Source: Betaproteobacteria bacterium
Lineage (GTDB): Bacteria; Pseudomonadota; Gammaproteobacteria; Burkholderiales; Burkholderiaceae_A
Assembly (NCBI GenBank): GCA_016868255.1
Contig: VGHN01000008.1
Span: forward strand, 1 to 64,000
Reading direction: 5' to 3'
Length of the DNA: 64,000 nucleotides
The position numbers and the translations under genes were made by a program. Shown one piece after another: positions 1 through 64,000 of this stretch. Position 1 is the stretch's first letter. The number at the start of each line of letters is the position of its first letter. Below the pieces are notes generated by a model that was not told the origin of the DNA, did not search any database, and saw nothing but the letters and a program-made list of their open reading frames with translations.

Positions 1-1
1 C

Positions 2-1993
2 AAGCTCGCGGTGGACTGCCCCACCAAGCTCTTCTACACGGGCAAGGAATCGGTCTATCGCAACCTCATGTCCGAAGACACCTTCATGCAGGCCTTGGCC
101 GATGGGGGCTTTCAGGTGGGGAGCATGGCCACCATGCGCTACCCAGGCGGCATCGAGGTCACCGAGCGCAGCAATGCAGAGGCCCTGGCCCGCACCCAGG
201 CCCTGCTCAATGCGCATGAGCAGGTGGTGCTCTTTGAGCCCGCCATTGCCCATGGGGGCCTGCTGGTGCGTGTGGATGTGCTGGTCAAACAGGGCAACAA
301 CATCGACCTCATCGAGGTCAAGGCCAAGTCCTATGACTCCGATGAGCCAAACATAGTGGGCAAGCGCGGTGACATCACCAGCGGCATGCTGCCCTACATA
401 CAAGACATTGCCTTTCAGCGGTATGTGGTGAGCCAGGCCATGCCGCAGGCCACATTGCGCGGTTTTTTGCTCATGCCCAACAAGGCGCAGGCCGCACCGG
501 TGTCGGGCTTAAATCAGTGCTTCAAGATTCGGCGCGAGGGCAGGTCGGTTCAGGTCATCCACTCCGAAGAGGCCGCCCAGAAGGTGGCGCAGAGCCAGGC
601 GCTCTTGAGCTTGGTGCCCGTCGATGAATACATCGAGGCCGTGCTCAATGCGCCGCTGGCCTACCCTGGCAGCCAAGGCGGCCCGCAAGATCTTCTTCCC
701 CAGGCGGCTGCCCGCTGGGCCCAGGCCTGTGCGCGCGATGAAAAGATCCCGCCCATTCTTCACAGTGGTTGCGCGCATTGTGAGTTTCGCGAGGGCCGGG
801 TGACGGGGGAGGTGGCAGGCGGTTATGAAGGAGCTGCCGGCGCTGCTCCTGCTGCCCTTCGCAGTGGTTACCACGACTGCCTGCTCGAGGCCGCGGGCCT
901 CACCCGCGCACAAGTCGATGCGGGCACGGTGCTCGACATCTGGAACTTCCGTGGCAAGGACAAACTGTTGGCCCAGGGGGTGGTGCGCATGGGCCAGGTC
1001 ACCGAAGAAGACCTTGGCGGCGGGCAAGACGATGCCCAGGGCTTGAGCCACAGCGGCCGGCGCAGGCTGCAGGTGCTGGGCATCCCGGCCGAGCAAGACC
1101 GTGGTGGTTTTTACTTCGATGCCGATGTCTTCGAGCAGCAGCGGCAGAGCTGGTGCTACCCCTATCACCTCATCGACTTTGAGACCTGCACCGTGGCCTT
1201 GCCCTTCTTTGCAGGCATGCGGCCGTATGAGTCGGTGGCCTTTCAGTTCTCGCACCATGTCATGCATGCCGATGGCCGCATTGAGCACCGCAGCCAGGCA
1301 CTGCTCGCACAGCCCGGGGTCTTCCCCAACTTTGAGTTTGTGCGCGCGCTGCGAGAGGCCCTGGGCCAAGACAAGGGCAGCATCTTTCGGTGGGCGGCGC
1401 ACGAGAACACCATTCTTGTGCATGTGCGCAGGCAGCTCATGTCCGAGGAGCTTGCGCAGCAAGGGCTGGTGCCGGCCGATCGCGATGCCTTGGTGGCATT
1501 CATCGACGAGATCACCACCGGTGGGCCGCGCGACATGATCGATCTCAACAAGCTGGCGCTCAAGGCCTACTTCCACCCGCAGACCCATGGGCGCACGTCC
1601 ATCAAGAAGGTGCTGCCCGCGGTGATGGCGAGCTCGCAGTTCGTGCAGAGGAAGTACGAGCAGCCAATTTATGGCGAGCAGATTGCATCGCTCAATTTCA
1701 GGCAGGGCTTTGCCTGGGTAGAGCGCGATGCGACAACGGGCGAACTGCTTGACCCCTACCAGCGCTTAAGGGGCTTGGCCGAGCAGATGCTGGGCGAGAA
1801 CACCGCAGCCCAGGATGTGGAGATTGCCGAGGGTGGGGCCGCGGCCATGGCCTATGCGCGACTGCAGTTCGAGGACATCACGCCCGAGGAGCGGCACAGC
1901 ATCGAGCAGGCCTTGCTGCGCTACTGCGAGCTCGACACCTTTGCCATGGTCATGATCCTAGAGGCCTGGCTGGATTGGGGGCGGGAGGGGTAG
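2..1993 (+). CDS. DUF2779 protein, nuclease-like, 5' end outside window
   Basis: The frame is open from the first bases, and the GTG at position 11 lies inside the conserved N-terminal motif (DCPTKLFYTGK), so the true start is upstream. About 660 residues are visible. Seen: a Cys in the N-terminal DCP motif, a D-x(n)-ExK pattern (VDVL ... IEVKAK, about residues 88-105) like PD-(D/E)XK nucleases of the RecB/Cas4 type, a CxxC motif (GCAHCEF, about residue 255), then a LIDFET motif near residue 390 and YCELDT near residue 640, which resemble metal-binding motifs of DEDD 3'-5' exonucleases. The C-terminal part is the DUF2779 domain. Inference: a two-nuclease protein, possibly with an Fe-S cluster; the cellular role is unknown. 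Its last roughly 40 codons are duplicated downstream at 2711-2839. Confidence 0.85.
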   Translation, partial: KLAVDCPTKLFYTGKESVYRNLMSEDTFMQALADGGFQVGSMATMRYPGGIEVTERSNAEALARTQALLNAHEQVVLFEPAIAHGGLLVRVDVLVKQGNNIDLIEVKAKSYDSDEPNIVGKRGDITSGMLPYIQDIAFQRYVVSQAMPQATLRGFLLMPNKAQAAPVSGLNQCFKIRREGRSVQVIHSEEAAQKVAQSQALLSLVPVDEYIEAVLNAPLAYPGSQGGPQDLLPQAAARWAQACARDEKIPPILHSGCAHCEFREGRVTGEVAGGYEGAAGAAPAALRSGYHDCLLEAAGLTRAQVDAGTVLDIWNFRGKDKLLAQGVVRMGQVTEEDLGGGQDDAQGLSHSGRRRLQVLGIPAEQDRGGFYFDADVFEQQRQSWCYPYHLIDFETCTVALPFFAGMRPYESVAFQFSHHVMHADGRIEHRSQALLAQPGVFPNFEFVRALREALGQDKGSIFRWAAHENTILVHVRRQLMSEELAQQGLVPADRDALVAFIDEITTGGPRDMIDLNKLALKAYFHPQTHGRTSIKKVLPAVMASSQFVQRKYEQPIYGEQIASLNFRQGFAWVERDATTGELLDPYQRLRGLAEQMLGENTAAQDVEIAEGGAAAMAYARLQFEDITPEERHSIEQALLRYCELDTFAMVMILEAWLDWGREG

Positions 1994-2118
1994 GGTGGCT
2001 CGGGCGGGTGGGGACGGGCTGCAAGGTTCTCGCCAGCGTGCACTCGTATGTCTAATAGTCACCCAGGCCTGGATAGGCAAGAATCAGTAGACCACAAGCT
2101 GATGACAAAAGGCACACA

Positions 2119-2433
2119 GTGCGATACATTCTTACCTTGAAGGCATTTCACTGGAACGCAGACAAGAACGAACAACTTCTCTCGCAGAGAGGGACAGGGT
2201 TCGAGCGAGTGGTGGTTGCTATACAGGAAGGCGGTTTGCTAGACATTCGAATTCATCCAAACTCGAGTCGCTATCCCAACCAGCGACTCTTGTTGGTGGA
2301 GGTCGATCACTACGTGTACCTCGTCCCAGTGGTTGAGGAACAGTATTACTATTTTCTAAAGACCATCATCCCCAGCCGAAAGGCAACGCAGGAATATGCA
2401 GAAAGGACAAAGCGATATGGCCCGACTCACTAA
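2119..2433 (+). CDS. BrnT-like toxin of a type II toxin-antitoxin pair
   Basis: A 104-residue protein starting at GTG, with a purine-rich AAAAGG about 7 bases upstream. The FHWNADKN start, the YPNQR motif and the FLKTIIPSRKA end match a family annotated as BrnT-like toxins (small RelE-fold ribonucleases). It overlaps the next gene by 17 bases, the usual toxin-first order of this family, in which the toxin precedes its CopG-type antitoxin. Probable action: mRNA cleavage in the cytoplasm, neutralised by the downstream protein. Base composition is lower in GC than the flanking DUF2779 gene, which fits acquisition by transfer. Confidence 0.75.
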   Translation: MRYILTLKAFHWNADKNEQLLSQRGTGFERVVVAIQEGGLLDIRIHPNSSRYPNQRLLLVEVDHYVYLVPVVEEQYYYFLKTIIPSRKATQEYAERTKRYGPTH

Positions 2434-2692
2434 GGAAGAGAAAGAAGTTCTTCGCGACTTCGATGGCGGAGCCTTCAGGTCGGTTGCCACCAAGCGAGAA
2501 CTGGAGGCGTATCGGGTTGCTGCTCACGCAACAGCATTAAAGGATCGTCGCGTAAATATAAGAATATCGTCTCTTGATCTTGCGGGGCTCCAGGCGAGGG
2601 CGCTCCAAGAGGGGCTCCCCTATCAGACGCTTATTGCGAGCGTCTTGCACAAATATGTTAGCGGCCGCCTTGTAGAGAAGGTTCCTCAGTAA
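2417..2692 (+). CDS. CopG-like antitoxin
   Basis: A 91-residue protein. ATG 2417 is preferred over ATG 2396 because AAAGGAC lies 8 bases upstream and family members begin with a short Lys/Glu-rich stretch as seen here (MARLTKEEKE). The C-terminal half (RRVNIRISSLDLAGLQ ... YQTLIASVLHKYV) is a ribbon-helix-helix module typical of antitoxins paired with BrnT-like toxins. It overlaps the toxin gene, so the two are translated together. Expected role: binds the toxin and represses the shared promoter. Confidence 0.75.
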   Translation: MARLTKEEKEVLRDFDGGAFRSVATKRELEAYRVAAHATALKDRRVNIRISSLDLAGLQARALQEGLPYQTLIASVLHKYVSGRLVEKVPQ

Positions 2693-2696
2693 AGCC

Positions 2697-2715
2697 AATT
2701 CAACACCACCACGCC
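2697..2715. repeat. 19-bp direct repeat, left copy
   Basis: The sequence AATTCAACACCACCACGCC is identical to bases 3687-3705, in the same orientation. The right copy is the 3' end of tspO. The left copy joins directly to the DUF2779 fragment. Such a long exact match is not expected by chance and marks a recombination or insertion boundary. Confidence 0.8.
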
Positions 2716-2839
2716 TGAGGGGCGGCACAGCATCGAGTGGGCCTTGCTGCGCTGCTGCGAGTTCGACACCTTCGCCATGGTCATGATTCTGGAGGCCTGG
2801 CTGGAGTGGGGGCGGGAGTGGGTGAAGCGCAACCGCTAG
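2711..2839 (+). pseudogene. Duplicated 3' fragment of the DUF2779 gene
   Basis: Reading +, the bases encode TPEGRHSIEWALLRCCEFD and then TFAMVMILEAWLEWGRE, close to the last residues of the DUF2779 gene ending at 1993. The Tyr and Leu of the YCELDT motif are now Cys and Phe. This copy ends in WVKRNR and a TAG at 2837-2839, while the intact gene ends in EG, so this copy may keep the original C-terminus. There is no start or upstream domain, so it is a remnant. The toxin-antitoxin pair lies between the two copies. Confidence 0.8.
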
Positions 2840-2856
2840 AACTCAACTGCCACAGA

Positions 2857-3177
2857 TCACTCCTCGTACAATTCAGAGTGCGTGCCCGCCCGAACGAAGG
2901 TGATGACATTGCCCTCAAGACGGTAAATGAGCAGGAAGTCGCCGCCAATATGGCACTCGCGGTGGTCAGCCCAGTCTCCCCTGAGGGGGTGGTCTAGCCA
3001 TTCGGGCCCCAGTGGAGCATCGTTACTGATTAGCAGCAACATGGCCTCTTTTAGGCGCTTCAGGTCGTAGCGGCCCGAACGCGAGAGGCTCTCCCAGTCT
3101 TTGAAGAACGTCTTGGTGTAGTCGCACGCTCTGGGCGGCAGGGCCCGCTTACTGCTTGCGAGCTTTCTCGAGGTCAT
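2857..3177 (-). CDS. YafQ/RelE-family toxin
   Basis: A 106-residue protein. The segment DYTKTFFKDW ... DHPLRGDW ... HRECHIGGDFLLIY ... RAGTHSELY is the YafQ family pattern, with several histidines and an Asp at the positions used for ribosome-dependent mRNA cleavage. Homology begins near residue 18, so the annotated ATG (3177), which overlaps the antitoxin gene by 29 bases, gives a short N-terminal extension; a later start cannot be excluded. It is the second gene of a dinJ-yafQ-type operon and should be neutralised by the protein encoded just upstream. Confidence 0.85.
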   Translation of the reverse strand: MTSRKLASSKRALPPRACDYTKTFFKDWESLSRSGRYDLKRLKEAMLLLISNDAPLGPEWLDHPLRGDWADHRECHIGGDFLLIYRLEGNVITFVRAGTHSELYEE

Positions 3178-3427
3178 CGATCAGGGCGTCTGCAGAATCA
3201 AAACGGGCGGCACGTGTCTTGGCCATCGCGCGAGCTTCTTCCATCGCTACACGGGTTTGCGTGTTGGGCACCTTCAACTCCAGTGGGAAGGCCTGATCGT
3301 TGACCACGCGCTTGAGCAGAATGCGTACGGCATCCGACACGGTGAGACCCATGGTCGCCAGTGTCTCGCCCGCCTGCGTCTTTATTTCGTCGTCTACACG
3401 CACATGCAACATCTTGGAATGAGCCAT
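3149..3427 (-). CDS. DinJ/RelB-family antitoxin
   Basis: A 92-residue ribbon-helix-helix protein (MLHVRVDDEIK ... LATMGLTVSDAVRILLKRV), the RelB/DinJ pattern. ATG 3427 is chosen over an upstream start because GGAGG lies about 9 bases before it and the DNA-binding strand starts right after. The C-terminal half (EARAMAKTRAARFDSADAL) is the usual toxin-wrapping region. It overlaps the toxin gene. A perfect 8-2-8 palindrome lies 29 bases upstream and is the likely autoregulatory operator. Confidence 0.88.
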   Translation of the reverse strand: MAHSKMLHVRVDDEIKTQAGETLATMGLTVSDAVRILLKRVVNDQAFPLELKVPNTQTRVAMEEARAMAKTRAARFDSADALIDDLEKARKQ

Positions 3428-3455
3428 GGTTTGAATCCTCCATCCCTGCAATAAT

Positions 3456-3473
3456 GTATCTCAAATGAGATAC
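3456..3473. promoter_or_regulatory. Palindromic operator of the dinJ-yafQ-type operon
   Basis: GTATCTCA-AA-TGAGATAC is a perfect 8-bp inverted repeat with a 2-base centre, about 30 bases upstream of the antitoxin start. RelB/DinJ-type antitoxins bind such repeats to repress their own operon; assignment to this antitoxin is inferred from position. Confidence 0.7.
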
Positions 3474-3617
3474 AGTCAAGCAGGTTTTTGCTTGGTCACC
3501 ACATTCAAATGGGGGATGGTCCAATCTTGGGCCGATTCGGGCCATGGCCGCCAAGGGCAGTGTTCAAAAAGCCCTGGCCATTCCCGACGGGCTCGACGAG
3601 TAGGTTCGTCTTCTCCT

Positions 3618-3686
3618 CGTTACCAGACCCGCATCAATGCGGTGCTAAGAGCTTTTCGCGATACCTCCGCCGATACGGCTCCCGCT
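3618..3686 (+). pseudogene. Antitoxin C-terminal scrap (BrnA/CopG-like)
   Basis: This frame reads RYQTRINAVLRAFRD, close to the (Y/W)QTRINA-LR signature at the C-terminal helix of BrnA-type antitoxins. No upstream domain, start or ribosome binding site is joined to it, and it runs out of frame into the end of tspO. It is best read as the leftover of a third toxin-antitoxin locus. The rest of 3474-3684 holds nothing else I recognise. Confidence 0.5.
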
Positions 3687-4155
3687 AATTCAACACCACC
3701 ACGCCCGCGTTGATTGCACTGGCCAAGGTCACCCAGGCCAGGTAAGGCCACAGCAGCATGGCGGCCTTCGGGCAGTAGCCCCGATTGTGAAGAATCAGCA
3801 GCAACACCGATAACCAAAGCAGGGGCACCTCGGCCAGGGCCAGGTCGGGCCGCTGCATATAGAAAAACAGCAGGCTCCAGCCAATGTTGAAGAGCGCATT
3901 GGCCAACCACAGCACCAGCAACTGCTTGCGCAAGGCCGGCCGATCGGCCGCTGCACTCCAACTGAGCACCCCCGACCACGCCATGAGTCCAAAGAGAATG
4001 GTCCATGCGGGTCCGAATGCCCAGTCGGGCGGCTTGAACCACGGCTGGTTGAGCCCGTAGTACCACTCATCGAGGATGGTGAGGCCACCGCCAATTCCAG
4101 CGGTGAGAACGGCCAGGAAAGAAGCGACTAGAACAACACGTGCACGTTCACTCAT
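3685..4155 (-). CDS. tspO: TspO/MBR tryptophan-rich sensory protein
   Basis: A 156-residue protein with five predicted membrane helices and the family motifs W-YY-L--P-F-PP-W-FGP-W and LF--GWS-LFF. TspO binds tetrapyrroles, and in Rhodobacter it modulates photosynthesis gene expression in response to oxygen through effects on tetrapyrrole flux. Its start overlaps the bchP stop as ATGA, so it is the last gene of a bchG-bch2-bchP-tspO operon. The last codons coincide with the 19-bp repeat. Confidence 0.93.
   Translation of the reverse strand: MSERARVVLVASFLAVLTAGIGGGLTILDEWYYGLNQPWFKPPDWAFGPAWTILFGLMAWSGVLSWSAAADRPALRKQLLVLWLANALFNIGWSLLFFYMQRPDLALAEVPLLWLSVLLLILHNRGYCPKAAMLLWPYLAWVTLASAINAGVVVLN
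3687..3705. repeat. 19-bp direct repeat, right copy (end of tspO)
   Basis: Identical to 2697-2715. Here the bases are the last codons and stop of tspO on the minus strand (GVVVLN, stop), so this is the native copy and the left one is derived. The 990 bp between the copies carry the DUF2779 fragment, the YafQ/DinJ pair and the antitoxin scrap. Confidence 0.8.
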
Positions 4156-5357
4156 GCACGGGCAAAGCCAAGCAGGTGGGCCACATCCTTCACAAAAATT
4201 CTCAGGTGGGCCATGGGCTTGCGGCGAACGAGTCGTTTGTTCATGTAGGAGTCAAAGGTAATCTGCTGCACGTCGCGATCTTTGCAGATTTTCACAAACT
4301 GCTCACGCCGCTTGTCGCTGCCGTACCAGAAGCGTTGCAGCAGGCCCAACACCCAGAAGACGCGGCCATGCTCCTTCATGAAGATCTTTCGGGCCTTGGC
4401 CAGTACACGCGCATCGCCCGTGCGAAGACTCTCGGCCACGGCATCGGCCGCCAAGCGTCCACCGAGCAGGGCGTAATAAATGCCCTCGCCAGAGGCCGGG
4501 GCCACCACGCCGGATGCATCGCCAGCAAGCACCACATTGCGGCCGTTGTCCCAGATGGGCAGGGGCTTGAGTGGAATGGGCGCGCCCTCGCGGCGAATCA
4601 CCTCAGCGCGATCGAGGCCCGCCATGCGACGCAGCTGCGCCGTGGCCCCACGAAGCGAGAAGCCCTTGTCCATGCTGCCCGTGCCAACACTTAAATAATT
4701 TCCATGGGGAAAGACCCAGCCATAGAAGTCGGGCGAGATGAGACCGTTATAGATCACATCGCACCGAACCGGGTCGTAGTCGGACTCGGCCGCCTTGAGT
4801 GCAATGGGGTCGGGGGTGCGAAGAATCTCGTGGTAGGCAAAGACAAACTTGCCCTCGTTCGATCGGGCAATGGCCTGCTCGGCCACCTTGGACTTCGCGC
4901 CGTCGGCACCAATCACAAAACGCGCCCGCACACTCTGAAGACTGGGGCTGCCCGCGTCTTCGACTAAGAAATGCACTCGGCTAAAGCCCTGGGCATCCAT
5001 GGCATCAATGCGCTCGAACTTGCCGTCGATGCGCTCGGCCCCATGCGACACGGCCCGTTGCCGCAGCCACTCATCGAAGTGCTCGCGATCGACCATGCCC
5101 ACATAGCCGTTCTCAATGGGAATGTCCACGCGTTGGTCAGTGGGCGAGACCATGCGCGCACAGTTGATCTTTGCCACGAGCATTTCATCGGGAATCTGGA
5201 AGTCGCGAATGGCACGCGGCGGAATGGCGCCACCACAGGGCTTGATGCGCCCGGCCCGATCGAGCATCAGAACGCGAATGCCCGCGCGCGCCAAGTCGTC
5301 GGCGGCGGTGGCACCGGCGGGGCCTCCGCCCACCACCACTGCATCGTAGTCAGTCAT
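4152..5357 (-). CDS. bchP: Geranylgeranyl diphosphate/bacteriochlorophyll reductase
   Basis: A 401-residue FAD/NAD(P)H-dependent reductase that saturates the geranylgeranyl tail of bacteriochlorophyll a to phytyl, the last step of the pathway. The N-terminus has the dinucleotide-binding motif VVVGGGPAGATAA, then CGGAIPPRAI, and a second FAD motif VVLAGDASGVVAPASGEGI at about residue 280-300. ATG 5357 is chosen because GGAG lies 8 bases upstream and the FAD motif follows at once; the frame stays open a further 105 codons upstream without homology. It sits between bch2 and tspO on the minus strand. Confidence 0.95.
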   Translation of the reverse strand: MTDYDAVVVGGGPAGATAADDLARAGIRVLMLDRAGRIKPCGGAIPPRAIRDFQIPDEMLVAKINCARMVSPTDQRVDIPIENGYVGMVDREHFDEWLRQRAVSHGAERIDGKFERIDAMDAQGFSRVHFLVEDAGSPSLQSVRARFVIGADGAKSKVAEQAIARSNEGKFVFAYHEILRTPDPIALKAAESDYDPVRCDVIYNGLISPDFYGWVFPHGNYLSVGTGSMDKGFSLRGATAQLRRMAGLDRAEVIRREGAPIPLKPLPIWDNGRNVVLAGDASGVVAPASGEGIYYALLGGRLAADAVAESLRTGDARVLAKARKIFMKEHGRVFWVLGLLQRFWYGSDKRREQFVKICKDRDVQQITFDSYMNKRLVRRKPMAHLRIFVKDVAHLLGFARA

Positions 5358-5376
5358 TTCAGTCTCCTCAATGGGA

Positions 5377-6771
5377 TCAAGCGCGCTGTGAAGGGGAGGC
5401 CAATGACAGGTCCTGGCATTGGGCATCGTGTGGAAGTTCGTTGGCGGCAATGGCCTGTGGCTCGGCAATGCCGCGGCCAAGTTGTGCAGCCACCAAAAAG
5501 AGCAGGGCCTCGAATGCAAACACCAGCCCGTAGGCAGCCCCCGGTGAATCCATAAAGAATCGAGCAATGTCAGAGAGGCTGGTGCCCAGAAGGCCACCAA
5601 GCCCGAAGGCCAATGCCTGTGCGGCACCCCAGAGACCCATGCGAGTGCCCTCGCGCTTGGCCTGTCCCTCACCGGCCAAACGCATCATCGAGGCAATGGC
5701 CGCAATCGAGAAGGCCCCATTGGCCAAGCCCAACAAAAACACATTGAGTGCCAGGGGCCAGCCCATGCCCACCTGCCCACCAATCGAGAGGCCGCAGAGG
5801 GCCACGGCCGAGGCAATGCAGCCCGAGACCGTCCAAAACCGCAGTGAGCCCAACCGCCGTCCGAAGACATAGCCACTGCCGGCCAAGGCCACGAGAATCA
5901 TTCCTGCGAGCACACCCGCATGCTGGGTGCCCGAGAGTTGTGTGGACTCACCCGGCGTGTAGCCAAAGACAATGCCCGCGAAGGGCTCAAGAATGAGGTC
6001 TTGCGTGCTGAAGGCCAGCATGGAGATGCCAACAAACCAGGTGAACTGCCGGGTGCTGGGCTCGGAGAGCACACTGCGAAGGGCCTCGCGAAAGCGACTG
6101 GGTTGATCAAGATAAACACCGGCCTCTTGTGTCACCGCGGGAAGTGGCCCGCCGCGAGACTCAAGACCAAAGATCACCACGGCCGTGAGAATGAATGCAC
6201 CCAGGGTAACGCCACCGGCCACAGCCAGAAGCCGCTCGGGCGAGAAGGGGTCGAGCAGTGCACCGGCCACACCCGCGGTAATGGCAAAGCCGGCAATCAT
6301 CATCATCCAGACCAGGGTGGCCGCACCCGCACGACGCCGCTCATTGGTGCGCTTGGCCAAGAGGGTGAGCACCGAGGTGCCACAGGCACTCACACCCACA
6401 CCAATGAGTGCGAAGCCAAGGGTCACCACAGCAAGGCCCATGCTCGGTGAGTCGCCCATGATGCTGGTGCCCAGACTTGCAAGCCAACCACCGCTGGCGA
6501 GTATGGCCATGCCACCCACAATCCATGGTGTGCAACGGCCGGTCTGGTCTGCACCAAAGCCCATGCGGGGTCGCAGCAGCTGCACCACGTAGTGCATGGC
6601 CACCAGTGCACCAGGCAACACCGCGGCCAGGCCCAGTTCAACGACCATCACCCGATTCAATGTAGAGGTGGCCAGCACCACCACCGCACCAATGCAGGCC
6701 TGCACCAGGCCGAGCCTTGCAATATCAAGCCAGCCAAATCCCTTGTTGCTCGCATGTCTGGATGCCTGCAT
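5377..6771 (-). CDS. bch2: PucC-family membrane protein (Bch2/ORF428 type)
   Basis: A 464-residue protein of the BCD/PucC family of the major facilitator superfamily with about 12 hydrophobic helices. The start contains ARLGLVQACIGAVVVLATS and TLNRVMVVELGLAAVLPG, the family's first-helix signature. Its place between bchG and bchP is that of Rhodobacter orf428 (bch2), thought to help deliver bacteriochlorophyll to membrane complexes. One of three paralogues here, with lhaA and pucC. The C-terminus is short and hydrophilic. Confidence 0.87.
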   Translation of the reverse strand: MQASRHASNKGFGWLDIARLGLVQACIGAVVVLATSTLNRVMVVELGLAAVLPGALVAMHYVVQLLRPRMGFGADQTGRCTPWIVGGMAILASGGWLASLGTSIMGDSPSMGLAVVTLGFALIGVGVSACGTSVLTLLAKRTNERRRAGAATLVWMMMIAGFAITAGVAGALLDPFSPERLLAVAGGVTLGAFILTAVVIFGLESRGGPLPAVTQEAGVYLDQPSRFREALRSVLSEPSTRQFTWFVGISMLAFSTQDLILEPFAGIVFGYTPGESTQLSGTQHAGVLAGMILVALAGSGYVFGRRLGSLRFWTVSGCIASAVALCGLSIGGQVGMGWPLALNVFLLGLANGAFSIAAIASMMRLAGEGQAKREGTRMGLWGAAQALAFGLGGLLGTSLSDIARFFMDSPGAAYGLVFAFEALLFLVAAQLGRGIAEPQAIAANELPHDAQCQDLSLASPSQRA

Positions 6772-6788
6772 GGTCTTCCCCCTATGAA

Positions 6789-7673
6789 TCAGTGAAGGCT
6801 TCGCAACGCGAAGGCACTGACCATCATTCCGCTGACAAACAAAGGCACACCAAAGCCGCTGTAGAAAAGAGCGCGGTCAATCGGTGCGGCGATGAAATAA
6901 CGCATAAGAAAGAGCTGGCCCACGATCAGGCCGGCCACGGCCAGGGCGTAAAACGGTGCGCCCCAATTCCATAAAAGTGCCACCACCACGAGTTGGGGCA
7001 GGGCCATGATCCAGCAGGCGGTCTTGGCGGCATTGCCTTCACCGAGCTGCACAGGCAGCGAGCGAATGGCCATGCGGCGATCGCCGGCAATGGATTTGAA
7101 GTCGTTGAGGGTCATGATGCCGTGGGCCCCCACGCTGTAGAGCAGCGCCAGGGCAATTGAGCGCGCATCGGGCAGGGCCCCGCCAGCCATTACTGCCGCG
7201 CCGGTGATCCAGGCCAGGCCTTCATAAGAAATGCCGCAGGCCAGGTTGCCAAACCAGCCGTTTTGTTTGAGCCGAATGGGCGGCATGGAGTAGGCCCAGG
7301 CCAGCAGCAGACCCAGCAGTGCAGCGAGAAACCCCCAGGGGCCCAACTGCGTGGCCACCACCAGCGAGAGTCCTGTCCAGACAATGGCAATGTAGAGGCC
7401 CCAGCGGCCGGGGATGCGCCCCGATGGGATGGGCCGGTTGGGCTCGTTGATGGCATCCACATGCCGATCGAACCAATCGTTGACGGCCTGGCTGGTGGCG
7501 CAGACCATGGGGCCGGCCAGCACAATGCCCCAGACCACCAGTTCAATCTGCTCGGCAATCGGCACGCCCGAGGCCACCACCCCGCAGGCAAAGGCCCACA
7601 TGGGCGGAAACCAGGTAATGGGCTTGAGCAGCTCAGTGAAAGCGAAGAGATTCGGACGGGTGAGGGCTGCCAT
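6789..7673 (-). CDS. bchG: Bacteriochlorophyll a synthase (geranylgeranyl transferase)
   Basis: A 294-residue UbiA-family prenyltransferase that esterifies bacteriochlorophyllide a with geranylgeranyl diphosphate in the membrane. The Mg-diphosphate-binding motif NDWFDRHVDAINEPNRPIP is at about residues 65-84, and a second Asp motif (NDFKSIAGDRR) at about 190-200. Eight or so membrane helices. It is the first gene of the bchG-bch2-bchP-tspO minus-strand operon and is divergent from crtI; the shared 83-base gap holds a PpsR-like site. Confidence 0.96.
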   Translation of the reverse strand: MAALTRPNLFAFTELLKPITWFPPMWAFACGVVASGVPIAEQIELVVWGIVLAGPMVCATSQAVNDWFDRHVDAINEPNRPIPSGRIPGRWGLYIAIVWTGLSLVVATQLGPWGFLAALLGLLLAWAYSMPPIRLKQNGWFGNLACGISYEGLAWITGAAVMAGGALPDARSIALALLYSVGAHGIMTLNDFKSIAGDRRMAIRSLPVQLGEGNAAKTACWIMALPQLVVVALLWNWGAPFYALAVAGLIVGQLFLMRYFIAAPIDRALFYSGFGVPLFVSGMMVSAFALRSLH

Positions 7674-7702
7674 TCCTGCATTTTCCTCTTGACATTTGCT
7701 AG

Positions 7703-7720
7703 CGTCAATTGCAAGTTACA
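7703..7720. promoter_or_regulatory. PpsR/CrtJ-like site between bchG and crtI
   Basis: CGT-N12-ACA, one base off the TGT-N12-ACA target of PpsR/CrtJ, in the short divergent promoter region of bchG and crtI. Next to it, TTGAC and GTCAA (7690-7708) form an inverted repeat with 10 bases between. Both genes are classic PpsR targets, and ppsR is encoded 6 kb away. The assignment is from pattern and context only. Confidence 0.55.
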
Positions 7721-7756
7721 CTTCAAGCAAGGCCAAGCGCGAAAAGAGAGGGCACC

Positions 7757-9268
7757 GTGAGAGCAGGATTGGGCGATACCGCAGGGGTGCGCACCGGCGG
7801 CCGGGCAGTGGTCATTGGCAGCGGCTTTGGCGGCCTGGCCGCCGCCATTCGGCTCTGCGTCAAGGGCTACCGCGTCACCGTCCTCGAGCGGCTCGACACC
7901 CCGGGTGGCCGAGCAGTGGTCTACGAGCAAGATGGCTTCACCTTCGATGCCGGCCCCACCATTATCACCGCGCCCTTTTTGCTCGAAGAGCTCTTTGAGT
8001 TGGCGGGTGCAAACTTCCACGACGAGGTCGACCTTCGGCCCATGTCACCCTTCTACCGAATTCGCTTTCACGACGGCAGCCACTTCGACTACTGGGGCGA
8101 TGCCGAGCGCATGCGCGCCGAGGTGGCCCGGGTCTCGGCCGACGATCTCGCAGGCTACGACAACTTCATGAGAGAGGCCGAGCGCTGTTACGAGTTGGGA
8201 TACCAAGAACTCGGCACCGCCCCTTTCGAGACCATTCCAGATCTACTCCGTGCGGTGCCTTCCATGCTTCGAATGCGTGCCTGGGAGTCCATCCTCACCA
8301 TGGCCCGGCGTCACTTCAAGAGCCACAAGCTTCAACAAGTCTTTAGCTTTCACCCACTGCTCATCGGCGGGAATCCAACGAATGTCACCTGTGTCTACAG
8401 CCTAATTGCATCGCTCGAGCGCCGCTTTGGGGTGCACTCGGCCATGGGCGGCACGGGCGCCATTGTCAGTGCCATGGTTCGCCTGCTCAAGCGAGTCGGC
8501 GGTGAATTGCGGCTCTCGGCCGAGGTCGATCGAATTGTGGTCGAGTCGGGCCGCGCCAGGGGCGTCACGCTCAAGAGCGGCGAGCGCATCGAGGCCGATA
8601 TGGTGGTCTCGAATGCCGATGCCGCCTGGACATACCAGACGGCACTCGCGGGCACCGAGCGCACCGTCTGGACAGACCGCAAGGTGCAGAAGTCGAACTA
8701 TTCCATGGGCCTCTTCGTTTGGTACTTCGGCACACGGCGTCGCTACGATGCTCTGCCCCACCACATGATTCTCATGGGCCCACGCTACGAGGGCCTGCTC
8801 AACGACATCTTCGAGCGCAAAGTCTTGTCCGAGGATTTCAGCCTTTACTTGCATCGGCCCACCGCCACCGACCCCAGCCTGGCCCCCAATGGCTGCGACA
8901 CCTTCTATGTGCTCTCGCCCGTGCCCCACCTCGATGCCAATATCGATTGGAGCGCCATGAGCGAGCCCTATCGACTCCGCATTCAAAAGCACCTGGAAGA
9001 CACCCTTCTGCCCGGCCTCTCAGCCAGCATTGTTACGTCTAAGGTGGTGGCTCCGCCCGACTTCGAATCGCGGTACTTGTCATTCAAGGGTGCGGCCTTT
9101 GGCATGGAGCCCAGGCTCTTGCAGAGTGCATGGTTTCGTCCCCACAACCGCAGCGAAGATGTCAAAGGCCTCTACCTTGTGGGGGCCGGCACCCATCCCG
9201 GCGCGGGCATACCGGGGGTGCTCACCTCGGCCAAGGCCTTCGACTCTCTGGTGCCTGTGTGCGTCTAG
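7757..9268 (+). CDS. crtI: Phytoene desaturase
   Basis: A 503-residue FAD-dependent desaturase converting phytoene to neurosporene or lycopene. The Rossmann motif AVVIGSGFGGLAAAIRL is near residues 17-33, and the C-terminal carotenoid oxidoreductase motif GLYLVGAGTHPGAGIPGVL is near residue 475. GTG 7757 is chosen because GAGAGG precedes it by 5 bases; a TTG at 7709 would extend the protein by 16 residues but lies on the operator. crtB follows with a 10-base overlap. Confidence 0.95.
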   Translation: MRAGLGDTAGVRTGGRAVVIGSGFGGLAAAIRLCVKGYRVTVLERLDTPGGRAVVYEQDGFTFDAGPTIITAPFLLEELFELAGANFHDEVDLRPMSPFYRIRFHDGSHFDYWGDAERMRAEVARVSADDLAGYDNFMREAERCYELGYQELGTAPFETIPDLLRAVPSMLRMRAWESILTMARRHFKSHKLQQVFSFHPLLIGGNPTNVTCVYSLIASLERRFGVHSAMGGTGAIVSAMVRLLKRVGGELRLSAEVDRIVVESGRARGVTLKSGERIEADMVVSNADAAWTYQTALAGTERTVWTDRKVQKSNYSMGLFVWYFGTRRRYDALPHHMILMGPRYEGLLNDIFERKVLSEDFSLYLHRPTATDPSLAPNGCDTFYVLSPVPHLDANIDWSAMSEPYRLRIQKHLEDTLLPGLSASIVTSKVVAPPDFESRYLSFKGAAFGMEPRLLQSAWFRPHNRSEDVKGLYLVGAGTHPGAGIPGVLTSAKAFDSLVPVCV

Positions 9269-10350
9269 ACACCAACGCCTCTGCGCAAGACACCCGCGGC
9301 CCTGCGCAGCCGCCGCAAGATGCGCTCATGCGCGATGGCTCCAAGACATTCTTTGCCGCCTCGCGGCTGCTGCCCGCGCGCATTCGTGCCGCCGCGGTCG
9401 ACCTCTATGCCTTCTGCCGAGTGGCGGACGATGCAGTCGACCAATCCGGCGCCAGCCCCGAGGTCATGCGCGAACTCCACGCGCGACTCGATGCCATCTA
9501 CTCCGAGCGGCCATTTCCTATTGCGGCCGATCAGGGCTTTGCCCGTGTGGTGCGCGAGCATCGTCTTCCGCGTCGCCTGCCGCTGGCCTTGCTCGAGGGC
9601 TTTGAGTGGGATGCCGAGGGCAAGCGCTACGAAACCTTGGAAGACGTTCACGATTACGGCGCACGAGTGGCAGGCACCGTGGGGGCCATGATGGCGCTCA
9701 TCATGGGCGTGCGCGAGGCCCGCGCAATGGCCCGCGCCTGCGAACTCGGTGTGGCCATGCAACTCACCAACATTGCCCGCGATGTGGGCGAAGACGCCCG
9801 CATGGGCAGGCTCTATCTGCCACGCCAGTGGCTTCGCGAAGAGGGCGTGGATCCCGATGCATGGCTTGCACAGCCCCAAGCAGGTGACGGCATTGGCCGT
9901 GTCACCCAGCGTTTACTGCTCGCCGCAGATGAGCTCTACAGCCGCGCCGAAGAGGGGGTCTGTTTCCTGCCCCGGGGCTGCCGGCCCGCCATATTGGCCG
10001 CGCGCCATATTTATGCAGATATCGGCCGCGAGATTCGTCGCGTCGATTGCAATACAGTCGATCGCCGTGCCGTGGTGCCAGGCCTTCGCAAGCTTCAGCG
10101 GCTTGCGCAGAGCGTGCCATCTATTCTGCTGGCACCAAAGATGCCGCGTGGCCACACGCCGCTCCCGGCCATTCGATTTTTGGTCGAGGCCGCCGGCGTG
10201 AGCATGCGTGTCATTCCGCCGCGAACGGTCGAGGAAAAAGCCGGCTGGATGGTCGATCTCTTCATTACGCTCGCCGAGCGCGAGCGCATTGCCAAGTCGC
10301 TATATGCGTCGGGGCATGCGCCAGGGCAGCATCCAACGCACAACACCTGA
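9259..10350 (+). CDS. crtB: Phytoene synthase
   Basis: A 363-residue squalene/phytoene synthase joining two geranylgeranyl diphosphates. Motifs seen: GSKTFFAASRLLP, YAFCRVADDAVDQ with the first Asp-rich site (about residue 55), YGARVAGTVG, and LTNIARDVGEDARMGRLYLP with the second Asp-rich site (about residue 175). GTG 9259 overlaps the crtI stop, which suggests coupling and gives the usual short leader before the catalytic core. ATG 9328 is an alternative but would start almost at the core. It ends 51 bases inside the convergent crtC tail. Confidence 0.93.
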   Translation: MRLDTNASAQDTRGPAQPPQDALMRDGSKTFFAASRLLPARIRAAAVDLYAFCRVADDAVDQSGASPEVMRELHARLDAIYSERPFPIAADQGFARVVREHRLPRRLPLALLEGFEWDAEGKRYETLEDVHDYGARVAGTVGAMMALIMGVREARAMARACELGVAMQLTNIARDVGEDARMGRLYLPRQWLREEGVDPDAWLAQPQAGDGIGRVTQRLLLAADELYSRAEEGVCFLPRGCRPAILAARHIYADIGREIRRVDCNTVDRRAVVPGLRKLQRLAQSVPSILLAPKMPRGHTPLPAIRFLVEAAGVSMRVIPPRTVEEKAGWMVDLFITLAERERIAKSLYASGHAPGQHPTHNT

Positions 10351-11250
10351 TCGAACCCTTGGCAGGTGCAGGGTCTCGTGAAAGGCCTGCACCGTCTCGC
10401 CCAACAGGGTCTGCTCCACCACCGATCGCATGTAGAAGGGCGTGTCTTCGAGTGACTTCAGAGGACGCGGTGCCGCGGCATTGGGGTCCGAGCGAATCGA
10501 GTGGTCCACGCCCCAGAGGCCCCTCGGCATTTTCTGACGCGGGCCCAGCGCAAACTCGCTCACCTCTCCGTTGGGATGAAACCGCGCAGTAATTAGCCGC
10601 GAACTCTCATGGGCGGCGGCCTGCGTCATGGCGCGGTCGCGAACATCGTAGGTCACGGCCACACTGCCGTCTTTCAGTTCTGCGCGTGACCAGTCCCACT
10701 CATGGAAAGGCACGTGGATGGGCTCGTCGCCCTCGTTGGAGTCGAGATAGCCATGGCCCTCCCAGCGCAGTCTGGGTGACTCGAAGTCAACCGAGATGCG
10801 GGCCTTCGGTGCAAGTGGCCCCCAGCGGTGCCGCCCATTGGCATCGATGTTCTGCTGGTAGTGAAAGAAGCGATCGGCGCTGAGTCGAATCTGGCCGCGG
10901 ACCTTTCTCGGAATGGGCACCGACCATTCATCTACATCAATCAGAAGCTCGCGCCCGGTCCACTGCAACTGGCTGGGGCCAATCTGAAAATGCTGGGCAT
11001 CGCGGGACATAAAACGGGCACTGCGCTCGGTCATGCACCAGCGCGATTGGCCCGGTGAATAGAGCGCAACATTCAAACAAACATGGTTGTTGGGGTCGGC
11101 CTTGCCATGGTCTGCCCCAGCCCAGTGGTAGTAGGGCGAGAAGACACTGCCAACAAAGGCAATGATGGTGATGCCATGCTGACCGCAGTCACTCAGCCCA
11201 TCGACATACCACCAGAGATAACCACCCGGCTCGACGAACTGATCGAATCG
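10300..11250 (-). CDS. crtC: Hydroxyneurosporene synthase (carotenoid 1,2-hydratase), start unresolved
   Basis: CrtC hydrates neurosporene and spheroidene-series carotenoids. Recognisable protein starts near 11250 with FDQFVEPGGYLWWYVDGLSD, then GITIIAFVGSVFSPYYHWA and WTGRELLIDVDEWSVPIP, and continues to the stop at 10300. The frame is open up to ATG 11541, but the stretch 11251-11541 has no CrtC likeness because it is the other frame of the crtD C-terminus. No ATG, GTG or TTG lies in frame between 11538 and the homology, only CTG and ATC. Either crtC starts at a rare codon, is reached by frameshifting from crtD, or a base is missing or extra. It is the last gene of the aerR-ppsR-crtA-crtD-crtC string. 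Confidence 0.85.
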   Translation of the reverse strand, partial: RFDQFVEPGGYLWWYVDGLSDCGQHGITIIAFVGSVFSPYYHWAGADHGKADPNNHVCLNVALYSPGQSRWCMTERSARFMSRDAQHFQIGPSQLQWTGRELLIDVDEWSVPIPRKVRGQIRLSADRFFHYQQNIDANGRHRWGPLAPKARISVDFESPRLRWEGHGYLDSNEGDEPIHVPFHEWDWSRAELKDGSVAVTYDVRDRAMTQAAAHESSRLITARFHPNGEVSEFALGPRQKMPRGLWGVDHSIRSDPNAAAPRPLKSLEDTPFYMRSVVEQTLLGETVQAFHETLHLPRVRSGVVRWMLPWRMPRRI

Positions 11251-12806
11251 AGGTGTGCCATCAGGGTTGCGGCCGCCAGTCGACCCGAGAGCGCTGCCAT
11301 TGGAACCCCCGCGCCCGGATGCACGCTGCCCCCCGCCAGGAAGAGCCCCGGCAGTTCCGATTGGGCCGAGGGCCTGTGAAAGACTGAGGTCCAGCCGTGG
11401 GGTGCTCGGCCGTAGAGTGCGCCGCCCGTGGCCGGAAAGCGCCGATGAAATTGCACCGGGGTGGTCAAGGCCATGAGACTGGTGTGCGGGTCGAGCCGAA
11501 GGCCACAGCGTGAGAGGTGAGAAAAGGCGCTGCTCGTGCATGCATCGAACTCCTGATTGGAAAAGGCCGCCCCGGCGTCTCCTTTGGCGGGGGCATTGAT
11601 TAAAAGAAAGAGGCGCTCATCGCCTTGTGCAGTCGCATCCGCTACGCCGTTGCGTGGCCCCACAGAGCCGATGCCAGTGGGGTGCGTGGTGGCACTCACT
11701 GGGCCACGGTCTTGGGCGCAGACATAAATCGTGGGGCGCCTTGGCAGTCGGCCCCGATCGAAGATGTCTTTGAACTCCTGCTCATAGGGCGACTGAAAAA
11801 ATACATTGTGGAAGTCGAGTCGACAATCGGTGCTCGCCGTCATGGCCCAAGTGAGTGCAGACAGAGACCGAGGCCGTGTTTCTTTGCCGCGAACGGCCTT
11901 GCGCACCTTCTTGCCCAGAAGGCCTTCGTAGAGCGCAGCCACATCGCCAGTGAAGACTACCGCATCGCAGTGCAGCTCCTCGCCACTGGCCAGGCGAACA
12001 CCGCTTGCGCGGTCGTTGTTGACCAGTATCTCCACCACATCCTTTGAGTAGTGAAGCCGCGCACCCAAGTCGGTGGCGGCCTTGGCCATTGCATTGCCCA
12101 GGGCCTGCATGCCACCGCGGGCCTGCCAGACACCGCGCATTTCAACGTAGGCAATCAGCATCAAGGTGGCCGGGGCCTGCCAGGGCGAGCCCCCGCAGTA
12201 GGTGGCATAGCGCGCAAACAACTGGCGCAGCCGAGCATCCTTGAAATGGCGGCCCAGGCTCTTCCAGAGACTCTGCATGGGCCCAATGCTGGTGAGCAAG
12301 GCCAGGCCCGCGGGCCCCAGGTCGGTGCTCATCGACCAGAGGCTTGGCCGACTCGATCGCATATAACCCGATTCGAGTCGTGTATAGAGTGCTTTGGCCT
12401 CTTGCGAGAAGCGCACGAAGCGGGCGGCCTCATCGCCACCGGCGAACTCCGCAATGGCCTGCTCGGTGGCCTGTGGGTTGTCGTGTAAATCGAACCACTG
12501 GTCTGCATCCCAGGCATGGCGCGCAAGAATTGGCAGTCGCTGCAACTCCACGTAGTCGCTCAGCCGCTTGCCGGCCGCATGCAGCAGGTCTTCAAAGACC
12601 CATGGCATGGTGATCACCGTGGGGCCAGAATCAATGGGCCGCTGCGAAATGAGTTGTTGGTGAATTTTGCCCCCGGGGGCCTCTGCGGATTCAAAGAGAT
12701 CCACGGCCACGCCCTGGCGCGCAAGATCCACGGCACAGGCCAGGCCACCCATACCCGCGCCCACCACAATCACACTGCGTTGAGCGCCACCCGAGGGGCT
12801 ACGCAT
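11193..12806 (-). CDS. crtD: Methoxyneurosporene dehydrogenase (1-hydroxycarotenoid 3,4-desaturase)
   Basis: A 537-residue flavoprotein related to CrtI that desaturates the hydroxylated or methoxylated carotenoid end. Seen: SVIVVGAGMGGLACAVDLA near the N-terminus, the substrate-side GGSPWQAPATLM region, and LFLAGGSVHPGAGVPMAALS near residue 500. ATG 12806 is chosen with AAGAGG upstream; the ORF could run 44 codons further. The usual CrtD end (GRLAAATLMA) is followed here by about 20 extra residues running across the start of CrtC, which may reflect a frameshift near the crtD-crtC junction. Confidence 0.93.
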   Translation of the reverse strand: MRSPSGGAQRSVIVVGAGMGGLACAVDLARQGVAVDLFESAEAPGGKIHQQLISQRPIDSGPTVITMPWVFEDLLHAAGKRLSDYVELQRLPILARHAWDADQWFDLHDNPQATEQAIAEFAGGDEAARFVRFSQEAKALYTRLESGYMRSSRPSLWSMSTDLGPAGLALLTSIGPMQSLWKSLGRHFKDARLRQLFARYATYCGGSPWQAPATLMLIAYVEMRGVWQARGGMQALGNAMAKAATDLGARLHYSKDVVEILVNNDRASGVRLASGEELHCDAVVFTGDVAALYEGLLGKKVRKAVRGKETRPRSLSALTWAMTASTDCRLDFHNVFFQSPYEQEFKDIFDRGRLPRRPTIYVCAQDRGPVSATTHPTGIGSVGPRNGVADATAQGDERLFLLINAPAKGDAGAAFSNQEFDACTSSAFSHLSRCGLRLDPHTSLMALTTPVQFHRRFPATGGALYGRAPHGWTSVFHRPSAQSELPGLFLAGGSVHPGAGVPMAALSGRLAAATLMAHLDSISSSSRVVISGGMSMG

Positions 12807-13578
12807 GCATGGCCTCTTGCATGCATACGGTGCTGCCTTGCCACTGACCCCGTGACGCCAGAATGCGAAAGCGAACGAACATGGTCTCGGAGAAGAACCC
12901 GTTGGCATAGGCCGATGCAATGGCCTGGTGGTGACCACCGCTGTGGGCGTAGTCGGTCATGGCCTGAGCCGACTCCCAGACACTGAATGTCGCCTGCCGC
13001 AGCAGGGGCGCCTCGCCAAGGCCTGCCGCAAGCAGGCATCCCTGCGCATTCTTTAAATCGGCCTCGGCCGCGGGGGAACGGGCCCAGAACGAGGCCGCCT
13101 TGTGTGGACGAATCGATGCCCGAGTCAGGGCTGCGAGTGGCTCGCCGTCTGCCACGGCAAGTGTGGGATTTGCTGTGAGGCCGTGGCCCGACCAACTGCC
13201 TCGAACCGAGTAGGGGGCGAGCAGAAACACAGCCGTCTCAATGGCGTGGGCCGCATAGGCGGCAAGACGCTCGCCCGACTCAAAGAACGATTCGGCGGCC
13301 GCTCGGTCATTGAAGGCGGCAAAGTAGCCCTGGTGGTCCAGGCCGGGCGCAAGTCCAAAGCCGGCCTCGCGGCCCGAGCCCAGGGTCTTGTCAAAGAGAA
13401 GGTGCTTGGGTGGATTCGCAGGCAGAACCGATGCGGCCAATTGCCAGAGGCCCCAGCCAATCGACGAACTGCGCAGGCGAGTCAGTGCAAGAACAACAAA
13501 AGAGGGCGAAGCAGAAGCGGCCGCGGCCAGTGAGTCCTCTGCCTCACTCCTCGTCGTCGTCGGGCCCTTCAATGCCAA
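12799..13578 (-). CDS. crtA: Spheroidene monooxygenase
   Basis: A 259-residue protein of the CrtA family, which uses oxygen to add the C-2 keto group, turning spheroidene into spheroidenone. Family features seen: SSIGWGLWQLA near residue 40, GSGREAGFGLAPGLDHQGYFAAF, and TFSVWESAQAMTDYAH near the C-terminus. It overlaps ppsR by 35 bases upstream and crtD by 8 downstream, so expression is tied to both. It implies that the cell accumulates spheroidenone when oxygen is present. Confidence 0.92.
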   Translation of the reverse strand: MALKGPTTTRSEAEDSLAAAASASPSFVVLALTRLRSSSIGWGLWQLAASVLPANPPKHLLFDKTLGSGREAGFGLAPGLDHQGYFAAFNDRAAAESFFESGERLAAYAAHAIETAVFLLAPYSVRGSWSGHGLTANPTLAVADGEPLAALTRASIRPHKAASFWARSPAAEADLKNAQGCLLAAGLGEAPLLRQATFSVWESAQAMTDYAHSGGHHQAIASAYANGFFSETMFVRFRILASRGQWQGSTVCMQEAMHA

Positions 13579-14950
13579 ATCGCCGCAGCTTCACATAGAG
13601 GCTCTGGCGCGAGAGGCCAAGCATCTCTGCCGCCGAGGCGCGATTGTTTTTGGTGAGCTTCAGCGCGGCCTCAATGCAGAGCTTCTCAATGAGATCGACG
13701 GTCTCGCCGACAATCTCTTTCAAGGGCATGCGGCCCACCAGAGCGGCAAGGTCGGCGCCGCTGCGGCCCATGGGCGCATTGGGCTCAGTGGAGACATCGA
13801 GTCGACGATTGACATCGCGCACCACAAAACCAAGCATGGTCTCGGGGCCCAAATTAAACGAAACACCCGAGAGCTCCACCGGAACACTCAGCCCCGACTC
13901 GCTCACCAGCTGTGTAGAGAAGAGCCGCACACTGCCGCCCTGCGCGAGGCTGTTGATCATGACCAGCAAATCGGTGTTGGCACGGCCCAGCCAGCGGTTG
14001 AGTGATTCGCCAATAATCTGGCCGGCATGGGGCGTCTGAATTTGCTCGAGGAATGCGGGATTCACATGACGAATAATGCCGCGGGCATCGGTGATCACCA
14101 GCCCATCGCTGATGCGGTGCATGGCCTCCAAAACAGAGGCATCTTCGGCTGCAGAGGGCAGGCCACTGGGTGGCTCCACGCGAATCAAGAAGACGGTCTC
14201 GGATTCCTGTCGCAGACAAGAGACCGCGGTGCGTGCTCGAGCGCTGCCTTGCCCATAGCTGAGTTCGGTCTCGCTGGCGCGGCCCGATCCGTTGACCTGC
14301 TGCAGCAATAGCTGCGCGGCCTGCAGGGAAGCCTTGTCGATGAGGTCATCGAAGACCATTCCCGAGAGCGCAGTGAGTTCGCGGTTAAAGAAGAAGCCCG
14401 CGGCCCGATTGCACTCAATCACTTCATGGGTGCGCGCGCGAATCACCAGGATGGGGTCGCGCACCAAATCAAAGAGGGTGCGGTATTCGTGCTCGAGCCT
14501 GCGCAGCCGGCTGTAGTCCTTCTCCATGTGCTGCTGCGCTTCGACCAGACGCGACTGCAGCGTGGCAAGTGGGCGCAGATCGCGGCCAATGGCCACCATG
14601 CGCCCATCGCTGCCCACACGCACCAGCGAGAAGAGCACCGGAATTTCTTTTCCATCGGGCTGGAGCTGATTGATATGCCGCCAGCGCGCGTGGATCTCGC
14701 CAGCCTGCACCAGTGAGAGCATCTCGCGGACCTTTGGCCGGCTCTCGGTGGTGACCAACGACTCCCAGCTCGCGCCAATCCAGTCACGAAAGAATGGGGC
14801 TGTCCACGATTCGGCACTGGCCGCAACATCGCGCACCACGCCGTTGGCATCGAGTATTAGGGCGAGGTCGGCCGCGGCCTCAACCAAGGCCGCACTGGCC
14901 TGCGCATCGAGGCCAGCAATCTCGCCGCGGGCGCCCTCAATCCGACCCAT
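13544..14950 (-). CDS. ppsR: PpsR/CrtJ photosynthesis gene repressor
   Basis: A 468-residue regulator: an N-terminal segment, two to three PAS domains (one around LFDLVRDPILVIRARTHEVI, another around ISDGLVITDARGIIRHVNPA), and a C-terminal Fis-type helix-turn-helix (NRASAAEMLGLSRQSLYVKL). PpsR represses bch, crt and puc genes in oxygen by binding TGT-N12-ACA. A Cys sits just before the DNA-binding helices (LCIEAALKL) and another between PAS domains (VSCLRQE), like the redox-sensitive cysteines of CrtJ. ATG 14950 overlaps the aerR stop by 14 bases with GGAG 5 bases upstream. Confidence 0.95.
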   Translation of the reverse strand: MGRIEGARGEIAGLDAQASAALVEAAADLALILDANGVVRDVAASAESWTAPFFRDWIGASWESLVTTESRPKVREMLSLVQAGEIHARWRHINQLQPDGKEIPVLFSLVRVGSDGRMVAIGRDLRPLATLQSRLVEAQQHMEKDYSRLRRLEHEYRTLFDLVRDPILVIRARTHEVIECNRAAGFFFNRELTALSGMVFDDLIDKASLQAAQLLLQQVNGSGRASETELSYGQGSARARTAVSCLRQESETVFLIRVEPPSGLPSAAEDASVLEAMHRISDGLVITDARGIIRHVNPAFLEQIQTPHAGQIIGESLNRWLGRANTDLLVMINSLAQGGSVRLFSTQLVSESGLSVPVELSGVSFNLGPETMLGFVVRDVNRRLDVSTEPNAPMGRSGADLAALVGRMPLKEIVGETVDLIEKLCIEAALKLTKNNRASAAEMLGLSRQSLYVKLRRFGIEGPDDDEE

Positions 14951-15812
14951 GGAGGCTCCGCTTGGCAAGAAGAAGGGACTCTGCGGCGGCAACCGCCTGG
15001 GGCGCATCGCCGGTGATGAGGTCGGCGCCGGCCTGCTGGGCCAGCGTGGGGAAGAGTGTGACCGCGGGACCACCAATCATGATCAAGGGCACGTAATTTT
15101 TGTTCTTCTGACGGCAGATTTGGCGCAGTCGAAGTATAAAAGCGGCGGCCAATTTCATTTCGTTCTCGGAGCCAATCGAGAGGCCAATGAGCTCGCTCTG
15201 CGAGTGTGCGGCCGCCTCAAGAAGGTTGGGCTCCTCGGTGGCCTCGTGGAGTTGCACCGACCATCCTTGGCGCGCAAAGAATGCGCCCACCATCATCAGG
15301 CCCAAACGGTGTTGGCCACCGGGCATTCCAGTGAGGAAGATGGCGGGTCTGCCACCGGAAGGAACGCGTGGATGGGGTTCGGAGTGAAAGCGCTCGAGGA
15401 GTTCGTTGAAGACCCGCTGCAGATTCCACAGCCCAATGGTGACATCGGCAAAGCTACAAGTGTCCATGACCCAGCGCTCACCGAGCAGGCGGGCCGCGGG
15501 CTGAATCAACTCGAGAAAGACCGACTCAACCGGAAGCCCGTGTTCGATGCGTTGTTCAACAAAGGCCAGGCATTCGGGGGAAGAGGGCCCCAGGCTAAGG
15601 TCGGCCAGACGAACCACGTCGGCGTAATGCGGGTGGGATTGATCGAAAGACAGGGCCTGGGAGAGCCGCTCTAACAGGGTTTCACCCGCCTCCAAACTCT
15701 TACCGGCTGGGCCTTGGCCGCGCTCGAGCACCGCAAGCCGAGGGATGACTTCTCGGGTGAGAAGGGAGAGAAAGTCCTCGGACTCTCTTGGTTTGGGTTG
15801 GCCTGCATTCAT
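14937..15812 (-). CDS. aerR: AerR/PpaA cobalamin-binding antirepressor
   Basis: A 291-residue protein with a C-terminal B12-binding domain; its QHRLGL motif is the modified His motif found in AerR-type proteins. In Rhodobacter, light-exposed cobalamin lets AerR/PpaA bind the PpsR/CrtJ repressor and relieve repression. ATG 15812 is preferred because AGGGGA precedes it; ATG 15842 or 15839 would add ten residues. It heads the minus-strand string with ppsR and is divergent from bchF across a PpsR-type operator. Confidence 0.9.
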   Translation of the reverse strand: MNAGQPKPRESEDFLSLLTREVIPRLAVLERGQGPAGKSLEAGETLLERLSQALSFDQSHPHYADVVRLADLSLGPSSPECLAFVEQRIEHGLPVESVFLELIQPAARLLGERWVMDTCSFADVTIGLWNLQRVFNELLERFHSEPHPRVPSGGRPAIFLTGMPGGQHRLGLMMVGAFFARQGWSVQLHEATEEPNLLEAAAHSQSELIGLSIGSENEMKLAAAFILRLRQICRQKNKNYVPLIMIGGPAVTLFPTLAQQAGADLITGDAPQAVAAAESLLLAKRSLHGSD

Positions 15813-15891
15813 GGGGTTTCCCCTAGTCTTCGACAACATCATCCGCCCATTCGATGGGACTGTCGACCACTATCTGCTCAACCTTTGTCTT

Positions 15892-24291
<8,400 letters not shown>

Positions 24292-24292
<1 letters not shown>

Positions 24293-24990
24293 TGCAAGAG
24301 GCGGCTTACATCGAGCGGCGCGAGAAGATCGAGACCTATTTCGATCGCACGGCGGCCGACGCCTGGGCGCGACTCACCTCCGATGCACCGGTTAGCGGTA
24401 TTCGTGCCACAGTGCGTGCGGGCCGCGAGCAGATGCGCCACCTCATTGCCAAGTGGGTGGCCCCCACCGCGGGCGCACGCATTCTCGATGCAGGATGTGG
24501 CACCGGCCTCTTGGCGGTTGACCTTGCACGCATGGGGGCACGTGTCACCGCCATCGACCTCTCGCCCACCCTTGTTGAACTGGCCGAGCAGCGCATGCCC
24601 ACCGATATCGGGGCGGGGTCCATTCGCTTTCTCTCGGGCGACATGCTCGATGCATCGCTGGGTGAATTCGAGCATGTGGTGGCCATGGATTCGCTTATTC
24701 ATTACGCACCCATTCATGCGGTCACCGCACTCGAGGCACTGGCCCCGCGCGTGCGTGCCTCAATGGTCTTTACCTTTGCACCGAGCAATCCGCTTCTTAT
24801 GGCCATGATGACCGTGGGCCGACTCTTTCCCCGAACCGATCGCTCGCCGCAGATTGTTCCGGTGCGCTTCGATTGGCTCGCAAAGGCCCTGGCCCAATCC
24901 CCCAAACTCAGCGACTGGCGCATTGGCCGCACCGAGCGGGTCTCCAAAGGCTTCTATACCTCGCAGGCCCTGGAGCTCATTCGCCGATGA
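24292..24990 (+). CDS. bchM: Magnesium protoporphyrin IX methyltransferase
   Basis: A 232-residue SAM-dependent O-methyltransferase acting after Mg-chelatase to make the methyl ester used by AcsF. The SAM motif ILDAGCGTGLLAVDLARMG is near residues 62-80. ATG 24292 shares its A with the bchL stop (TGATG); the alternative TTG 24289 would add one residue. The C-terminal GRTERVSKGFYTSQ motif is typical of BchM. Confidence 0.95.
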
Positions 24991-26417
24991 TTCTGCTCGA
25001 CCTGCTCAACCCCAAGCGCTGGTCGCGTGTCGATCCGCGCATGTTGCCGTTTGCAGATCTCGCCACCGCGAGCCTGCCCATGGGCAAGCTCTTTCGGCTC
25101 TCGCTCTTTCAGGTCTCGGTGGGCATGGCCACGGCGCTCCTGGTGGGCACCCTCAACCGCGTGCTCATTGTTGAACTGGGTGTGGCGGCATGGCTGGTTG
25201 CGGCCATGGTGGCCCTGCCAGTATTGGTGGCACCACTGCGTGCCTTCATTGGTTTTAAGTCCGATACCCATCGCTCGGCCATTGGCTGGCGGCGTGTGCC
25301 CTACATCTGGACCGGCAGTCTGCTGCAGTTTGGTGGCCTAGCCATCATGCCTTTTGCACTCATTCTTCTCTCGGGCGATACCCATTGGCCACTCTGGATT
25401 GGGCCGGCCAGTGCAGCCTTGTCGTTCCTGCTTGTGGGCCTGGGTGCACAAACCGTTCAAACCGCGGGGCTTGCCCTGGCCACCGATCTGGCCGAGCCCG
25501 AGCAGCGCCCGCGCATGGTCGCGCTCATGTACACCATGCTGCTCTTGGGCATGTTGGTCAGTGCGCTGGTCTTTAGTGCACTGCTCGAAGACTTCAGCAA
25601 GTTTCGACTCATACAGGTGGTGCAGGCCGCTTCATTCATTGGCTTCATGCTCAACATGATTGCCCTCTGGAAGCAGGAGCCGCGAAGGCCCGGCCAGACC
25701 AAGGCCGCTGCTGAGCCCGCGCAATTTGGGTCGGCCTGGTCGGGCTTTGTCTCTGTGCCCGGCAATCGGCGCTTCTTGTTTGCGCTGGCCATGGGCACCA
25801 TGGCCTTTGCCATGCAAGACATCATCCTCGAGCCTTATGGCGGCGAGGTATTGGGGCTCTCTGTGTCAGCAACGAGTTTCTTAACCGTGCTGCTTGCCGG
25901 TGGGGCCTTGCTTGCATTCTTAATGTCGGCCAAGTGGTTGCGCAATGGCTGGCCCGCCAACTGGGTGGCCGCACTTGGCGCTGTGGTGGGACTCTTTGCA
26001 TTTGCCATGCTCATCCTCGCCGAGCCCATGGCCTCGAGCGGACTCTTTCGGCTCGGCACCTTCCTTATTGGACTCGGTGGCGGGCTTTTTTCTATTGGCA
26101 CCCTGGCGGCAGCCATGACCCTCGACAACCAGGGCCATGTGGGCATGGCCATTGGGGCATGGGGCGCAGTTCATGCCACCAGCACAGGCATTGCCATTGC
26201 CATGGGTGGCGCCATCCGCGATCTGGTCTCGGGCCTTGCGGCCTCGGGCGAACTGGGCTCCGTGCTCTCTTCCGTGGGCGTGGGCTATGCCGCGGTCTAT
26301 CAAATTGAATTGTTGTTGTTGTTTGTCACCCTGATTGCACTGGGGCCCCTTGTCTTTCGCATGCGGGCTGCAGCGCCATCGGATAAGAAGTTTGGACTGG
26401 CTGACTTCCCCAGCTAG
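24987..26417 (+). CDS. lhaA: PucC-family light-harvesting 1 assembly protein LhaA
   Basis: A 476-residue membrane protein with about 12 helices. The N-terminus (FRLSLFQVSVGMATALLVGT and LNRVLIVELGVAAWLVA) has the PucC-family signature. Its position between bchM and puhA is that of lhaA (F1696), needed for LH1 assembly in Rhodobacter. ATG 24987 overlaps the bchM stop (ATGA). The open frame extends a further 38 codons upstream but that is bchM in another frame. Similar to pucC (30544-32040), including the FGGEVLGLSVS-like region. Confidence 0.93.
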   Translation: MILLDLLNPKRWSRVDPRMLPFADLATASLPMGKLFRLSLFQVSVGMATALLVGTLNRVLIVELGVAAWLVAAMVALPVLVAPLRAFIGFKSDTHRSAIGWRRVPYIWTGSLLQFGGLAIMPFALILLSGDTHWPLWIGPASAALSFLLVGLGAQTVQTAGLALATDLAEPEQRPRMVALMYTMLLLGMLVSALVFSALLEDFSKFRLIQVVQAASFIGFMLNMIALWKQEPRRPGQTKAAAEPAQFGSAWSGFVSVPGNRRFLFALAMGTMAFAMQDIILEPYGGEVLGLSVSATSFLTVLLAGGALLAFLMSAKWLRNGWPANWVAALGAVVGLFAFAMLILAEPMASSGLFRLGTFLIGLGGGLFSIGTLAAAMTLDNQGHVGMAIGAWGAVHATSTGIAIAMGGAIRDLVSGLAASGELGSVLSSVGVGYAAVYQIELLLLFVTLIALGPLVFRMRAAAPSDKKFGLADFPS

Positions 26418-26442
26418 GACGTTCTGAGCAAAGGAGAAAAAA

Positions 26443-27234
26443 ATGGGAACTGGCGCAATTACAGACTATGTGGATGTTGCACAGCTGGTCTTGTATCTAT
26501 TCTGGATATTCTTCGCAGGCCTGGTCTACTACCTCACCATCGAGGGCAAGCGCGAGGGGTTTCCGCTGATCATCGAGCGGCCCAATGGCACCACGCGTGA
26601 GGACAGCGGCTGGGCAGGCATGCCCGCGCCCAAGACTTACAAAACCGCATTCCATGGCGACTTCACAGCGCCCCACGATCGCGATCGCAGTGCGCCGGCC
26701 CCGAAGGGCAAGCCCATTGCGCCGTTCCCCGGGCTTGGATTGGAGCCGCAGGGCGACCCCATGACGTCCGACATCGGACCAGGCGCCTACACGCTCCGCT
26801 CCGACTCGCCCGATCGCACAGTCGATGGGGCCCACAAAATTGTTCCCCTGCGTATTGCGGCAGGCGATGGCTTCTCACTGGCCCACCAAGACCTCGACCC
26901 ACGCGGCCTCACGGTCTTTGGTGCCGACAAGCAATCGGCCGGCAAGGTCGTTGAGGTCTGGGTCGATCGTTCCGAGCATCTAATTCGGTACTTCGAAGTG
27001 GAGACCACGGGCGGTCGTCGGGTGCTGCTGCCCATGAACTTCTCGCGTGTTCATCGCGATCGCATCAAGGGCAATCGAATCGCTGTCGAGGCCATTCTTG
27101 CAGGGCAGTTCGAAGGCGTCCCCACGATCAAGAGCATGGACTCCATTACGCTGCTTGAAGAAGAGAAGGTCACGGCCTACTTCGGTGCCGGCACCTTATT
27201 CGCAACGCCTCGGCGGCGCGATCCTCTGGCGTGA
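26443..27234 (+). CDS. puhA: Photosynthetic reaction centre H subunit
   Basis: A 263-residue protein with one N-terminal membrane helix (VAQLVLYLFWIFFAGLVYYL) and a cytoplasmic PRC-barrel domain. It caps the L/M core near QB and helps proton delivery. LIIERPNGTTREDSGWAGMP and DPRGLTVFGADKQSAGKVV are family motifs. AAGGAG lies 8 bases upstream. The L and M genes (puf) are not in this window. Its stop overlaps the GTG start of puhB (GTGA). Confidence 0.97.
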   Translation: MGTGAITDYVDVAQLVLYLFWIFFAGLVYYLTIEGKREGFPLIIERPNGTTREDSGWAGMPAPKTYKTAFHGDFTAPHDRDRSAPAPKGKPIAPFPGLGLEPQGDPMTSDIGPGAYTLRSDSPDRTVDGAHKIVPLRIAAGDGFSLAHQDLDPRGLTVFGADKQSAGKVVEVWVDRSEHLIRYFEVETTGGRRVLLPMNFSRVHRDRIKGNRIAVEAILAGQFEGVPTIKSMDSITLLEEEKVTAYFGAGTLFATPRRRDPLA

Positions 27235-27929
27235 GCACCATGTCTGGTCACCACGCCCATACCACCCACGAGCACGAGCACGAACACGAGTTCGAGCCCG
27301 AGTACGGTTTGCCGGAGCGGCTGCCCGCCAACGAGCGGCTCCTCTGGCAGGGCAGCCCTGTGGCCGCCCTCGTGTTCCGCCATGTCTTTCATGGCCGAGG
27401 CATTGCCTTCTACTTCTTGCTTATCTTGGTGGTGCGCTCGGCACTCGAGTGGGGGCAGACAGGCTCTTGGGCTGCGGCATTGGGTGCCTCCACCTGGCTG
27501 GCACCAGTCTTTGCCCTGGGTTTGCTGCTTTTCTGGGCGATGTCTGTCTTGGTGGCCAAGACCACGGTCTACACCATCACCGACCGACGGCTCGTGTTTC
27601 GCATCGGAATTGTGCTCAATCTGAGTTTCAACATTCCACTTCATCGGATTCGATCGGCCGATGTGTGCAGACTCCCGAATGGGGCCGGTGAGATCTGTAT
27701 CGACCTACTCGAGGAAGACAAGATCGCCTATCCGCACCTCTGGCCCCATGCAAGGCCCTGGCGCTTCTCACATCCCCAGCCCATGATGCGTGCACTGCCC
27801 GCTGTGGAATCGATGGCTGCCTTGTTGGAGTCGGCCTGGCGCAATGCACAGTCGCAGAAATCGATTCGACCAACACAGGTGGTGCAGGCTGTTCATGCAA
27901 CCACCGGCGAGTCTGGATTGCCCGCATGA
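27231..27929 (+). CDS. puhB: Photosynthetic complex assembly protein PuhB
   Basis: A 232-residue membrane protein with three hydrophobic helices and a PH-like segment (VYTITDRRLVFRIGI) that aids reaction-centre assembly. GTG 27231 overlaps the puhA stop; ATG 27240 is a possible second start. The N-terminus is unusual: His residues alternate with Glu (HEHEHEHEFE) in residues 7-23, which could bind metal. ERLLWQGSP is the conserved PuhB entry motif. Confidence 0.92.
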   Translation: MSTMSGHHAHTTHEHEHEHEFEPEYGLPERLPANERLLWQGSPVAALVFRHVFHGRGIAFYFLLILVVRSALEWGQTGSWAAALGASTWLAPVFALGLLLFWAMSVLVAKTTVYTITDRRLVFRIGIVLNLSFNIPLHRIRSADVCRLPNGAGEICIDLLEEDKIAYPHLWPHARPWRFSHPQPMMRALPAVESMAALLESAWRNAQSQKSIRPTQVVQAVHATTGESGLPA

Positions 27930-28429
27930 GCGATCGCCTCATCTCGCGCCCTCGTGTGGAAGGATGGCCTCTTGCGGCCATTGCGGGGCTGCTGATCACC
28001 ACCATCGTGCTCGCAGGAGTTTCTGCTGCGAACAAGCGCGAGGCTGCGCGTCAACAGGCGGCACGCGTAGTGGTGGCGAGTCTGCAGGAGCGAGCACTGG
28101 TGTTTGCCGATGGCCCCGGCGGCGATGTGCTGGTGCGCGATCACCGCACCGGTGAGTGGCTCGAACCCATTGTGGGCGAGGCGGGCTTCGCACGAGGGGT
28201 GCTCAGAACCCTAGCGCAGGCAAGGCTTCGCATGGGTGGCGCACAGACCGAGCCCTTCATCCTCTCGCGCAATGCCGCCAATGGATTGGAGTTGTCCGAT
28301 CCCATCTCAGGCCGAGTCATCGACCTGACCTCTTTCGGGCCAGACCCTGCCCGTGTGTTTCTGGGCTACCTCAAACAGTACGACTCGCCGTCGGTGAGTC
28401 GCGTGGAATCAAAAGGAGATCGATTATGA
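27926..28429 (+). CDS. puhC: Photosynthetic complex assembly protein PuhC
   Basis: A 167-residue protein with one N-terminal membrane helix ([20 protein letters not shown]) and a periplasmic domain ([20 protein letters not shown] ... FLGYLKQY). PuhC is needed for full reaction centre-LH1 levels. It overlaps puhB (ATGA) and acsF (ATGA), inside the bch-puh string. Confidence 0.9.
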
Positions 28430-29544
28430 GAGAGTTTCAAGAGACCTTTGCAGCCGCCGAGGCCGCGGCAACGGTGGATCGTGCGAATGCTGTGCGCGAT
28501 CGCAGCCCCAACGAGGCCACCCAGAAGGCCAAGCAAGACACCATGCTCACGCCGCGCTTCTACACCACGGACCATGCGGCCATCAATGCCATCTCGGTCG
28601 ATTCCGTTCGCGAGGAGTGGGATGCCCTCATGGCCGAATTCGCGGCCGACAACAACGACGAGCACTTCACACGCCCCCCCGATATGGCGAGCAAGATTGA
28701 AGACCTTCCACCCGAGCTCTACAAAGAGTTCAGTGATTTCCTCATCAGTTCCATCACTTCGGAGTTCTCCGGCTGCGTTCTCTACGCCGAACTCAAGAAG
28801 AAGGTGAAGAACCAAGACATGAAAGATGTCTTTGGCTACATGGCTCGCGATGAGTCACGCCATGCGGGTTTTATCAATCAGTGGCTCAAGGACTTCGGCA
28901 TTGGTGTCGACCTGGGCTTTCTGACCAAGGCCAAGAAGTACACCTACTTCAAGCCCAAGTTCATCTTCTATGCCACCTATCTCTCCGAGAAGATTGGCTA
29001 TGCGCGATACATCGCAATCTATCGACAAATCGAGAAGCACCCCGAACTGCGCTTTCATCCCATCTTCCTGTGGTTCGAAAAGTGGTGCAACGATGAGTTC
29101 CGCCACGGCGAGGCATTCGCATTGATGATGCGTGCAAATCCCGACCTGCTCAAGGGCCGCAACCTCTATTGGATGCGCTTCTTTCAGCTGGCCGTCTTCG
29201 CCACCATGTACGTGCGTGACCACACGCGTCCAGAGATGCACAAGGCCCTGGGCTTGGACCCATCGGCTTATGGCCTTCGCGTATTTGAGATCACCACCGA
29301 CATCTCCAAGCAGGTCTTCCCGGTCACACTGCGCCACGACCTGCCCGAGTTCCGCGCCGGCCTCGATCGTCTCTGTGAGTTGCAGACCCGCGTTGATGCA
29401 GCCAAAGCAAGAGGCGGTCTTGCCGCAAAGATCACCCAAGGGTGGTGCGCAGCGCAGTCGGCCTTGGTCTTTGCGCGTCTATTCTTCTTGCCCGTCAATC
29501 GCGAAGAACTGCCCGCTCAGATACGCATGGCACCGAGCTGGTAA
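28426..29544 (+). CDS. acsF: Aerobic Mg-protoporphyrin IX monomethyl ester cyclase
   Basis: A 372-residue di-iron oxidase that forms the fifth ring of bacteriochlorophyll using oxygen. Both ExxH iron-binding motifs are present: DESRHAGF (about residue 145) and [10 protein letters not shown] (about residue 225), each with an upstream Glu. AAAAGGAG 7 bases before ATG 28426 and overlap with the puhC stop decide the start. No anaerobic BchE is seen in the window, so ring closure here depends on oxygen. Its place between puhC and puhE matches other betaproteobacterial clusters. Confidence 0.97.
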
Positions 29545-30305
29545 TGACCGTTCTCCTGGCCCTGTTGGTGAGTCTGGCCGTCTGGTGGCTTGCGACAGGG
29601 CTGGTGCTTCGATCGGTGATGACCACGCAGGCGGGCGAGCGCCGCGTTCTGCTCTGGGCCACAGCGGGCCTGTTCATCGGACTCTATGGGGCGGCAGTGA
29701 CACCGCAGATGCCCACGGTCTGGGGTGCCTATTTGGGGTTCGGATCGGCACTATTGGTCTGGGCCTGGCAAGAGGTGGCGTTTCTGCTCGGAGTGGTCAC
29801 CGGTCCCAACCGCGGGCCGTGTCCGAATGCCACCGGCGCGCGTCGATTCTGGCTGGCATTCCAAACCATTGCCCACCATGAGTTGGCCCTGGTGGTTCTT
29901 GCGATTGCGGTGGTGATGCCCGCGATCGATTCACCCAATCCCACGGCCGCAGGCACCTACCTGGTGCTCTGGCTCATGCGGGTCAGTGCCAAACTCAATA
30001 TCTATCTGGGTGTGAAGAACTTCTATGAGTCTTTCCTGCCCGAGCGCCTGCATTACCTGCTCACCTATTTCTCTCGGCGAAGCTTCAATCCGCTGTTCCC
30101 ATTGAGTGTGGCCGTGGCCAGCGGTGTGGCGGCATGGATCTGGTGGGTGGCGCTCGATCAGCACGCGCCCCTGCATGTGGCGGTGGGAGCGAGCCTGGTG
30201 GGAACGATGCTGGTGCTCGCCATTGTGGAGCACGGGCTTCTGATGATTCCCGCCGACCCATCGGCGCTATGGCGATGGGCCCTGCGGGCGGAGAAGCAGA
30301 CCTAG
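29544..30305 (+). CDS. puhE: Photosynthetic complex assembly protein PuhE (DUF3623)
   Basis: A 253-residue membrane protein with about seven helices. FLLGVVTGPNRGPCP, AFQTIAHHELALV and KLNIYLGVKNFYESFLPERL are DUF3623/PuhE motifs. Role inferred from family: tuning bacteriochlorophyll and reaction-centre assembly. ATG 29544 overlaps the acsF stop (TAATG). It is the last gene of the bch-puh string and converges on the puc operon with a 37-base gap. Confidence 0.93.
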   Translation: MTVLLALLVSLAVWWLATGLVLRSVMTTQAGERRVLLWATAGLFIGLYGAAVTPQMPTVWGAYLGFGSALLVWAWQEVAFLLGVVTGPNRGPCPNATGARRFWLAFQTIAHHELALVVLAIAVVMPAIDSPNPTAAGTYLVLWLMRVSAKLNIYLGVKNFYESFLPERLHYLLTYFSRRSFNPLFPLSVAVASGVAAWIWWVALDQHAPLHVAVGASLVGTMLVLAIVEHGLLMIPADPSALWRWALRAEKQT

Positions 30306-30342
30306 AGACTTGGTGGGGAGTTCTTACCGAGCGATTGCAGAC

Positions 30343-30522
30343 TCAGTGCAGGATGCCGATGAGCGCAGCGCCCGCAACAATGGTGTAACCAAAACCAAAT
30401 AGCTCGGCATGGTGCCGGGCCACACGCTTTTGCACGCCTTTGTTGTTCTCGAGATACCAGTGGTGAATGGTGGGCAGGGCCACCATGAGCACAATGCCCA
30501 TTGCAAACAGAAAAGTGGCCAT
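30343..30522 (-). CDS. Small membrane protein at the end of the puc operon
   Basis: A 59-residue ORF (starts MATFLFAMGIVLMVALP, ends GFGYTIVAGAALIGILH). Two hydrophobic stretches, about residues 3-17 and 44-58, flank a charged, His-rich middle (HHWYLENNKG, RVARHHAE). AGAGGT lies 9 bases upstream of ATG 30522, and the start is 6 bases past the stop of the next small gene, so it looks like a real, co-transcribed gene. I do not recognise a family. Position after pucC suggests a link to antenna assembly, which is inference. Confidence 0.65.
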   Translation of the reverse strand: MATFLFAMGIVLMVALPTIHHWYLENNKGVQKRVARHHAELFGFGYTIVAGAALIGILH

Positions 30523-30527
30523 GTGAA

Positions 30528-30614
30528 TTACCTCTTGGGGCGGTTATACCGGTTGGCCAGCATGAACACGCCAACCACCAGGATAAAGACCAACAGAATG
30601 TGTTTGATTTCCAT
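30528..30614 (-). CDS. 28-residue single-helix membrane peptide in the puc operon
   Basis: MEIKHILLVFILVVGVFMLA plus a basic tail (NRYNRPKR): one membrane helix with positive C-terminal charge. AAGGGG lies about 8 bases before ATG 30614. The gene is embedded out of frame in the last 71 bases of pucC and is followed 5 bases later by the 59-residue gene. Its size and shape resemble accessory single-helix polypeptides found in some light-harvesting complexes, but no family was recognised. Confidence 0.6.
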   Translation of the reverse strand: MEIKHILLVFILVVGVFMLANRYNRPKR

Positions 30615-32040
30615 TTGAATGCCCCTTTTCTATTGGGATGTGTGGGGAATGCTTGTGGGGGGGGAACAGGCCGGATCTTAGCAGAGGGGTTATGAGGAAA
30701 AGCGTCACGACAAGAAGCGTTATTTCCAGCCCGTAGACCACAGCGTAGGCGTTTGCTGCCGAGAGCCCAGTGGAGGCAATGTCACGAATGAGGCCGCCCG
30801 CTGCCATGCCGACGCCCGCGGCCGTGGCCTGCACAGCGCCCCAGAGTCCAAGGGCCAGCCCACTGCGTCCGGCCGGTGCAAGAAGCATGGTGGTGGTGAG
30901 GCTGCCATGGCCGAAGAGTCCCACCGAGAGGCCAATGAGGCAGACCCCCACTGAGAAGAGTCCGGTCGATTCCGTGGGCACCGCCAAGAGCACGCAGGCC
31001 AGGGCAGGCACACCCACAAAAAGGCCGATGGCCGACATGCGAAAAGGATCGGCTCCGCGAGAGAGCACGTAAGAGGCCAGGCCAAAGCCCAGTATTCCGC
31101 CCACTGCCAAGAGGCCTGTGAGCCGCGTGGTTTGGGAGACACTCAGGCCGAGCACCTCGCCCCCATAGGGCTCGAGCAAGACATCCTGCATGGTGAGTGC
31201 AAGGGTGCCCAGGCCAATCACCCAGAGCCAGCGCAGGCCCAAACGCGTCTGCGCCATGGCCCTCATCGCGTCGCCAAAGCGGTCCTTGGCCATCTCGGCC
31301 TTGTGCTCTTCGACGCTCAATTGGGGACGCTCTCGGGGCTCTTGCTTCCAGATGGCAATGGTGTTGAGCACCAGCGTGAGAACAGCTGCGGCCTGAATGG
31401 CCTGAATCAGTCGACCATGGCTGTAGGTTTCGAGCGCCTGTCCAAAAGCGGCGGCACTCAGCAGCATGCCCAGCAGCAACATCACGTACATGAGGCCCAC
31501 CACCTTGGGTTTGCTCTCTTCTGCGGCCAGGTCGGTGGCCAAGGCCAGGCCGGCGGTTTGAACGGTGTGCAGCCCGGCGCCTACAAGGAGAAATGCCACC
31601 GCTGCTGCCAAGTGCCCAACCCAGATTGGCGCGCTGGCAGACTGGCCGGCCCCCGCAAGCACGAGCAATGCAAAGGGCATGACGGCAAAGCCACCAAACT
31701 GCAACATGCTGCCGCGCCATATAAAAGGTACTCGGCGCCAGCCGAGTTCCGAGCGGTGCTGATCGGAGCGATGTCCAATAAAAGCCCGAAAGGGTGCGAA
31801 GAGAACGGGCAGGGCCACCATAATGGCCACCAGAGAGGCGGGCACATGGAGTTCGACAATCATGACCCGATTGAGTGTTCCGACGAGGAGCACCAGGGCC
31901 ATGCCCACAGAGACTTGAAACAACGAGAGCCGCAGCAGCCGAGAGAGGGGCAGGTCGGGGCTGGCCGCATCGGCGAAAGGCAGAAAACGCGGGCCCAGGG
32001 CCGCGAGTGCTTGAATCCAGGGACGTGGCGTTCTGGCCAT
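30544..32040 (-). CDS. pucC: Light-harvesting 2 assembly protein PucC
   Basis: A 498-residue BCD/PucC-family membrane protein with about 12 helices (RLSLFQVSVGMALVLLVGT, LNRVMIVELHVPASLVA). It promotes assembly of the pucBA antenna encoded just upstream. Helix 12 ends near VTLFLITPLL, and the last roughly 35 residues, read through the 28-residue gene in another frame, do not look like PucC; the annotated stop is nonetheless the first one in frame. Start ATG 32040 has only a weak ribosome binding site. Confidence 0.92.
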   Translation of the reverse strand: MARTPRPWIQALAALGPRFLPFADAASPDLPLSRLLRLSLFQVSVGMALVLLVGTLNRVMIVELHVPASLVAIMVALPVLFAPFRAFIGHRSDQHRSELGWRRVPFIWRGSMLQFGGFAVMPFALLVLAGAGQSASAPIWVGHLAAAVAFLLVGAGLHTVQTAGLALATDLAAEESKPKVVGLMYVMLLLGMLLSAAAFGQALETYSHGRLIQAIQAAAVLTLVLNTIAIWKQEPRERPQLSVEEHKAEMAKDRFGDAMRAMAQTRLGLRWLWVIGLGTLALTMQDVLLEPYGGEVLGLSVSQTTRLTGLLAVGGILGFGLASYVLSRGADPFRMSAIGLFVGVPALACVLLAVPTESTGLFSVGVCLIGLSVGLFGHGSLTTTMLLAPAGRSGLALGLWGAVQATAAGVGMAAGGLIRDIASTGLSAANAYAVVYGLEITLLVVTLFLITPLLRSGLFPPHKHSPHIPIEKGHSNGNQTHSVGLYPGGWRVHAGQPV

Positions 32041-32068
32041 GTCGGGCGAGTGGCTAGTGGATTCCTAG

Positions 32069-32084
32069 GCGATAAGAAGATCGC
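32069..32084 (-). terminator. Short hairpin between pucA and pucC
   Basis: GCGAT-AAGAAG-ATCGC forms a 5-bp stem with a 6-base loop in the 91-base gap after pucA. In other puc operons a hairpin here raises pucBA mRNA over pucC. The stem is short and there is no T tract, so a partial terminator or RNA-stabilising role is only a suggestion. Confidence 0.3.
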
Positions 32085-32131
32085 ACAACAGCAGAGGCAC
32101 GGGGCCTTCGCCGTTGCGCGATGTCATGCAA

Positions 32132-32359
32132 TTACATCCGGCTCGACGAGGCCTGCTCGGTCGAAGCCACAGCCGCCTTCTCAGCAGGCAGTGCCTGTGA
32201 GACTTTGGCAGGTGGTCCACCATTCAGGAATCGAGGAACCCAGTCGGTGTGCGTGAGCAGGGCCACATGCACTGCAAACGAACCGACGGCGACGGCGCCA
32301 ATGATCAGGGGGACGCCAAGGGAGGGCCTCACAACGCACCACAATTTACCGTAGATCAT
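32132..32359 (-). CDS. pucA: Light-harvesting 2 alpha subunit, B800-820-like
   Basis: A 75-residue antenna polypeptide: MIYGKLWCVV start, one membrane helix with the bacteriochlorophyll ligand His31 (SFAVHVALLTHTDW), then VPRFLNGG. Positions 44 and 45 are Phe-Leu, where B800-850 LH2 has Tyr-Trp; this pair is known from the B800-820 (LH3) complex of Rhodoblastus/Rhodopseudomonas acidophila 7050, so blue-shifted absorption is expected. A roughly 27-residue Ala/Ser-rich tail follows the usual end. AAAGGAG precedes ATG 32359. Confidence 0.94.
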   Translation of the reverse strand: MIYGKLWCVVRPSLGVPLIIGAVAVGSFAVHVALLTHTDWVPRFLNGGPPAKVSQALPAEKAAVASTEQASSSRM

Positions 32360-32375
32360 GATTGCTCTCCTTTGC

Positions 32376-32528
32376 TCAGCCTAACCAAGGCGAATAGATA
32401 TAAGCCAAGAGGTGGGCAAACGCCGCAATCATTCCAAAGAATTGTGTCCCTTGGATGAGGTTGCGGTGAAGTTCCTCCGACTCAGCCTCCGTTAAGCCCG
32501 TGGGCCATACCTTTTGGTTGTCAGACAT
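32376..32528 (-). CDS. pucB: Light-harvesting 2 beta subunit
   Basis: A 50-residue antenna polypeptide: WPTGLTEAESEELHRNLIQG followed by a membrane helix with the bacteriochlorophyll ligand His in AAFAHLLAYIYSPWLG, the standard beta C-terminus. The His in ELHRN is typical of LH beta chains. AAGGAG lies about 9 bases before ATG 32528. pucA starts 16 bases after its stop. It heads the pucB-pucA-pucC operon. Confidence 0.95.
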   Translation of the reverse strand: MSDNQKVWPTGLTEAESEELHRNLIQGTQFFGMIAAFAHLLAYIYSPWLG

Positions 32529-32549
32529 TTTTTGTACTCCTTGTTGGTC

Positions 32550-32561
32550 TGTTACGTAACA
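32550..32561. promoter_or_regulatory. Palindrome upstream of pucB
   Basis: TGTTACGTAACA is a perfect 12-bp palindrome 21 bases upstream of the pucB start, within the leader or promoter. No known regulator is assigned. Confidence 0.4.
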
Positions 32562-32601
32562 CCACGGAAATACAGATACAGACAGATAAAGCAACTGCCA
32601 C

Positions 32602-32619
32602 TGTATTTCGTTTTATACA
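32602..32619. promoter_or_regulatory. PpsR/CrtJ operator upstream of pucB
   Basis: TGTATTTCGTTTTATACA is a perfect TGT-N12-ACA match about 75 bases upstream of the pucB start. Puc operons are known PpsR/CrtJ targets, and ppsR is in this cluster, so repression of antenna genes in oxygen is expected. Confidence 0.72.
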
Positions 32620-32707
32620 CACCAATATGACAACTTAAATTTACACCCCGGGAGGGCCTGCGGGATGGCCCCTGGGGAGGGGCCCCTGGGTGGACGCAAT
32701 GGGGGTT

Positions 32708-32743
32708 GGGCCTTGGGATGGGCCTTGGGATGGGCCTTGGGAT
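32708..32743. repeat. Three tandem copies of a 12-bp unit
   Basis: GGGCCTTGGGAT is repeated three times without change between the dienelactone hydrolase gene and the puc promoter. Right after it, GGGGCC-AA-GGCCCC (32744-32757) can form a strong hairpin just past the hydrolase stop, a possible terminator without a T tract. Confidence 0.75.
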
Positions 32744-32769
32744 GGGGCCAAGGCCCCACACACAGGTGG

Positions 32770-33468
32770 CTAGCTCAGGGCCTCGGAGAGGTGAACCAGG
32801 CTCTGGCCTCGGGCCCGGGCGGCGGTCTGTTGGTGCCAGGCCGGCCGACGCCAGCAATTAAAGCCGTGGTCGACGCCAGGGTGGACAATAATTCGGGCAT
32901 CATCACGGCCCTCGAAGGCCTTGCGCACGCTGCTCACGGCCGAGGCGGGGATGTAGCTGTCTTTCTCTGCAAAGTGAAAGAGAACCGGGCAGGTGATGTC
33001 CTCGACCAGGTCGAGGTGCTGGTGGATCCCCCCACCGTAATAGCAGACGGCCGTGTCGACATCGGCGCGGGCCGCTGCAACAAACGAGAGCATGCCGCCC
33101 ATGCAAAAGCCCAACGAGCCAACCAAACCAGTGCAGGAGTCCAGGTGCTTAACGGCCTCCACGGTGCGTTGGAGATCGGAGGCCACGAGGGGCACATTTA
33201 GCCGTCCCAGCAGTGCGAGCCCTCGCTCGAAACCGTTGGCATCGTAGGCGAGGTCGATTCGGGGCGCCTCGCGCCAGAAGACATCGGGCGCAATCACCAC
33301 GAAGCCATCGGCCGCGTACTGGTCGGCCACTGCACGAATGTGCTCGTTGACACCGAAGATTTCTTGAATGAGGAGCAGGCCCGGGCCACGGCCGGTGGTG
33401 GGTTGGCTCACGTAGGCATCGAACTCACGTCCATCGGCACTTTTTACTGAAATCCATTCGCTGGCCAT
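32770..33468 (-). CDS. Dienelactone hydrolase family protein
   Basis: A 232-residue alpha/beta hydrolase. The catalytic triad is visible: Cys in GSLGFCMGGM (about residue 122), Asp in AEKDSYIP (about 171) and His in GVDHGFNCW (about 202). LLLIQEIFGVNEHIR is the family's oxyanion-side motif. Dienelactone hydrolases open lactones in aromatic breakdown, but many relatives have other ester substrates, and no aromatic pathway genes are nearby. Divergent from the FGE-like gene. Confidence 0.9.
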   Translation of the reverse strand: MASEWISVKSADGREFDAYVSQPTTGRGPGLLLIQEIFGVNEHIRAVADQYAADGFVVIAPDVFWREAPRIDLAYDANGFERGLALLGRLNVPLVASDLQRTVEAVKHLDSCTGLVGSLGFCMGGMLSFVAAARADVDTAVCYYGGGIHQHLDLVEDITCPVLFHFAEKDSYIPASAVSSVRKAFEGRDDARIIVHPGVDHGFNCWRRPAWHQQTAARARGQSLVHLSEALS

Positions 33469-33521
33469 TGGTTTGCGCTCCTTTCAGGTTGAAGAGGCTC
33501 GAGATCAGGGAGAATCCTGCC

Positions 33522-34334
33522 ATGCATTCGACTCGCGTTCTAGCATTTTGTGCCCCGTTTGCCGTATCGCTCTCCACGACTGGCCTGCGGGCTCAGTCTC
33601 CAGCCCCATCTCCATCCGCATCGCTGGTTCAGGCCACCCAGGCCACACAGTCGAGCCAGCCCTTGGGCCGGCTGCTCTGGGACCGCCATGAATTCACCGT
33701 GGGCGAACTCAAACGACATGCCTCCAAGACAGGCTTTGTGAGTCGCGCGGAGCGCGAGGGTGGCGGCTACATCTACGAGTCGGGCTGGGTCAAGAAGCAG
33801 GGCTGGACATGGAAGGCGCCTTACGGTGCTCCCGCGGCCGACGATGAACCGGCGGTGCATATCACCTTCGATGAGGCGCAGGCCATTTGTCAGGCCCGCG
33901 GTGCGCGACTTCCCACCGACGAGGAATGGCGAGCCGCCGCCTACCTGGAGCAGCGCAGTCCGGCCCCGGCCGGATGGGTCTCGGGCAAGCGCTATCCATT
34001 CCCCAATGGAGATTCGGCCAAGGCGAGCCACTGCCTGAGCGGTTGCGGTGATTACAAAGGAAGGGCGCCCGCTGGTGCGCTCGATCGCGGGGTGGGCCAT
34101 GTGGCGGTGGCCACCACCACGCCTGGGGTCAATGGCTTATTCGACATGGGTGGCAATGTCTGGGAGTGGGTGGCCACGGGCAGTGGCAATGAGCGAGTGA
34201 CTCGCGGCGCCTCCTGGTGGTATGGCCCCGAGCGTCAGCGAGAGGACGACATCGCCACCAAACCGCGTGACACGCGAGTGGCGTATATTGGTTTTCGTTG
34301 TGTGCGTGATCAATCCGTTCAAAAGTCCCAATGA
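33522..34334 (+). CDS. Secreted FGE-sulfatase (SUMF1)-domain protein
   Basis: A 270-residue protein with a cleavable-looking signal peptide (residues 1-24, ending GLRAQS), then an FGE/SUMF1 fold: AVHITFDEAQAICQARGARL with PTDEEWRAAA, NGLFDMGGNVWEWV and RGASWWYGPE, ending YIGFRCVRD. The fold includes formylglycine-generating enzymes, EgtB and PvdO-like proteins; the Cys pair needed for sulfatase activation is not evident, so it may be a binding or other oxidative enzyme. GGGAGA precedes ATG 33522. It overlaps the exporter genes (ATGA), suggesting it works with that transporter. Confidence 0.85.
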   Translation: MHSTRVLAFCAPFAVSLSTTGLRAQSPAPSPSASLVQATQATQSSQPLGRLLWDRHEFTVGELKRHASKTGFVSRAEREGGGYIYESGWVKKQGWTWKAPYGAPAADDEPAVHITFDEAQAICQARGARLPTDEEWRAAAYLEQRSPAPAGWVSGKRYPFPNGDSAKASHCLSGCGDYKGRAPAGALDRGVGHVAVATTTPGVNGLFDMGGNVWEWVATGSGNERVTRGASWWYGPERQREDDIATKPRDTRVAYIGFRCVRDQSVQKSQ

Positions 34335-35446
34335 AAATTAATCTGCCCGCCACGCGCGGTGCGCGCATTGCCCTTCTTTTAGTTCCTTTGATTCTTCTTG
34401 TGGCCGTCTATCAGTTCAGTCGGCCCGTCAAGATTCAGACCTCACCCGTTATCTCGGTCTTCCCATCGCAGGCCCTCTCGATTCTCAATGCCAGTGGCTA
34501 TGTGGTGGCCCAGAGAAAAGCGGCCATCTCCACCAAGGCCAGTGGCCGACTCGAGTGGCTCGATGTGGCCGAGGGATCTCGTGTGAAAAAGGGCCAGGTG
34601 ATGGCACGAATCGAGAGCGAGGAGCTGCGTGCCCAACTTGCCCAATCCGAGGCGCAGGTGGGTCTCGCCACCGCCGAGCGCAACGATGCAAGGCGTGAGT
34701 TCGAGCGCTCAGGGAGCCTGCTCAACAAAAATTACATCTCGCAGGCGGCCTTCGATGCATCCAAGGCGCGCCTTGAGAAAGCCTCTGCGCAGCTGCGTGC
34801 CGCAGAGGCGGCGGCCCAGGTGGCGCGAGCGGCACTCTCGCAGTCTGAGATTCGTGCGCCCTTCGATGGCGTTGTTCTCACCAAGAATGCCAACGTGGGC
34901 GACAACATCACACCATTCTCTTCCGCGGCCGACTCAAAGGGTGCGGTGGTCACAGTGGCGGACATGACCACACTCGAGGTCGAGGCCGATGTCTCGGAGT
35001 CGAGCATTGCCAAGCTCTCGATCGGCCAGCCCGTTGAGATTGGCCTCGATGCACTTCCCAACGAACGATTCCCCGGTCGGGTCGCGCGCATGGTGCCCAC
35101 CATCGATCGGGCCAAGGCCACTCGACTGGTCAAGCTTCAGTTCGATGCGATCGACCCGCGTGTCTTGCCCGACATGTCGGCCAAGGTCTCTTTCCTCGAG
35201 CGCCCCCTGAATGACGACGAGCGCAAGCCCATTGTTGCTGTGAACAAGGCCGCGGCCCTGCAGAAGGGGGGCAACTGGCTGGTCTATGTGGTGGAGGGAA
35301 ACCGACTCAAAGAGATGGAGTTCCAGGCCACTGCCAGCACGGGCGATCTCATTGCAACGCCGGGCCTCAAGGCAGGCGATCGTGTGGTCTTGCGTCCGAC
35401 CAGCGGCCTTCGAAACGGGCAACGAATCGAGATTGCCTCACCGTGA
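34331..35446 (+). CDS. Periplasmic adaptor (MacA/HlyD-like) of an ABC exporter
   Basis: A 371-residue membrane-fusion protein with one N-terminal membrane helix ([17 protein letters not shown]), a lipoyl/biotinyl-like half ([20 protein letters not shown]), an Ala/Glu-rich coiled coil at about residues 85-165, the second lipoyl half ([12 protein letters not shown]), and a beta-barrel end. Such proteins link inner-membrane exporters to the periplasm. It overlaps its neighbours on both sides (ATGA and GTGA). Confidence 0.9.
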
Positions 35447-36126
35447 TTCACATTACCGGTCTGCGCAAGGTCTATCGGCGCGGTGAGCAAGATGTCTTGG
35501 TGCTCGATGGGCTCAGTCTTCATGTGAATCGTGGCGACTTTGTCGCCCTCATGGGGCCTTCGGGCTCGGGAAAGAGCACCCTACTTAATCTTATTGCCGG
35601 CATCGACCGACCCACCAGCGGTCTGATTCAAGTCGATGGCGCAGACATCACCCAACTCAACGACGCGCAGTTGGCCCAATGGCGCGCCAAACACGTGGGC
35701 TTTATCTTTCAGTTCTATAACCTCATTCCTGTGCTCACGGCCTACGAGAATGTTGAACTGCCACTGCAACTCACCGACCTGCCCGCCAGTGAGCGCCGTG
35801 CGAAGGCAGAAGCTGCGCTGGCCGCAGTGGGCCTGGCCGATCGCATGACCCACACGCCCAATGAGCTGTCGGGTGGGCAGCAACAGCGGGTGGCCATTGC
35901 ACGTGCACTCATTACCAACCCCAGCCTAATCGTCGCCGATGAGCCCACGGGCGACCTCGATCGGCAGTCCGCCTCCGACATTCTGGCCATGCTCAATCGG
36001 CTGAATCGGGAGATGGGCAAGACCATCATCATGGTGACCCACGACCCCAAGGCGGCCGAGGCCGCGCGGGCGGTGATTCATCTAGAGAAGGGGCAGCTCG
36101 GAAGCATCGTCGAGACCCACGCCTGA
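35443..36126 (+). CDS. ABC transporter ATPase, LolD/MacB type
   Basis: A 227-residue ATPase: Walker [10 protein letters not shown] (about residues 37-45), Q-loop [12 protein letters not shown], signature [15 protein letters not shown], Walker [13 protein letters not shown] and the switch His in MVTHDP. It is of the MacB/LolD family that powers mechanotransmission exporters rather than import. It starts at GTG overlapping the adaptor stop. Confidence 0.95.
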
Positions 36127-36142
36127 GCATGGGTGCGCGCGC

Positions 36143-37300
36143 ATGCTGATCCTTCGGCTTCTCTTTCTCAACATCTGGCGCAACAAGGGCCGCTCGGTGC
36201 TCACCTTCTTGGGCCTGGTGATTGCCGTGCTTGCATTTGGGCTGCTCAGCACGGTGGTGCAGGCCTGGTATTCGGGTGCGGAGTCGGCGAGCCAGGCCCG
36301 ACTCATCACGCGCAGTTCCATCTCGCTGATTTTCCCTCTGCCGCTCTCACACGGGGAGCGGATTCGGCAGGTCGATGGAGTGGAGTCCATGACCGTCTCG
36401 CGTTGGTTCGGCGGTGTCTACAAAGACACCCGCAACTTCTTCCCACAGTTCGCGGTCGACCCACCGAGTTATTTTGAAATCTACCCCGAGTACATGCTGA
36501 GCGATGAGGTGCGCAACAAGTTTTATCGCGATCGACGAAGTGCAGTGGTGGGCCGCCGGCTCGCCCAGCAATATGGCTTTGCCCCCGGAGACATCATCAC
36601 CCTCAAGGGCCAGATCTTTCCCGGCAATTGGGAGTTCCTAATTGCAGGCATCTACGAGGGCAAGGAAGAACAGACCGACACGGGCAAGATGTATTTTCAT
36701 TGGGCCTACCTCAATGAAGAGGTCAAGCGCAGGAAGATCTCGCGCGATGCCGATTCGGTGGGGGTCTTCATCACCAGCATTGCCGACCCTGGTCGGGCCG
36801 CCGAAGTGAGCATGGCCATTGACGAACTCTTCTCCAACTCGGCCAAGGAGACACTCACCGAGACCGAGCAGGCCTTTCAGCTGGGATTTGTTGCCATGAC
36901 CGAGGCCATTGTGGTGGCCATTCGTGCCGTCTCGTATGTGGTGATCCTCATCATCATGGCGGTGATGGCCAACACCATGGCCATGACCGCGCGAGAGCGC
37001 ACCAGTGAGTACGCCACACTCAAGGCCCTGGGCTTCTCACCGAAATTTGTCGCAGGACTTGTAGCCGGCGAGTCCATGCTCATGGCCTTGCTCGGGGGTG
37101 TGGTGGGTGTGGCCCTCACCTATCCTGTGGCCGCGGCATTCCACGAGGCCACTGGCACGCTCTTTCGAAGTTTCTTTGTGAGTTTCGACACCAGCATCAT
37201 GCAGTTGCTTGCGGCCCTGGCAACCGGCGTGGTCGCAGCCATCTTCCCAATGATTAAGGTCTATCGAATTCGAATCGTCGAGGGCCTCAGAGCCATATGA
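36143..37300 (+). CDS. FtsX-like ABC permease 1
   Basis: A 385-residue MacB/FtsX-type permease: an N-terminal helix (FLNIWRNKGRSVLTFLGLVI), a periplasmic domain of about 200 residues, then three C-terminal helices (AVSYVVILIIMAVMANTMAM, AGLVAGESMLMALLGGVVG, and LLAALATGVVAAIFPM). It lies 17 bases after the ATPase gene and overlaps permease 2 (ATGA). It likely forms a heterodimer with permease 2. Confidence 0.92.
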   Translation: MLILRLLFLNIWRNKGRSVLTFLGLVIAVLAFGLLSTVVQAWYSGAESASQARLITRSSISLIFPLPLSHGERIRQVDGVESMTVSRWFGGVYKDTRNFFPQFAVDPPSYFEIYPEYMLSDEVRNKFYRDRRSAVVGRRLAQQYGFAPGDIITLKGQIFPGNWEFLIAGIYEGKEEQTDTGKMYFHWAYLNEEVKRRKISRDADSVGVFITSIADPGRAAEVSMAIDELFSNSAKETLTETEQAFQLGFVAMTEAIVVAIRAVSYVVILIIMAVMANTMAMTARERTSEYATLKALGFSPKFVAGLVAGESMLMALLGGVVGVALTYPVAAAFHEATGTLFRSFFVSFDTSIMQLLAALATGVVAAIFPMIKVYRIRIVEGLRAI

Positions 37301-38466
37301 GGCTTCTCGATATTCCTTTGGCCTACAGCATTCGCAACCTCTGGGTTCGTCGGATGACCACCATCCTCACGGCCATGGGAATGGCACTGGTGGTCTATGT
37401 ATTTGCGGCCGTGCTCATGCTCGATGCGGGACTGCGCAATACCCTGGTGAGCACCGGTGAGCCCGACAACATGGTGGTCACGCGCCAGGGCTCGGTCACC
37501 GAGGTGCAGAGTTCCATCGACCGCGGCCAGGCCAGCATCGTCTCGCAGTTTCCCGAGGTGGCCAGTTTCATTGAGCCGCTGGCCTCGCGTGAGACCGTCG
37601 TGCTCATCAATCTAAAGAAACGCGACACAGGCAAGGCCTCGAATGTGGTGGTGCGAGGTCTCGATGAGACTGGTCGAGGCATGCGGCGCCAGGTGAAGGT
37701 CGTCGAGGGCCGGGCCTGTCGGCCAGGCTCCGAAGAAATCATGGTGGGCGTGGCCTCCTCGAGGCAGTTTCAGGGGTTGGGCCTGGGGGAGTCGGTTCGA
37801 TTTGGTGGACGCGATTGGCGTGTGGTGGGCTTGTTCGATGGAGGCCGCAGTGGTTTTGACAGCGAGATCTGGGCCGACGGCGAGGTGCTTCGGCAGTCGT
37901 TTCGTCGCACCACGTATTCTTCGTTGGTGGTTCGTCTCATGGACCCAAGCCAGGCCGAGTCCTTTCGCAACCGCGTGACCTCCGACCCACGGCTGCCGCT
38001 GAGTGCCAAATCCGAGCGCCAATACTACGAAGACCAGTCTGAATCGCTCTCGCGTTTTATCAAGATCCTTGGCCTCACGCTCACGGTCATCTTCTCCATC
38101 GGTGCAGTCATTGGCGCAACCATCACCATGCAGTCGGCCGTCGCCACACGAGTCGCCGAGATTGGCACCCTTCGGGCCTTGGGCTTTCAACGTTCGGCCA
38201 TTCTCTTGGCCTTCTTGGCCGAGTCGGTGGCCTTGTCGCTGGTGGGTGGCGTGATTGGTCTGAGCCTGGCTAGCTTGATGCAGAGTTTTGAGTTCTCCAC
38301 CACCAACTTTCAGAGCTTCTCGGAACTCTCTTTTGGCTTTCTGCTCACACCTTCTATCGTGATTCAGTCTCTTGTCTTCTCTGTGGCCATGGGGGTGGCC
38401 GGCGGCATGCTCCCTGCCATTCGCGCATCGCGCATCGCAATCGTCGAGGCACTGCGTGCCGCTTGA
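37297..38466 (+). CDS. FtsX-like ABC permease 2
   Basis: A 389-residue MacB/FtsX-type permease with the same layout as permease 1: one N-terminal helix, a periplasmic domain with RGLDETGRGMRRQVKVVEG, and three C-terminal helices with FSIGAVIGATITMQSAVATR. Its last codons (VEALRAA, stop) fall in a 22-bp sequence repeated at once downstream. Confidence 0.92.
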   Translation: MRLLDIPLAYSIRNLWVRRMTTILTAMGMALVVYVFAAVLMLDAGLRNTLVSTGEPDNMVVTRQGSVTEVQSSIDRGQASIVSQFPEVASFIEPLASRETVVLINLKKRDTGKASNVVVRGLDETGRGMRRQVKVVEGRACRPGSEEIMVGVASSRQFQGLGLGESVRFGGRDWRVVGLFDGGRSGFDSEIWADGEVLRQSFRRTTYSSLVVRLMDPSQAESFRNRVTSDPRLPLSAKSERQYYEDQSESLSRFIKILGLTLTVIFSIGAVIGATITMQSAVATRVAEIGTLRALGFQRSAILLAFLAESVALSLVGGVIGLSLASLMQSFEFSTTNFQSFSELSFGFLLTPSIVIQSLVFSVAMGVAGGMLPAIRASRIAIVEALRAA

Positions 38467-38488
38467 GTCGAGGCACTGCGTGCCGCTT
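38443..38488. repeat. 22-bp tandem duplication at the permease 2/3 junction
   Basis: GTCGAGGCACTGCGTGCCGC plus TT occurs at 38443-38464 and again at 38467-38488, a 24-base shift. The first copy ends permease 2; the second supplies the probable GTG start of permease 3. A small duplication thus sits exactly on a gene boundary. Confidence 0.85.
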
Positions 38489-41020
38489 AACTTCTCTCGG
38501 CTCTGGTCTTGGGCACGAAGGGACATTCGCTCCGGTGCCCTGAGCCTCATGGCCGCTTCGGTCTTGGTCTCTGTGGCGGCTGTCAGTGCGGTGTCATTGC
38601 TTGCAGCGCGTGTTGAGCAGGCCCTCTTGCGAGACGCTCAATCAAGCCTTGGGGCCGACCGCCTCTTGGTCTCCGATCGGCCCACCCCGAGCGACTGGAT
38701 TCAAGCCGTGGAGGCCAACGGTCTTCGCACAGTCAAGGGGGTTCAGTTTCCCAGCATGGTGGTCGCAGGCGAGCGATCCGCACTCGTTGCACTCAAGGCC
38801 ATTGAGTCGGGCTATCCCATGCGGGGGCGGCTTGAAGTTCAAACCGCAGAGGGGTTGCAGGTCAATCCTGTTTTGGGAGAGCGCCGCGCCCTTGTCGACC
38901 CCGCACTTCTCGCGCGACTCGGCCTGCGAATTGGCGACACCATTTCCATCGGCAACGCGAAGTTTGAAATCGCCGGTCGTATTCTCTACGAGCCCGATCG
39001 CGGCATGAACTTCGTTAACCTCTCACCGCGGGTCTTGTTGCGCATCCAAGACATTGCGACTGCTGGCCTTCTTGTCGAGGGGTCCCGCGCGAGTTATCGG
39101 CTCTGGGTCTCGGGCCCAACGGAGTCGCTGCGCAACTTCGATCGCGCCATCGAACCCCTGATTGGCGCAGGCCAGCGCATCGAGACACTCGAGAACGCAC
39201 GGCCCGAACTCAAAGAGGCCCTGAATCGGGCCAATGGTTTTCTGTCACTCACGGCCATGGTGGCCATGCTCACAGGCTGCGCAGCCATGGCGCTTGCCGC
39301 CCGCCGACTCTCGGTCACCTACGCGCCCAGGCTTGCTGTCATGAAGGCACTGGGCACCTCTCGGCGTGAACTGCAGTGGTATTGGGCACTGGCCCTTCTG
39401 GCCATGGTGCTTGCATCGAGTACAGCGGGGCTTCTCATCGGTTGGGGGCTGCAGGCCGGCCTGGCCAGCCTCCTGCAGGGCCTGCTCACCGTGAGTCTTC
39501 CGCCGCTTCCAACTCAGTGGCTCACGCCGGTTGCGCAGTCATTTGGTCTGGCCTTGGTCATGACTGCAGTCTTCGCCTGGCCTGTGGTCTTGTCCACCAC
39601 GCGTGTATCGGCATTGACTGCGCTCCGTGGTCTGGATGCATCGGGTTCGCTTCGCGGCAATGCGAAGGGGCCATTCTCATGGCGAGCCATCGTCTCGCGT
39701 CTGCCATTCATTGCACTCTTGTGGGTGGGGCTGGGCCTTCTTCTCTGGCTGGGTGCAAGCGACTTGCGACTCGCGGCCATTGTGGCCATCGGGTTTGGTC
39801 TCTTCGGTCTTCTGAGTGCAGGCCTGCTTTGGTTGCTGTTTCGAGCAATGGGCCGGGCCCTGTCTCTGGGTGCGCAAAGGGGCTGGGCCATGGGCAGCCT
39901 CTCGCGTGCCTTGCGACGTCGAACTTGGGGCATGGTGGTCCAGGTCTTGGGCCTTGGCACCGCCTTGTCTGCACTCTTTCTGCTGGCATTCGTTCGCGGT
40001 GATTTGGTGGCCGCCTGGGATCGAAGCATGCCCATCGATGCACCCAATCGATTCGTTATCAACATCATTCCGGGCGAAGAGCGCGATGTTGGCCGGCTCA
40101 TTGAGTCGGCAGCGGTGCAGAACAACACCATGGCACCCATGGTGCGTGGCCGGCTCATTGCCATCAATGAGCGCGCGGTGTTCCCCGAGAGCTATCAAGA
40201 CGAGCGTGCCCAGCGTCTGGTGGACCGCGAGCTCAATCTCTCCTATGCGTCCGCGGTTCCTGCGCACAACAAGATTGTTGCTGGCCGTCCCCTCGACCCC
40301 AAAGCGGCCGAGGTCTCGGTGGAGCTGGGCATTGCCAGAACCCTTGGCATTTCAATGGACGATCAACTCTCCTTCGATATCTCTGGCGAGTTGGTCAAGG
40401 CCCGAGTCACCAGTATTCGCAGCCTTCGTTGGGACTCCATGTCGGTGAACTTCTTCATGATTCTCAGCCCGGCCGTGTTGTCCGAATTGCCGCAGACATT
40501 CATTGCAGCCTTCTATGTGCCCAAGCAAAATGCCGAACCACTCGAGGCAGGCCTTCTTGGCCGCTTTCCGAGCCTCACCGTCATCGACCTCGAGACCATT
40601 CTCAATCAGGTTCGACGCATCCTCACCCAGGTGGTCACCGCCGTGCAGGCCCTCTTTGGGTTCAGTCTTGTCGCGGGAGCCTTGGTCTTGTGGGCCGCAC
40701 TCGTGGCCACGCGAGACGAGCGCATGAAAGAGGCGGTGTTGTTGCGCGCGCTTGGCGCATCAAAGGGCCAGTTGATTCGAGCCCAGGTATTCGAGCTCCT
40801 GGCAGTGGGCGGAATCGCGGGCTTGGCCTCGGCGGTGTTGGCGCAACTCATTGGCTGGGTGGTCGCCGATCAAGTCTTTCAGCTGCCCGTGGCGTTCAAC
40901 TTCATGGCCATGTTGGGTGGCCTTGGCCTTGGGGCGATCATCTGTTTGCTTGCGGGCATGTGGGCCCTCCGGCCGGTCTTCCAGCGCTCGCCAGTGGAGG
41001 CGCTGAGAAGTCGGGCCTGA
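38480..41020 (+). CDS. Large FtsX/YbbP-like ABC permease
   Basis: An 846-residue permease with an N-terminal helix, a periplasmic domain, a central block of membrane helices (about residues 250-500), a second periplasmic domain, and three C-terminal helices (VTAVQALFGFSLVAGALVLW onward), the two-FtsX-domain layout of YbbP. GTG 38480 is likely, 13 bases after permease 2; GTG 38456 is an alternative created by the duplication. An exporter with two small permeases plus a YbbP-type one is unusual; the substrate is unknown but may be a lipid or lipoprotein. Confidence 0.88.
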   Translation: MPLNFSRLWSWARRDIRSGALSLMAASVLVSVAAVSAVSLLAARVEQALLRDAQSSLGADRLLVSDRPTPSDWIQAVEANGLRTVKGVQFPSMVVAGERSALVALKAIESGYPMRGRLEVQTAEGLQVNPVLGERRALVDPALLARLGLRIGDTISIGNAKFEIAGRILYEPDRGMNFVNLSPRVLLRIQDIATAGLLVEGSRASYRLWVSGPTESLRNFDRAIEPLIGAGQRIETLENARPELKEALNRANGFLSLTAMVAMLTGCAAMALAARRLSVTYAPRLAVMKALGTSRRELQWYWALALLAMVLASSTAGLLIGWGLQAGLASLLQGLLTVSLPPLPTQWLTPVAQSFGLALVMTAVFAWPVVLSTTRVSALTALRGLDASGSLRGNAKGPFSWRAIVSRLPFIALLWVGLGLLLWLGASDLRLAAIVAIGFGLFGLLSAGLLWLLFRAMGRALSLGAQRGWAMGSLSRALRRRTWGMVVQVLGLGTALSALFLLAFVRGDLVAAWDRSMPIDAPNRFVINIIPGEERDVGRLIESAAVQNNTMAPMVRGRLIAINERAVFPESYQDERAQRLVDRELNLSYASAVPAHNKIVAGRPLDPKAAEVSVELGIARTLGISMDDQLSFDISGELVKARVTSIRSLRWDSMSVNFFMILSPAVLSELPQTFIAAFYVPKQNAEPLEAGLLGRFPSLTVIDLETILNQVRRILTQVVTAVQALFGFSLVAGALVLWAALVATRDERMKEAVLLRALGASKGQLIRAQVFELLAVGGIAGLASAVLAQLIGWVVADQVFQLPVAFNFMAMLGGLGLGAIICLLAGMWALRPVFQRSPVEALRSRA

Positions 41021-41119
41021 GCCCGTCGCTGCAGATGCAGCTGTGCCAGACCCGGTCGCGCTCGCCCACCAATAGGGGCAAGCACAGTCCCTAAAAGTCC
41101 CATCGAGGGGTTGCCCCGA

Positions 41120-41220
41120 TTTTCGTAATATGAAAACTAAGTTTCGTATGACGAAACGAAGCTATCGCACATGCACAAAAGGGCGTTTCAGAGGCCGCTT
41201 TTGTGTTTCTTAATGCGAAA
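41120..41220. promoter_or_regulatory. Array of three TTTC-N7-GAAA inverted repeats
   Basis: TTTCGTAATATGAAA (41121-41135), TTTCGTATGACGAAA (41142-41156; extended to a 7-3-7 perfect repeat at 41141-41157) and TTTCTTAATGCGAAA (41206-41220). Centres are 21 and 64 bases apart, close to whole turns of the helix, as expected for a cooperative regulator binding one face. They lie 127-226 bases before aceA. The regulator is unknown. Confidence 0.65.
41174..41205 (+). terminator. Hairpin in the aceA upstream region
   Basis: CACAAAAG and CTTTTGTG form an 8-bp stem, extended by GGC/GCC after a one-base bulge, followed by TTTCTT. It could terminate the upstream exporter operon, or act in the aceA leader if that transcript starts before it. 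Confidence 0.45.
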
Positions 41221-41346
41221 TAAGATGTTTAAATATCTGTTTTATATGGAAAATATTTTCTAAACAAATCTGAAAAATTTTCGGTGCAGAGCATCATTGC
41301 CCGCCTAGGATAAACCCACCAAATTACCAACCTTAAGGAGTTCATC

Positions 41347-42669
41347 ATGGCAACACGGCAAGAGCAGGCCCAAAAACTTCAGAAAGAGTGGGCAGAAAAC
41401 CCCCGTTGGAGAGGCATCAAGCGTGGTTACACCGCCGATGAGGTGGTGCGCCTGCGTGGCTCGCTTCAGCAAGACTACACACTGGCCAAGCGCGGGGCAG
41501 AGCGCCTCTGGAGGGACGTCAATAGCGAGCCCTTCGTCAACAGCCTGGGCGCCCTCACAGGCAATCAGGCCATGCAGCAGGCCAAGGCGGGCCTCAAGGC
41601 CATTTATCTCTCGGGCTGGCAGGTGGCGGGCGATGCCAACCTGGCCGGAGAGATGTACCCAGACCAGTCGCTCTATCCCGTGAACTCGGTGCCGCGTGTT
41701 GTGAAGTCGATCAACAACACCTTCGCTCGCTGCGACCAGATTCAGTGGATGGAGGGCAAAGAGCCCACCGACCCCGATTACATCGATTACTACGTGCCCA
41801 TCGTGGCCGATGCCGAGGCCGGCTTTGGTGGTGTTCTCAATGCCTTCGAACTGATGAAGGCCATGATCGAGGCGGGCGCTGCTGGCGTTCACTTCGAAGA
41901 CCAACTCGCCTCGGTGAAGAAGTGCGGACACATGGGTGGCAAGGTCTTGGTGCCCACGCGCGATGCCGTGGCCAAATTGGTTGCTGCGCGACTCGCCGCC
42001 GATGTCATGGGTGTTCCCACCGTGCTGCTTGCACGCACCGATGCCGAGGCCGCCGATCTTGTGACCTCCGATGTCGATGAGACCGACAAGCCCTTCCTTA
42101 CCGGAGAGCGCACTGTCGAGGGCTTTCATCGTTGCCGCAATGGCTTTGATCAAGCCGTGGCCCGTGGCCTGGCCTATGCACCCTATGTGGACATGCTCTG
42201 GTGCGAGACGGGAACGCCCGACCTCGAGTTTGCCAAGAAGTACGCAGAGGCCATTCAGAAGCAGTTCCCCGGAAAGATGCTGGCCTACAACTGCTCGCCT
42301 TCATTCAACTGGAAGAAGAACCTCGACGACGCCACCATTGCCAAGTTCCAGCGCGAACTCGGTGCCATGGGTTACAAGTTTCAGTTCATCACACTGGCGG
42401 GCTTCCACAGCCTTAACTACTCCATGTTCAACCTGGCCCACGGCTATGCACGCAACAACATGTCGGCCTTTGTTGAACTGCAAGAGGCGGAGTTCGCTGC
42501 GGCATCCAGGGGCTTCACAGCCGTTAAGCACCAGCGTGAGGTGGGAACGGGCTACTTCGATGCGGTGACCACCACCATCGAGCGCGAGGCATCCACCGCC
42601 GCGCTCAAGGGCTCCACCGAGGACGAGCAGTTCTTCGATTCGAAGGCGCAAATCAAGCGCGTGGCCTAG
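41347..42669 (+). CDS. aceA: Isocitrate lyase
   Basis: A 440-residue enzyme splitting isocitrate into glyoxylate and succinate, the entry to the glyoxylate shunt needed for growth on acetate and fatty acids. The catalytic KKCGHMGGK loop is at about residues 196-204, with the Mg-binding ADAEAGFGG near 156 and YNCSPSFNW near 317. AAGGAG lies 8 bases before the ATG. It is a single-gene unit with its own regulatory region and terminator. Confidence 0.97.
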
Positions 42670-42707
42670 TCAGGCGCGCGCGACCAATCCACCGAACATT
42701 GGAGAGG

Positions 42708-43664
42708 TCAGCCTCTGGAGGGGACCCGAGAAGACCCCCGTGAGAGGCGGGAGGCATCAACGCGGGAAACCCGTTGATGGTTGTTGAGAGAGGGGGGCTT
42801 CGGCCCCCCTTTTTTTTCCTGCAGTCGGATCTCGCAGCCTGCCGACTCGTCTTGACCCAGCTGGGTCACAAGCCATGGCAGTACTTCTTCGCAGGCCCTC
42901 TGCAATCCATAGGGTGGGTTGAGAACAATCAGGTGGCTGCCCATCAGGCCAAGCCCATCCGCACCCGCTCGCCGGACTTGAAAGCGAAGGTGGAGTCGCT
43001 CTTCGACAGGCAGCGCAAGTGCCTGGCGCACCAGTCGTTCGACTTCGAGTCGCGCAACAATCGGCACCCATAGAACGTAGCAGCCGGTCGAGAAACGAGA
43101 GGTCGCCTCTCGAAGACTCGCCAGCGCCTTGCCGTAGTCGGTTCGAATCTCATAGGACGGATCCATGAGGACCAGGCCGCGTCTCGAGACTGGGGGAAGA
43201 AGGGCGCGAAGGCCAGCAAAGCCATCGCTCGCACGCAGCTGCGCACGACGACCGAAACGCTCCAGATTCTGCTTGAGCAGCGGTGCATCGGTGGGGTGCA
43301 TCTCAAAGGCAGTGAGGTGGTCTTGGGGCCGCATCTGCTGGGCCATCAGCAATGGCGAACCCGCCATGGTCGAGAGCGTTGTGGACTCGCCGTGCAGACC
43401 ACGGAGCACACGAATGTAGTTGGCAATCATCTCGGGCATCTTGTCGAGGCGCATGCCCCAGAGGCGCCCGAGTCCGGTCTTGTACTCGGCCTTGTTGCGT
43501 GTCAGACCCGAGTCGGTCGAGTAGGCGCCCGCGCCCCCGTGTGTATCGATGAGGGTCAATGCACCGGGTTTGGATTGGAGTCTCGAGAGACAGTCGAGGA
43601 GCACAGCATGCTTGATGACGTCGGCATGGTTGCCCGCATGGAACGCGTGTCTGTAGGCGAACAT
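42708..43664 (-). CDS. rlmJ: 23S rRNA (adenine-2030 N6)-methyltransferase
   Basis: A 318-residue SAM-dependent methyltransferase modifying 23S rRNA. The MFAYRHAFHAGNHADVIKH start is diagnostic, with LTLIDTHGGAGAY (SAM site) and LVLMDPSYE (catalytic DPPY-like motif, here DPSY). The last roughly 40 residues, after LPWLVTQL, extend past the usual end and are read through the aceA terminator (EKKGG). Confidence 0.94.
   Translation of the reverse strand: MFAYRHAFHAGNHADVIKHAVLLDCLSRLQSKPGALTLIDTHGGAGAYSTDSGLTRNKAEYKTGLGRLWGMRLDKMPEMIANYIRVLRGLHGESTTLSTMAGSPLLMAQQMRPQDHLTAFEMHPTDAPLLKQNLERFGRRAQLRASDGFAGLRALLPPVSRRGLVLMDPSYEIRTDYGKALASLREATSRFSTGCYVLWVPIVARLEVERLVRQALALPVEERLHLRFQVRRAGADGLGLMGSHLIVLNPPYGLQRACEEVLPWLVTQLGQDESAGCEIRLQEKKGGPKPPSLNNHQRVSRVDASRLSRGSSRVPSRG
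42792..42818 (+). terminator. Rho-independent terminator of aceA
   Basis: GGGGGGC-TTCG-GCCCCCC, a perfect 7-bp GC stem with a TTCG tetraloop, followed by nine T residues, about 120 bases after the aceA stop. It lies inside the 3' coding end of the convergent rlmJ gene. Confidence 0.93.
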
Positions 43665-43665
43665 C

Positions 43666-44304
43666 TCAGTACTCTACAGGCACGGGGTCGAGGCTCCGCC
43701 AGAGCAGCCAGACCGCGACGGTTCGGTAAGGCTGCCAACGCTGCGCAAGCGCCCGGGCCTTGGCCTTCGTATCCACGCCGGGGTAATGCAGCGCAATTGC
43801 TTTGAGCACCCCTAGGTCATCGACTGGAAAGACATCGGGGCGCATGAGTGTGAAGATGAGAAACATCTCTGCCGTCCATCGGCCAATGCCCGGCCGCTCA
43901 ACGAGTATTCGAATGACCTCCTCGTCGCTCTCAGAGGTGAGAGTTTTTTCCAAACCCGGCGTGGACTCCCACCACAGTGCGAGCTCGCGCAGGTAGCGAA
44001 CCTTCTGTCGAGACAAGCCAACAGCCCGAAGGCCATCCTCATCAAGGGCGAGGATGGTCGCTGGGGAGGGTCCGGCTGCCTCGGCAATGAATCTTGCCCA
44101 GACCGCATCGGCTGCCTTCACCGAGATTTGTTGACCAACGATCGAGCGGGTCAGGGTGAAGAAGGGTTCGCCACGAGACACCAGTCGTTCGCCCTTCTTG
44201 AGGCCTTGGGCGATGGAAGCGAGCACAGGGTCTGTGCGATTGAAATGATTGAGTGCCTTTTTCCAATCGATGGCAGTCGGATGACTATTGCTTGTCTTAG
44301 ACAC
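43666..44304 (-). CDS. DNA-3-methyladenine glycosylase II (AlkA/MAG-like)
   Basis: A 212-residue HhH-GPD base-excision glycosylase. FTLTRSIVGQQISVKAADAV, the hairpin VERPGIGRWTAEMFLIF, and the catalytic Asp in DVFPVDDLGVL (about residue 160) are seen. It removes alkylated bases from DNA. It lacks the AlkA N-terminal domain, like short MAG-type enzymes. It lies one base from rlmJ. Confidence 0.9.
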   Translation of the reverse strand: MSKTSNSHPTAIDWKKALNHFNRTDPVLASIAQGLKKGERLVSRGEPFFTLTRSIVGQQISVKAADAVWARFIAEAAGPSPATILALDEDGLRAVGLSRQKVRYLRELALWWESTPGLEKTLTSESDEEVIRILVERPGIGRWTAEMFLIFTLMRPDVFPVDDLGVLKAIALHYPGVDTKAKARALAQRWQPYRTVAVWLLWRSLDPVPVEY

Positions 44305-44326
44305 AATATCGCACTAGATTAGTGCA
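44292..44326. promoter_or_regulatory. Inverted repeats upstream of the TRAP operon (possible activator site)
   Basis: TTGTCTTAGACACAA (44292-44306) is a near palindrome, and GCACTA-GAT-TAGTGC (44311-44325) a perfect one. The second extends on the minus strand to TGCACT-N5-AGTGCG, a layout like enhancer sites for sigma-54 activators. It lies about 120 bases before the inferred transcription start of the TRAP operon and just before the glycosylase gene. Confidence 0.45.
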
Positions 44327-44411
44327 ATGATGTAACAAACTGGTTCATGCAGGGCGCTCCGTTTTTGTGCATCGGCTCACTTTATTTGTGTCTAGGTCGA
44401 TTTGGCGGGGA

Positions 44412-44427
44412 TGGCATGGCGGTTGCT
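44412..44427 (+). promoter_or_regulatory. Sigma-54-type promoter of the TRAP operon
   Basis: TGGCATGGCGGTTGCT matches the -24/-12 consensus TGGCAC-N5-TTGCW at all but one base with exact spacing. It lies 77 bases before the DctP start. TRAP dicarboxylate transporters are commonly activated through sigma-54 by DctD-type regulators; the regulator gene is not in this window. Confidence 0.7.
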
Positions 44428-44503
44428 GTAGATAAACGACGCGGAGGCGAGGTCTTCTTCTGCTCGCCCCGGTTCATCCCACCACTCTACTAGGAGATCC
44501 ACA

Positions 44504-45598
44504 ATGTCATTGAAGAGACGTCACTTTCTAAGGGCCGGCGCCGCCGGTGGTGTAGCCGCGGGCACATTGGGATTCCCCATGATTGCCAAGGCGCAACAGA
44601 AGTTCAACTGGAAGATGACCAGCGCCTATCCAAAGGGTTCTCCCTTTTACATGGCCGGTCCCGGCAGCGCCACCGACCTGGCCAAGATGATCTCGGACAT
44701 GTCCGATGGCCGCCTGAATATTCAGGTCTATGGTGCGGGCGAGTTGATTCCCGCATTCGAGGGCTTCGACGCGGTTCGCGCCGGCACCGTGGAGATGAAC
44801 CATGCAAACAGTTACTTCTGGACAGGCAAGACATTCGCCGCCCAGTACTTCACCGCAGTGCCCTTCGGTATGAACTTCCAAGGCATGAACGGCTGGTTCT
44901 ACGACGGCGGCGGCATTGACCTCTGGAACGAGGTCTACGCGCCCTTCGGTATGGTGGCCATGCCCTGTGGCAACACCGGCGTGCAGATGACCGGTTGGTT
45001 CAAGAAGGAAATCAAGACTGTGGCCGACCTCAAGGGCCTGAAGATGCGCATTCCAGGTCTCGCTGGCAAGGTCTACGCAAGCCTTGGTGTGGATGTAAAA
45101 GTGCTTCCCGGTGGTGAAATCTTCCCCGCACTTGAGCGCGGTGTGATCGATGCGGCCGAGTTTGTTGGTCCCTTCCAAGACCGTCGCCTCGGTCTTCAGA
45201 AGGCCGCGAAGTACTACTACACCACCGGCTGGCATGAGCCCGCAACGGTCTCCGAGTTGCTCATCAACAAGGCCGCATGGGACAAACTGCCCAAAGACCT
45301 CCAAGCCATCGTTCGCAGTGCCTCGGCCGCTTGCAATGTGATCGGAGAGGCCTGGTGTCAGAAGAACAACTCCGAGGCCATGGAAGAGTTGGTCAAGAAG
45401 GAGAAGGTGATTGCGCGTCCACTGCCTGACAGTGTGATTGCGGCGCTTCGCAAAGAGACCGACAAGGTGCTGAAAGAGGCGATTGAGAAGGACCCCCTCA
45501 CGAAGAAGGTGCATGACTCTTACTTTGCATTCAAGGCCAAGTACGACGCCTGGACCAAAGTCAGTGAGGCCCACTATCACAACAAGGTCAGGGGCTAA
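44504..45598 (+). CDS. TRAP transporter substrate-binding protein (DctP/TakP-like)
   Basis: A 364-residue periplasmic receptor with a twin-arginine signal (KRRHFLRAGAAGG, cleavage near AKA-QQ at residue 31). DLKGLKMRIPGLAGKVYASLG and GGEIFPALERGVIDAAEFVG with the conserved Arg that binds a carboxylate are present. The GWHEPATVSEL region is like TakP, which binds 2-oxo acids. TAGGAG precedes the ATG by 7 bases. It is the first gene of the DctP-Q-M operon. Confidence 0.93.
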   Translation: MSLKRRHFLRAGAAGGVAAGTLGFPMIAKAQQKFNWKMTSAYPKGSPFYMAGPGSATDLAKMISDMSDGRLNIQVYGAGELIPAFEGFDAVRAGTVEMNHANSYFWTGKTFAAQYFTAVPFGMNFQGMNGWFYDGGGIDLWNEVYAPFGMVAMPCGNTGVQMTGWFKKEIKTVADLKGLKMRIPGLAGKVYASLGVDVKVLPGGEIFPALERGVIDAAEFVGPFQDRRLGLQKAAKYYYTTGWHEPATVSELLINKAAWDKLPKDLQAIVRSASAACNVIGEAWCQKNNSEAMEELVKKEKVIARPLPDSVIAALRKETDKVLKEAIEKDPLTKKVHDSYFAFKAKYDAWTKVSEAHYHNKVRG

Positions 45599-45610
45599 GG
45601 TCGCGCGCGT

Positions 45611-46120
45611 ATGCCTGAACGTTTCCTAGAGAGCATTGAGTCGTGGGTGGCCCGATCCGGCCGCGTTTTTTCTTGGCTGGTTCTGGTGATTGTGTTGCTC
45701 ATGGCCACCAATGTCTTGCTGCGTTACACGATGAGTCTAGGGAGCGTCTGGGCCCAGGAGTTGGAGTGGCACCTTCTGGTGCCACTCATTCTCTTGGTGA
45801 TGAGTTGGGGAATCCAGTCTGGTGAGAGTCCGCGCATCGACGTGCTCTACGCCAACTACCCAGAACGCAAGAAACTCCAGGTGAACCTGTTCTCAGAGAC
45901 TCTCACCATGGCCGTTGCCCTAATGGTGGCGTGGCTCTCTGTGGGCTATGTCATGCAGTCGTTCTCTATTCTTGAGGGCTCACCCGATCCCGGCGGAATT
46001 CCTTACCGTTGGGTGATCAAGGCACTCATTCCAATTGGCTTTGCCATGTTGTTCATGCAGGCCCTTGCCGCATTCTTCAGAACCCTGCGTCGTTATCAAG
46101 CATTGGAAAAAACACAATGA
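45611..46120 (+). CDS. TRAP transporter small permease (DctQ)
   Basis: A 169-residue protein with four membrane helices. GRVFSWLVLVIVLLMATNVL and LRYTMSLGSVWAQELEWHL match the DctQ family. It overlaps DctM (ATGA) and starts 12 bases after DctP. Confidence 0.92.
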   Translation: MPERFLESIESWVARSGRVFSWLVLVIVLLMATNVLLRYTMSLGSVWAQELEWHLLVPLILLVMSWGIQSGESPRIDVLYANYPERKKLQVNLFSETLTMAVALMVAWLSVGYVMQSFSILEGSPDPGGIPYRWVIKALIPIGFAMLFMQALAAFFRTLRRYQALEKTQ

Positions 46121-47442
46121 GTTTCAATGAATGGATGGCGCTTGCCATGCTGGCCGGCTTCTTCAGCCTGCTCATGTTGGGCGTTCCCATCGCCATTAGC
46201 CTTGCAGTCTCTGGATTTGCTTTTGGTCTGGTGGGCTTTGGCCCCGCCCTTTTCAATCTAGTGCCCGCCCGTATCTATGGGGTGGTGGCCAACTACCAGT
46301 GGCTGGCAATTCCCTTGTTCGTTTTCATGGGGGTCATGCTCGAGAAGTCGCGATTGGCCGATGACCTGCTCGACGTTGTCGGCCACCTTGCAGGCGGAAT
46401 ACGCGGTGGTATGGCCATTGGAATTGTGCTGGTCGGTGTGTTGCTTGGTGCAACCACCGGCATTGTGGGGGCCACCATCATCACGCTAGGCATGCTCACG
46501 CTGCCAACGCTTCTGCGGCGTGGGTACGATCCTGCCATTGCCTGCGGCACCATCTGTGCTTCGGGCACGCTGGGGCAGATCATTCCGCCGAGCCTCATTC
46601 TGATAGTGCTATCTGACATCATGCAGCTCTCGGTGGGCACTCTGTTTGCTGCCGCAGTGGGCCCGGGCCTGCTGCTTGCAGCCGTCTACTGCATCTACAT
46701 CATTGTGTTGGGCATGGTCTCGCCAGAGAAGGTGCCACCACTTCCAAAGGACGAGCGCGACGCGGTCTCTGTGCACGAGCTCTGGGTGCGCTTTTTTAAG
46801 GTGGTGGTTCCGCCGCTATTGCTTGTAGTGGCCGTCTTGGGCTCAATCATCGGCGGTGTGGCCGCTCCCACCGAGGCCGCCGCCATGGGTGCCATTGGCG
46901 CCATGCTCGTGACGTTGGGCGCCGGGCGCTTTTCTTTCAAAGCCCTCCGAGAGACCACAGAAACCACAGCCAAAATCACCGCAGTGATGATGTTCATCCT
47001 GGTCTGTGCGCAGATTTTTGCCTTGGCCTTCCGCGGGCTCAATGGCGAAGACCTCATCCACGATCTCTTCAAATTCATCCCCGGTGGTGTCAACTCCGAC
47101 ATTCTCTTCCTGATGCTCTTGATTTTTGTTCTTGGCTTCTTTCTGGAGTGGATCGAGATCAGCTACATCGCCGTTCCCCTCTTTCTGCCGGTCTTTATCT
47201 CCCAGAACGTCGATCTGGTCTGGCTCGCCATGCTGATCTGCCTGAATCTTCAGTCCTCGTTTCTCACGCCGCCGTTTGGTTGGGCGCTCTTCTTTCTGAA
47301 GGGAGTGGCGCCCCCCGAGGTCAGGACCACTGATATCTACAAGGGGGTGGTCCCGTTCATTGCCATGCAGGCCGTCGCGGTGGGCATTGTCTTTGCATTC
47401 CCGCAGATTGCACTCTGGCTTCCTCAGGCCATTGGTTGGTAG
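46117..47442 (+). CDS. TRAP transporter large permease (DctM)
   Basis: A 441-residue protein with about 12 helices. FMGVMLEKSRLADDLLDVVG and CASGTLGQIIPPSLILIVLS are DctM signatures. With DctP and DctQ it imports a carboxylate using the sodium gradient. ATG 46117 overlaps the DctQ stop; the frame is open further upstream by chance. Confidence 0.94.
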   Translation: MSFNEWMALAMLAGFFSLLMLGVPIAISLAVSGFAFGLVGFGPALFNLVPARIYGVVANYQWLAIPLFVFMGVMLEKSRLADDLLDVVGHLAGGIRGGMAIGIVLVGVLLGATTGIVGATIITLGMLTLPTLLRRGYDPAIACGTICASGTLGQIIPPSLILIVLSDIMQLSVGTLFAAAVGPGLLLAAVYCIYIIVLGMVSPEKVPPLPKDERDAVSVHELWVRFFKVVVPPLLLVVAVLGSIIGGVAAPTEAAAMGAIGAMLVTLGAGRFSFKALRETTETTAKITAVMMFILVCAQIFALAFRGLNGEDLIHDLFKFIPGGVNSDILFLMLLIFVLGFFLEWIEISYIAVPLFLPVFISQNVDLVWLAMLICLNLQSSFLTPPFGWALFFLKGVAPPEVRTTDIYKGVVPFIAMQAVAVGIVFAFPQIALWLPQAIGW

Positions 47443-47452
47443 AGGTTTTTAG

Positions 47453-49066
47453 ATGGCGATGAGTTTCTATGGCCGCCGTGGCATGGCGGTGGCGCCCCAC
47501 AGCCTGGCGGCCGAGTCTGCAGTGGCGGTGATGCGCGAGGGGGGCAATGCCGTTGAAGCCATGATTGCGGCCGCGGCTACCATCGCGGTGGTCTACCCCC
47601 ATATGAACTCCATTGGTGGCGATGGGTTCTGGGTAATCCGTGGGCCAAAGGGGGTGGCGGGTGGCATCGATGCCGCTGGACACAGTGCAGCCCTCGCGAG
47701 CATTGATTCCTACGCGAAGGATCGAGGCATCACCGGAAGCATTCCCTTTCGCGGGGGCGATGCGGCCCTCACCGTTGCGGGCACTGTGGCGGGCTGGGGT
47801 CGGGCACTTGAACTTGCACGTTCGATCGGCGGGCGCGTGCCTTTGTCTCGTCTATTGGAAGACGCCATCTGGTATGCCGATCATGGTGTGCCCGTCACCC
47901 ACGGGCAGTACAAGCGTGTGTTGGCGAAGTTCGATGAACTCTCGCCAGTGGCGGGCTTTGTAGATACTTTTCTTGTCGATGGGGTGGTCCCTCAAGAGCA
48001 TGCGCTCTTCAAGCAGCCGCGCCTCGCACAAACGCTTCGCACCATTGCAAAGAAGGGCTGTGATGATTTCTATCGCGGTGGTCTCGCCCGAGACAATGCC
48101 GCCGACCTCGAGCGATTGGGCAGCCCCATTCGCTTGAATGACTTGCAGAGTTATCGGGCCCAATTGGTCAATCCGCTCACGATTCAAACCACACTGGGTC
48201 GGCTCTGGAACATGACCCCGCCTTCCCAGGGCCTGGTCTCGCTCACCATTCTTGGCATCATGGATCGCCTTGCCCAGCAGAACCCTCGGGGCCTAGACGA
48301 CCCCATGTCTGCGCGTTTTGTCCATGCCCAGGTCGAGGCCACCAAGCAGGCCTTTCTGGTTCGCGATCAGCACCTCACCGACCCGGCGTTTATGTCGGTT
48401 TCGCCCGAGAGTCTCTTGGCGCCGAGCAAACTCGATGCAATGGCAGCGGCAATCGACTGGGATCGTGCCGCACCCTGGGGCAAGGCCCTCGACCCCGGCG
48501 ACACCATCTGGATGGGAGCAGTCGACCAGGGCGGCATTGCGGTCTCATTCATTCAGAGCATCTATCACGAGTTCGGCTCGGGCATTGTGTTGCCGAGCAC
48601 CGGTGTGAATTGGCAGAACCGCGGCTGTGGCTTCAGCTTGAACCCATCGCACATCAATCGTCTTGAGCCACGCAAGCGACCCTTCCACACACTCAACGCA
48701 GGCCTCACAGAATCGAGTGATGGCCGTGTGATGGTCTATGGGACTATGGGTGGTGATGGCCAGCCCCAGACCCAGGCTTGTATTTATAGCCGGGTGATGC
48801 GCTTTGGACTCGATCCACAGGCAACATTGGAGATGCCTCGCTGGCTATTGGGACGCACCTGGGGCAACCCCAGCGACACCCTCAAACTCGAGTCGCGATT
48901 CCCCGCCGAGACGGTCGCGCGCCTCAAGGCCTCGGGACACGACGTGGAGATGCTCGAGGCCATGGATGAATCGGTGGGTCATGCCGGTGCAATTGTTCGA
49001 GAGACAAGCGGGCTCTTGGTCGGTGGCTTCGATCCCCGCAGCAACGGGGGCGTGGCGGCTTTCTAA
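47453..49066 (+). CDS. Gamma-glutamyltransferase-family hydrolase
   Basis: A 537-residue Ntn hydrolase of the GGT family. GGNAVEAMIAAAATIAVVYP and NSIGGDGFWV are GGT entry motifs. The processing Thr appears to be Thr351 in DPGDTIWMGAVD, where true GGTs have TTH; the GDT-x-W form and the following SFIQSIYHEFGSG resemble oxamate amidohydrolase (HpxW)-like members. No signal peptide. It follows the TRAP operon by 10 bases, so it may act on the imported compound. AGAGG precedes the ATG. Confidence 0.85.
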   Translation: MAMSFYGRRGMAVAPHSLAAESAVAVMREGGNAVEAMIAAAATIAVVYPHMNSIGGDGFWVIRGPKGVAGGIDAAGHSAALASIDSYAKDRGITGSIPFRGGDAALTVAGTVAGWGRALELARSIGGRVPLSRLLEDAIWYADHGVPVTHGQYKRVLAKFDELSPVAGFVDTFLVDGVVPQEHALFKQPRLAQTLRTIAKKGCDDFYRGGLARDNAADLERLGSPIRLNDLQSYRAQLVNPLTIQTTLGRLWNMTPPSQGLVSLTILGIMDRLAQQNPRGLDDPMSARFVHAQVEATKQAFLVRDQHLTDPAFMSVSPESLLAPSKLDAMAAAIDWDRAAPWGKALDPGDTIWMGAVDQGGIAVSFIQSIYHEFGSGIVLPSTGVNWQNRGCGFSLNPSHINRLEPRKRPFHTLNAGLTESSDGRVMVYGTMGGDGQPQTQACIYSRVMRFGLDPQATLEMPRWLLGRTWGNPSDTLKLESRFPAETVARLKASGHDVEMLEAMDESVGHAGAIVRETSGLLVGGFDPRSNGGVAAF

Positions 49067-49083
49067 ACACAGGAGAGACGGTG

Positions 49084-50526
49084 ATGTCGCTGCACGAAGT
49101 GCCTGTCGATGAACTCCTGGCCCAGCCGATGGCCGACGGCAGCCGACCGGCCAAGCCCCACGTGGAGAAGCTCTGGAAATGGCTGGAGTCCCAGCCGCCC
49201 GAGTTGCTCGAACAGGCCAAGCAAGACGCCGATCTCCTCTTTCGTCGGGCCGGCATTACCTTCAATGTCTACGGTGATGAAGCCGGCGCAGAACGACTCA
49301 TTCCATTCGATCTCATCCCTCGGGTCCTGGCGGCAGAGGAGTGGAATCAACTCGAGCGAGGTCTCCATCAACGTGTTGCCGCACTTAATGCGTTTCTGGA
49401 AGACATCTACAACCAGGGCGGTCAGATCATCAAGGCAGGGTTGATTCCGCCCGAGTTGATCTACGCCAATTCCCAGTACCGCCCCGAGGTCTCGGGCATC
49501 AAACTTCCCCACCAGGTCTGGGCCCACATCAGTGGCATTGATATCGTGCGGGCCGGGCAGGGCGAGTTCTACGTGCTCGAGGACAACCTTCGCGTTCCCT
49601 CGGGTGTCTCCTACATGATCGAAGACCGCAAGGTCATGATGCGGCTCTTCCCCGATTTGTTTGCGCGCCACGCCGTGGCCCCGGTGGAGCACTACCCAGA
49701 CTTGTTGCTGGAGAAGCTTCGCTCTGTGGCCCCAGCGGGCGTGGAAGATCCCACGGTGGTGATTCTCACGCCCGGTGTCTTCAATAGTGCTTACTTTGAG
49801 CATGCCTACCTGGCCCAACAAATGGGCGTGGAGTTGGTCGAGGGCAGTGACCTCTTTGTCTCCGACCAGCGTGTCTATGCCAAGACCACCCGTGGTCCGC
49901 GCCGCATCGATGTGATCTATCGTCGAATCGATGACGATTTTCTGGACCCACTGGTCTTTCGCGCCGACTCGGCCTTGGGTGTTCCAGGCCTGGTCTCTGC
50001 ATTTCGTGAGGGCCGCGTGACCATCTGCAATGCCATCGGCACTGGTATTGCAGACGACAAGGCGGTCTATCCCTATGTGCCCGAGATGATTCGTTTTTAT
50101 CTCTCGGAGGAGCCCATTCTTTCGAATGTGCCCACTCACCTCTGTCGACGCCCCGATGACCTTCGCTATGTGCTCGACCATCTTCCAGAGCTCGTGGTGA
50201 AGGAGACCCATGGCGCCGGTGGCTACGGCATGCTCATTGGCCCGACCTCGAGCAAGGCCCAAATCGAAGAGTTCCGAGCCCGACTGCTCGCCAATCCAGC
50301 CAACTACATTGCGCAGCCCACCCTTGCCCTCTCCACCTGTCCCACCATGGTCGAAGAGGGAATTGCCCCTCGACATGTGGACCTGCGCCCCTTTGTTCTC
50401 AGTGGGAGGGAGATCGCCATGGTGCCCGGTGGTCTTACCCGTGTGGCATTAAAGAAAAATTCCTTGGTGGTGAATTCCTCTCAGGGCGGCGGCACCAAAG
50501 ACACCTGGGTTCTGCACCATGCTTAG
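49084..50526 (+). CDS. Circularly permuted ATP-grasp protein
   Basis: A 480-residue protein of the circularly permuted ATP-grasp type 2 family (formerly DUF404/DUF407). VYGDEAGAERLIPFDLIPRV is the entry motif; EFYVLEDNLRVPSGVSYM, VVKETHGAGGYGMLIGP and RHVDLRPFVLSG carry ATP and metal ligands. Such enzymes are proposed to join amino acids or peptides by ATP-driven ligation. GGAGA precedes ATG 49084 (GTG 49081 adjoins it). It overlaps the alpha-E gene by 8 bases. Confidence 0.94.
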   Translation: MSLHEVPVDELLAQPMADGSRPAKPHVEKLWKWLESQPPELLEQAKQDADLLFRRAGITFNVYGDEAGAERLIPFDLIPRVLAAEEWNQLERGLHQRVAALNAFLEDIYNQGGQIIKAGLIPPELIYANSQYRPEVSGIKLPHQVWAHISGIDIVRAGQGEFYVLEDNLRVPSGVSYMIEDRKVMMRLFPDLFARHAVAPVEHYPDLLLEKLRSVAPAGVEDPTVVILTPGVFNSAYFEHAYLAQQMGVELVEGSDLFVSDQRVYAKTTRGPRRIDVIYRRIDDDFLDPLVFRADSALGVPGLVSAFREGRVTICNAIGTGIADDKAVYPYVPEMIRFYLSEEPILSNVPTHLCRRPDDLRYVLDHLPELVVKETHGAGGYGMLIGPTSSKAQIEEFRARLLANPANYIAQPTLALSTCPTMVEEGIAPRHVDLRPFVLSGREIAMVPGGLTRVALKKNSLVVNSSQGGGTKDTWVLHHA

Positions 50527-51469
50527 CCGACTCGCCGACCATTTGTTTTGGATGTCTCGCTACATTGAGCGGGCCGAGAACACCACGCGCATGCTCGATG
50601 TGCAGCACCAGGCTTCCATGCTCCCGGGGGGTCAGGCCATGGCCAACAACGCATGGCGAGCCGTTCTAGAACTCTCGGAGCTTGAGGAGCGTTATAGGGC
50701 AAGTCACGATGAGATCGCCTCCGATCGCGTCATTGGATTTATGTCGGCCGACGCCAGTAACCCCTCGAGCATTCTCAGTTGTCTGACTGCTGCAAGAGAA
50801 AACGCTCGGGCGGTGCGCGTGGTGCTTGCCCCAGACCTCTGGGAAGCAGTCAACAGCACCTTCCTCGAGGCGAAGACCATGCTGCGGCATCCGAGTTGGG
50901 TCCGCGATCCGAGCCGATTCTTCGAGTGGGTGAAGCTTCGATCTCACCTATGCCGGGGGGTCATGATTGGCACCATGCTCAAAGACGAGGCCTACTTCTT
51001 TTCTCGAATTGGGACATTCCTCGAGCGGGCCGACAATACGGCACGAATTCTCGATGTGAAGTATCTCGCCCATGGCAGTGGAGACTTTCAGGACAAGGAC
51101 CGTGCGGATTTCTATTTCTGGGCCTCGGTCTTGCGTTCGGTCTCTGCCTTCGAGATTTACCGCAAGGTCTATCGAGATGTCATCACGCCCCTGAAAATTG
51201 CCGAGCTGCTGATTCAGCGGGCAGACATGCCGCGGTCTTTGCTGGCCTGCCTCAATGAACTCATGATCAATCTTCGGGCAGTGGCCAGTGAAGAGGCCTC
51301 CAGCGCCTCGCTTCGCGTGGCTGGGCGTTTGCAGGCAGAGGTGCAGTACCTCAGCATTGATGCCAAGTTCGCGCCAGAGATTCACGCCTTCCTCACTCGC
51401 TTCTTATCTGAAACCCACTTCTTGGGTGCGAAGATTAGCGAGGAATTTCTCGTGCCGATTGCCGCCTGA
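50519..51469 (+). CDS. Alpha-E domain protein (DUF403)
   Basis: A 316-residue helical protein with the family start MLSRLADHLFWMSRYIERAE and an internal repeat of that motif (FFSRIGTFLERADNTARILD, about residue 165). Alpha-E proteins always accompany the permuted ATP-grasp and are proposed partners in the same peptide-forming reaction. It overlaps the ATP-grasp gene and is followed 16 bases later by the transglutaminase gene. Confidence 0.94.
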   Translation: MLSRLADHLFWMSRYIERAENTTRMLDVQHQASMLPGGQAMANNAWRAVLELSELEERYRASHDEIASDRVIGFMSADASNPSSILSCLTAARENARAVRVVLAPDLWEAVNSTFLEAKTMLRHPSWVRDPSRFFEWVKLRSHLCRGVMIGTMLKDEAYFFSRIGTFLERADNTARILDVKYLAHGSGDFQDKDRADFYFWASVLRSVSAFEIYRKVYRDVITPLKIAELLIQRADMPRSLLACLNELMINLRAVASEEASSASLRVAGRLQAEVQYLSIDAKFAPEIHAFLTRFLSETHFLGAKISEEFLVPIAA

Positions 51470-51485
51470 GGCACAGCGGAGATCT

Positions 51486-52277
51486 ATGCGGATTTTTGTT
51501 GAGCATCAGACCCACTACGATTACGAGGAGCCTGTTCGCTACGCCATTCAGCGCATCTACCTCACGCCGCGAGAAGAGCCGGGGCAGAGGCTGATTCGTT
51601 GGGCGGTCAGTGGCAGCGGCGAGTTGAGTCACCAGCGCGATGCGTTCGGCAATACGGTCACCACCATGGTCATTGCCAAGCCCGCCCGCCATGTTTTTTT
51701 CCGTGTCTCGGGCGAGGTGGAGATGAATCTCAAGGAGATACAATCGGGTCGGGTCGATGACAACGGTGCCTCTCCGCCAGTCGATCTCTTCCTGCGCCAG
51801 ACCAGCCTCACCATTCCCTGTTCGAAGATGATGGAGTTCGCCGCCATGCTGAGTCCCCAATCGTCCATACAGGACTTGCTTCTGGTGGCCGAGCGTGTCG
51901 AGGACCATCTCACCTACACCCCTGGGGTCACGCATGTTGGCACCACCGCCATCGATGCTTGGCAGCGCGGCGCCGGTGTTTGCCAGGACCACGCCCACGT
52001 CATGCTGGCCATCTGCCGCGCAGCGGGGGTGCCCGCTCGTTATGTCAGTGGCTATCTCTCGGGGGAGGCCCGGGCCAGCCAGGCCACCCATGCTTGGGTC
52101 GATTGTTGGCTCGAGGGCCAATGGGTCTCCGTGGACATCACCCACCGTTGCCTAGCCACCGACCGCTGGATACGCCTTGCTATTGGGGCGGACTACGAGT
52201 CTGTGTCGCCGCTGCGAGGGGTTCGCCGTGGCGGAGCCCGGGAGACCATGCGGGTCTCCGTTACGGTTCATCATTGA
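51486..52277 (+). CDS. Transglutaminase-like cysteine peptidase
   Basis: A 263-residue protein: an N-terminal beta domain (MRIFVEHQTHYDYEEPVRYA) and a transglutaminase-like core with Cys in GAGVCQDHAHVML (about residue 165), His in ATHAWVDCWL (about 203) and Asp in SVDITHR. It may cleave or rearrange the peptide product made by the neighbouring ATP-grasp. ATG 51486 begins directly at the family motif. Confidence 0.93.
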   Translation: MRIFVEHQTHYDYEEPVRYAIQRIYLTPREEPGQRLIRWAVSGSGELSHQRDAFGNTVTTMVIAKPARHVFFRVSGEVEMNLKEIQSGRVDDNGASPPVDLFLRQTSLTIPCSKMMEFAAMLSPQSSIQDLLLVAERVEDHLTYTPGVTHVGTTAIDAWQRGAGVCQDHAHVMLAICRAAGVPARYVSGYLSGEARASQATHAWVDCWLEGQWVSVDITHRCLATDRWIRLAIGADYESVSPLRGVRRGGARETMRVSVTVHH

Positions 52278-52335
52278 AGCCGCGGGTCTGCGAGTCCTTG
52301 GGCACCCTTTCATTTGATTTGATAGGCTAACGGTC

Positions 52336-53115
52336 ATGACTTACTGTGTTGCAACCCGCCTCAATCAGGGTCTGGTCTTTCTCTCCGACTCGCGCACCAA
52401 CGCGGGCATGGACCAGGTCTCGACCTATCGCAAGATGACGGTCTTCGAGCGCCCCGACGACCGGGTTCTGGTGCTCATGAGCGCCGGGAACCTGGCCATT
52501 ACGCAGTCCGTCCTGGAGATCCTCCAGGCTGCGATAGAGGATGAGAATCTCTGGACAGTCAAGACCATGTCCCAGGCCGCGGCTTTGGTGGGCGCGGCGA
52601 TTCGCCGTGTGCACGAGCGAGACCATGCGTCGCTGGCTCAGCATGGCATCGACTTCAATTGCAGCTTCATTCTGGGTGGGCAGATTCGCGGTGAGCCCTG
52701 CCGGCTCTTTCAGGTCTATGCCGCTGGAAATTTCATCGAGGCCCAGCCCGAGTCTCCTTACATGCAGATTGGCGAGTCCAAGTACGGCAAGCCCATTCTC
52801 GATCGTGTCATCACACCCGATTCGGGCCTGGACGATGCCATCAAGTGCGTGCTCATCTCCATGGACTCCACACTCAAATCGAACATTTCGGTGGGCCTCC
52901 CGCTCGACTTGTTGGTCTATCGAACCAACGAGCTTCGCGTGAGCCGGTTTGTCTCAATCAACGAAGACGACCCTTACTTTGAGCAGATCCATCATCACTG
53001 GGGCCAGCGCATTCGCGAGGCCTTTGCGCAGCTGCCCGCGCCCGACTGGAGCACCATGGCCACCGAGGCCTCCCGGCCCGTGTTTGAGAGCATGATCCGC
53101 AGCGCGGATCAGTAG
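52336..53115 (+). CDS. Anbu proteasome-type protease
   Basis: A 259-residue Ntn hydrolase of the Anbu (ancestral beta subunit) family. The start MTYCVATRLNQGLVFLSDSR with TNAGMDQVSTYRKMTVFE is diagnostic; the active Thr is residue 2, exposed by removing Met. Anbu forms open helical or ring oligomers. It is almost always linked with the alpha-E, permuted ATP-grasp and transglutaminase genes, as here. It lies 58 bases after the transglutaminase gene. Confidence 0.95.
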   Translation: MTYCVATRLNQGLVFLSDSRTNAGMDQVSTYRKMTVFERPDDRVLVLMSAGNLAITQSVLEILQAAIEDENLWTVKTMSQAAALVGAAIRRVHERDHASLAQHGIDFNCSFILGGQIRGEPCRLFQVYAAGNFIEAQPESPYMQIGESKYGKPILDRVITPDSGLDDAIKCVLISMDSTLKSNISVGLPLDLLVYRTNELRVSRFVSINEDDPYFEQIHHHWGQRIREAFAQLPAPDWSTMATEASRPVFESMIRSADQ

Positions 53116-53163
53116 GCCGATGAGCAGGGCCATTCAGTAAGGCCGTTTTTAGGAGCACCTGAA

Positions 53164-53955
53164 ATGTTGTTGCTTGTCTCGCCTGCCAAGACACTTGATT
53201 ACGAATCGCCAATCCCGAAGCTGCCCAGTGCAGGGCCCACTGCACCTGCGCTCCTGGCCGAGTCGGCACTGCTTGCAAATGATCTCAAGAAGCTATCGGC
53301 CGCCGATCTCTCCAGGCTCATGGACATCAGCGACAAACTCGGCCAACTCAATCACGAGCGCTTCCAGCAGTGGTCGACTTCCCCCAAGGCCAGTGCGGTG
53401 CGGCCAGCCATCTATGCCTTCAATGGCGATGTCTACGAGGGACTCGATGCCCAGTCGCTCTCGGCTGCGCAGATGGAGTGGGCGAACAGGCATCTCATTA
53501 TTCTCTCGGGTCTCTATGGGTTCTTGCGGCCCCTCGATTCCCTGCAGCCCTATCGCCTTGAGATGGGAACGTCGTTCACAAATTCACGTGGCAAAGATCT
53601 CTATGCCTTCTGGGGAACGCGCGTGACCGAGCACATCAACGCGGCCCTGCAGGGCCTTCGTCAGGGCGGGGAGTCGCCGGTGGTCGTCAATCTCGCATCC
53701 GAAGAGTATTTCAAGGTGGTCAAGCCCGCGCTGCTTGAATCACCAGTGGTGAGCCCGGTGTTTCAAGATGGCAAGAACGGCCAGTTCAAGGTCGTGAGTT
53801 TCTACGCCAAGCGGGCCCGTGGGCTCATGGCGCGGTATGTCATCCAGAATCAGATCAAACACCCCGATGGATTGCTGAAGTTTGATTCAGAGGGATATCG
53901 GTTCGACCCGGTTGCCTCCAAGCCCATGCAGCCTGTGTTTCGCCGCAGTCTCTAA
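53164..53955 (+). CDS. yaaA: Peroxide stress protein YaaA (DUF328)
   Basis: A 263-residue protein that limits free iron and DNA damage during peroxide stress. MLLLVSPAKTLDYESP, AIYAFNGDVYEGLDA, LYGFLRPLDSLQPYRLEMG and VVNLASEEYFK are family motifs. TAGGAG lies 8 bases before the ATG. Useful in a cell making photosensitising pigments in air. Confidence 0.95.
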   Translation: MLLLVSPAKTLDYESPIPKLPSAGPTAPALLAESALLANDLKKLSAADLSRLMDISDKLGQLNHERFQQWSTSPKASAVRPAIYAFNGDVYEGLDAQSLSAAQMEWANRHLIILSGLYGFLRPLDSLQPYRLEMGTSFTNSRGKDLYAFWGTRVTEHINAALQGLRQGGESPVVVNLASEEYFKVVKPALLESPVVSPVFQDGKNGQFKVVSFYAKRARGLMARYVIQNQIKHPDGLLKFDSEGYRFDPVASKPMQPVFRRSL

Positions 53956-53961
53956 GTTGCG

Positions 53962-54612
53962 ATGAAGATTCGCGTCTGGGACTTGCCCATTCGCATCTTC
54001 CACTGGGCCCTGGCCATCTCGATGGTGGGCAGTGTGGTCAGCGTGAAGATGGGCGAGATGGAATTCCACGGCTGGCTCGGCGTCTTGGCACTCTCGCTGC
54101 TCTGCTTTCGCCTTGTCTGGGGATTCGTTGGGAGCCAGCCCGCCCGATTCAAATCGTTTGTGGTCGGTCCCCGCACAACCCTTCGCTATCTTCAATCGCA
54201 TTGGCCGGTGATGGGACACAACCCACTGGGGGCTTGGTCGGTGCTGGCCTTGCTCGGGCTGGCGCTGTTTCAGGCGTTCACTGGCCTGGGCACATCCGAT
54301 GACATCTTTTTCGATGGCCCATTGGTGGCGCACCTACCCAATGCGGTGGTGGCAGTGATGGGGTCTGTTCATCTGGCCATGGAGCCAGTGATCTATGCCC
54401 TGGTGGGGCTGCATGTGGCGGCCATCGCTTACTACCGGCTGGCTCGCAAGGAAGACCTTCTGTCTGCGATGCTCTCGGGAGACAAGGATGTATCAGTGGA
54501 AGCCACTGAAAAAGAAAAGCCCGCTCGTGATGACGCGGGCCTTCGATTGACTGGGCTCATGGTGTTTCTAATCAGCCTGATTTTCTTCGCAACTGCTTAC
54601 TCGCTCTTGTAA
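53962..54612 (+). CDS. Cytochrome b561-family membrane protein
   Basis: A 216-residue di-haem-type cytochrome b561 relative of the Ni-Fe hydrogenase b-subunit class. VWDLPIRIFHWALAISMVGS supplies the first His ligand; others lie in FHGWLG, VHLAMEP and GLHVAAIAYY. About five helices. No hydrogenase genes are nearby. It lies 6 bases after yaaA and faces the cytochrome c' gene, a likely electron partner. Confidence 0.85.
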   Translation: MKIRVWDLPIRIFHWALAISMVGSVVSVKMGEMEFHGWLGVLALSLLCFRLVWGFVGSQPARFKSFVVGPRTTLRYLQSHWPVMGHNPLGAWSVLALLGLALFQAFTGLGTSDDIFFDGPLVAHLPNAVVAVMGSVHLAMEPVIYALVGLHVAAIAYYRLARKEDLLSAMLSGDKDVSVEATEKEKPARDDAGLRLTGLMVFLISLIFFATAYSLL

Positions 54613-54670
54613 CCAGGGACTCTCTGACTGCGGCCCACTTGATTTAGATGGCTCACTTGTTTGTTGCGGT

Positions 54671-55120
54671 TTACTTGTCTTTGTAGCTGTCGTGGCAACT
54701 CTTGCAGGTCTGTTGGGTTGCGGCAAATGCCTTCTTGATGTTCTCTAGATTGCCAGTGCCTGCAGCCTTGTTGAGTTCAGCCGTGGCCTTCTGAAGGTCA
54801 TTGGCGCCGGCCTTTACCTTGTCCATTTCTTTCCAAATGGCGGGCTTGGCCTTGCCACCCTCTGTGCCGGGGCCAAAGCCTGTCCAGGGAAGGGTGGAGA
54901 GGGTCATCACAATGTCTGCATTGGCTTGAGCTGCCTTCGCATCGAAGGGTTTGTCGCCCTTGACCATGGCACCCAGGTCACCAAAGTGTGTGGCCATCAC
55001 AGTGAAAGTGCTCTGGCGATATTTGATGGCGTCTTCGGGTTTCTTGAAAGACACGGCCGAGGCACCCAGCGGGGCAAGAACGATTGCCGAAACGGCAGCC
55101 GAGAGGAGAATCTTTTTCAT
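54671..55120 (-). CDS. Cytochrome c'
   Basis: A 149-residue periplasmic protein: signal peptide residues 1-22 (ending GASA), four-helix bundle, and a C-terminal haem motif CKSCH at residues 139-143. KYRQSTFTVMATHFGDLGAM is the family's first helix. Cytochromes c' bind NO and CO and are common in phototrophic proteobacteria. It converges on the b561 gene with a 58-base gap. Confidence 0.93.
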   Translation of the reverse strand: MKKILLSAAVSAIVLAPLGASAVSFKKPEDAIKYRQSTFTVMATHFGDLGAMVKGDKPFDAKAAQANADIVMTLSTLPWTGFGPGTEGGKAKPAIWKEMDKVKAGANDLQKATAELNKAAGTGNLENIKKAFAATQQTCKSCHDSYKDK

Positions 55121-55154
55121 TCGGGGACTCCAAAAGAAGCATTACGGGGAAACC

Positions 55155-56258
55155 CTAGTATGCCTGCATTGGCGGAACAAGAATGGGCTCGGGCTCGAGC
55201 CAGACGCCAAAGCGCCTCATCACCTCGCGCTGAATGGTTCTCGCCACTTCCAGAAGGTCGTGGGCATTCGCACCTCCATGATTCACGAGCACCAAGGCGT
55301 GTCGCTCGGATACGCCGGCATCGCCCACTCGAAATCCGCGCAGGCCACATTGGTCGATGAGCCATCCTGCCGATAACTTACTGGCGGTGCCGCTTGCGAA
55401 CACGGGTGCCGCGGGGTGCTTGGCCTTGAGCGATTGCGCGAAAGCATTCGGAACCTCCGGGTTCTGAAAGAAGCTGCCTGCATTGGGCAGTTCGTCGGGG
55501 TCGGGCAGCTTCTCTCGCCGCAATGACATCACCGCATGCGCGATTCGGTGGGCGGTGAGTCCATCGCCGTCGTCAACGGTGTGCCCCATGCTTTCCACCC
55601 GCTCCCTAACTCCTGCATAGTGGGCCACGACGGGTGCATGTCCGGCCTGCCAGAGTCTGAAGTCCACGCCCGTGATGAGAAACCGAGGCATGTCCCAAGG
55701 CCCTTGCTGGTCCGCATCTTTGAAGCGACTCCATCGGTAGGAGAAGCCGCAGTCCTTGGACGAGAAGGTCACATGGTCTTGCTTCTCAAAGTCCCAGGCA
55801 TGGACGGTATCGATTCGGTCTGCGACCTCGACACCATAGGCACCAATGTTCTGAATGGGTGCGGCACCCACGGTGCCAGGAATCAGTGCCAAGTTCTCAA
55901 GGCCCGCGAGCCCCTGTGAGAGTGTCCACATGACAAAGCTGTGCCAACTCTCACCTGCGGCGCAACGAATTCGCACCTCAGGTTGCTCCGATGAGAGACG
56001 AACGATTCCCGCTAGGCGATTGCGAATCACAGTGGCCGGCAGTGGGGACTCGGGGCTGCTTCTTACCACTAGGTTGCTGCCTCCGCCCAGGATGAATCGC
56101 GCACCCTTGCCAAGGCGTTCACTGATCTCGAGCAAATCGGTGGAGCGGTTCAAGTCCACCACGTCGCGCGCAAAAAACGGCAGGCGCAGGGTGGTCTGAA
56201 GCGGAACTTCGGGACTCTTACTGTGGCTGGTAGCCAAGTCGAATATAGATGGGTGCAA
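55155..56258 (-). CDS. murB: UDP-N-acetylenolpyruvoylglucosamine reductase
   Basis: A 367-residue flavoprotein for peptidoglycan precursor synthesis. FAD motifs GARFILGGGSNLVV and IPGTVGAAPIQNIGAYG are seen, with the catalytic Ser in NAGSFFQNP (about residue 262) and Glu in PEPILV near the end. Length and the extended insertion are of the type I (E. coli-like) form. It overlaps scpA by 41 bases. Confidence 0.96.
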   Translation of the reverse strand: MHPSIFDLATSHSKSPEVPLQTTLRLPFFARDVVDLNRSTDLLEISERLGKGARFILGGGSNLVVRSSPESPLPATVIRNRLAGIVRLSSEQPEVRIRCAAGESWHSFVMWTLSQGLAGLENLALIPGTVGAAPIQNIGAYGVEVADRIDTVHAWDFEKQDHVTFSSKDCGFSYRWSRFKDADQQGPWDMPRFLITGVDFRLWQAGHAPVVAHYAGVRERVESMGHTVDDGDGLTAHRIAHAVMSLRREKLPDPDELPNAGSFFQNPEVPNAFAQSLKAKHPAAPVFASGTASKLSAGWLIDQCGLRGFRVGDAGVSERHALVLVNHGGANAHDLLEVARTIQREVMRRFGVWLEPEPILVPPMQAY

Positions 56259-57144
56259 ACGGCGCAGCCTGCGTTATTTCTACCAGGCCTTCTCGGGCCA
56301 ACTCCAGAAGCGCCAAGAAGTGGACCACGATCACGGGAACGCCGCCGCCTGATTGAATCGCCTCCGCAAACAGTTCGCTGAACTCAACGAACTGTGCCGC
56401 CTGGAGTTGCTTGAGTATCTTAGACATATGCTCGCGAACCGAGAGCGTCTCGCGACTCACCGTGTGGTGGGTCACCAGCTTGGCGCGGCGAAGGAGGTCT
56501 CGCCAGGCGGCCTGCAGGTCCACTGGATTGACTGACGGGAGCCTTGCAGTCATCGACTGCTCGAGCACCACTTGGGCCACGGCCACATCGCGGCCCACCT
56601 GCGGCATCTCATCGATGCGTGCGGCCGCGAGCTTCATGCGCTCGTATTCAACCAGTCGGCGCACCAACTCCGCCCGCGGATCTTCCACCTCTTCCTCGCC
56701 GGGCTGGGCCCGAACCGGCAGCAGCATTCGAGACTTGATCTCGATGAGCATGGCCGCCATGAGAAGGTACTCTGCGGCGAGCTCCAGGTTGTGGGCGCGA
56801 ACCTCATCGATATAACGAAGGTACTGCTGGGTGACCTCGGACATGGGGATGTCGAGGATGTTGAAGTTCTGACGACGAATTAAGTAGAGCAGCAGGTCGA
56901 GTGGCCCCTCGAATGCCTCGAGGATCACCTCGAGAGCATCGGGCGGGATGTAGAGATCCTTGGGCAGATCGGCCAGTGGCTCGCCGTAGAGTTTTGCAAT
57001 TGAGCTGTCGAGACCATTGGCGGGGCCGTTGCTGGGCGCGGCCGACGAGAGCGGCAACTGCTGGGAATCCATGGATTCAGTGGGCATGGGGCCCGACTCT
57101 TCAGTCACTGTCTTGATGCCCTTGGGGCCCCGAGTGATAGACAT
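56218..57144 (-). CDS. scpA: Segregation and condensation protein A
   Basis: A 308-residue kleisin of the SMC-ScpAB complex. FEGPLDLLLYLIRRQNFNIL and AAEYLLMAAMLIEIKSRMLL are the family's SMC-binding N-terminal motifs, and the C-terminus has a winged-helix (FLALLELAREGLVEI). ATG 57144 (MSITRGPKG) is chosen; the frame is open to 57294 but that is the DUF3460 gene in another frame. It overlaps both neighbours. Confidence 0.93.
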   Translation of the reverse strand: MSITRGPKGIKTVTEESGPMPTESMDSQQLPLSSAAPSNGPANGLDSSIAKLYGEPLADLPKDLYIPPDALEVILEAFEGPLDLLLYLIRRQNFNILDIPMSEVTQQYLRYIDEVRAHNLELAAEYLLMAAMLIEIKSRMLLPVRAQPGEEEVEDPRAELVRRLVEYERMKLAAARIDEMPQVGRDVAVAQVVLEQSMTARLPSVNPVDLQAAWRDLLRRAKLVTHHTVSRETLSVREHMSKILKQLQAAQFVEFSELFAEAIQSGGGVPVIVVHFLALLELAREGLVEITQAAPFAPIYIRLGYQPQ

Positions 57145-57328
57145 AGGGGCGTTGTGGGACTCGAGCGGCCTTCTCTCTGGCGCGATCATCGGGCGTCTTG
57201 GGGGGTTGGTCCCAGAGCAGCAGGCGGCCCTCGACTTGCCGACTCTCGAGTCCAGGGCGCTCGGCCTTGAGCCGCTCGATAAACCGCGTGGCATCGGATT
57301 CGTAGTGGGGGCGTGAGAGTCGAATCAT
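57101..57328 (-). CDS. DUF3460 family protein
   Basis: A 75-residue cytoplasmic protein; HYESDATRFIERLKAERPGL and GRLLLWDQPP are DUF3460 motifs. The family is almost confined to Betaproteobacteria and usually sits just before scpA, as here. The function is unknown. It overlaps scpA by 44 bases and lies 32 bases after metG. Confidence 0.88.
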   Translation of the reverse strand: MIRLSRPHYESDATRFIERLKAERPGLESRQVEGRLLLWDQPPKTPDDRAREKAARVPQRPYVYHSGPQGHQDSD

Positions 57329-57360
57329 GGTGGGGTCCTTGAATTGGCTTTCTTCTGACT

Positions 57361-59058
57361 TTATGCAGGCAGCGCGTTGGCTTCAATAAGAGAGTCTATG
57401 GCAGTTCGATCCACACGCGTCATCAGGTGGGAGAAGCTGCCTACTTTTGCGACCGGTGGGCGATCGAGTTGCGACCACTGCAGGCTTGGGCAGCCAAAGA
57501 CCTCGGTCTCAACGCGGGCGACGGTTCGGGGGCAGATGGGTTTGAGCAAGATGCTGAGTCGGGCAAAGCAGCGAAGGGAAGTCGAGAGCACGCGATGCAG
57601 GCGGGCCTCTTGGCCCTCTTGCCTGGCCAACTCCCAAGGTTTGTGGGTGTCGACATAGCCGTTGACGGCGTCCATCAGCACAAGGAACTCACGAACGACG
57701 CGCGCGGTGTCGCGGTTCTCGTATCCATCGGCGATTTTCGGGGCGGCCTCGGGAAACATCGCCTCGAGATCCGAGTGATCGGTTTGGCCTTGCTCGTCGC
57801 GGGCATCGCCCAGCAACTCTCCATTGAACCGCTTGGTGATGAAGCCTGCGCAACGGCTGGCAATGTTCGCGTACTTGCCCACTAGGTCGCTGTTGACCTT
57901 GGCAATGAAGTCGTTGAAGTTGAGGTCCAGGTCTTCCATCGAGCCATTGAGCTTCGATGCGAAATAGTAGCGAAGCCACTCGGGGTTGAGGCCCTGTGCA
58001 ATGTAGCTCGATGCAGTAATGAAGGTGCCGCGGGACTTGCTCATCTTCGCGCCATCGACGGTGAGAAAGCCGTGGGCGAAGACGTTGGTGGGGGTGCGTA
58101 GGCCGGCAAACTTGAGCATGGCCGGCCAGAAGAGCGTGTGGAAGTAGAGGATGTCTTTGCCGATGAAGTGGACTTGCTCCACGGTTGAGTCGGCGGCAAT
58201 GAAGCGCTGCAAGTCTTGGCCGCTCTTCTCGCACCACTTGGCAAGTGCGGCGTAGTAGCCCACCGGGGCATCGAGCCAGACATAGAAGAACTTGCCTGGT
58301 GCATCGGGGATCTCAAAGCCGAAATAGGGCGCGTCTCTGGAGATGTCCCAGTCGCCGAGTTTCGCTTGGCCCTGCTCATCCTCCCCCAGCCACTCCTTGA
58401 GTTTGTTGGCCGCCTCGGGTTGGAGTCGGTTGGATTCGAGCGCCCACTCGCGAAGGAACTGGTGACAGCGTGGGTCGGATAACTTGAAGAAGTAATGGTC
58501 GCTCTCGCGCGTCTCGGGCTTGGCACCGCTGACAGCCGAGTAGGGGTTGCGAAGATCTGTGGGCAGGTAGGTGGCGCCGCAGGCCTCGCAGGAGTCGCCG
58601 TATTGATCTTTGGCGCCGCACTTAGGGCACTCGCCCTTGACGAATCGATCGGGCAGGAACATGCCCTTCTCTGGGTCGTACATCTGCTCGATTCGTCGCA
58701 CTTCAATCAGCCCGGCCTTTTGTAGGGCGCGGTAGATCTCTTCTGACAGGCGACGATTCTCTTCGGAATGGGTTGAGTGGTAGAGGTCAAAGCCAACGCC
58801 AAAATCCTCGAAGTCTTTGGTGTGCTCCTTCCAAACCTGTTCAATGAGTGCCTCGGGGCTCAGGCCGTCTTTCTCGGCCTTGAGCATGATGGGAGTGCCA
58901 TGGGTGTCGTCCGCCCCCACGTAGACCACTTCGTGGCCCTGGATGCGTTGGAAGCGCGACCAGATGTCGGTCTGGATGTACTCCACCAGGTGCCCAATAT
59001 GAATGGAGCCATTGGCATAGGGCAGGGCAGAGGTAAGGAATATCGAGCGCTTGGGCAT
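57361..59058 (-). CDS. metG: Methionyl-tRNA synthetase
   Basis: A 565-residue class I synthetase. HIGH-like motif [12 protein letters not shown] (about residue 18), zinc knuckle [19 protein letters not shown] (about 137-155), and KMSKS loop [11 protein letters not shown] (about 342). It lacks the C-terminal EMAP-like tRNA-binding domain found in the longer form. ATG 59058 directly precedes the core; the frame extends nine codons further. Divergent from dcd. Confidence 0.96.
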
Positions 59059-59093
59059 AACCGAGCATTTTACTGGTTCGGTCATAATTGGAT

Positions 59094-59660
59094 ATGGCTA
59101 TCAAGAGCGACCACTGGATCCGGCGTATGGCGGCCGAACACGCCATGATCGAGCCCTTCGAGGCCGGGCAGGTTCGCGAGGCCGCGGGCCGGCGCATTGT
59201 GTCTTACGGCACTTCAAGCTACGGCTACGACGTGCGCTGCGCCAATGAATTCAAGATTTTTACCAACATCAACAGCACCATCGTGGATCCGAAGGCGTTT
59301 GATCCTGGGTCATTCGTGGATTTCAAGGGCGATGTCTGCATTATTCCGCCCAATTCCTTTGCACTCGCGCGCACGGTTGAGTTCTTTCGAATTCCCAGAA
59401 GTGTTTTGACGGTCTGCTTGGGGAAGAGCACCTATGCACGTTGCGGCATCATCGTGAACGTGACGCCCTTGGAGCCCGAGTGGGAAGGGCATGTCACCCT
59501 TGAGTTCTCCAACACCACGCCCCTGCCAGCCAAAATCTACGCCGGTGAAGGCTGTGCCCAGATGCTCTTTTTCGAGAGCGATGAAGTCTGTGGAACCTCT
59601 TACAAAGACCGCGGCGGCAAGTACCAAGGTCAAACCGGCGTTACGCTCCCGAAAACGTAA
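59094..59660 (+). CDS. dcd: dCTP deaminase
   Basis: A 188-residue trimeric enzyme turning dCTP into dUTP for thymidylate synthesis. [29 protein letters not shown], the catalytic Glu in [12 protein letters not shown] (about residue 138) and [15 protein letters not shown] are family motifs. ATG 59094 is chosen over TTG 59088. thyA and dfrA, which use the product line, lie just downstream on the other strand. Confidence 0.96.
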
Positions 59661-59694
59661 CCCGCCTCAGGACGTCACCCGCCTCAGGACGTCA
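59661..59694. repeat. 17-bp tandem duplication between dcd and dfrA
   Basis: CCCGCCTCAGGACGTCA is present twice in direct succession, starting right after the dcd stop. The second copy contains the dfrA stop, so the duplication falls on the 3' end of dfrA. Confidence 0.9.
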
Positions 59695-60214
59695 CCCGCG
59701 TGAGGCGAACGAAGCGATAACGCAGCCCGTTCTCCTCTAGGCCGTCCTCCACAATCTCTCGAACCCACTGCCGGTCGTCCAGAGAGGGCAGGTGGGCGTC
59801 TCCCTCTACTGCGGCATCCACTTCGGTCAACTCAATCACATTGAATTGATCAAGAAGCTGCTTGTAGATTTCTGCGCCCCCAATCACCCATAGTTCATCG
59901 AGGCCCCGCGCACGGGCCATCTCAATTGCGTCGGCAACATCCTTGGCGCGAGTGATGGTCTCCTGACCAATCACACCCGGCTGCCAAGACGCATCGCGCG
60001 TGAGTACGATCTGCGGGCGGCCTGGCAGCGGCTTGCCCAGCTGATCCAGAATCGATTCGAAGGTCTTGCGGCCCATGAGCACGGTCTTGCCCATGGTCAA
60101 TTGTTTGAATCGCTTGAGGTCCTCGCTGAGATGCCAGGGCATGCGGCCGTTGATTCCAATGCAGCCATTGCGGGCAGCGGCAACAACAGCGATCAACTGC
60201 ATGGAGGACAGCAT
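59684..60214 (-). CDS. folA: Dihydrofolate reductase
   Basis: A 176-residue enzyme regenerating tetrahydrofolate. LIAVVAAARNGCIGINGRMP with WHLSEDLKRFKQLTMG, VLMGRKTFESI and ELWVIGGAEIYKQLL (NADPH and folate sites) are seen, with the catalytic acidic residue in the SEDL helix. ATG 60214 and ATG 60202 are both possible; the latter starts at the core. Downstream of thyA on the same strand, a common pairing. Confidence 0.95.
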   Translation of the reverse strand: MLSSMQLIAVVAAARNGCIGINGRMPWHLSEDLKRFKQLTMGKTVLMGRKTFESILDQLGKPLPGRPQIVLTRDASWQPGVIGQETITRAKDVADAIEMARARGLDELWVIGGAEIYKQLLDQFNVIELTEVDAAVEGDAHLPSLDDRQWVREIVEDGLEENGLRYRFVRLTRVTS

Positions 60215-60274
60215 GCCTTTCGCACTTTCACCAATTAGCGCCGGGCACTGAGTAGTGCACTGCCGCTGGTTCCA

Positions 60275-61081
60275 TCAAACAGCCACCGGCGCCGAAATCG
60301 CCGGGTGGCAGGCGTAATCCAGAATCTCGAAGTCCTCGAACTGGTAATCAAAAATCGATTCAGGGCGGCGTCGAATATTCAATCGGGGCAGCGGGAAGGG
60401 GCTGCGCGAGAGCTGCTCGCGGGCCTGGTCGAGGTGATTGCTGTAGAGGTGGCAGTCGCCACCCGTCCAGATAAAGTCGCCCACTTCCAAGTCAAGTTGA
60501 TGCGCCATCATGTGAGTGAGCAGTGCATAGCTCGCAATATTGAAAGGCACGCCCAAGAAAATATCCGCACTTCGCTGATACAACTGACAGGACAACCGGC
60601 GATTGGCGACATAGAACTGAAAGAAGGCGTGGCAGGGCGCCAGGGCCATTTCAGGAATCTGCCCCACGTTCCACGCGCTCACAATGAGCCGACGCGAATC
60701 GGGGTTGCTGCGCAGGTCACGCATCACTTCGGCAATCTGGTCCACCACTCGATTGGGGTCGTCTGGCGTTGGCGCAGGCCACGCCCGCCATTGCCGCCCA
60801 TACACCGGGCCCAGTTCGCCATCGGCATCCGCCCACTCATTCCAGATGCTCACCCCGGCCTGCTGAAGGCTGCGCACATTGGTCTCGCCACGAAGAAACC
60901 AGAGCAACTCATGAATGATGCTCTTGGTGTGAACCTTCTTGGTCGTCACCAATGGAAAACCATCTTGCAGATTGAATCGCATCTGCCAACCAAACACAGA
61001 GAGCGTACCCGTGCCGGTTCGATCGGACTTCACGGCCCCGTGATCGATCACATGCCGCATTAACTCAAGATACTGTCGCAT
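60275..61081 (-). CDS. thyA: Thymidylate synthase
   Basis: A 268-residue enzyme methylating d[34 protein letters not shown], the catalytic Cys in [13 protein letters not shown] (about residue 148), and [19 protein letters not shown] are diagnostic. The end [16 protein letters not shown] is typical. It lies between fabI and folA; all three share a strand. Confidence 0.97.
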
Positions 61082-61087
61082 GCGGTG

Positions 61088-61873
61088 CTATTCAGCGATG
61101 CCGGCCACCACGGTGGAGAAGCCAGAGTCGACATAGGTGATCTCACCGGTGACGCCCGCGGCCAGGTCCGAGAGCATGAAGGCGCAGACGTTGCCGACAT
61201 CATCAACGGTCACATTGCGGCGCAGAGGGGCGTTCTTCTCGACCACCGACAAGATATTCCCGAACCCTTTAATACCGCTCGCAGCCAGGGTCTTGATCGG
61301 CCCGGCCGATACACCGTTGACGCGAATACCCAACGGCCCCAGGCTCGAGGCCAGGTAACGAACCGAAGCCTCCAGGCTCGCCTTGGCAAGGCCCATGGTG
61401 TTGTAGGCGGGCACCATGCGCTCTGCGCCCAGGTAACTCAATGTCACAATTGCCCCTTTGCTGTTGCGCATGAGCGGCAGGGCCGCTTTGGCCAAGGCGC
61501 CAAAACTATAGGCACTGACCTCGTGTGCCACTCGGAAACCTTCGCGGCTAAAGCCCTCGAGGAAGTCACCCGCAATGGCCTCGCGGGGGGCAAAGGCAAT
61601 GGCATGCACCAGGCCGTCGAGGCTTGCCCACTTCTCGCCCAGTGATTTGAAGAGCGCCTCTATCTGGCTGTCCTCGGAGACATCGCAAGGCAGGCAGAGA
61701 TTGCTGCCGAATGCGGCGGCCATCTCTCTAACGCGCTCTTCAAAGCGCTCGTTCTGGAAAGTAAAGGCAAGTTGGGCGCCCTGTGCGTGGCAGGCCTTGG
61801 CAATGCCATAGGCGATGGAGCGGTTGGATAGGAGTCCGGTGATGAGGATTCGTTTGTCTTTTAGAAAGGCCAT
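61088..61873 (-). CDS. fabI: Enoyl-[acyl-carrier-protein] reductase (NADH)
   Basis: A 261-residue short-chain dehydrogenase-fold enzyme, last step of each fatty-acid elongation round. ILITGLLSNRSIAYGIAKA (NADH site), Tyr-x6-Lys in PAYNTMGLAKASLEASVRYL (catalytic), and VNGVSAGPIKTLAASGI are seen. ATG 61873 (MAFLKDKR) matches family starts; ATG 61888 would add five residues. No clear ribosome binding site for either. Followed 6 bases later by thyA. Confidence 0.95.
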   Translation of the reverse strand: MAFLKDKRILITGLLSNRSIAYGIAKACHAQGAQLAFTFQNERFEERVREMAAAFGSNLCLPCDVSEDSQIEALFKSLGEKWASLDGLVHAIAFAPREAIAGDFLEGFSREGFRVAHEVSAYSFGALAKAALPLMRNSKGAIVTLSYLGAERMVPAYNTMGLAKASLEASVRYLASSLGPLGIRVNGVSAGPIKTLAASGIKGFGNILSVVEKNAPLRRNVTVDDVGNVCAFMLSDLAAGVTGEITYVDSGFSTVVAGIAE

Positions 61874-61947
61874 ATTCGAAGAGTCCATGCATGCTTAGGG
61901 GCGAGCCCCTGGAGCGAACATTCTATGCTTGGTTACACTCTTGCATC

Positions 61948-63837
61948 ATGCGCCCCGCATCCACTCGAATCGCTGTCCTGTTGTGGGCATCGCTATTTCC
62001 TCTGGCGGGCATGGCGCAAGCCCAGACCGCGGCCACTCCCGCGCCTGAAACCAGCGCAGATGCATCGCCGGGGTCCGTCACTGTCCGCGGTTCGTGGACC
62101 TCTGGCATGGCCCTGGTCGGCCGAACCAAGTACAGCCGTGAATTCACCCACTTTGCTTATGTAAATCCGCAGGCACCCAAGGGCGGCGACCTGCGCCTGG
62201 CCGCCATGGGAAGCTTTGACAAACTCAATCCGTTCACCCTCAAGGGCCTCTCGGCCCGAGGAATCATGGAGTTGGTCTTCGAACCCCTGGCCATTGGCAG
62301 TCTCGATGAGCCCATGTCGATGTATGGACTCCTTGCGCAGCAGATGATGCTCGCCCCCGATGGAATGTCGATTAGTTTTCGACTCAACCCACAGGCACGG
62401 TTCTCCAACGGCAAGCCTGTTCGTGCAGAGGACGTGAAGTTCTCCTTCGACACCCTCCGCAGCGGTGCGGCCAGCCCCATTTGGAAGAATTACTGGGCCG
62501 ATGTTCGCGAGGCCGTGGTGGTCGATGAGCGCACCATTCGTTTTGACTTCAAGCGGCGCAACCGCGAGTTGCACATGATTGTTGCGAGTGTGCCGGTCTT
62601 CTCCAAGGAGTGGGGTCAGGGCAAGCCATTTGAGCAATGGGTGCACCAGAAGCCGATTGGCAGTGGCCCTTATGCAGTGGCCCGGGTGGACTTGGGCAAG
62701 ACCATTGTCTATGAGCGTCGAGCGGACTACTGGGGCAAGGACCTCCCCACGCGGGTGGGCCAATTCAATTTCGATCGCGTCAGCTTTCGCTATTACAAAG
62801 ATGTCTTCGCGAGACTCGAGGCCTTGAAGGCGGGCGAGTTCGATTTCATTCACGAGAATGCCGCCAAGAACTGGGCCCGCTCTTACCAGGGCAGGGCCTT
62901 TTCTAGCGGGGAGCTAATTAAGACCGAGCTGCCCAACTCCAACGCAGCCGGTCTGCAGGCCTTCTACTTCAATACCCGCAAGCCCATGTTCGCAGACCGC
63001 CGAGTGCGTAAGGCCATTGAGCTGGCCCTGGACTATGAGTGGATGAATCGCCAACTCTTCTACGACCAGTACAAGCGATCGAACTCTTACTTCACCAATA
63101 CCGATATGGCCGCCTCGGGCAAACCATCTGCAGCCGAGGAAGCCATGCTGAGGAGTATTGCTGCCGACACGGGCAAGCCACTGCCCGAGGGCGTGCTGGG
63201 CGTGGTCCCTGAGCCACCGAAGACGTCACCGCCGGGGAGTCTGCGGGAGAACCTTCGCAAGGCACGGGCCCTGCTGGCCGAGGCCGGGTACACCGTACAA
63301 AACGGTGTCTTGAAAAACCAGAAGGGCGAGCCCTTCGAGTTTGAGATTCTCATTAGCCAGCGCAGTTGGGAGCGGGTTGTGGCCCCTTTTGCGCGAAACC
63401 TGCAGAAGCTGGGCATCCGGGCCACTTCGAGGATGACCGATGCCTCGGTCTATAAGAAGCGAGTCGATGACTACGACTACGACATGATTGTGCATTGGTA
63501 CCTCTCGAGTCAGAATCCCGGCAACGAATTGCTCTTTCGGTTTACCAGTCGTTCTGCAGGCGAGCCGGGCGCCGACAACTTCATTGGAGTGAAAAGCGCT
63601 TTGGTCGATGAAGCCATTGAGCGGGTGATTGGCGCGGGCTCGCGAGAAGGACTGGTCACTGCATCTCGGGTGCTCGATCGTCTGCTGCGGGTTGAGCACT
63701 ATGCAGTGGCCAATTGGCACAACAATGTTCATCGGGTCGCCTATCGCACGGGGCTCCAAGCGCCCAAGCAGCGGCCGCTCTACTATCACTCCGAAGACTG
63801 GGCCATGGCGGCTTGGTGGTGGGGGCCCAAGCAATGA
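61948..63837 (+). CDS. yejA: Peptide ABC transporter substrate-binding protein (YejA-like)
   Basis: A 629-residue family 5 extracellular solute-binding protein. Signal peptide about residues 1-26 (ending GMAQAQ). Then FAYVNPQAPKGGDLRLAAMG and SFDKLNPFTLKG, typical of YejA, which imports oligopeptides (microcin C in E. coli). ATG 61948 starts the signal peptide; the frame is open 19 codons further up. Its stop overlaps the permease start (ATGA). Confidence 0.93.
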   Translation: MRPASTRIAVLLWASLFPLAGMAQAQTAATPAPETSADASPGSVTVRGSWTSGMALVGRTKYSREFTHFAYVNPQAPKGGDLRLAAMGSFDKLNPFTLKGLSARGIMELVFEPLAIGSLDEPMSMYGLLAQQMMLAPDGMSISFRLNPQARFSNGKPVRAEDVKFSFDTLRSGAASPIWKNYWADVREAVVVDERTIRFDFKRRNRELHMIVASVPVFSKEWGQGKPFEQWVHQKPIGSGPYAVARVDLGKTIVYERRADYWGKDLPTRVGQFNFDRVSFRYYKDVFARLEALKAGEFDFIHENAAKNWARSYQGRAFSSGELIKTELPNSNAAGLQAFYFNTRKPMFADRRVRKAIELALDYEWMNRQLFYDQYKRSNSYFTNTDMAASGKPSAAEEAMLRSIAADTGKPLPEGVLGVVPEPPKTSPPGSLRENLRKARALLAEAGYTVQNGVLKNQKGEPFEFEILISQRSWERVVAPFARNLQKLGIRATSRMTDASVYKKRVDDYDYDMIVHWYLSSQNPGNELLFRFTSRSAGEPGADNFIGVKSALVDEAIERVIGAGSREGLVTASRVLDRLLRVEHYAVANWHNNVHRVAYRTGLQAPKQRPLYYHSEDWAMAAWWWGPKQ

Positions 63838-64000
63838 CACCGCAACTCTTCGCTTACATCCTCAAGCGGCTGCTGCTAATTATTCCCACGCTGCTGGGCA
63901 TTCTCTTGGTGACCTTCACCCTGATTCAGTTCGTTCCTGGTGGCCCGGTGGAACAGATGGTTCAGATGTTGCAAGGCGAGCACTCTGGAATGGGAGCGGC
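63834..64000 (+). CDS. yejB: Peptide ABC transporter permease (YejB-like), 3' end outside window
   Basis: The first 55 codons are visible: MTPQLFAYILKRLLLIIPTL and then LGILLVTFTLIQFVPGGPVE, the first membrane helix of YejB/DppB-type permeases. ATG 63834 overlaps the yejA stop. The gene runs off the window. Confidence 0.9.
   Translation, partial: MTPQLFAYILKRLLLIIPTLLGILLVTFTLIQFVPGGPVEQMVQMLQGEHSGMGA

Follow-up and report, generated by a model that had tools for sequence, protein, structure and literature searches.

The LH2 antenna is mostly described as composed of alpha and beta polypeptides, and the additional antenna subunits considered here have emerged through structures. Behind pucC in the puc operon of Rhodobacter capsulatus lie the genes of PucD and PucE, larger proteins that are held to stabilise LH2. 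Two peptides of purple-bacterial LH1, the LH1-gamma of Blastochloris viridis and a gamma-like one in Rhodopila globiformis, are very short single helices with a periplasmic N-terminus (PMC10212510, PMC9640540). The Rhodopila peptide has 22 residues (PMC9640540), its gene is unannotated and located far from the photosynthesis genes (PMC10212510, PMC9640540), and the known gamma chains resemble one another little (PMC9640540). LH2-gamma of Rhodopseudomonas palustris, likewise an extra antenna polypeptide that went unnoticed before cryo-EM, is an extended ribbon of about 10 kDa that contains six EYKGHSGHPLIKQEG-like repeats and is reported only in Rhodopseudomonas (PMC9618040). Protein-U of Rhodobacter sphaeroides, formerly a hypothetical protein, is a two-helix hairpin of 53 residues in the LH1-RC complex with both ends cytoplasmic (PMC8564508).

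In the window, that is, the whole stretch of 64,000 nucleotides analysed here, the puc operon of a betaproteobacterium ends in two small genes, encoding a 28-residue protein with a single helix and a 59-residue protein with two. The 28-residue protein is, like LH1-gamma and the Rhodopila peptide, a very short single helix, the periplasmic N-terminus being in its case only expected; those two belong to LH1, whereas the 28-residue family goes with LH2, and the Rhodopila gene lies apart from the photosynthesis genes, while the gene described here sits directly behind pucC. A profile of the family compared with all PDB chains gives a best hit at E 2.9, to ribonuclease kappa, and thus no relation to the known gamma chains. 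Equivalence to the Rhodopseudomonas LH2-gamma was rejected, as size and sequence differ and the 28-residue protein is one short hydrophobic helix with no such repeat. With PucD and PucE the likeness is the position behind pucC, and these two proteins are larger. The outer ring (LHh) of Gemmatimonas was also considered and discarded: the portion of its description at hand names alpha, beta, RC-S and RC-U, and no such peptide.

The puc operon of the window

The first-pass annotation of this DNA placed two small membrane-protein frames, spaced by five bases, at the end of the operon, and both are confirmed, at 30614-30528 and 30522-30343 of the minus strand, with the 5-base gap between them. The features of the operon, in the order of transcription, are the following:

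32376..32528, minus strand: pucB, LH2 beta polypeptide, 50 residues (Pfam LHC 35 bits, cut-off 23)
32132..32359, minus strand: pucA, LH2 alpha polypeptide of the MIYGK type, 75 residues (Pfam LHC 33.8 bits, cut-off 23; aligns with the LH2 alphas of related loci)
32041..32131, minus strand: hairpin with a 14-bp outer stem in the pucA-pucC spacer, possible attenuator or mRNA-end stabiliser (-32.1 kcal/mol, z -2.96)
30670..32040, minus strand: pucC, MFS-type assembly factor of LH2; its open frame continues to 30544 in the sequence as read (Pfam PUCC 475.7 bits)
30657..30664, minus strand: eight consecutive C close to the pucC end, candidate indel (sequence)
30622..30629, minus strand: Shine-Dalgarno-like AAAAGGGG ahead of the 28-residue gene (sequence)
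30528..30614, minus strand: gene of the 28-residue single-helix microprotein (MEIKHILLVFILVVGVFMLANRYNRPKR), member of the new family (profile, jackknife, pN/pS, co-occurrence)
30530..30534, minus strand: Shine-Dalgarno-like GAGGT of the 59-residue gene, overlapping the stop of the 28-residue gene (sequence)
30343..30522, minus strand: gene of the 59-residue two-helix protein, genus-specific at the puc locus (homologues in three congeners, pN<pS, two-helix model)

The antenna pair is taken as LH2 on three grounds: its alpha can be aligned with LH2 alphas, it lies next to pucC, and a second antenna pair is present in the genome, on contig C13. One point counts against this assignment: NCBIfam names the beta polypeptide (32376-32528) LH1 beta at 66.1 bits (cut-off 61), which is likely to lead to misnaming. 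The genes that NCBIfam names acsF and puhE lie on the plus strand and run towards the minus-strand puc genes.

The hairpin between pucA and pucC is equalled in 2 of 200 shuffles, and the corresponding spacers of relatives reach z<=-2 in 23 of 31 cases (mononucleotide shuffles). In many carriers of the 28-residue family, such as L040, L044, L064 and L088, it is often followed by T when inspected by eye, giving it a terminator-like appearance. Since the 28-residue gene sits behind this hairpin, it is likely to be expressed together with pucC and below pucBA.

Both small frames were said to follow pucC, which holds for their order; as read in the window, the pucC frame runs on to 30544 and overlaps the 28-residue frame by 71 nt. 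Homology of pucC reaches to about 30670, and another frame at this end meets a TAG stop 15 nt ahead of the 28-residue start. In loci of the same genus pucC and the 28-residue gene are separated by similar gaps, of 20 nt (L009), 15 nt (L013) and 21 nt (L014). A one-base indel in the run of C, whether true or from the assembly, is a plausible explanation, and whatever the end of pucC, the 28-residue frame is unaffected. In three of 35 loci (L017, L048, L078) the start codon of the 28-residue family overlaps the pucC stop by four bases.

A family of single-helix microproteins behind pucC

The best 80 of 586 pucC loci from a collection of species genomes were selected by PucC alignment, and a listing of hydrophobic frames behind pucC revealed a short single-helix frame in many betaproteobacterial loci. 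An alignment of 36 members was turned into a profile. These members were drawn from the loci later counted and had trained the profile, so a jackknife was done in which each member was compared with a profile of the sequences less than 60% identical to it. The member ranked top among all six-frame ORFs of its own locus in 36 of 36 cases, 34 of them at E<1e-3 (Z 3000). Outside the family, scores reached E 1.7 at best, in 47 loci taken as non-betaproteobacterial on the basis of record titles, some of which are clearly wrong (e.g. L116); seven gene-free betaproteobacterial or convergent loci (L065, L072, L073, L094, L107, L112, L117) were kept out of this set, and the profile has no match in them. 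Judging by their length, three contigs appear under two labels (L011 and L041, L043 and L140, L112 and L153).

Selection on the frame points in the same direction. In 189 of 190 pairs of members (55-97% identical) pN is lower than pS, with means of 0.29 vs 0.67, whereas one shifted frame gives 104 and the other 16 of 190; these pairs are non-independent, and the comparison was ungapped, beginning at the start codon, which in L010 and L023 lies outside the 36-member alignment. Of 35 family starts, 25 have a strong Shine-Dalgarno core ahead of them, against 2.1% of random positions, and 34 have a looser core, against 13%. A chance frame is rejected on the basis of pN/pS, the enrichment of ribosome sites and the jackknife, and the 28-residue frame is a protein-coding gene of a new family.

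Members mostly have 28-34 residues, with four longer ones of 37-48, and follow the consensus M....ILLI.W.VV..F.LAN.FNRP.K with a mean column identity of 34%, which makes them far more variable than the near-constant LH2 alphas. The predicted model of the member in L113 has one helix. The C-terminal end is basic in 34 of 36 members, and the residues after the helix carry a higher net charge than those preceding it in 34 and an equal one in two (means +2.94 vs +0.08), so an orientation with the N-terminus outside and the C-terminus inside is expected from the charge rule. When a conserved face of the helix was looked for, none was found, 1940 of 5000 shuffles scoring equally high.

Pfam and NCBIfam hold no match over cut-off for either protein of the window or for four homologues, and no description of the 28-residue family was found in the open-access literature searched. 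The first-pass annotation expected automated annotation to miss both genes; common gene finders ignore genes of less than 90 nt, which would affect the 87-nt gene and not the 180-nt gene behind it. The 28-residue gene shows that genes below 100 nt can escape notice even in a classical operon.

Distribution of the 28-residue family

By the profile, a gene of the family lies behind pucC in 26 of the best 80 of 586 pucC loci, the copy in L042 being cut by the contig end. Conservation in relatives had been named beforehand as the test for the small frames, and the 28-residue frame passes it. By antenna type, the gene accompanies 25 of 30 LH2 alphas starting with MIY and none of 46 other alphas. 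Judging from record titles, carriers include Limnohabitans (L088, L092), Polynucleobacter (L062) and metagenome-assembled genomes of Rhodoferax (L066) and Rubrivivax (L113); the host group has freshwater members such as Limnohabitans.

The same picture is obtained from 399 genomes of the order, among which 29 have an LH2 alpha and 46, these 29 included, have a PucC-family gene (1e-60). At E<=0.001 the profile matches in 21 genomes: 20 are LH2 carriers, in all of which the match adjoins the PucC match by coordinates, and the remaining one (G072, 4.6e-5), with neither LH2 alpha nor PucC, is taken as false. Two divergent copies, in G282 and G372, were recognised by inspection (E 4.5e-6 and 0.0013 with the profile on their loci alone), which brings the total to 22 of the 29 genomes with LH2 alpha. 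Members are missing from all 17 genomes that have a PucC-family gene and no LH2 alpha.

Among the seven other LH2 genomes, pucC is convergent to pucBA in five, and all five lack the gene; G272 has a co-directional pucC with no member of the family behind it, and in G346 no LH2 pucC was found. Whole-genome searches of 43 LH2 genomes lacking the gene behind pucC, one of them probably entered twice (L112 and G239), found none elsewhere, while positive controls were recovered in 3 of 3 cases. No such gene stands behind the PucC of alpha- and gammaproteobacteria or behind the convergent betaproteobacterial type, so PucC does not need the 28-residue protein generally. Co-directional pucBAC operons without the gene are those of G272, L094 and three Polynucleobacter-type loci, all within carrier groups. 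On a quick PucC tree of 74 hand-chosen rows (44 with and 30 without the gene), 4 changes suffice to explain the trait, vs 23.4 in shuffles; since the support of many deep forks is weak, the tree is compatible with a single origin as well as with several. A plasmid collection yielded 10 records, none with a PucC of more than 60% identity.

A rule by which the peptide would go with Phe44-Leu45 of the alpha polypeptide was discarded: the pair, which we take to be typical of blue-shifted B800-820 antennas, is shared by 24 of 25 carriers with 20 alphas that lack the gene. The alpha of the carrier L142 has Tyr-Tyr at 44/45.

The 59-residue protein

A search for the pair of genes behind pucC in other betaproteobacteria had been suggested, and it shows the smaller gene only to be widespread. 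Among 100 relatives searched, the 59-residue gene follows the 28-residue gene in the window's genome and in G001, G004 and G006, the homologues at the puc loci of these three congeners having E values of 5.5e-10, 1.1e-7 and 0.005. No further genome of the genus has an LH2-type pucC that is free of a contig break: the gene is cut in G010, and the other six have lower-identity PucC relatives or none. Because no puc locus outside the window's genus was found to hold the 59-residue gene, the pair is genus-specific and only the smaller gene is widespread. The evidence for the 28-residue gene is stronger than the first-pass annotation could know, and the case for the 59-residue gene is narrower.

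The 59-residue frame has pN lower than pS in 6 of 6 pairs, with synonymous sites near saturation (pS 0.69-0.83). Good ribosome sites had been claimed for both frames, as is true in the window, where AAAAGGGG and GAGGT precede the two starts; an evident core is present in only two of the four 59-residue copies, those of the window and L014. Structure prediction gives, with modest confidence (mean pLDDT 72, pTM 0.41), a hairpin of two helices spanning residues 2-27 and 32-58, in agreement with the two helices proposed before, and the description as His-rich fits the window copy only: one position is His in three of four copies and Tyr in the fourth, and the rest are not kept. As the histidines are not conserved, pigment binding through them is unsupported. 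The proposal that both proteins are candidate LH2 subunits or assembly factors suits the distribution of the 28-residue protein; the 59-residue protein is confined at the puc locus to one genus, related to an anchor and variable in its histidines.

The hairpin fold is shared with Protein-U. A basic stretch in the loop of the 59-residue protein suggests that both its ends lie outside, whereas those of Protein-U are cytoplasmic; no PDB chain, and hence none related to Protein-U, matches the 59-residue protein at E<=10. Its best sub-threshold family match is HGSNAT_cat (15.2 vs 22 bits). The 59-residue protein is related to the anchor at the N-terminus of a thioredoxin protein of the TlpA/ResA kind in G001 (P0003, L157 5806-6438), the rest of which is AhpC-TSA: the L014 copy is 52% identical to this anchor over 42 residues, and the four-copy profile aligns with it at an hhalign probability of 95.8. 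The 59-residue protein thus resembles a membrane anchor by sequence, consisting of the two helices only, with no thioredoxin domain and its CxxC. It may be a genus-specific addition to the puc transcript with an auxiliary role, sharing ancestry with the two-helix anchor. Free-standing small two-helix proteins related to the anchor are also encoded away from puc, near 1501-1656 of L164 (G026) and near 1501-1647 of L165 (G001), and a wider family of such proteins may exist.

Possible functions of the 28-residue protein

The distribution gives good support to a function tied to LH2, and the 28-residue protein probably helps to build or stabilise this antenna. It would represent a family of microproteins with a single helix, so far undescribed, that is dedicated to the betaproteobacterial pucB-pucA-pucC lineage of LH2 with an MIY-type alpha; tied to one lineage and encoded beside an assembly factor, it is a specific candidate for an LH2 subunit or a factor of the PucC step. 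Our preferred reading, to which we give a probability of roughly 45%, is that of an LH2-dedicated helix working with PucC in antenna assembly. The protein would insert into the membrane as one helix, with the N-terminus outside and the basic C-terminus in the cytoplasm, and its synthesis would be at the level of PucC rather than that of the antenna polypeptides, given the place of its gene behind the hairpin. Next to PucC, described as an assembly factor (PMC4949548), it might hold or hand on alpha-beta units during LH2 assembly, and it would be sub-stoichiometric to the finished ring. This role is favoured because of the place behind the hairpin, the overlap with pucC in some loci and the fast evolution of the family. 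Against it, the other PucC types do without the gene, LH2 carriers with co-directional pucBAC and no such gene exist, the helix shows no conserved face by the shuffle test, and the link to PucC is confounded with the link to LH2 type.

The same low expression suggested by the position behind hairpin and pucC, and a sequence far more variable than alpha (34% mean column identity), speak against a gamma-like subunit of the finished LH2 ring, as does the lack of any match among PDB chains, LH1-gamma structures included as far as deposited. Such a subunit, a helix antiparallel to those of alpha and beta that lies between beta helices or closes the ring, and that, like LH1-gamma, makes it stiffer or adjusts its absorption, is nonetheless a serious possibility, if short of even odds: the size of mostly 28-34 residues, the single helix and the expected N-out orientation resemble those of LH1-gamma and the 22-residue Rhodopila peptide, the family goes with one LH2 alpha type, and the carrier genus Limnohabitans (L088, L092) has an unusual antenna at 799-813 nm (PMC12654162). 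It is slightly more doubtful that betaproteobacterial LH2 rings, for instance those of Limnohabitans, carry an overlooked third subunit, a gamma chain of one helix and about 30 residues, to which the lineage may partly owe its distinct architecture or spectrum. An action on another LH2-linked membrane target, such as a protease, quinone traffic or a regulator, is unlikely; regulation of other membrane proteins is a frequent role of small proteins with one helix, but here the gene adjoins pucC in all 20 genome matches, and where a PucC-family gene occurs and LH2 alpha does not, it is missing in 17 of 17 genomes. That both frames are chance ORFs or only RNA-level elements would agree with the 71-nt overlap in the window and with the two 59-residue copies that have no evident ribosome site, and is very improbable in view of the frame-specific selection, ribosome sites, jackknife and co-occurrence of the smaller frame, and of the six pN<pS pairs and the congener match at E 5.5e-10 of the larger.

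Other small frames behind pucC

Other small hydrophobic frames are seen in the same position. The Polynucleobacter-type loci L065, L073 and L107 have no microprotein behind pucC and show three successive small hydrophobic frames of 78, 62 and 51 residues. In L142, L144, L149 and L094, a hydrophobic frame of about 80-106 residues lies behind pucC on the opposite strand, convergent to it, with a shared-looking FG..(I/L)SG motif.
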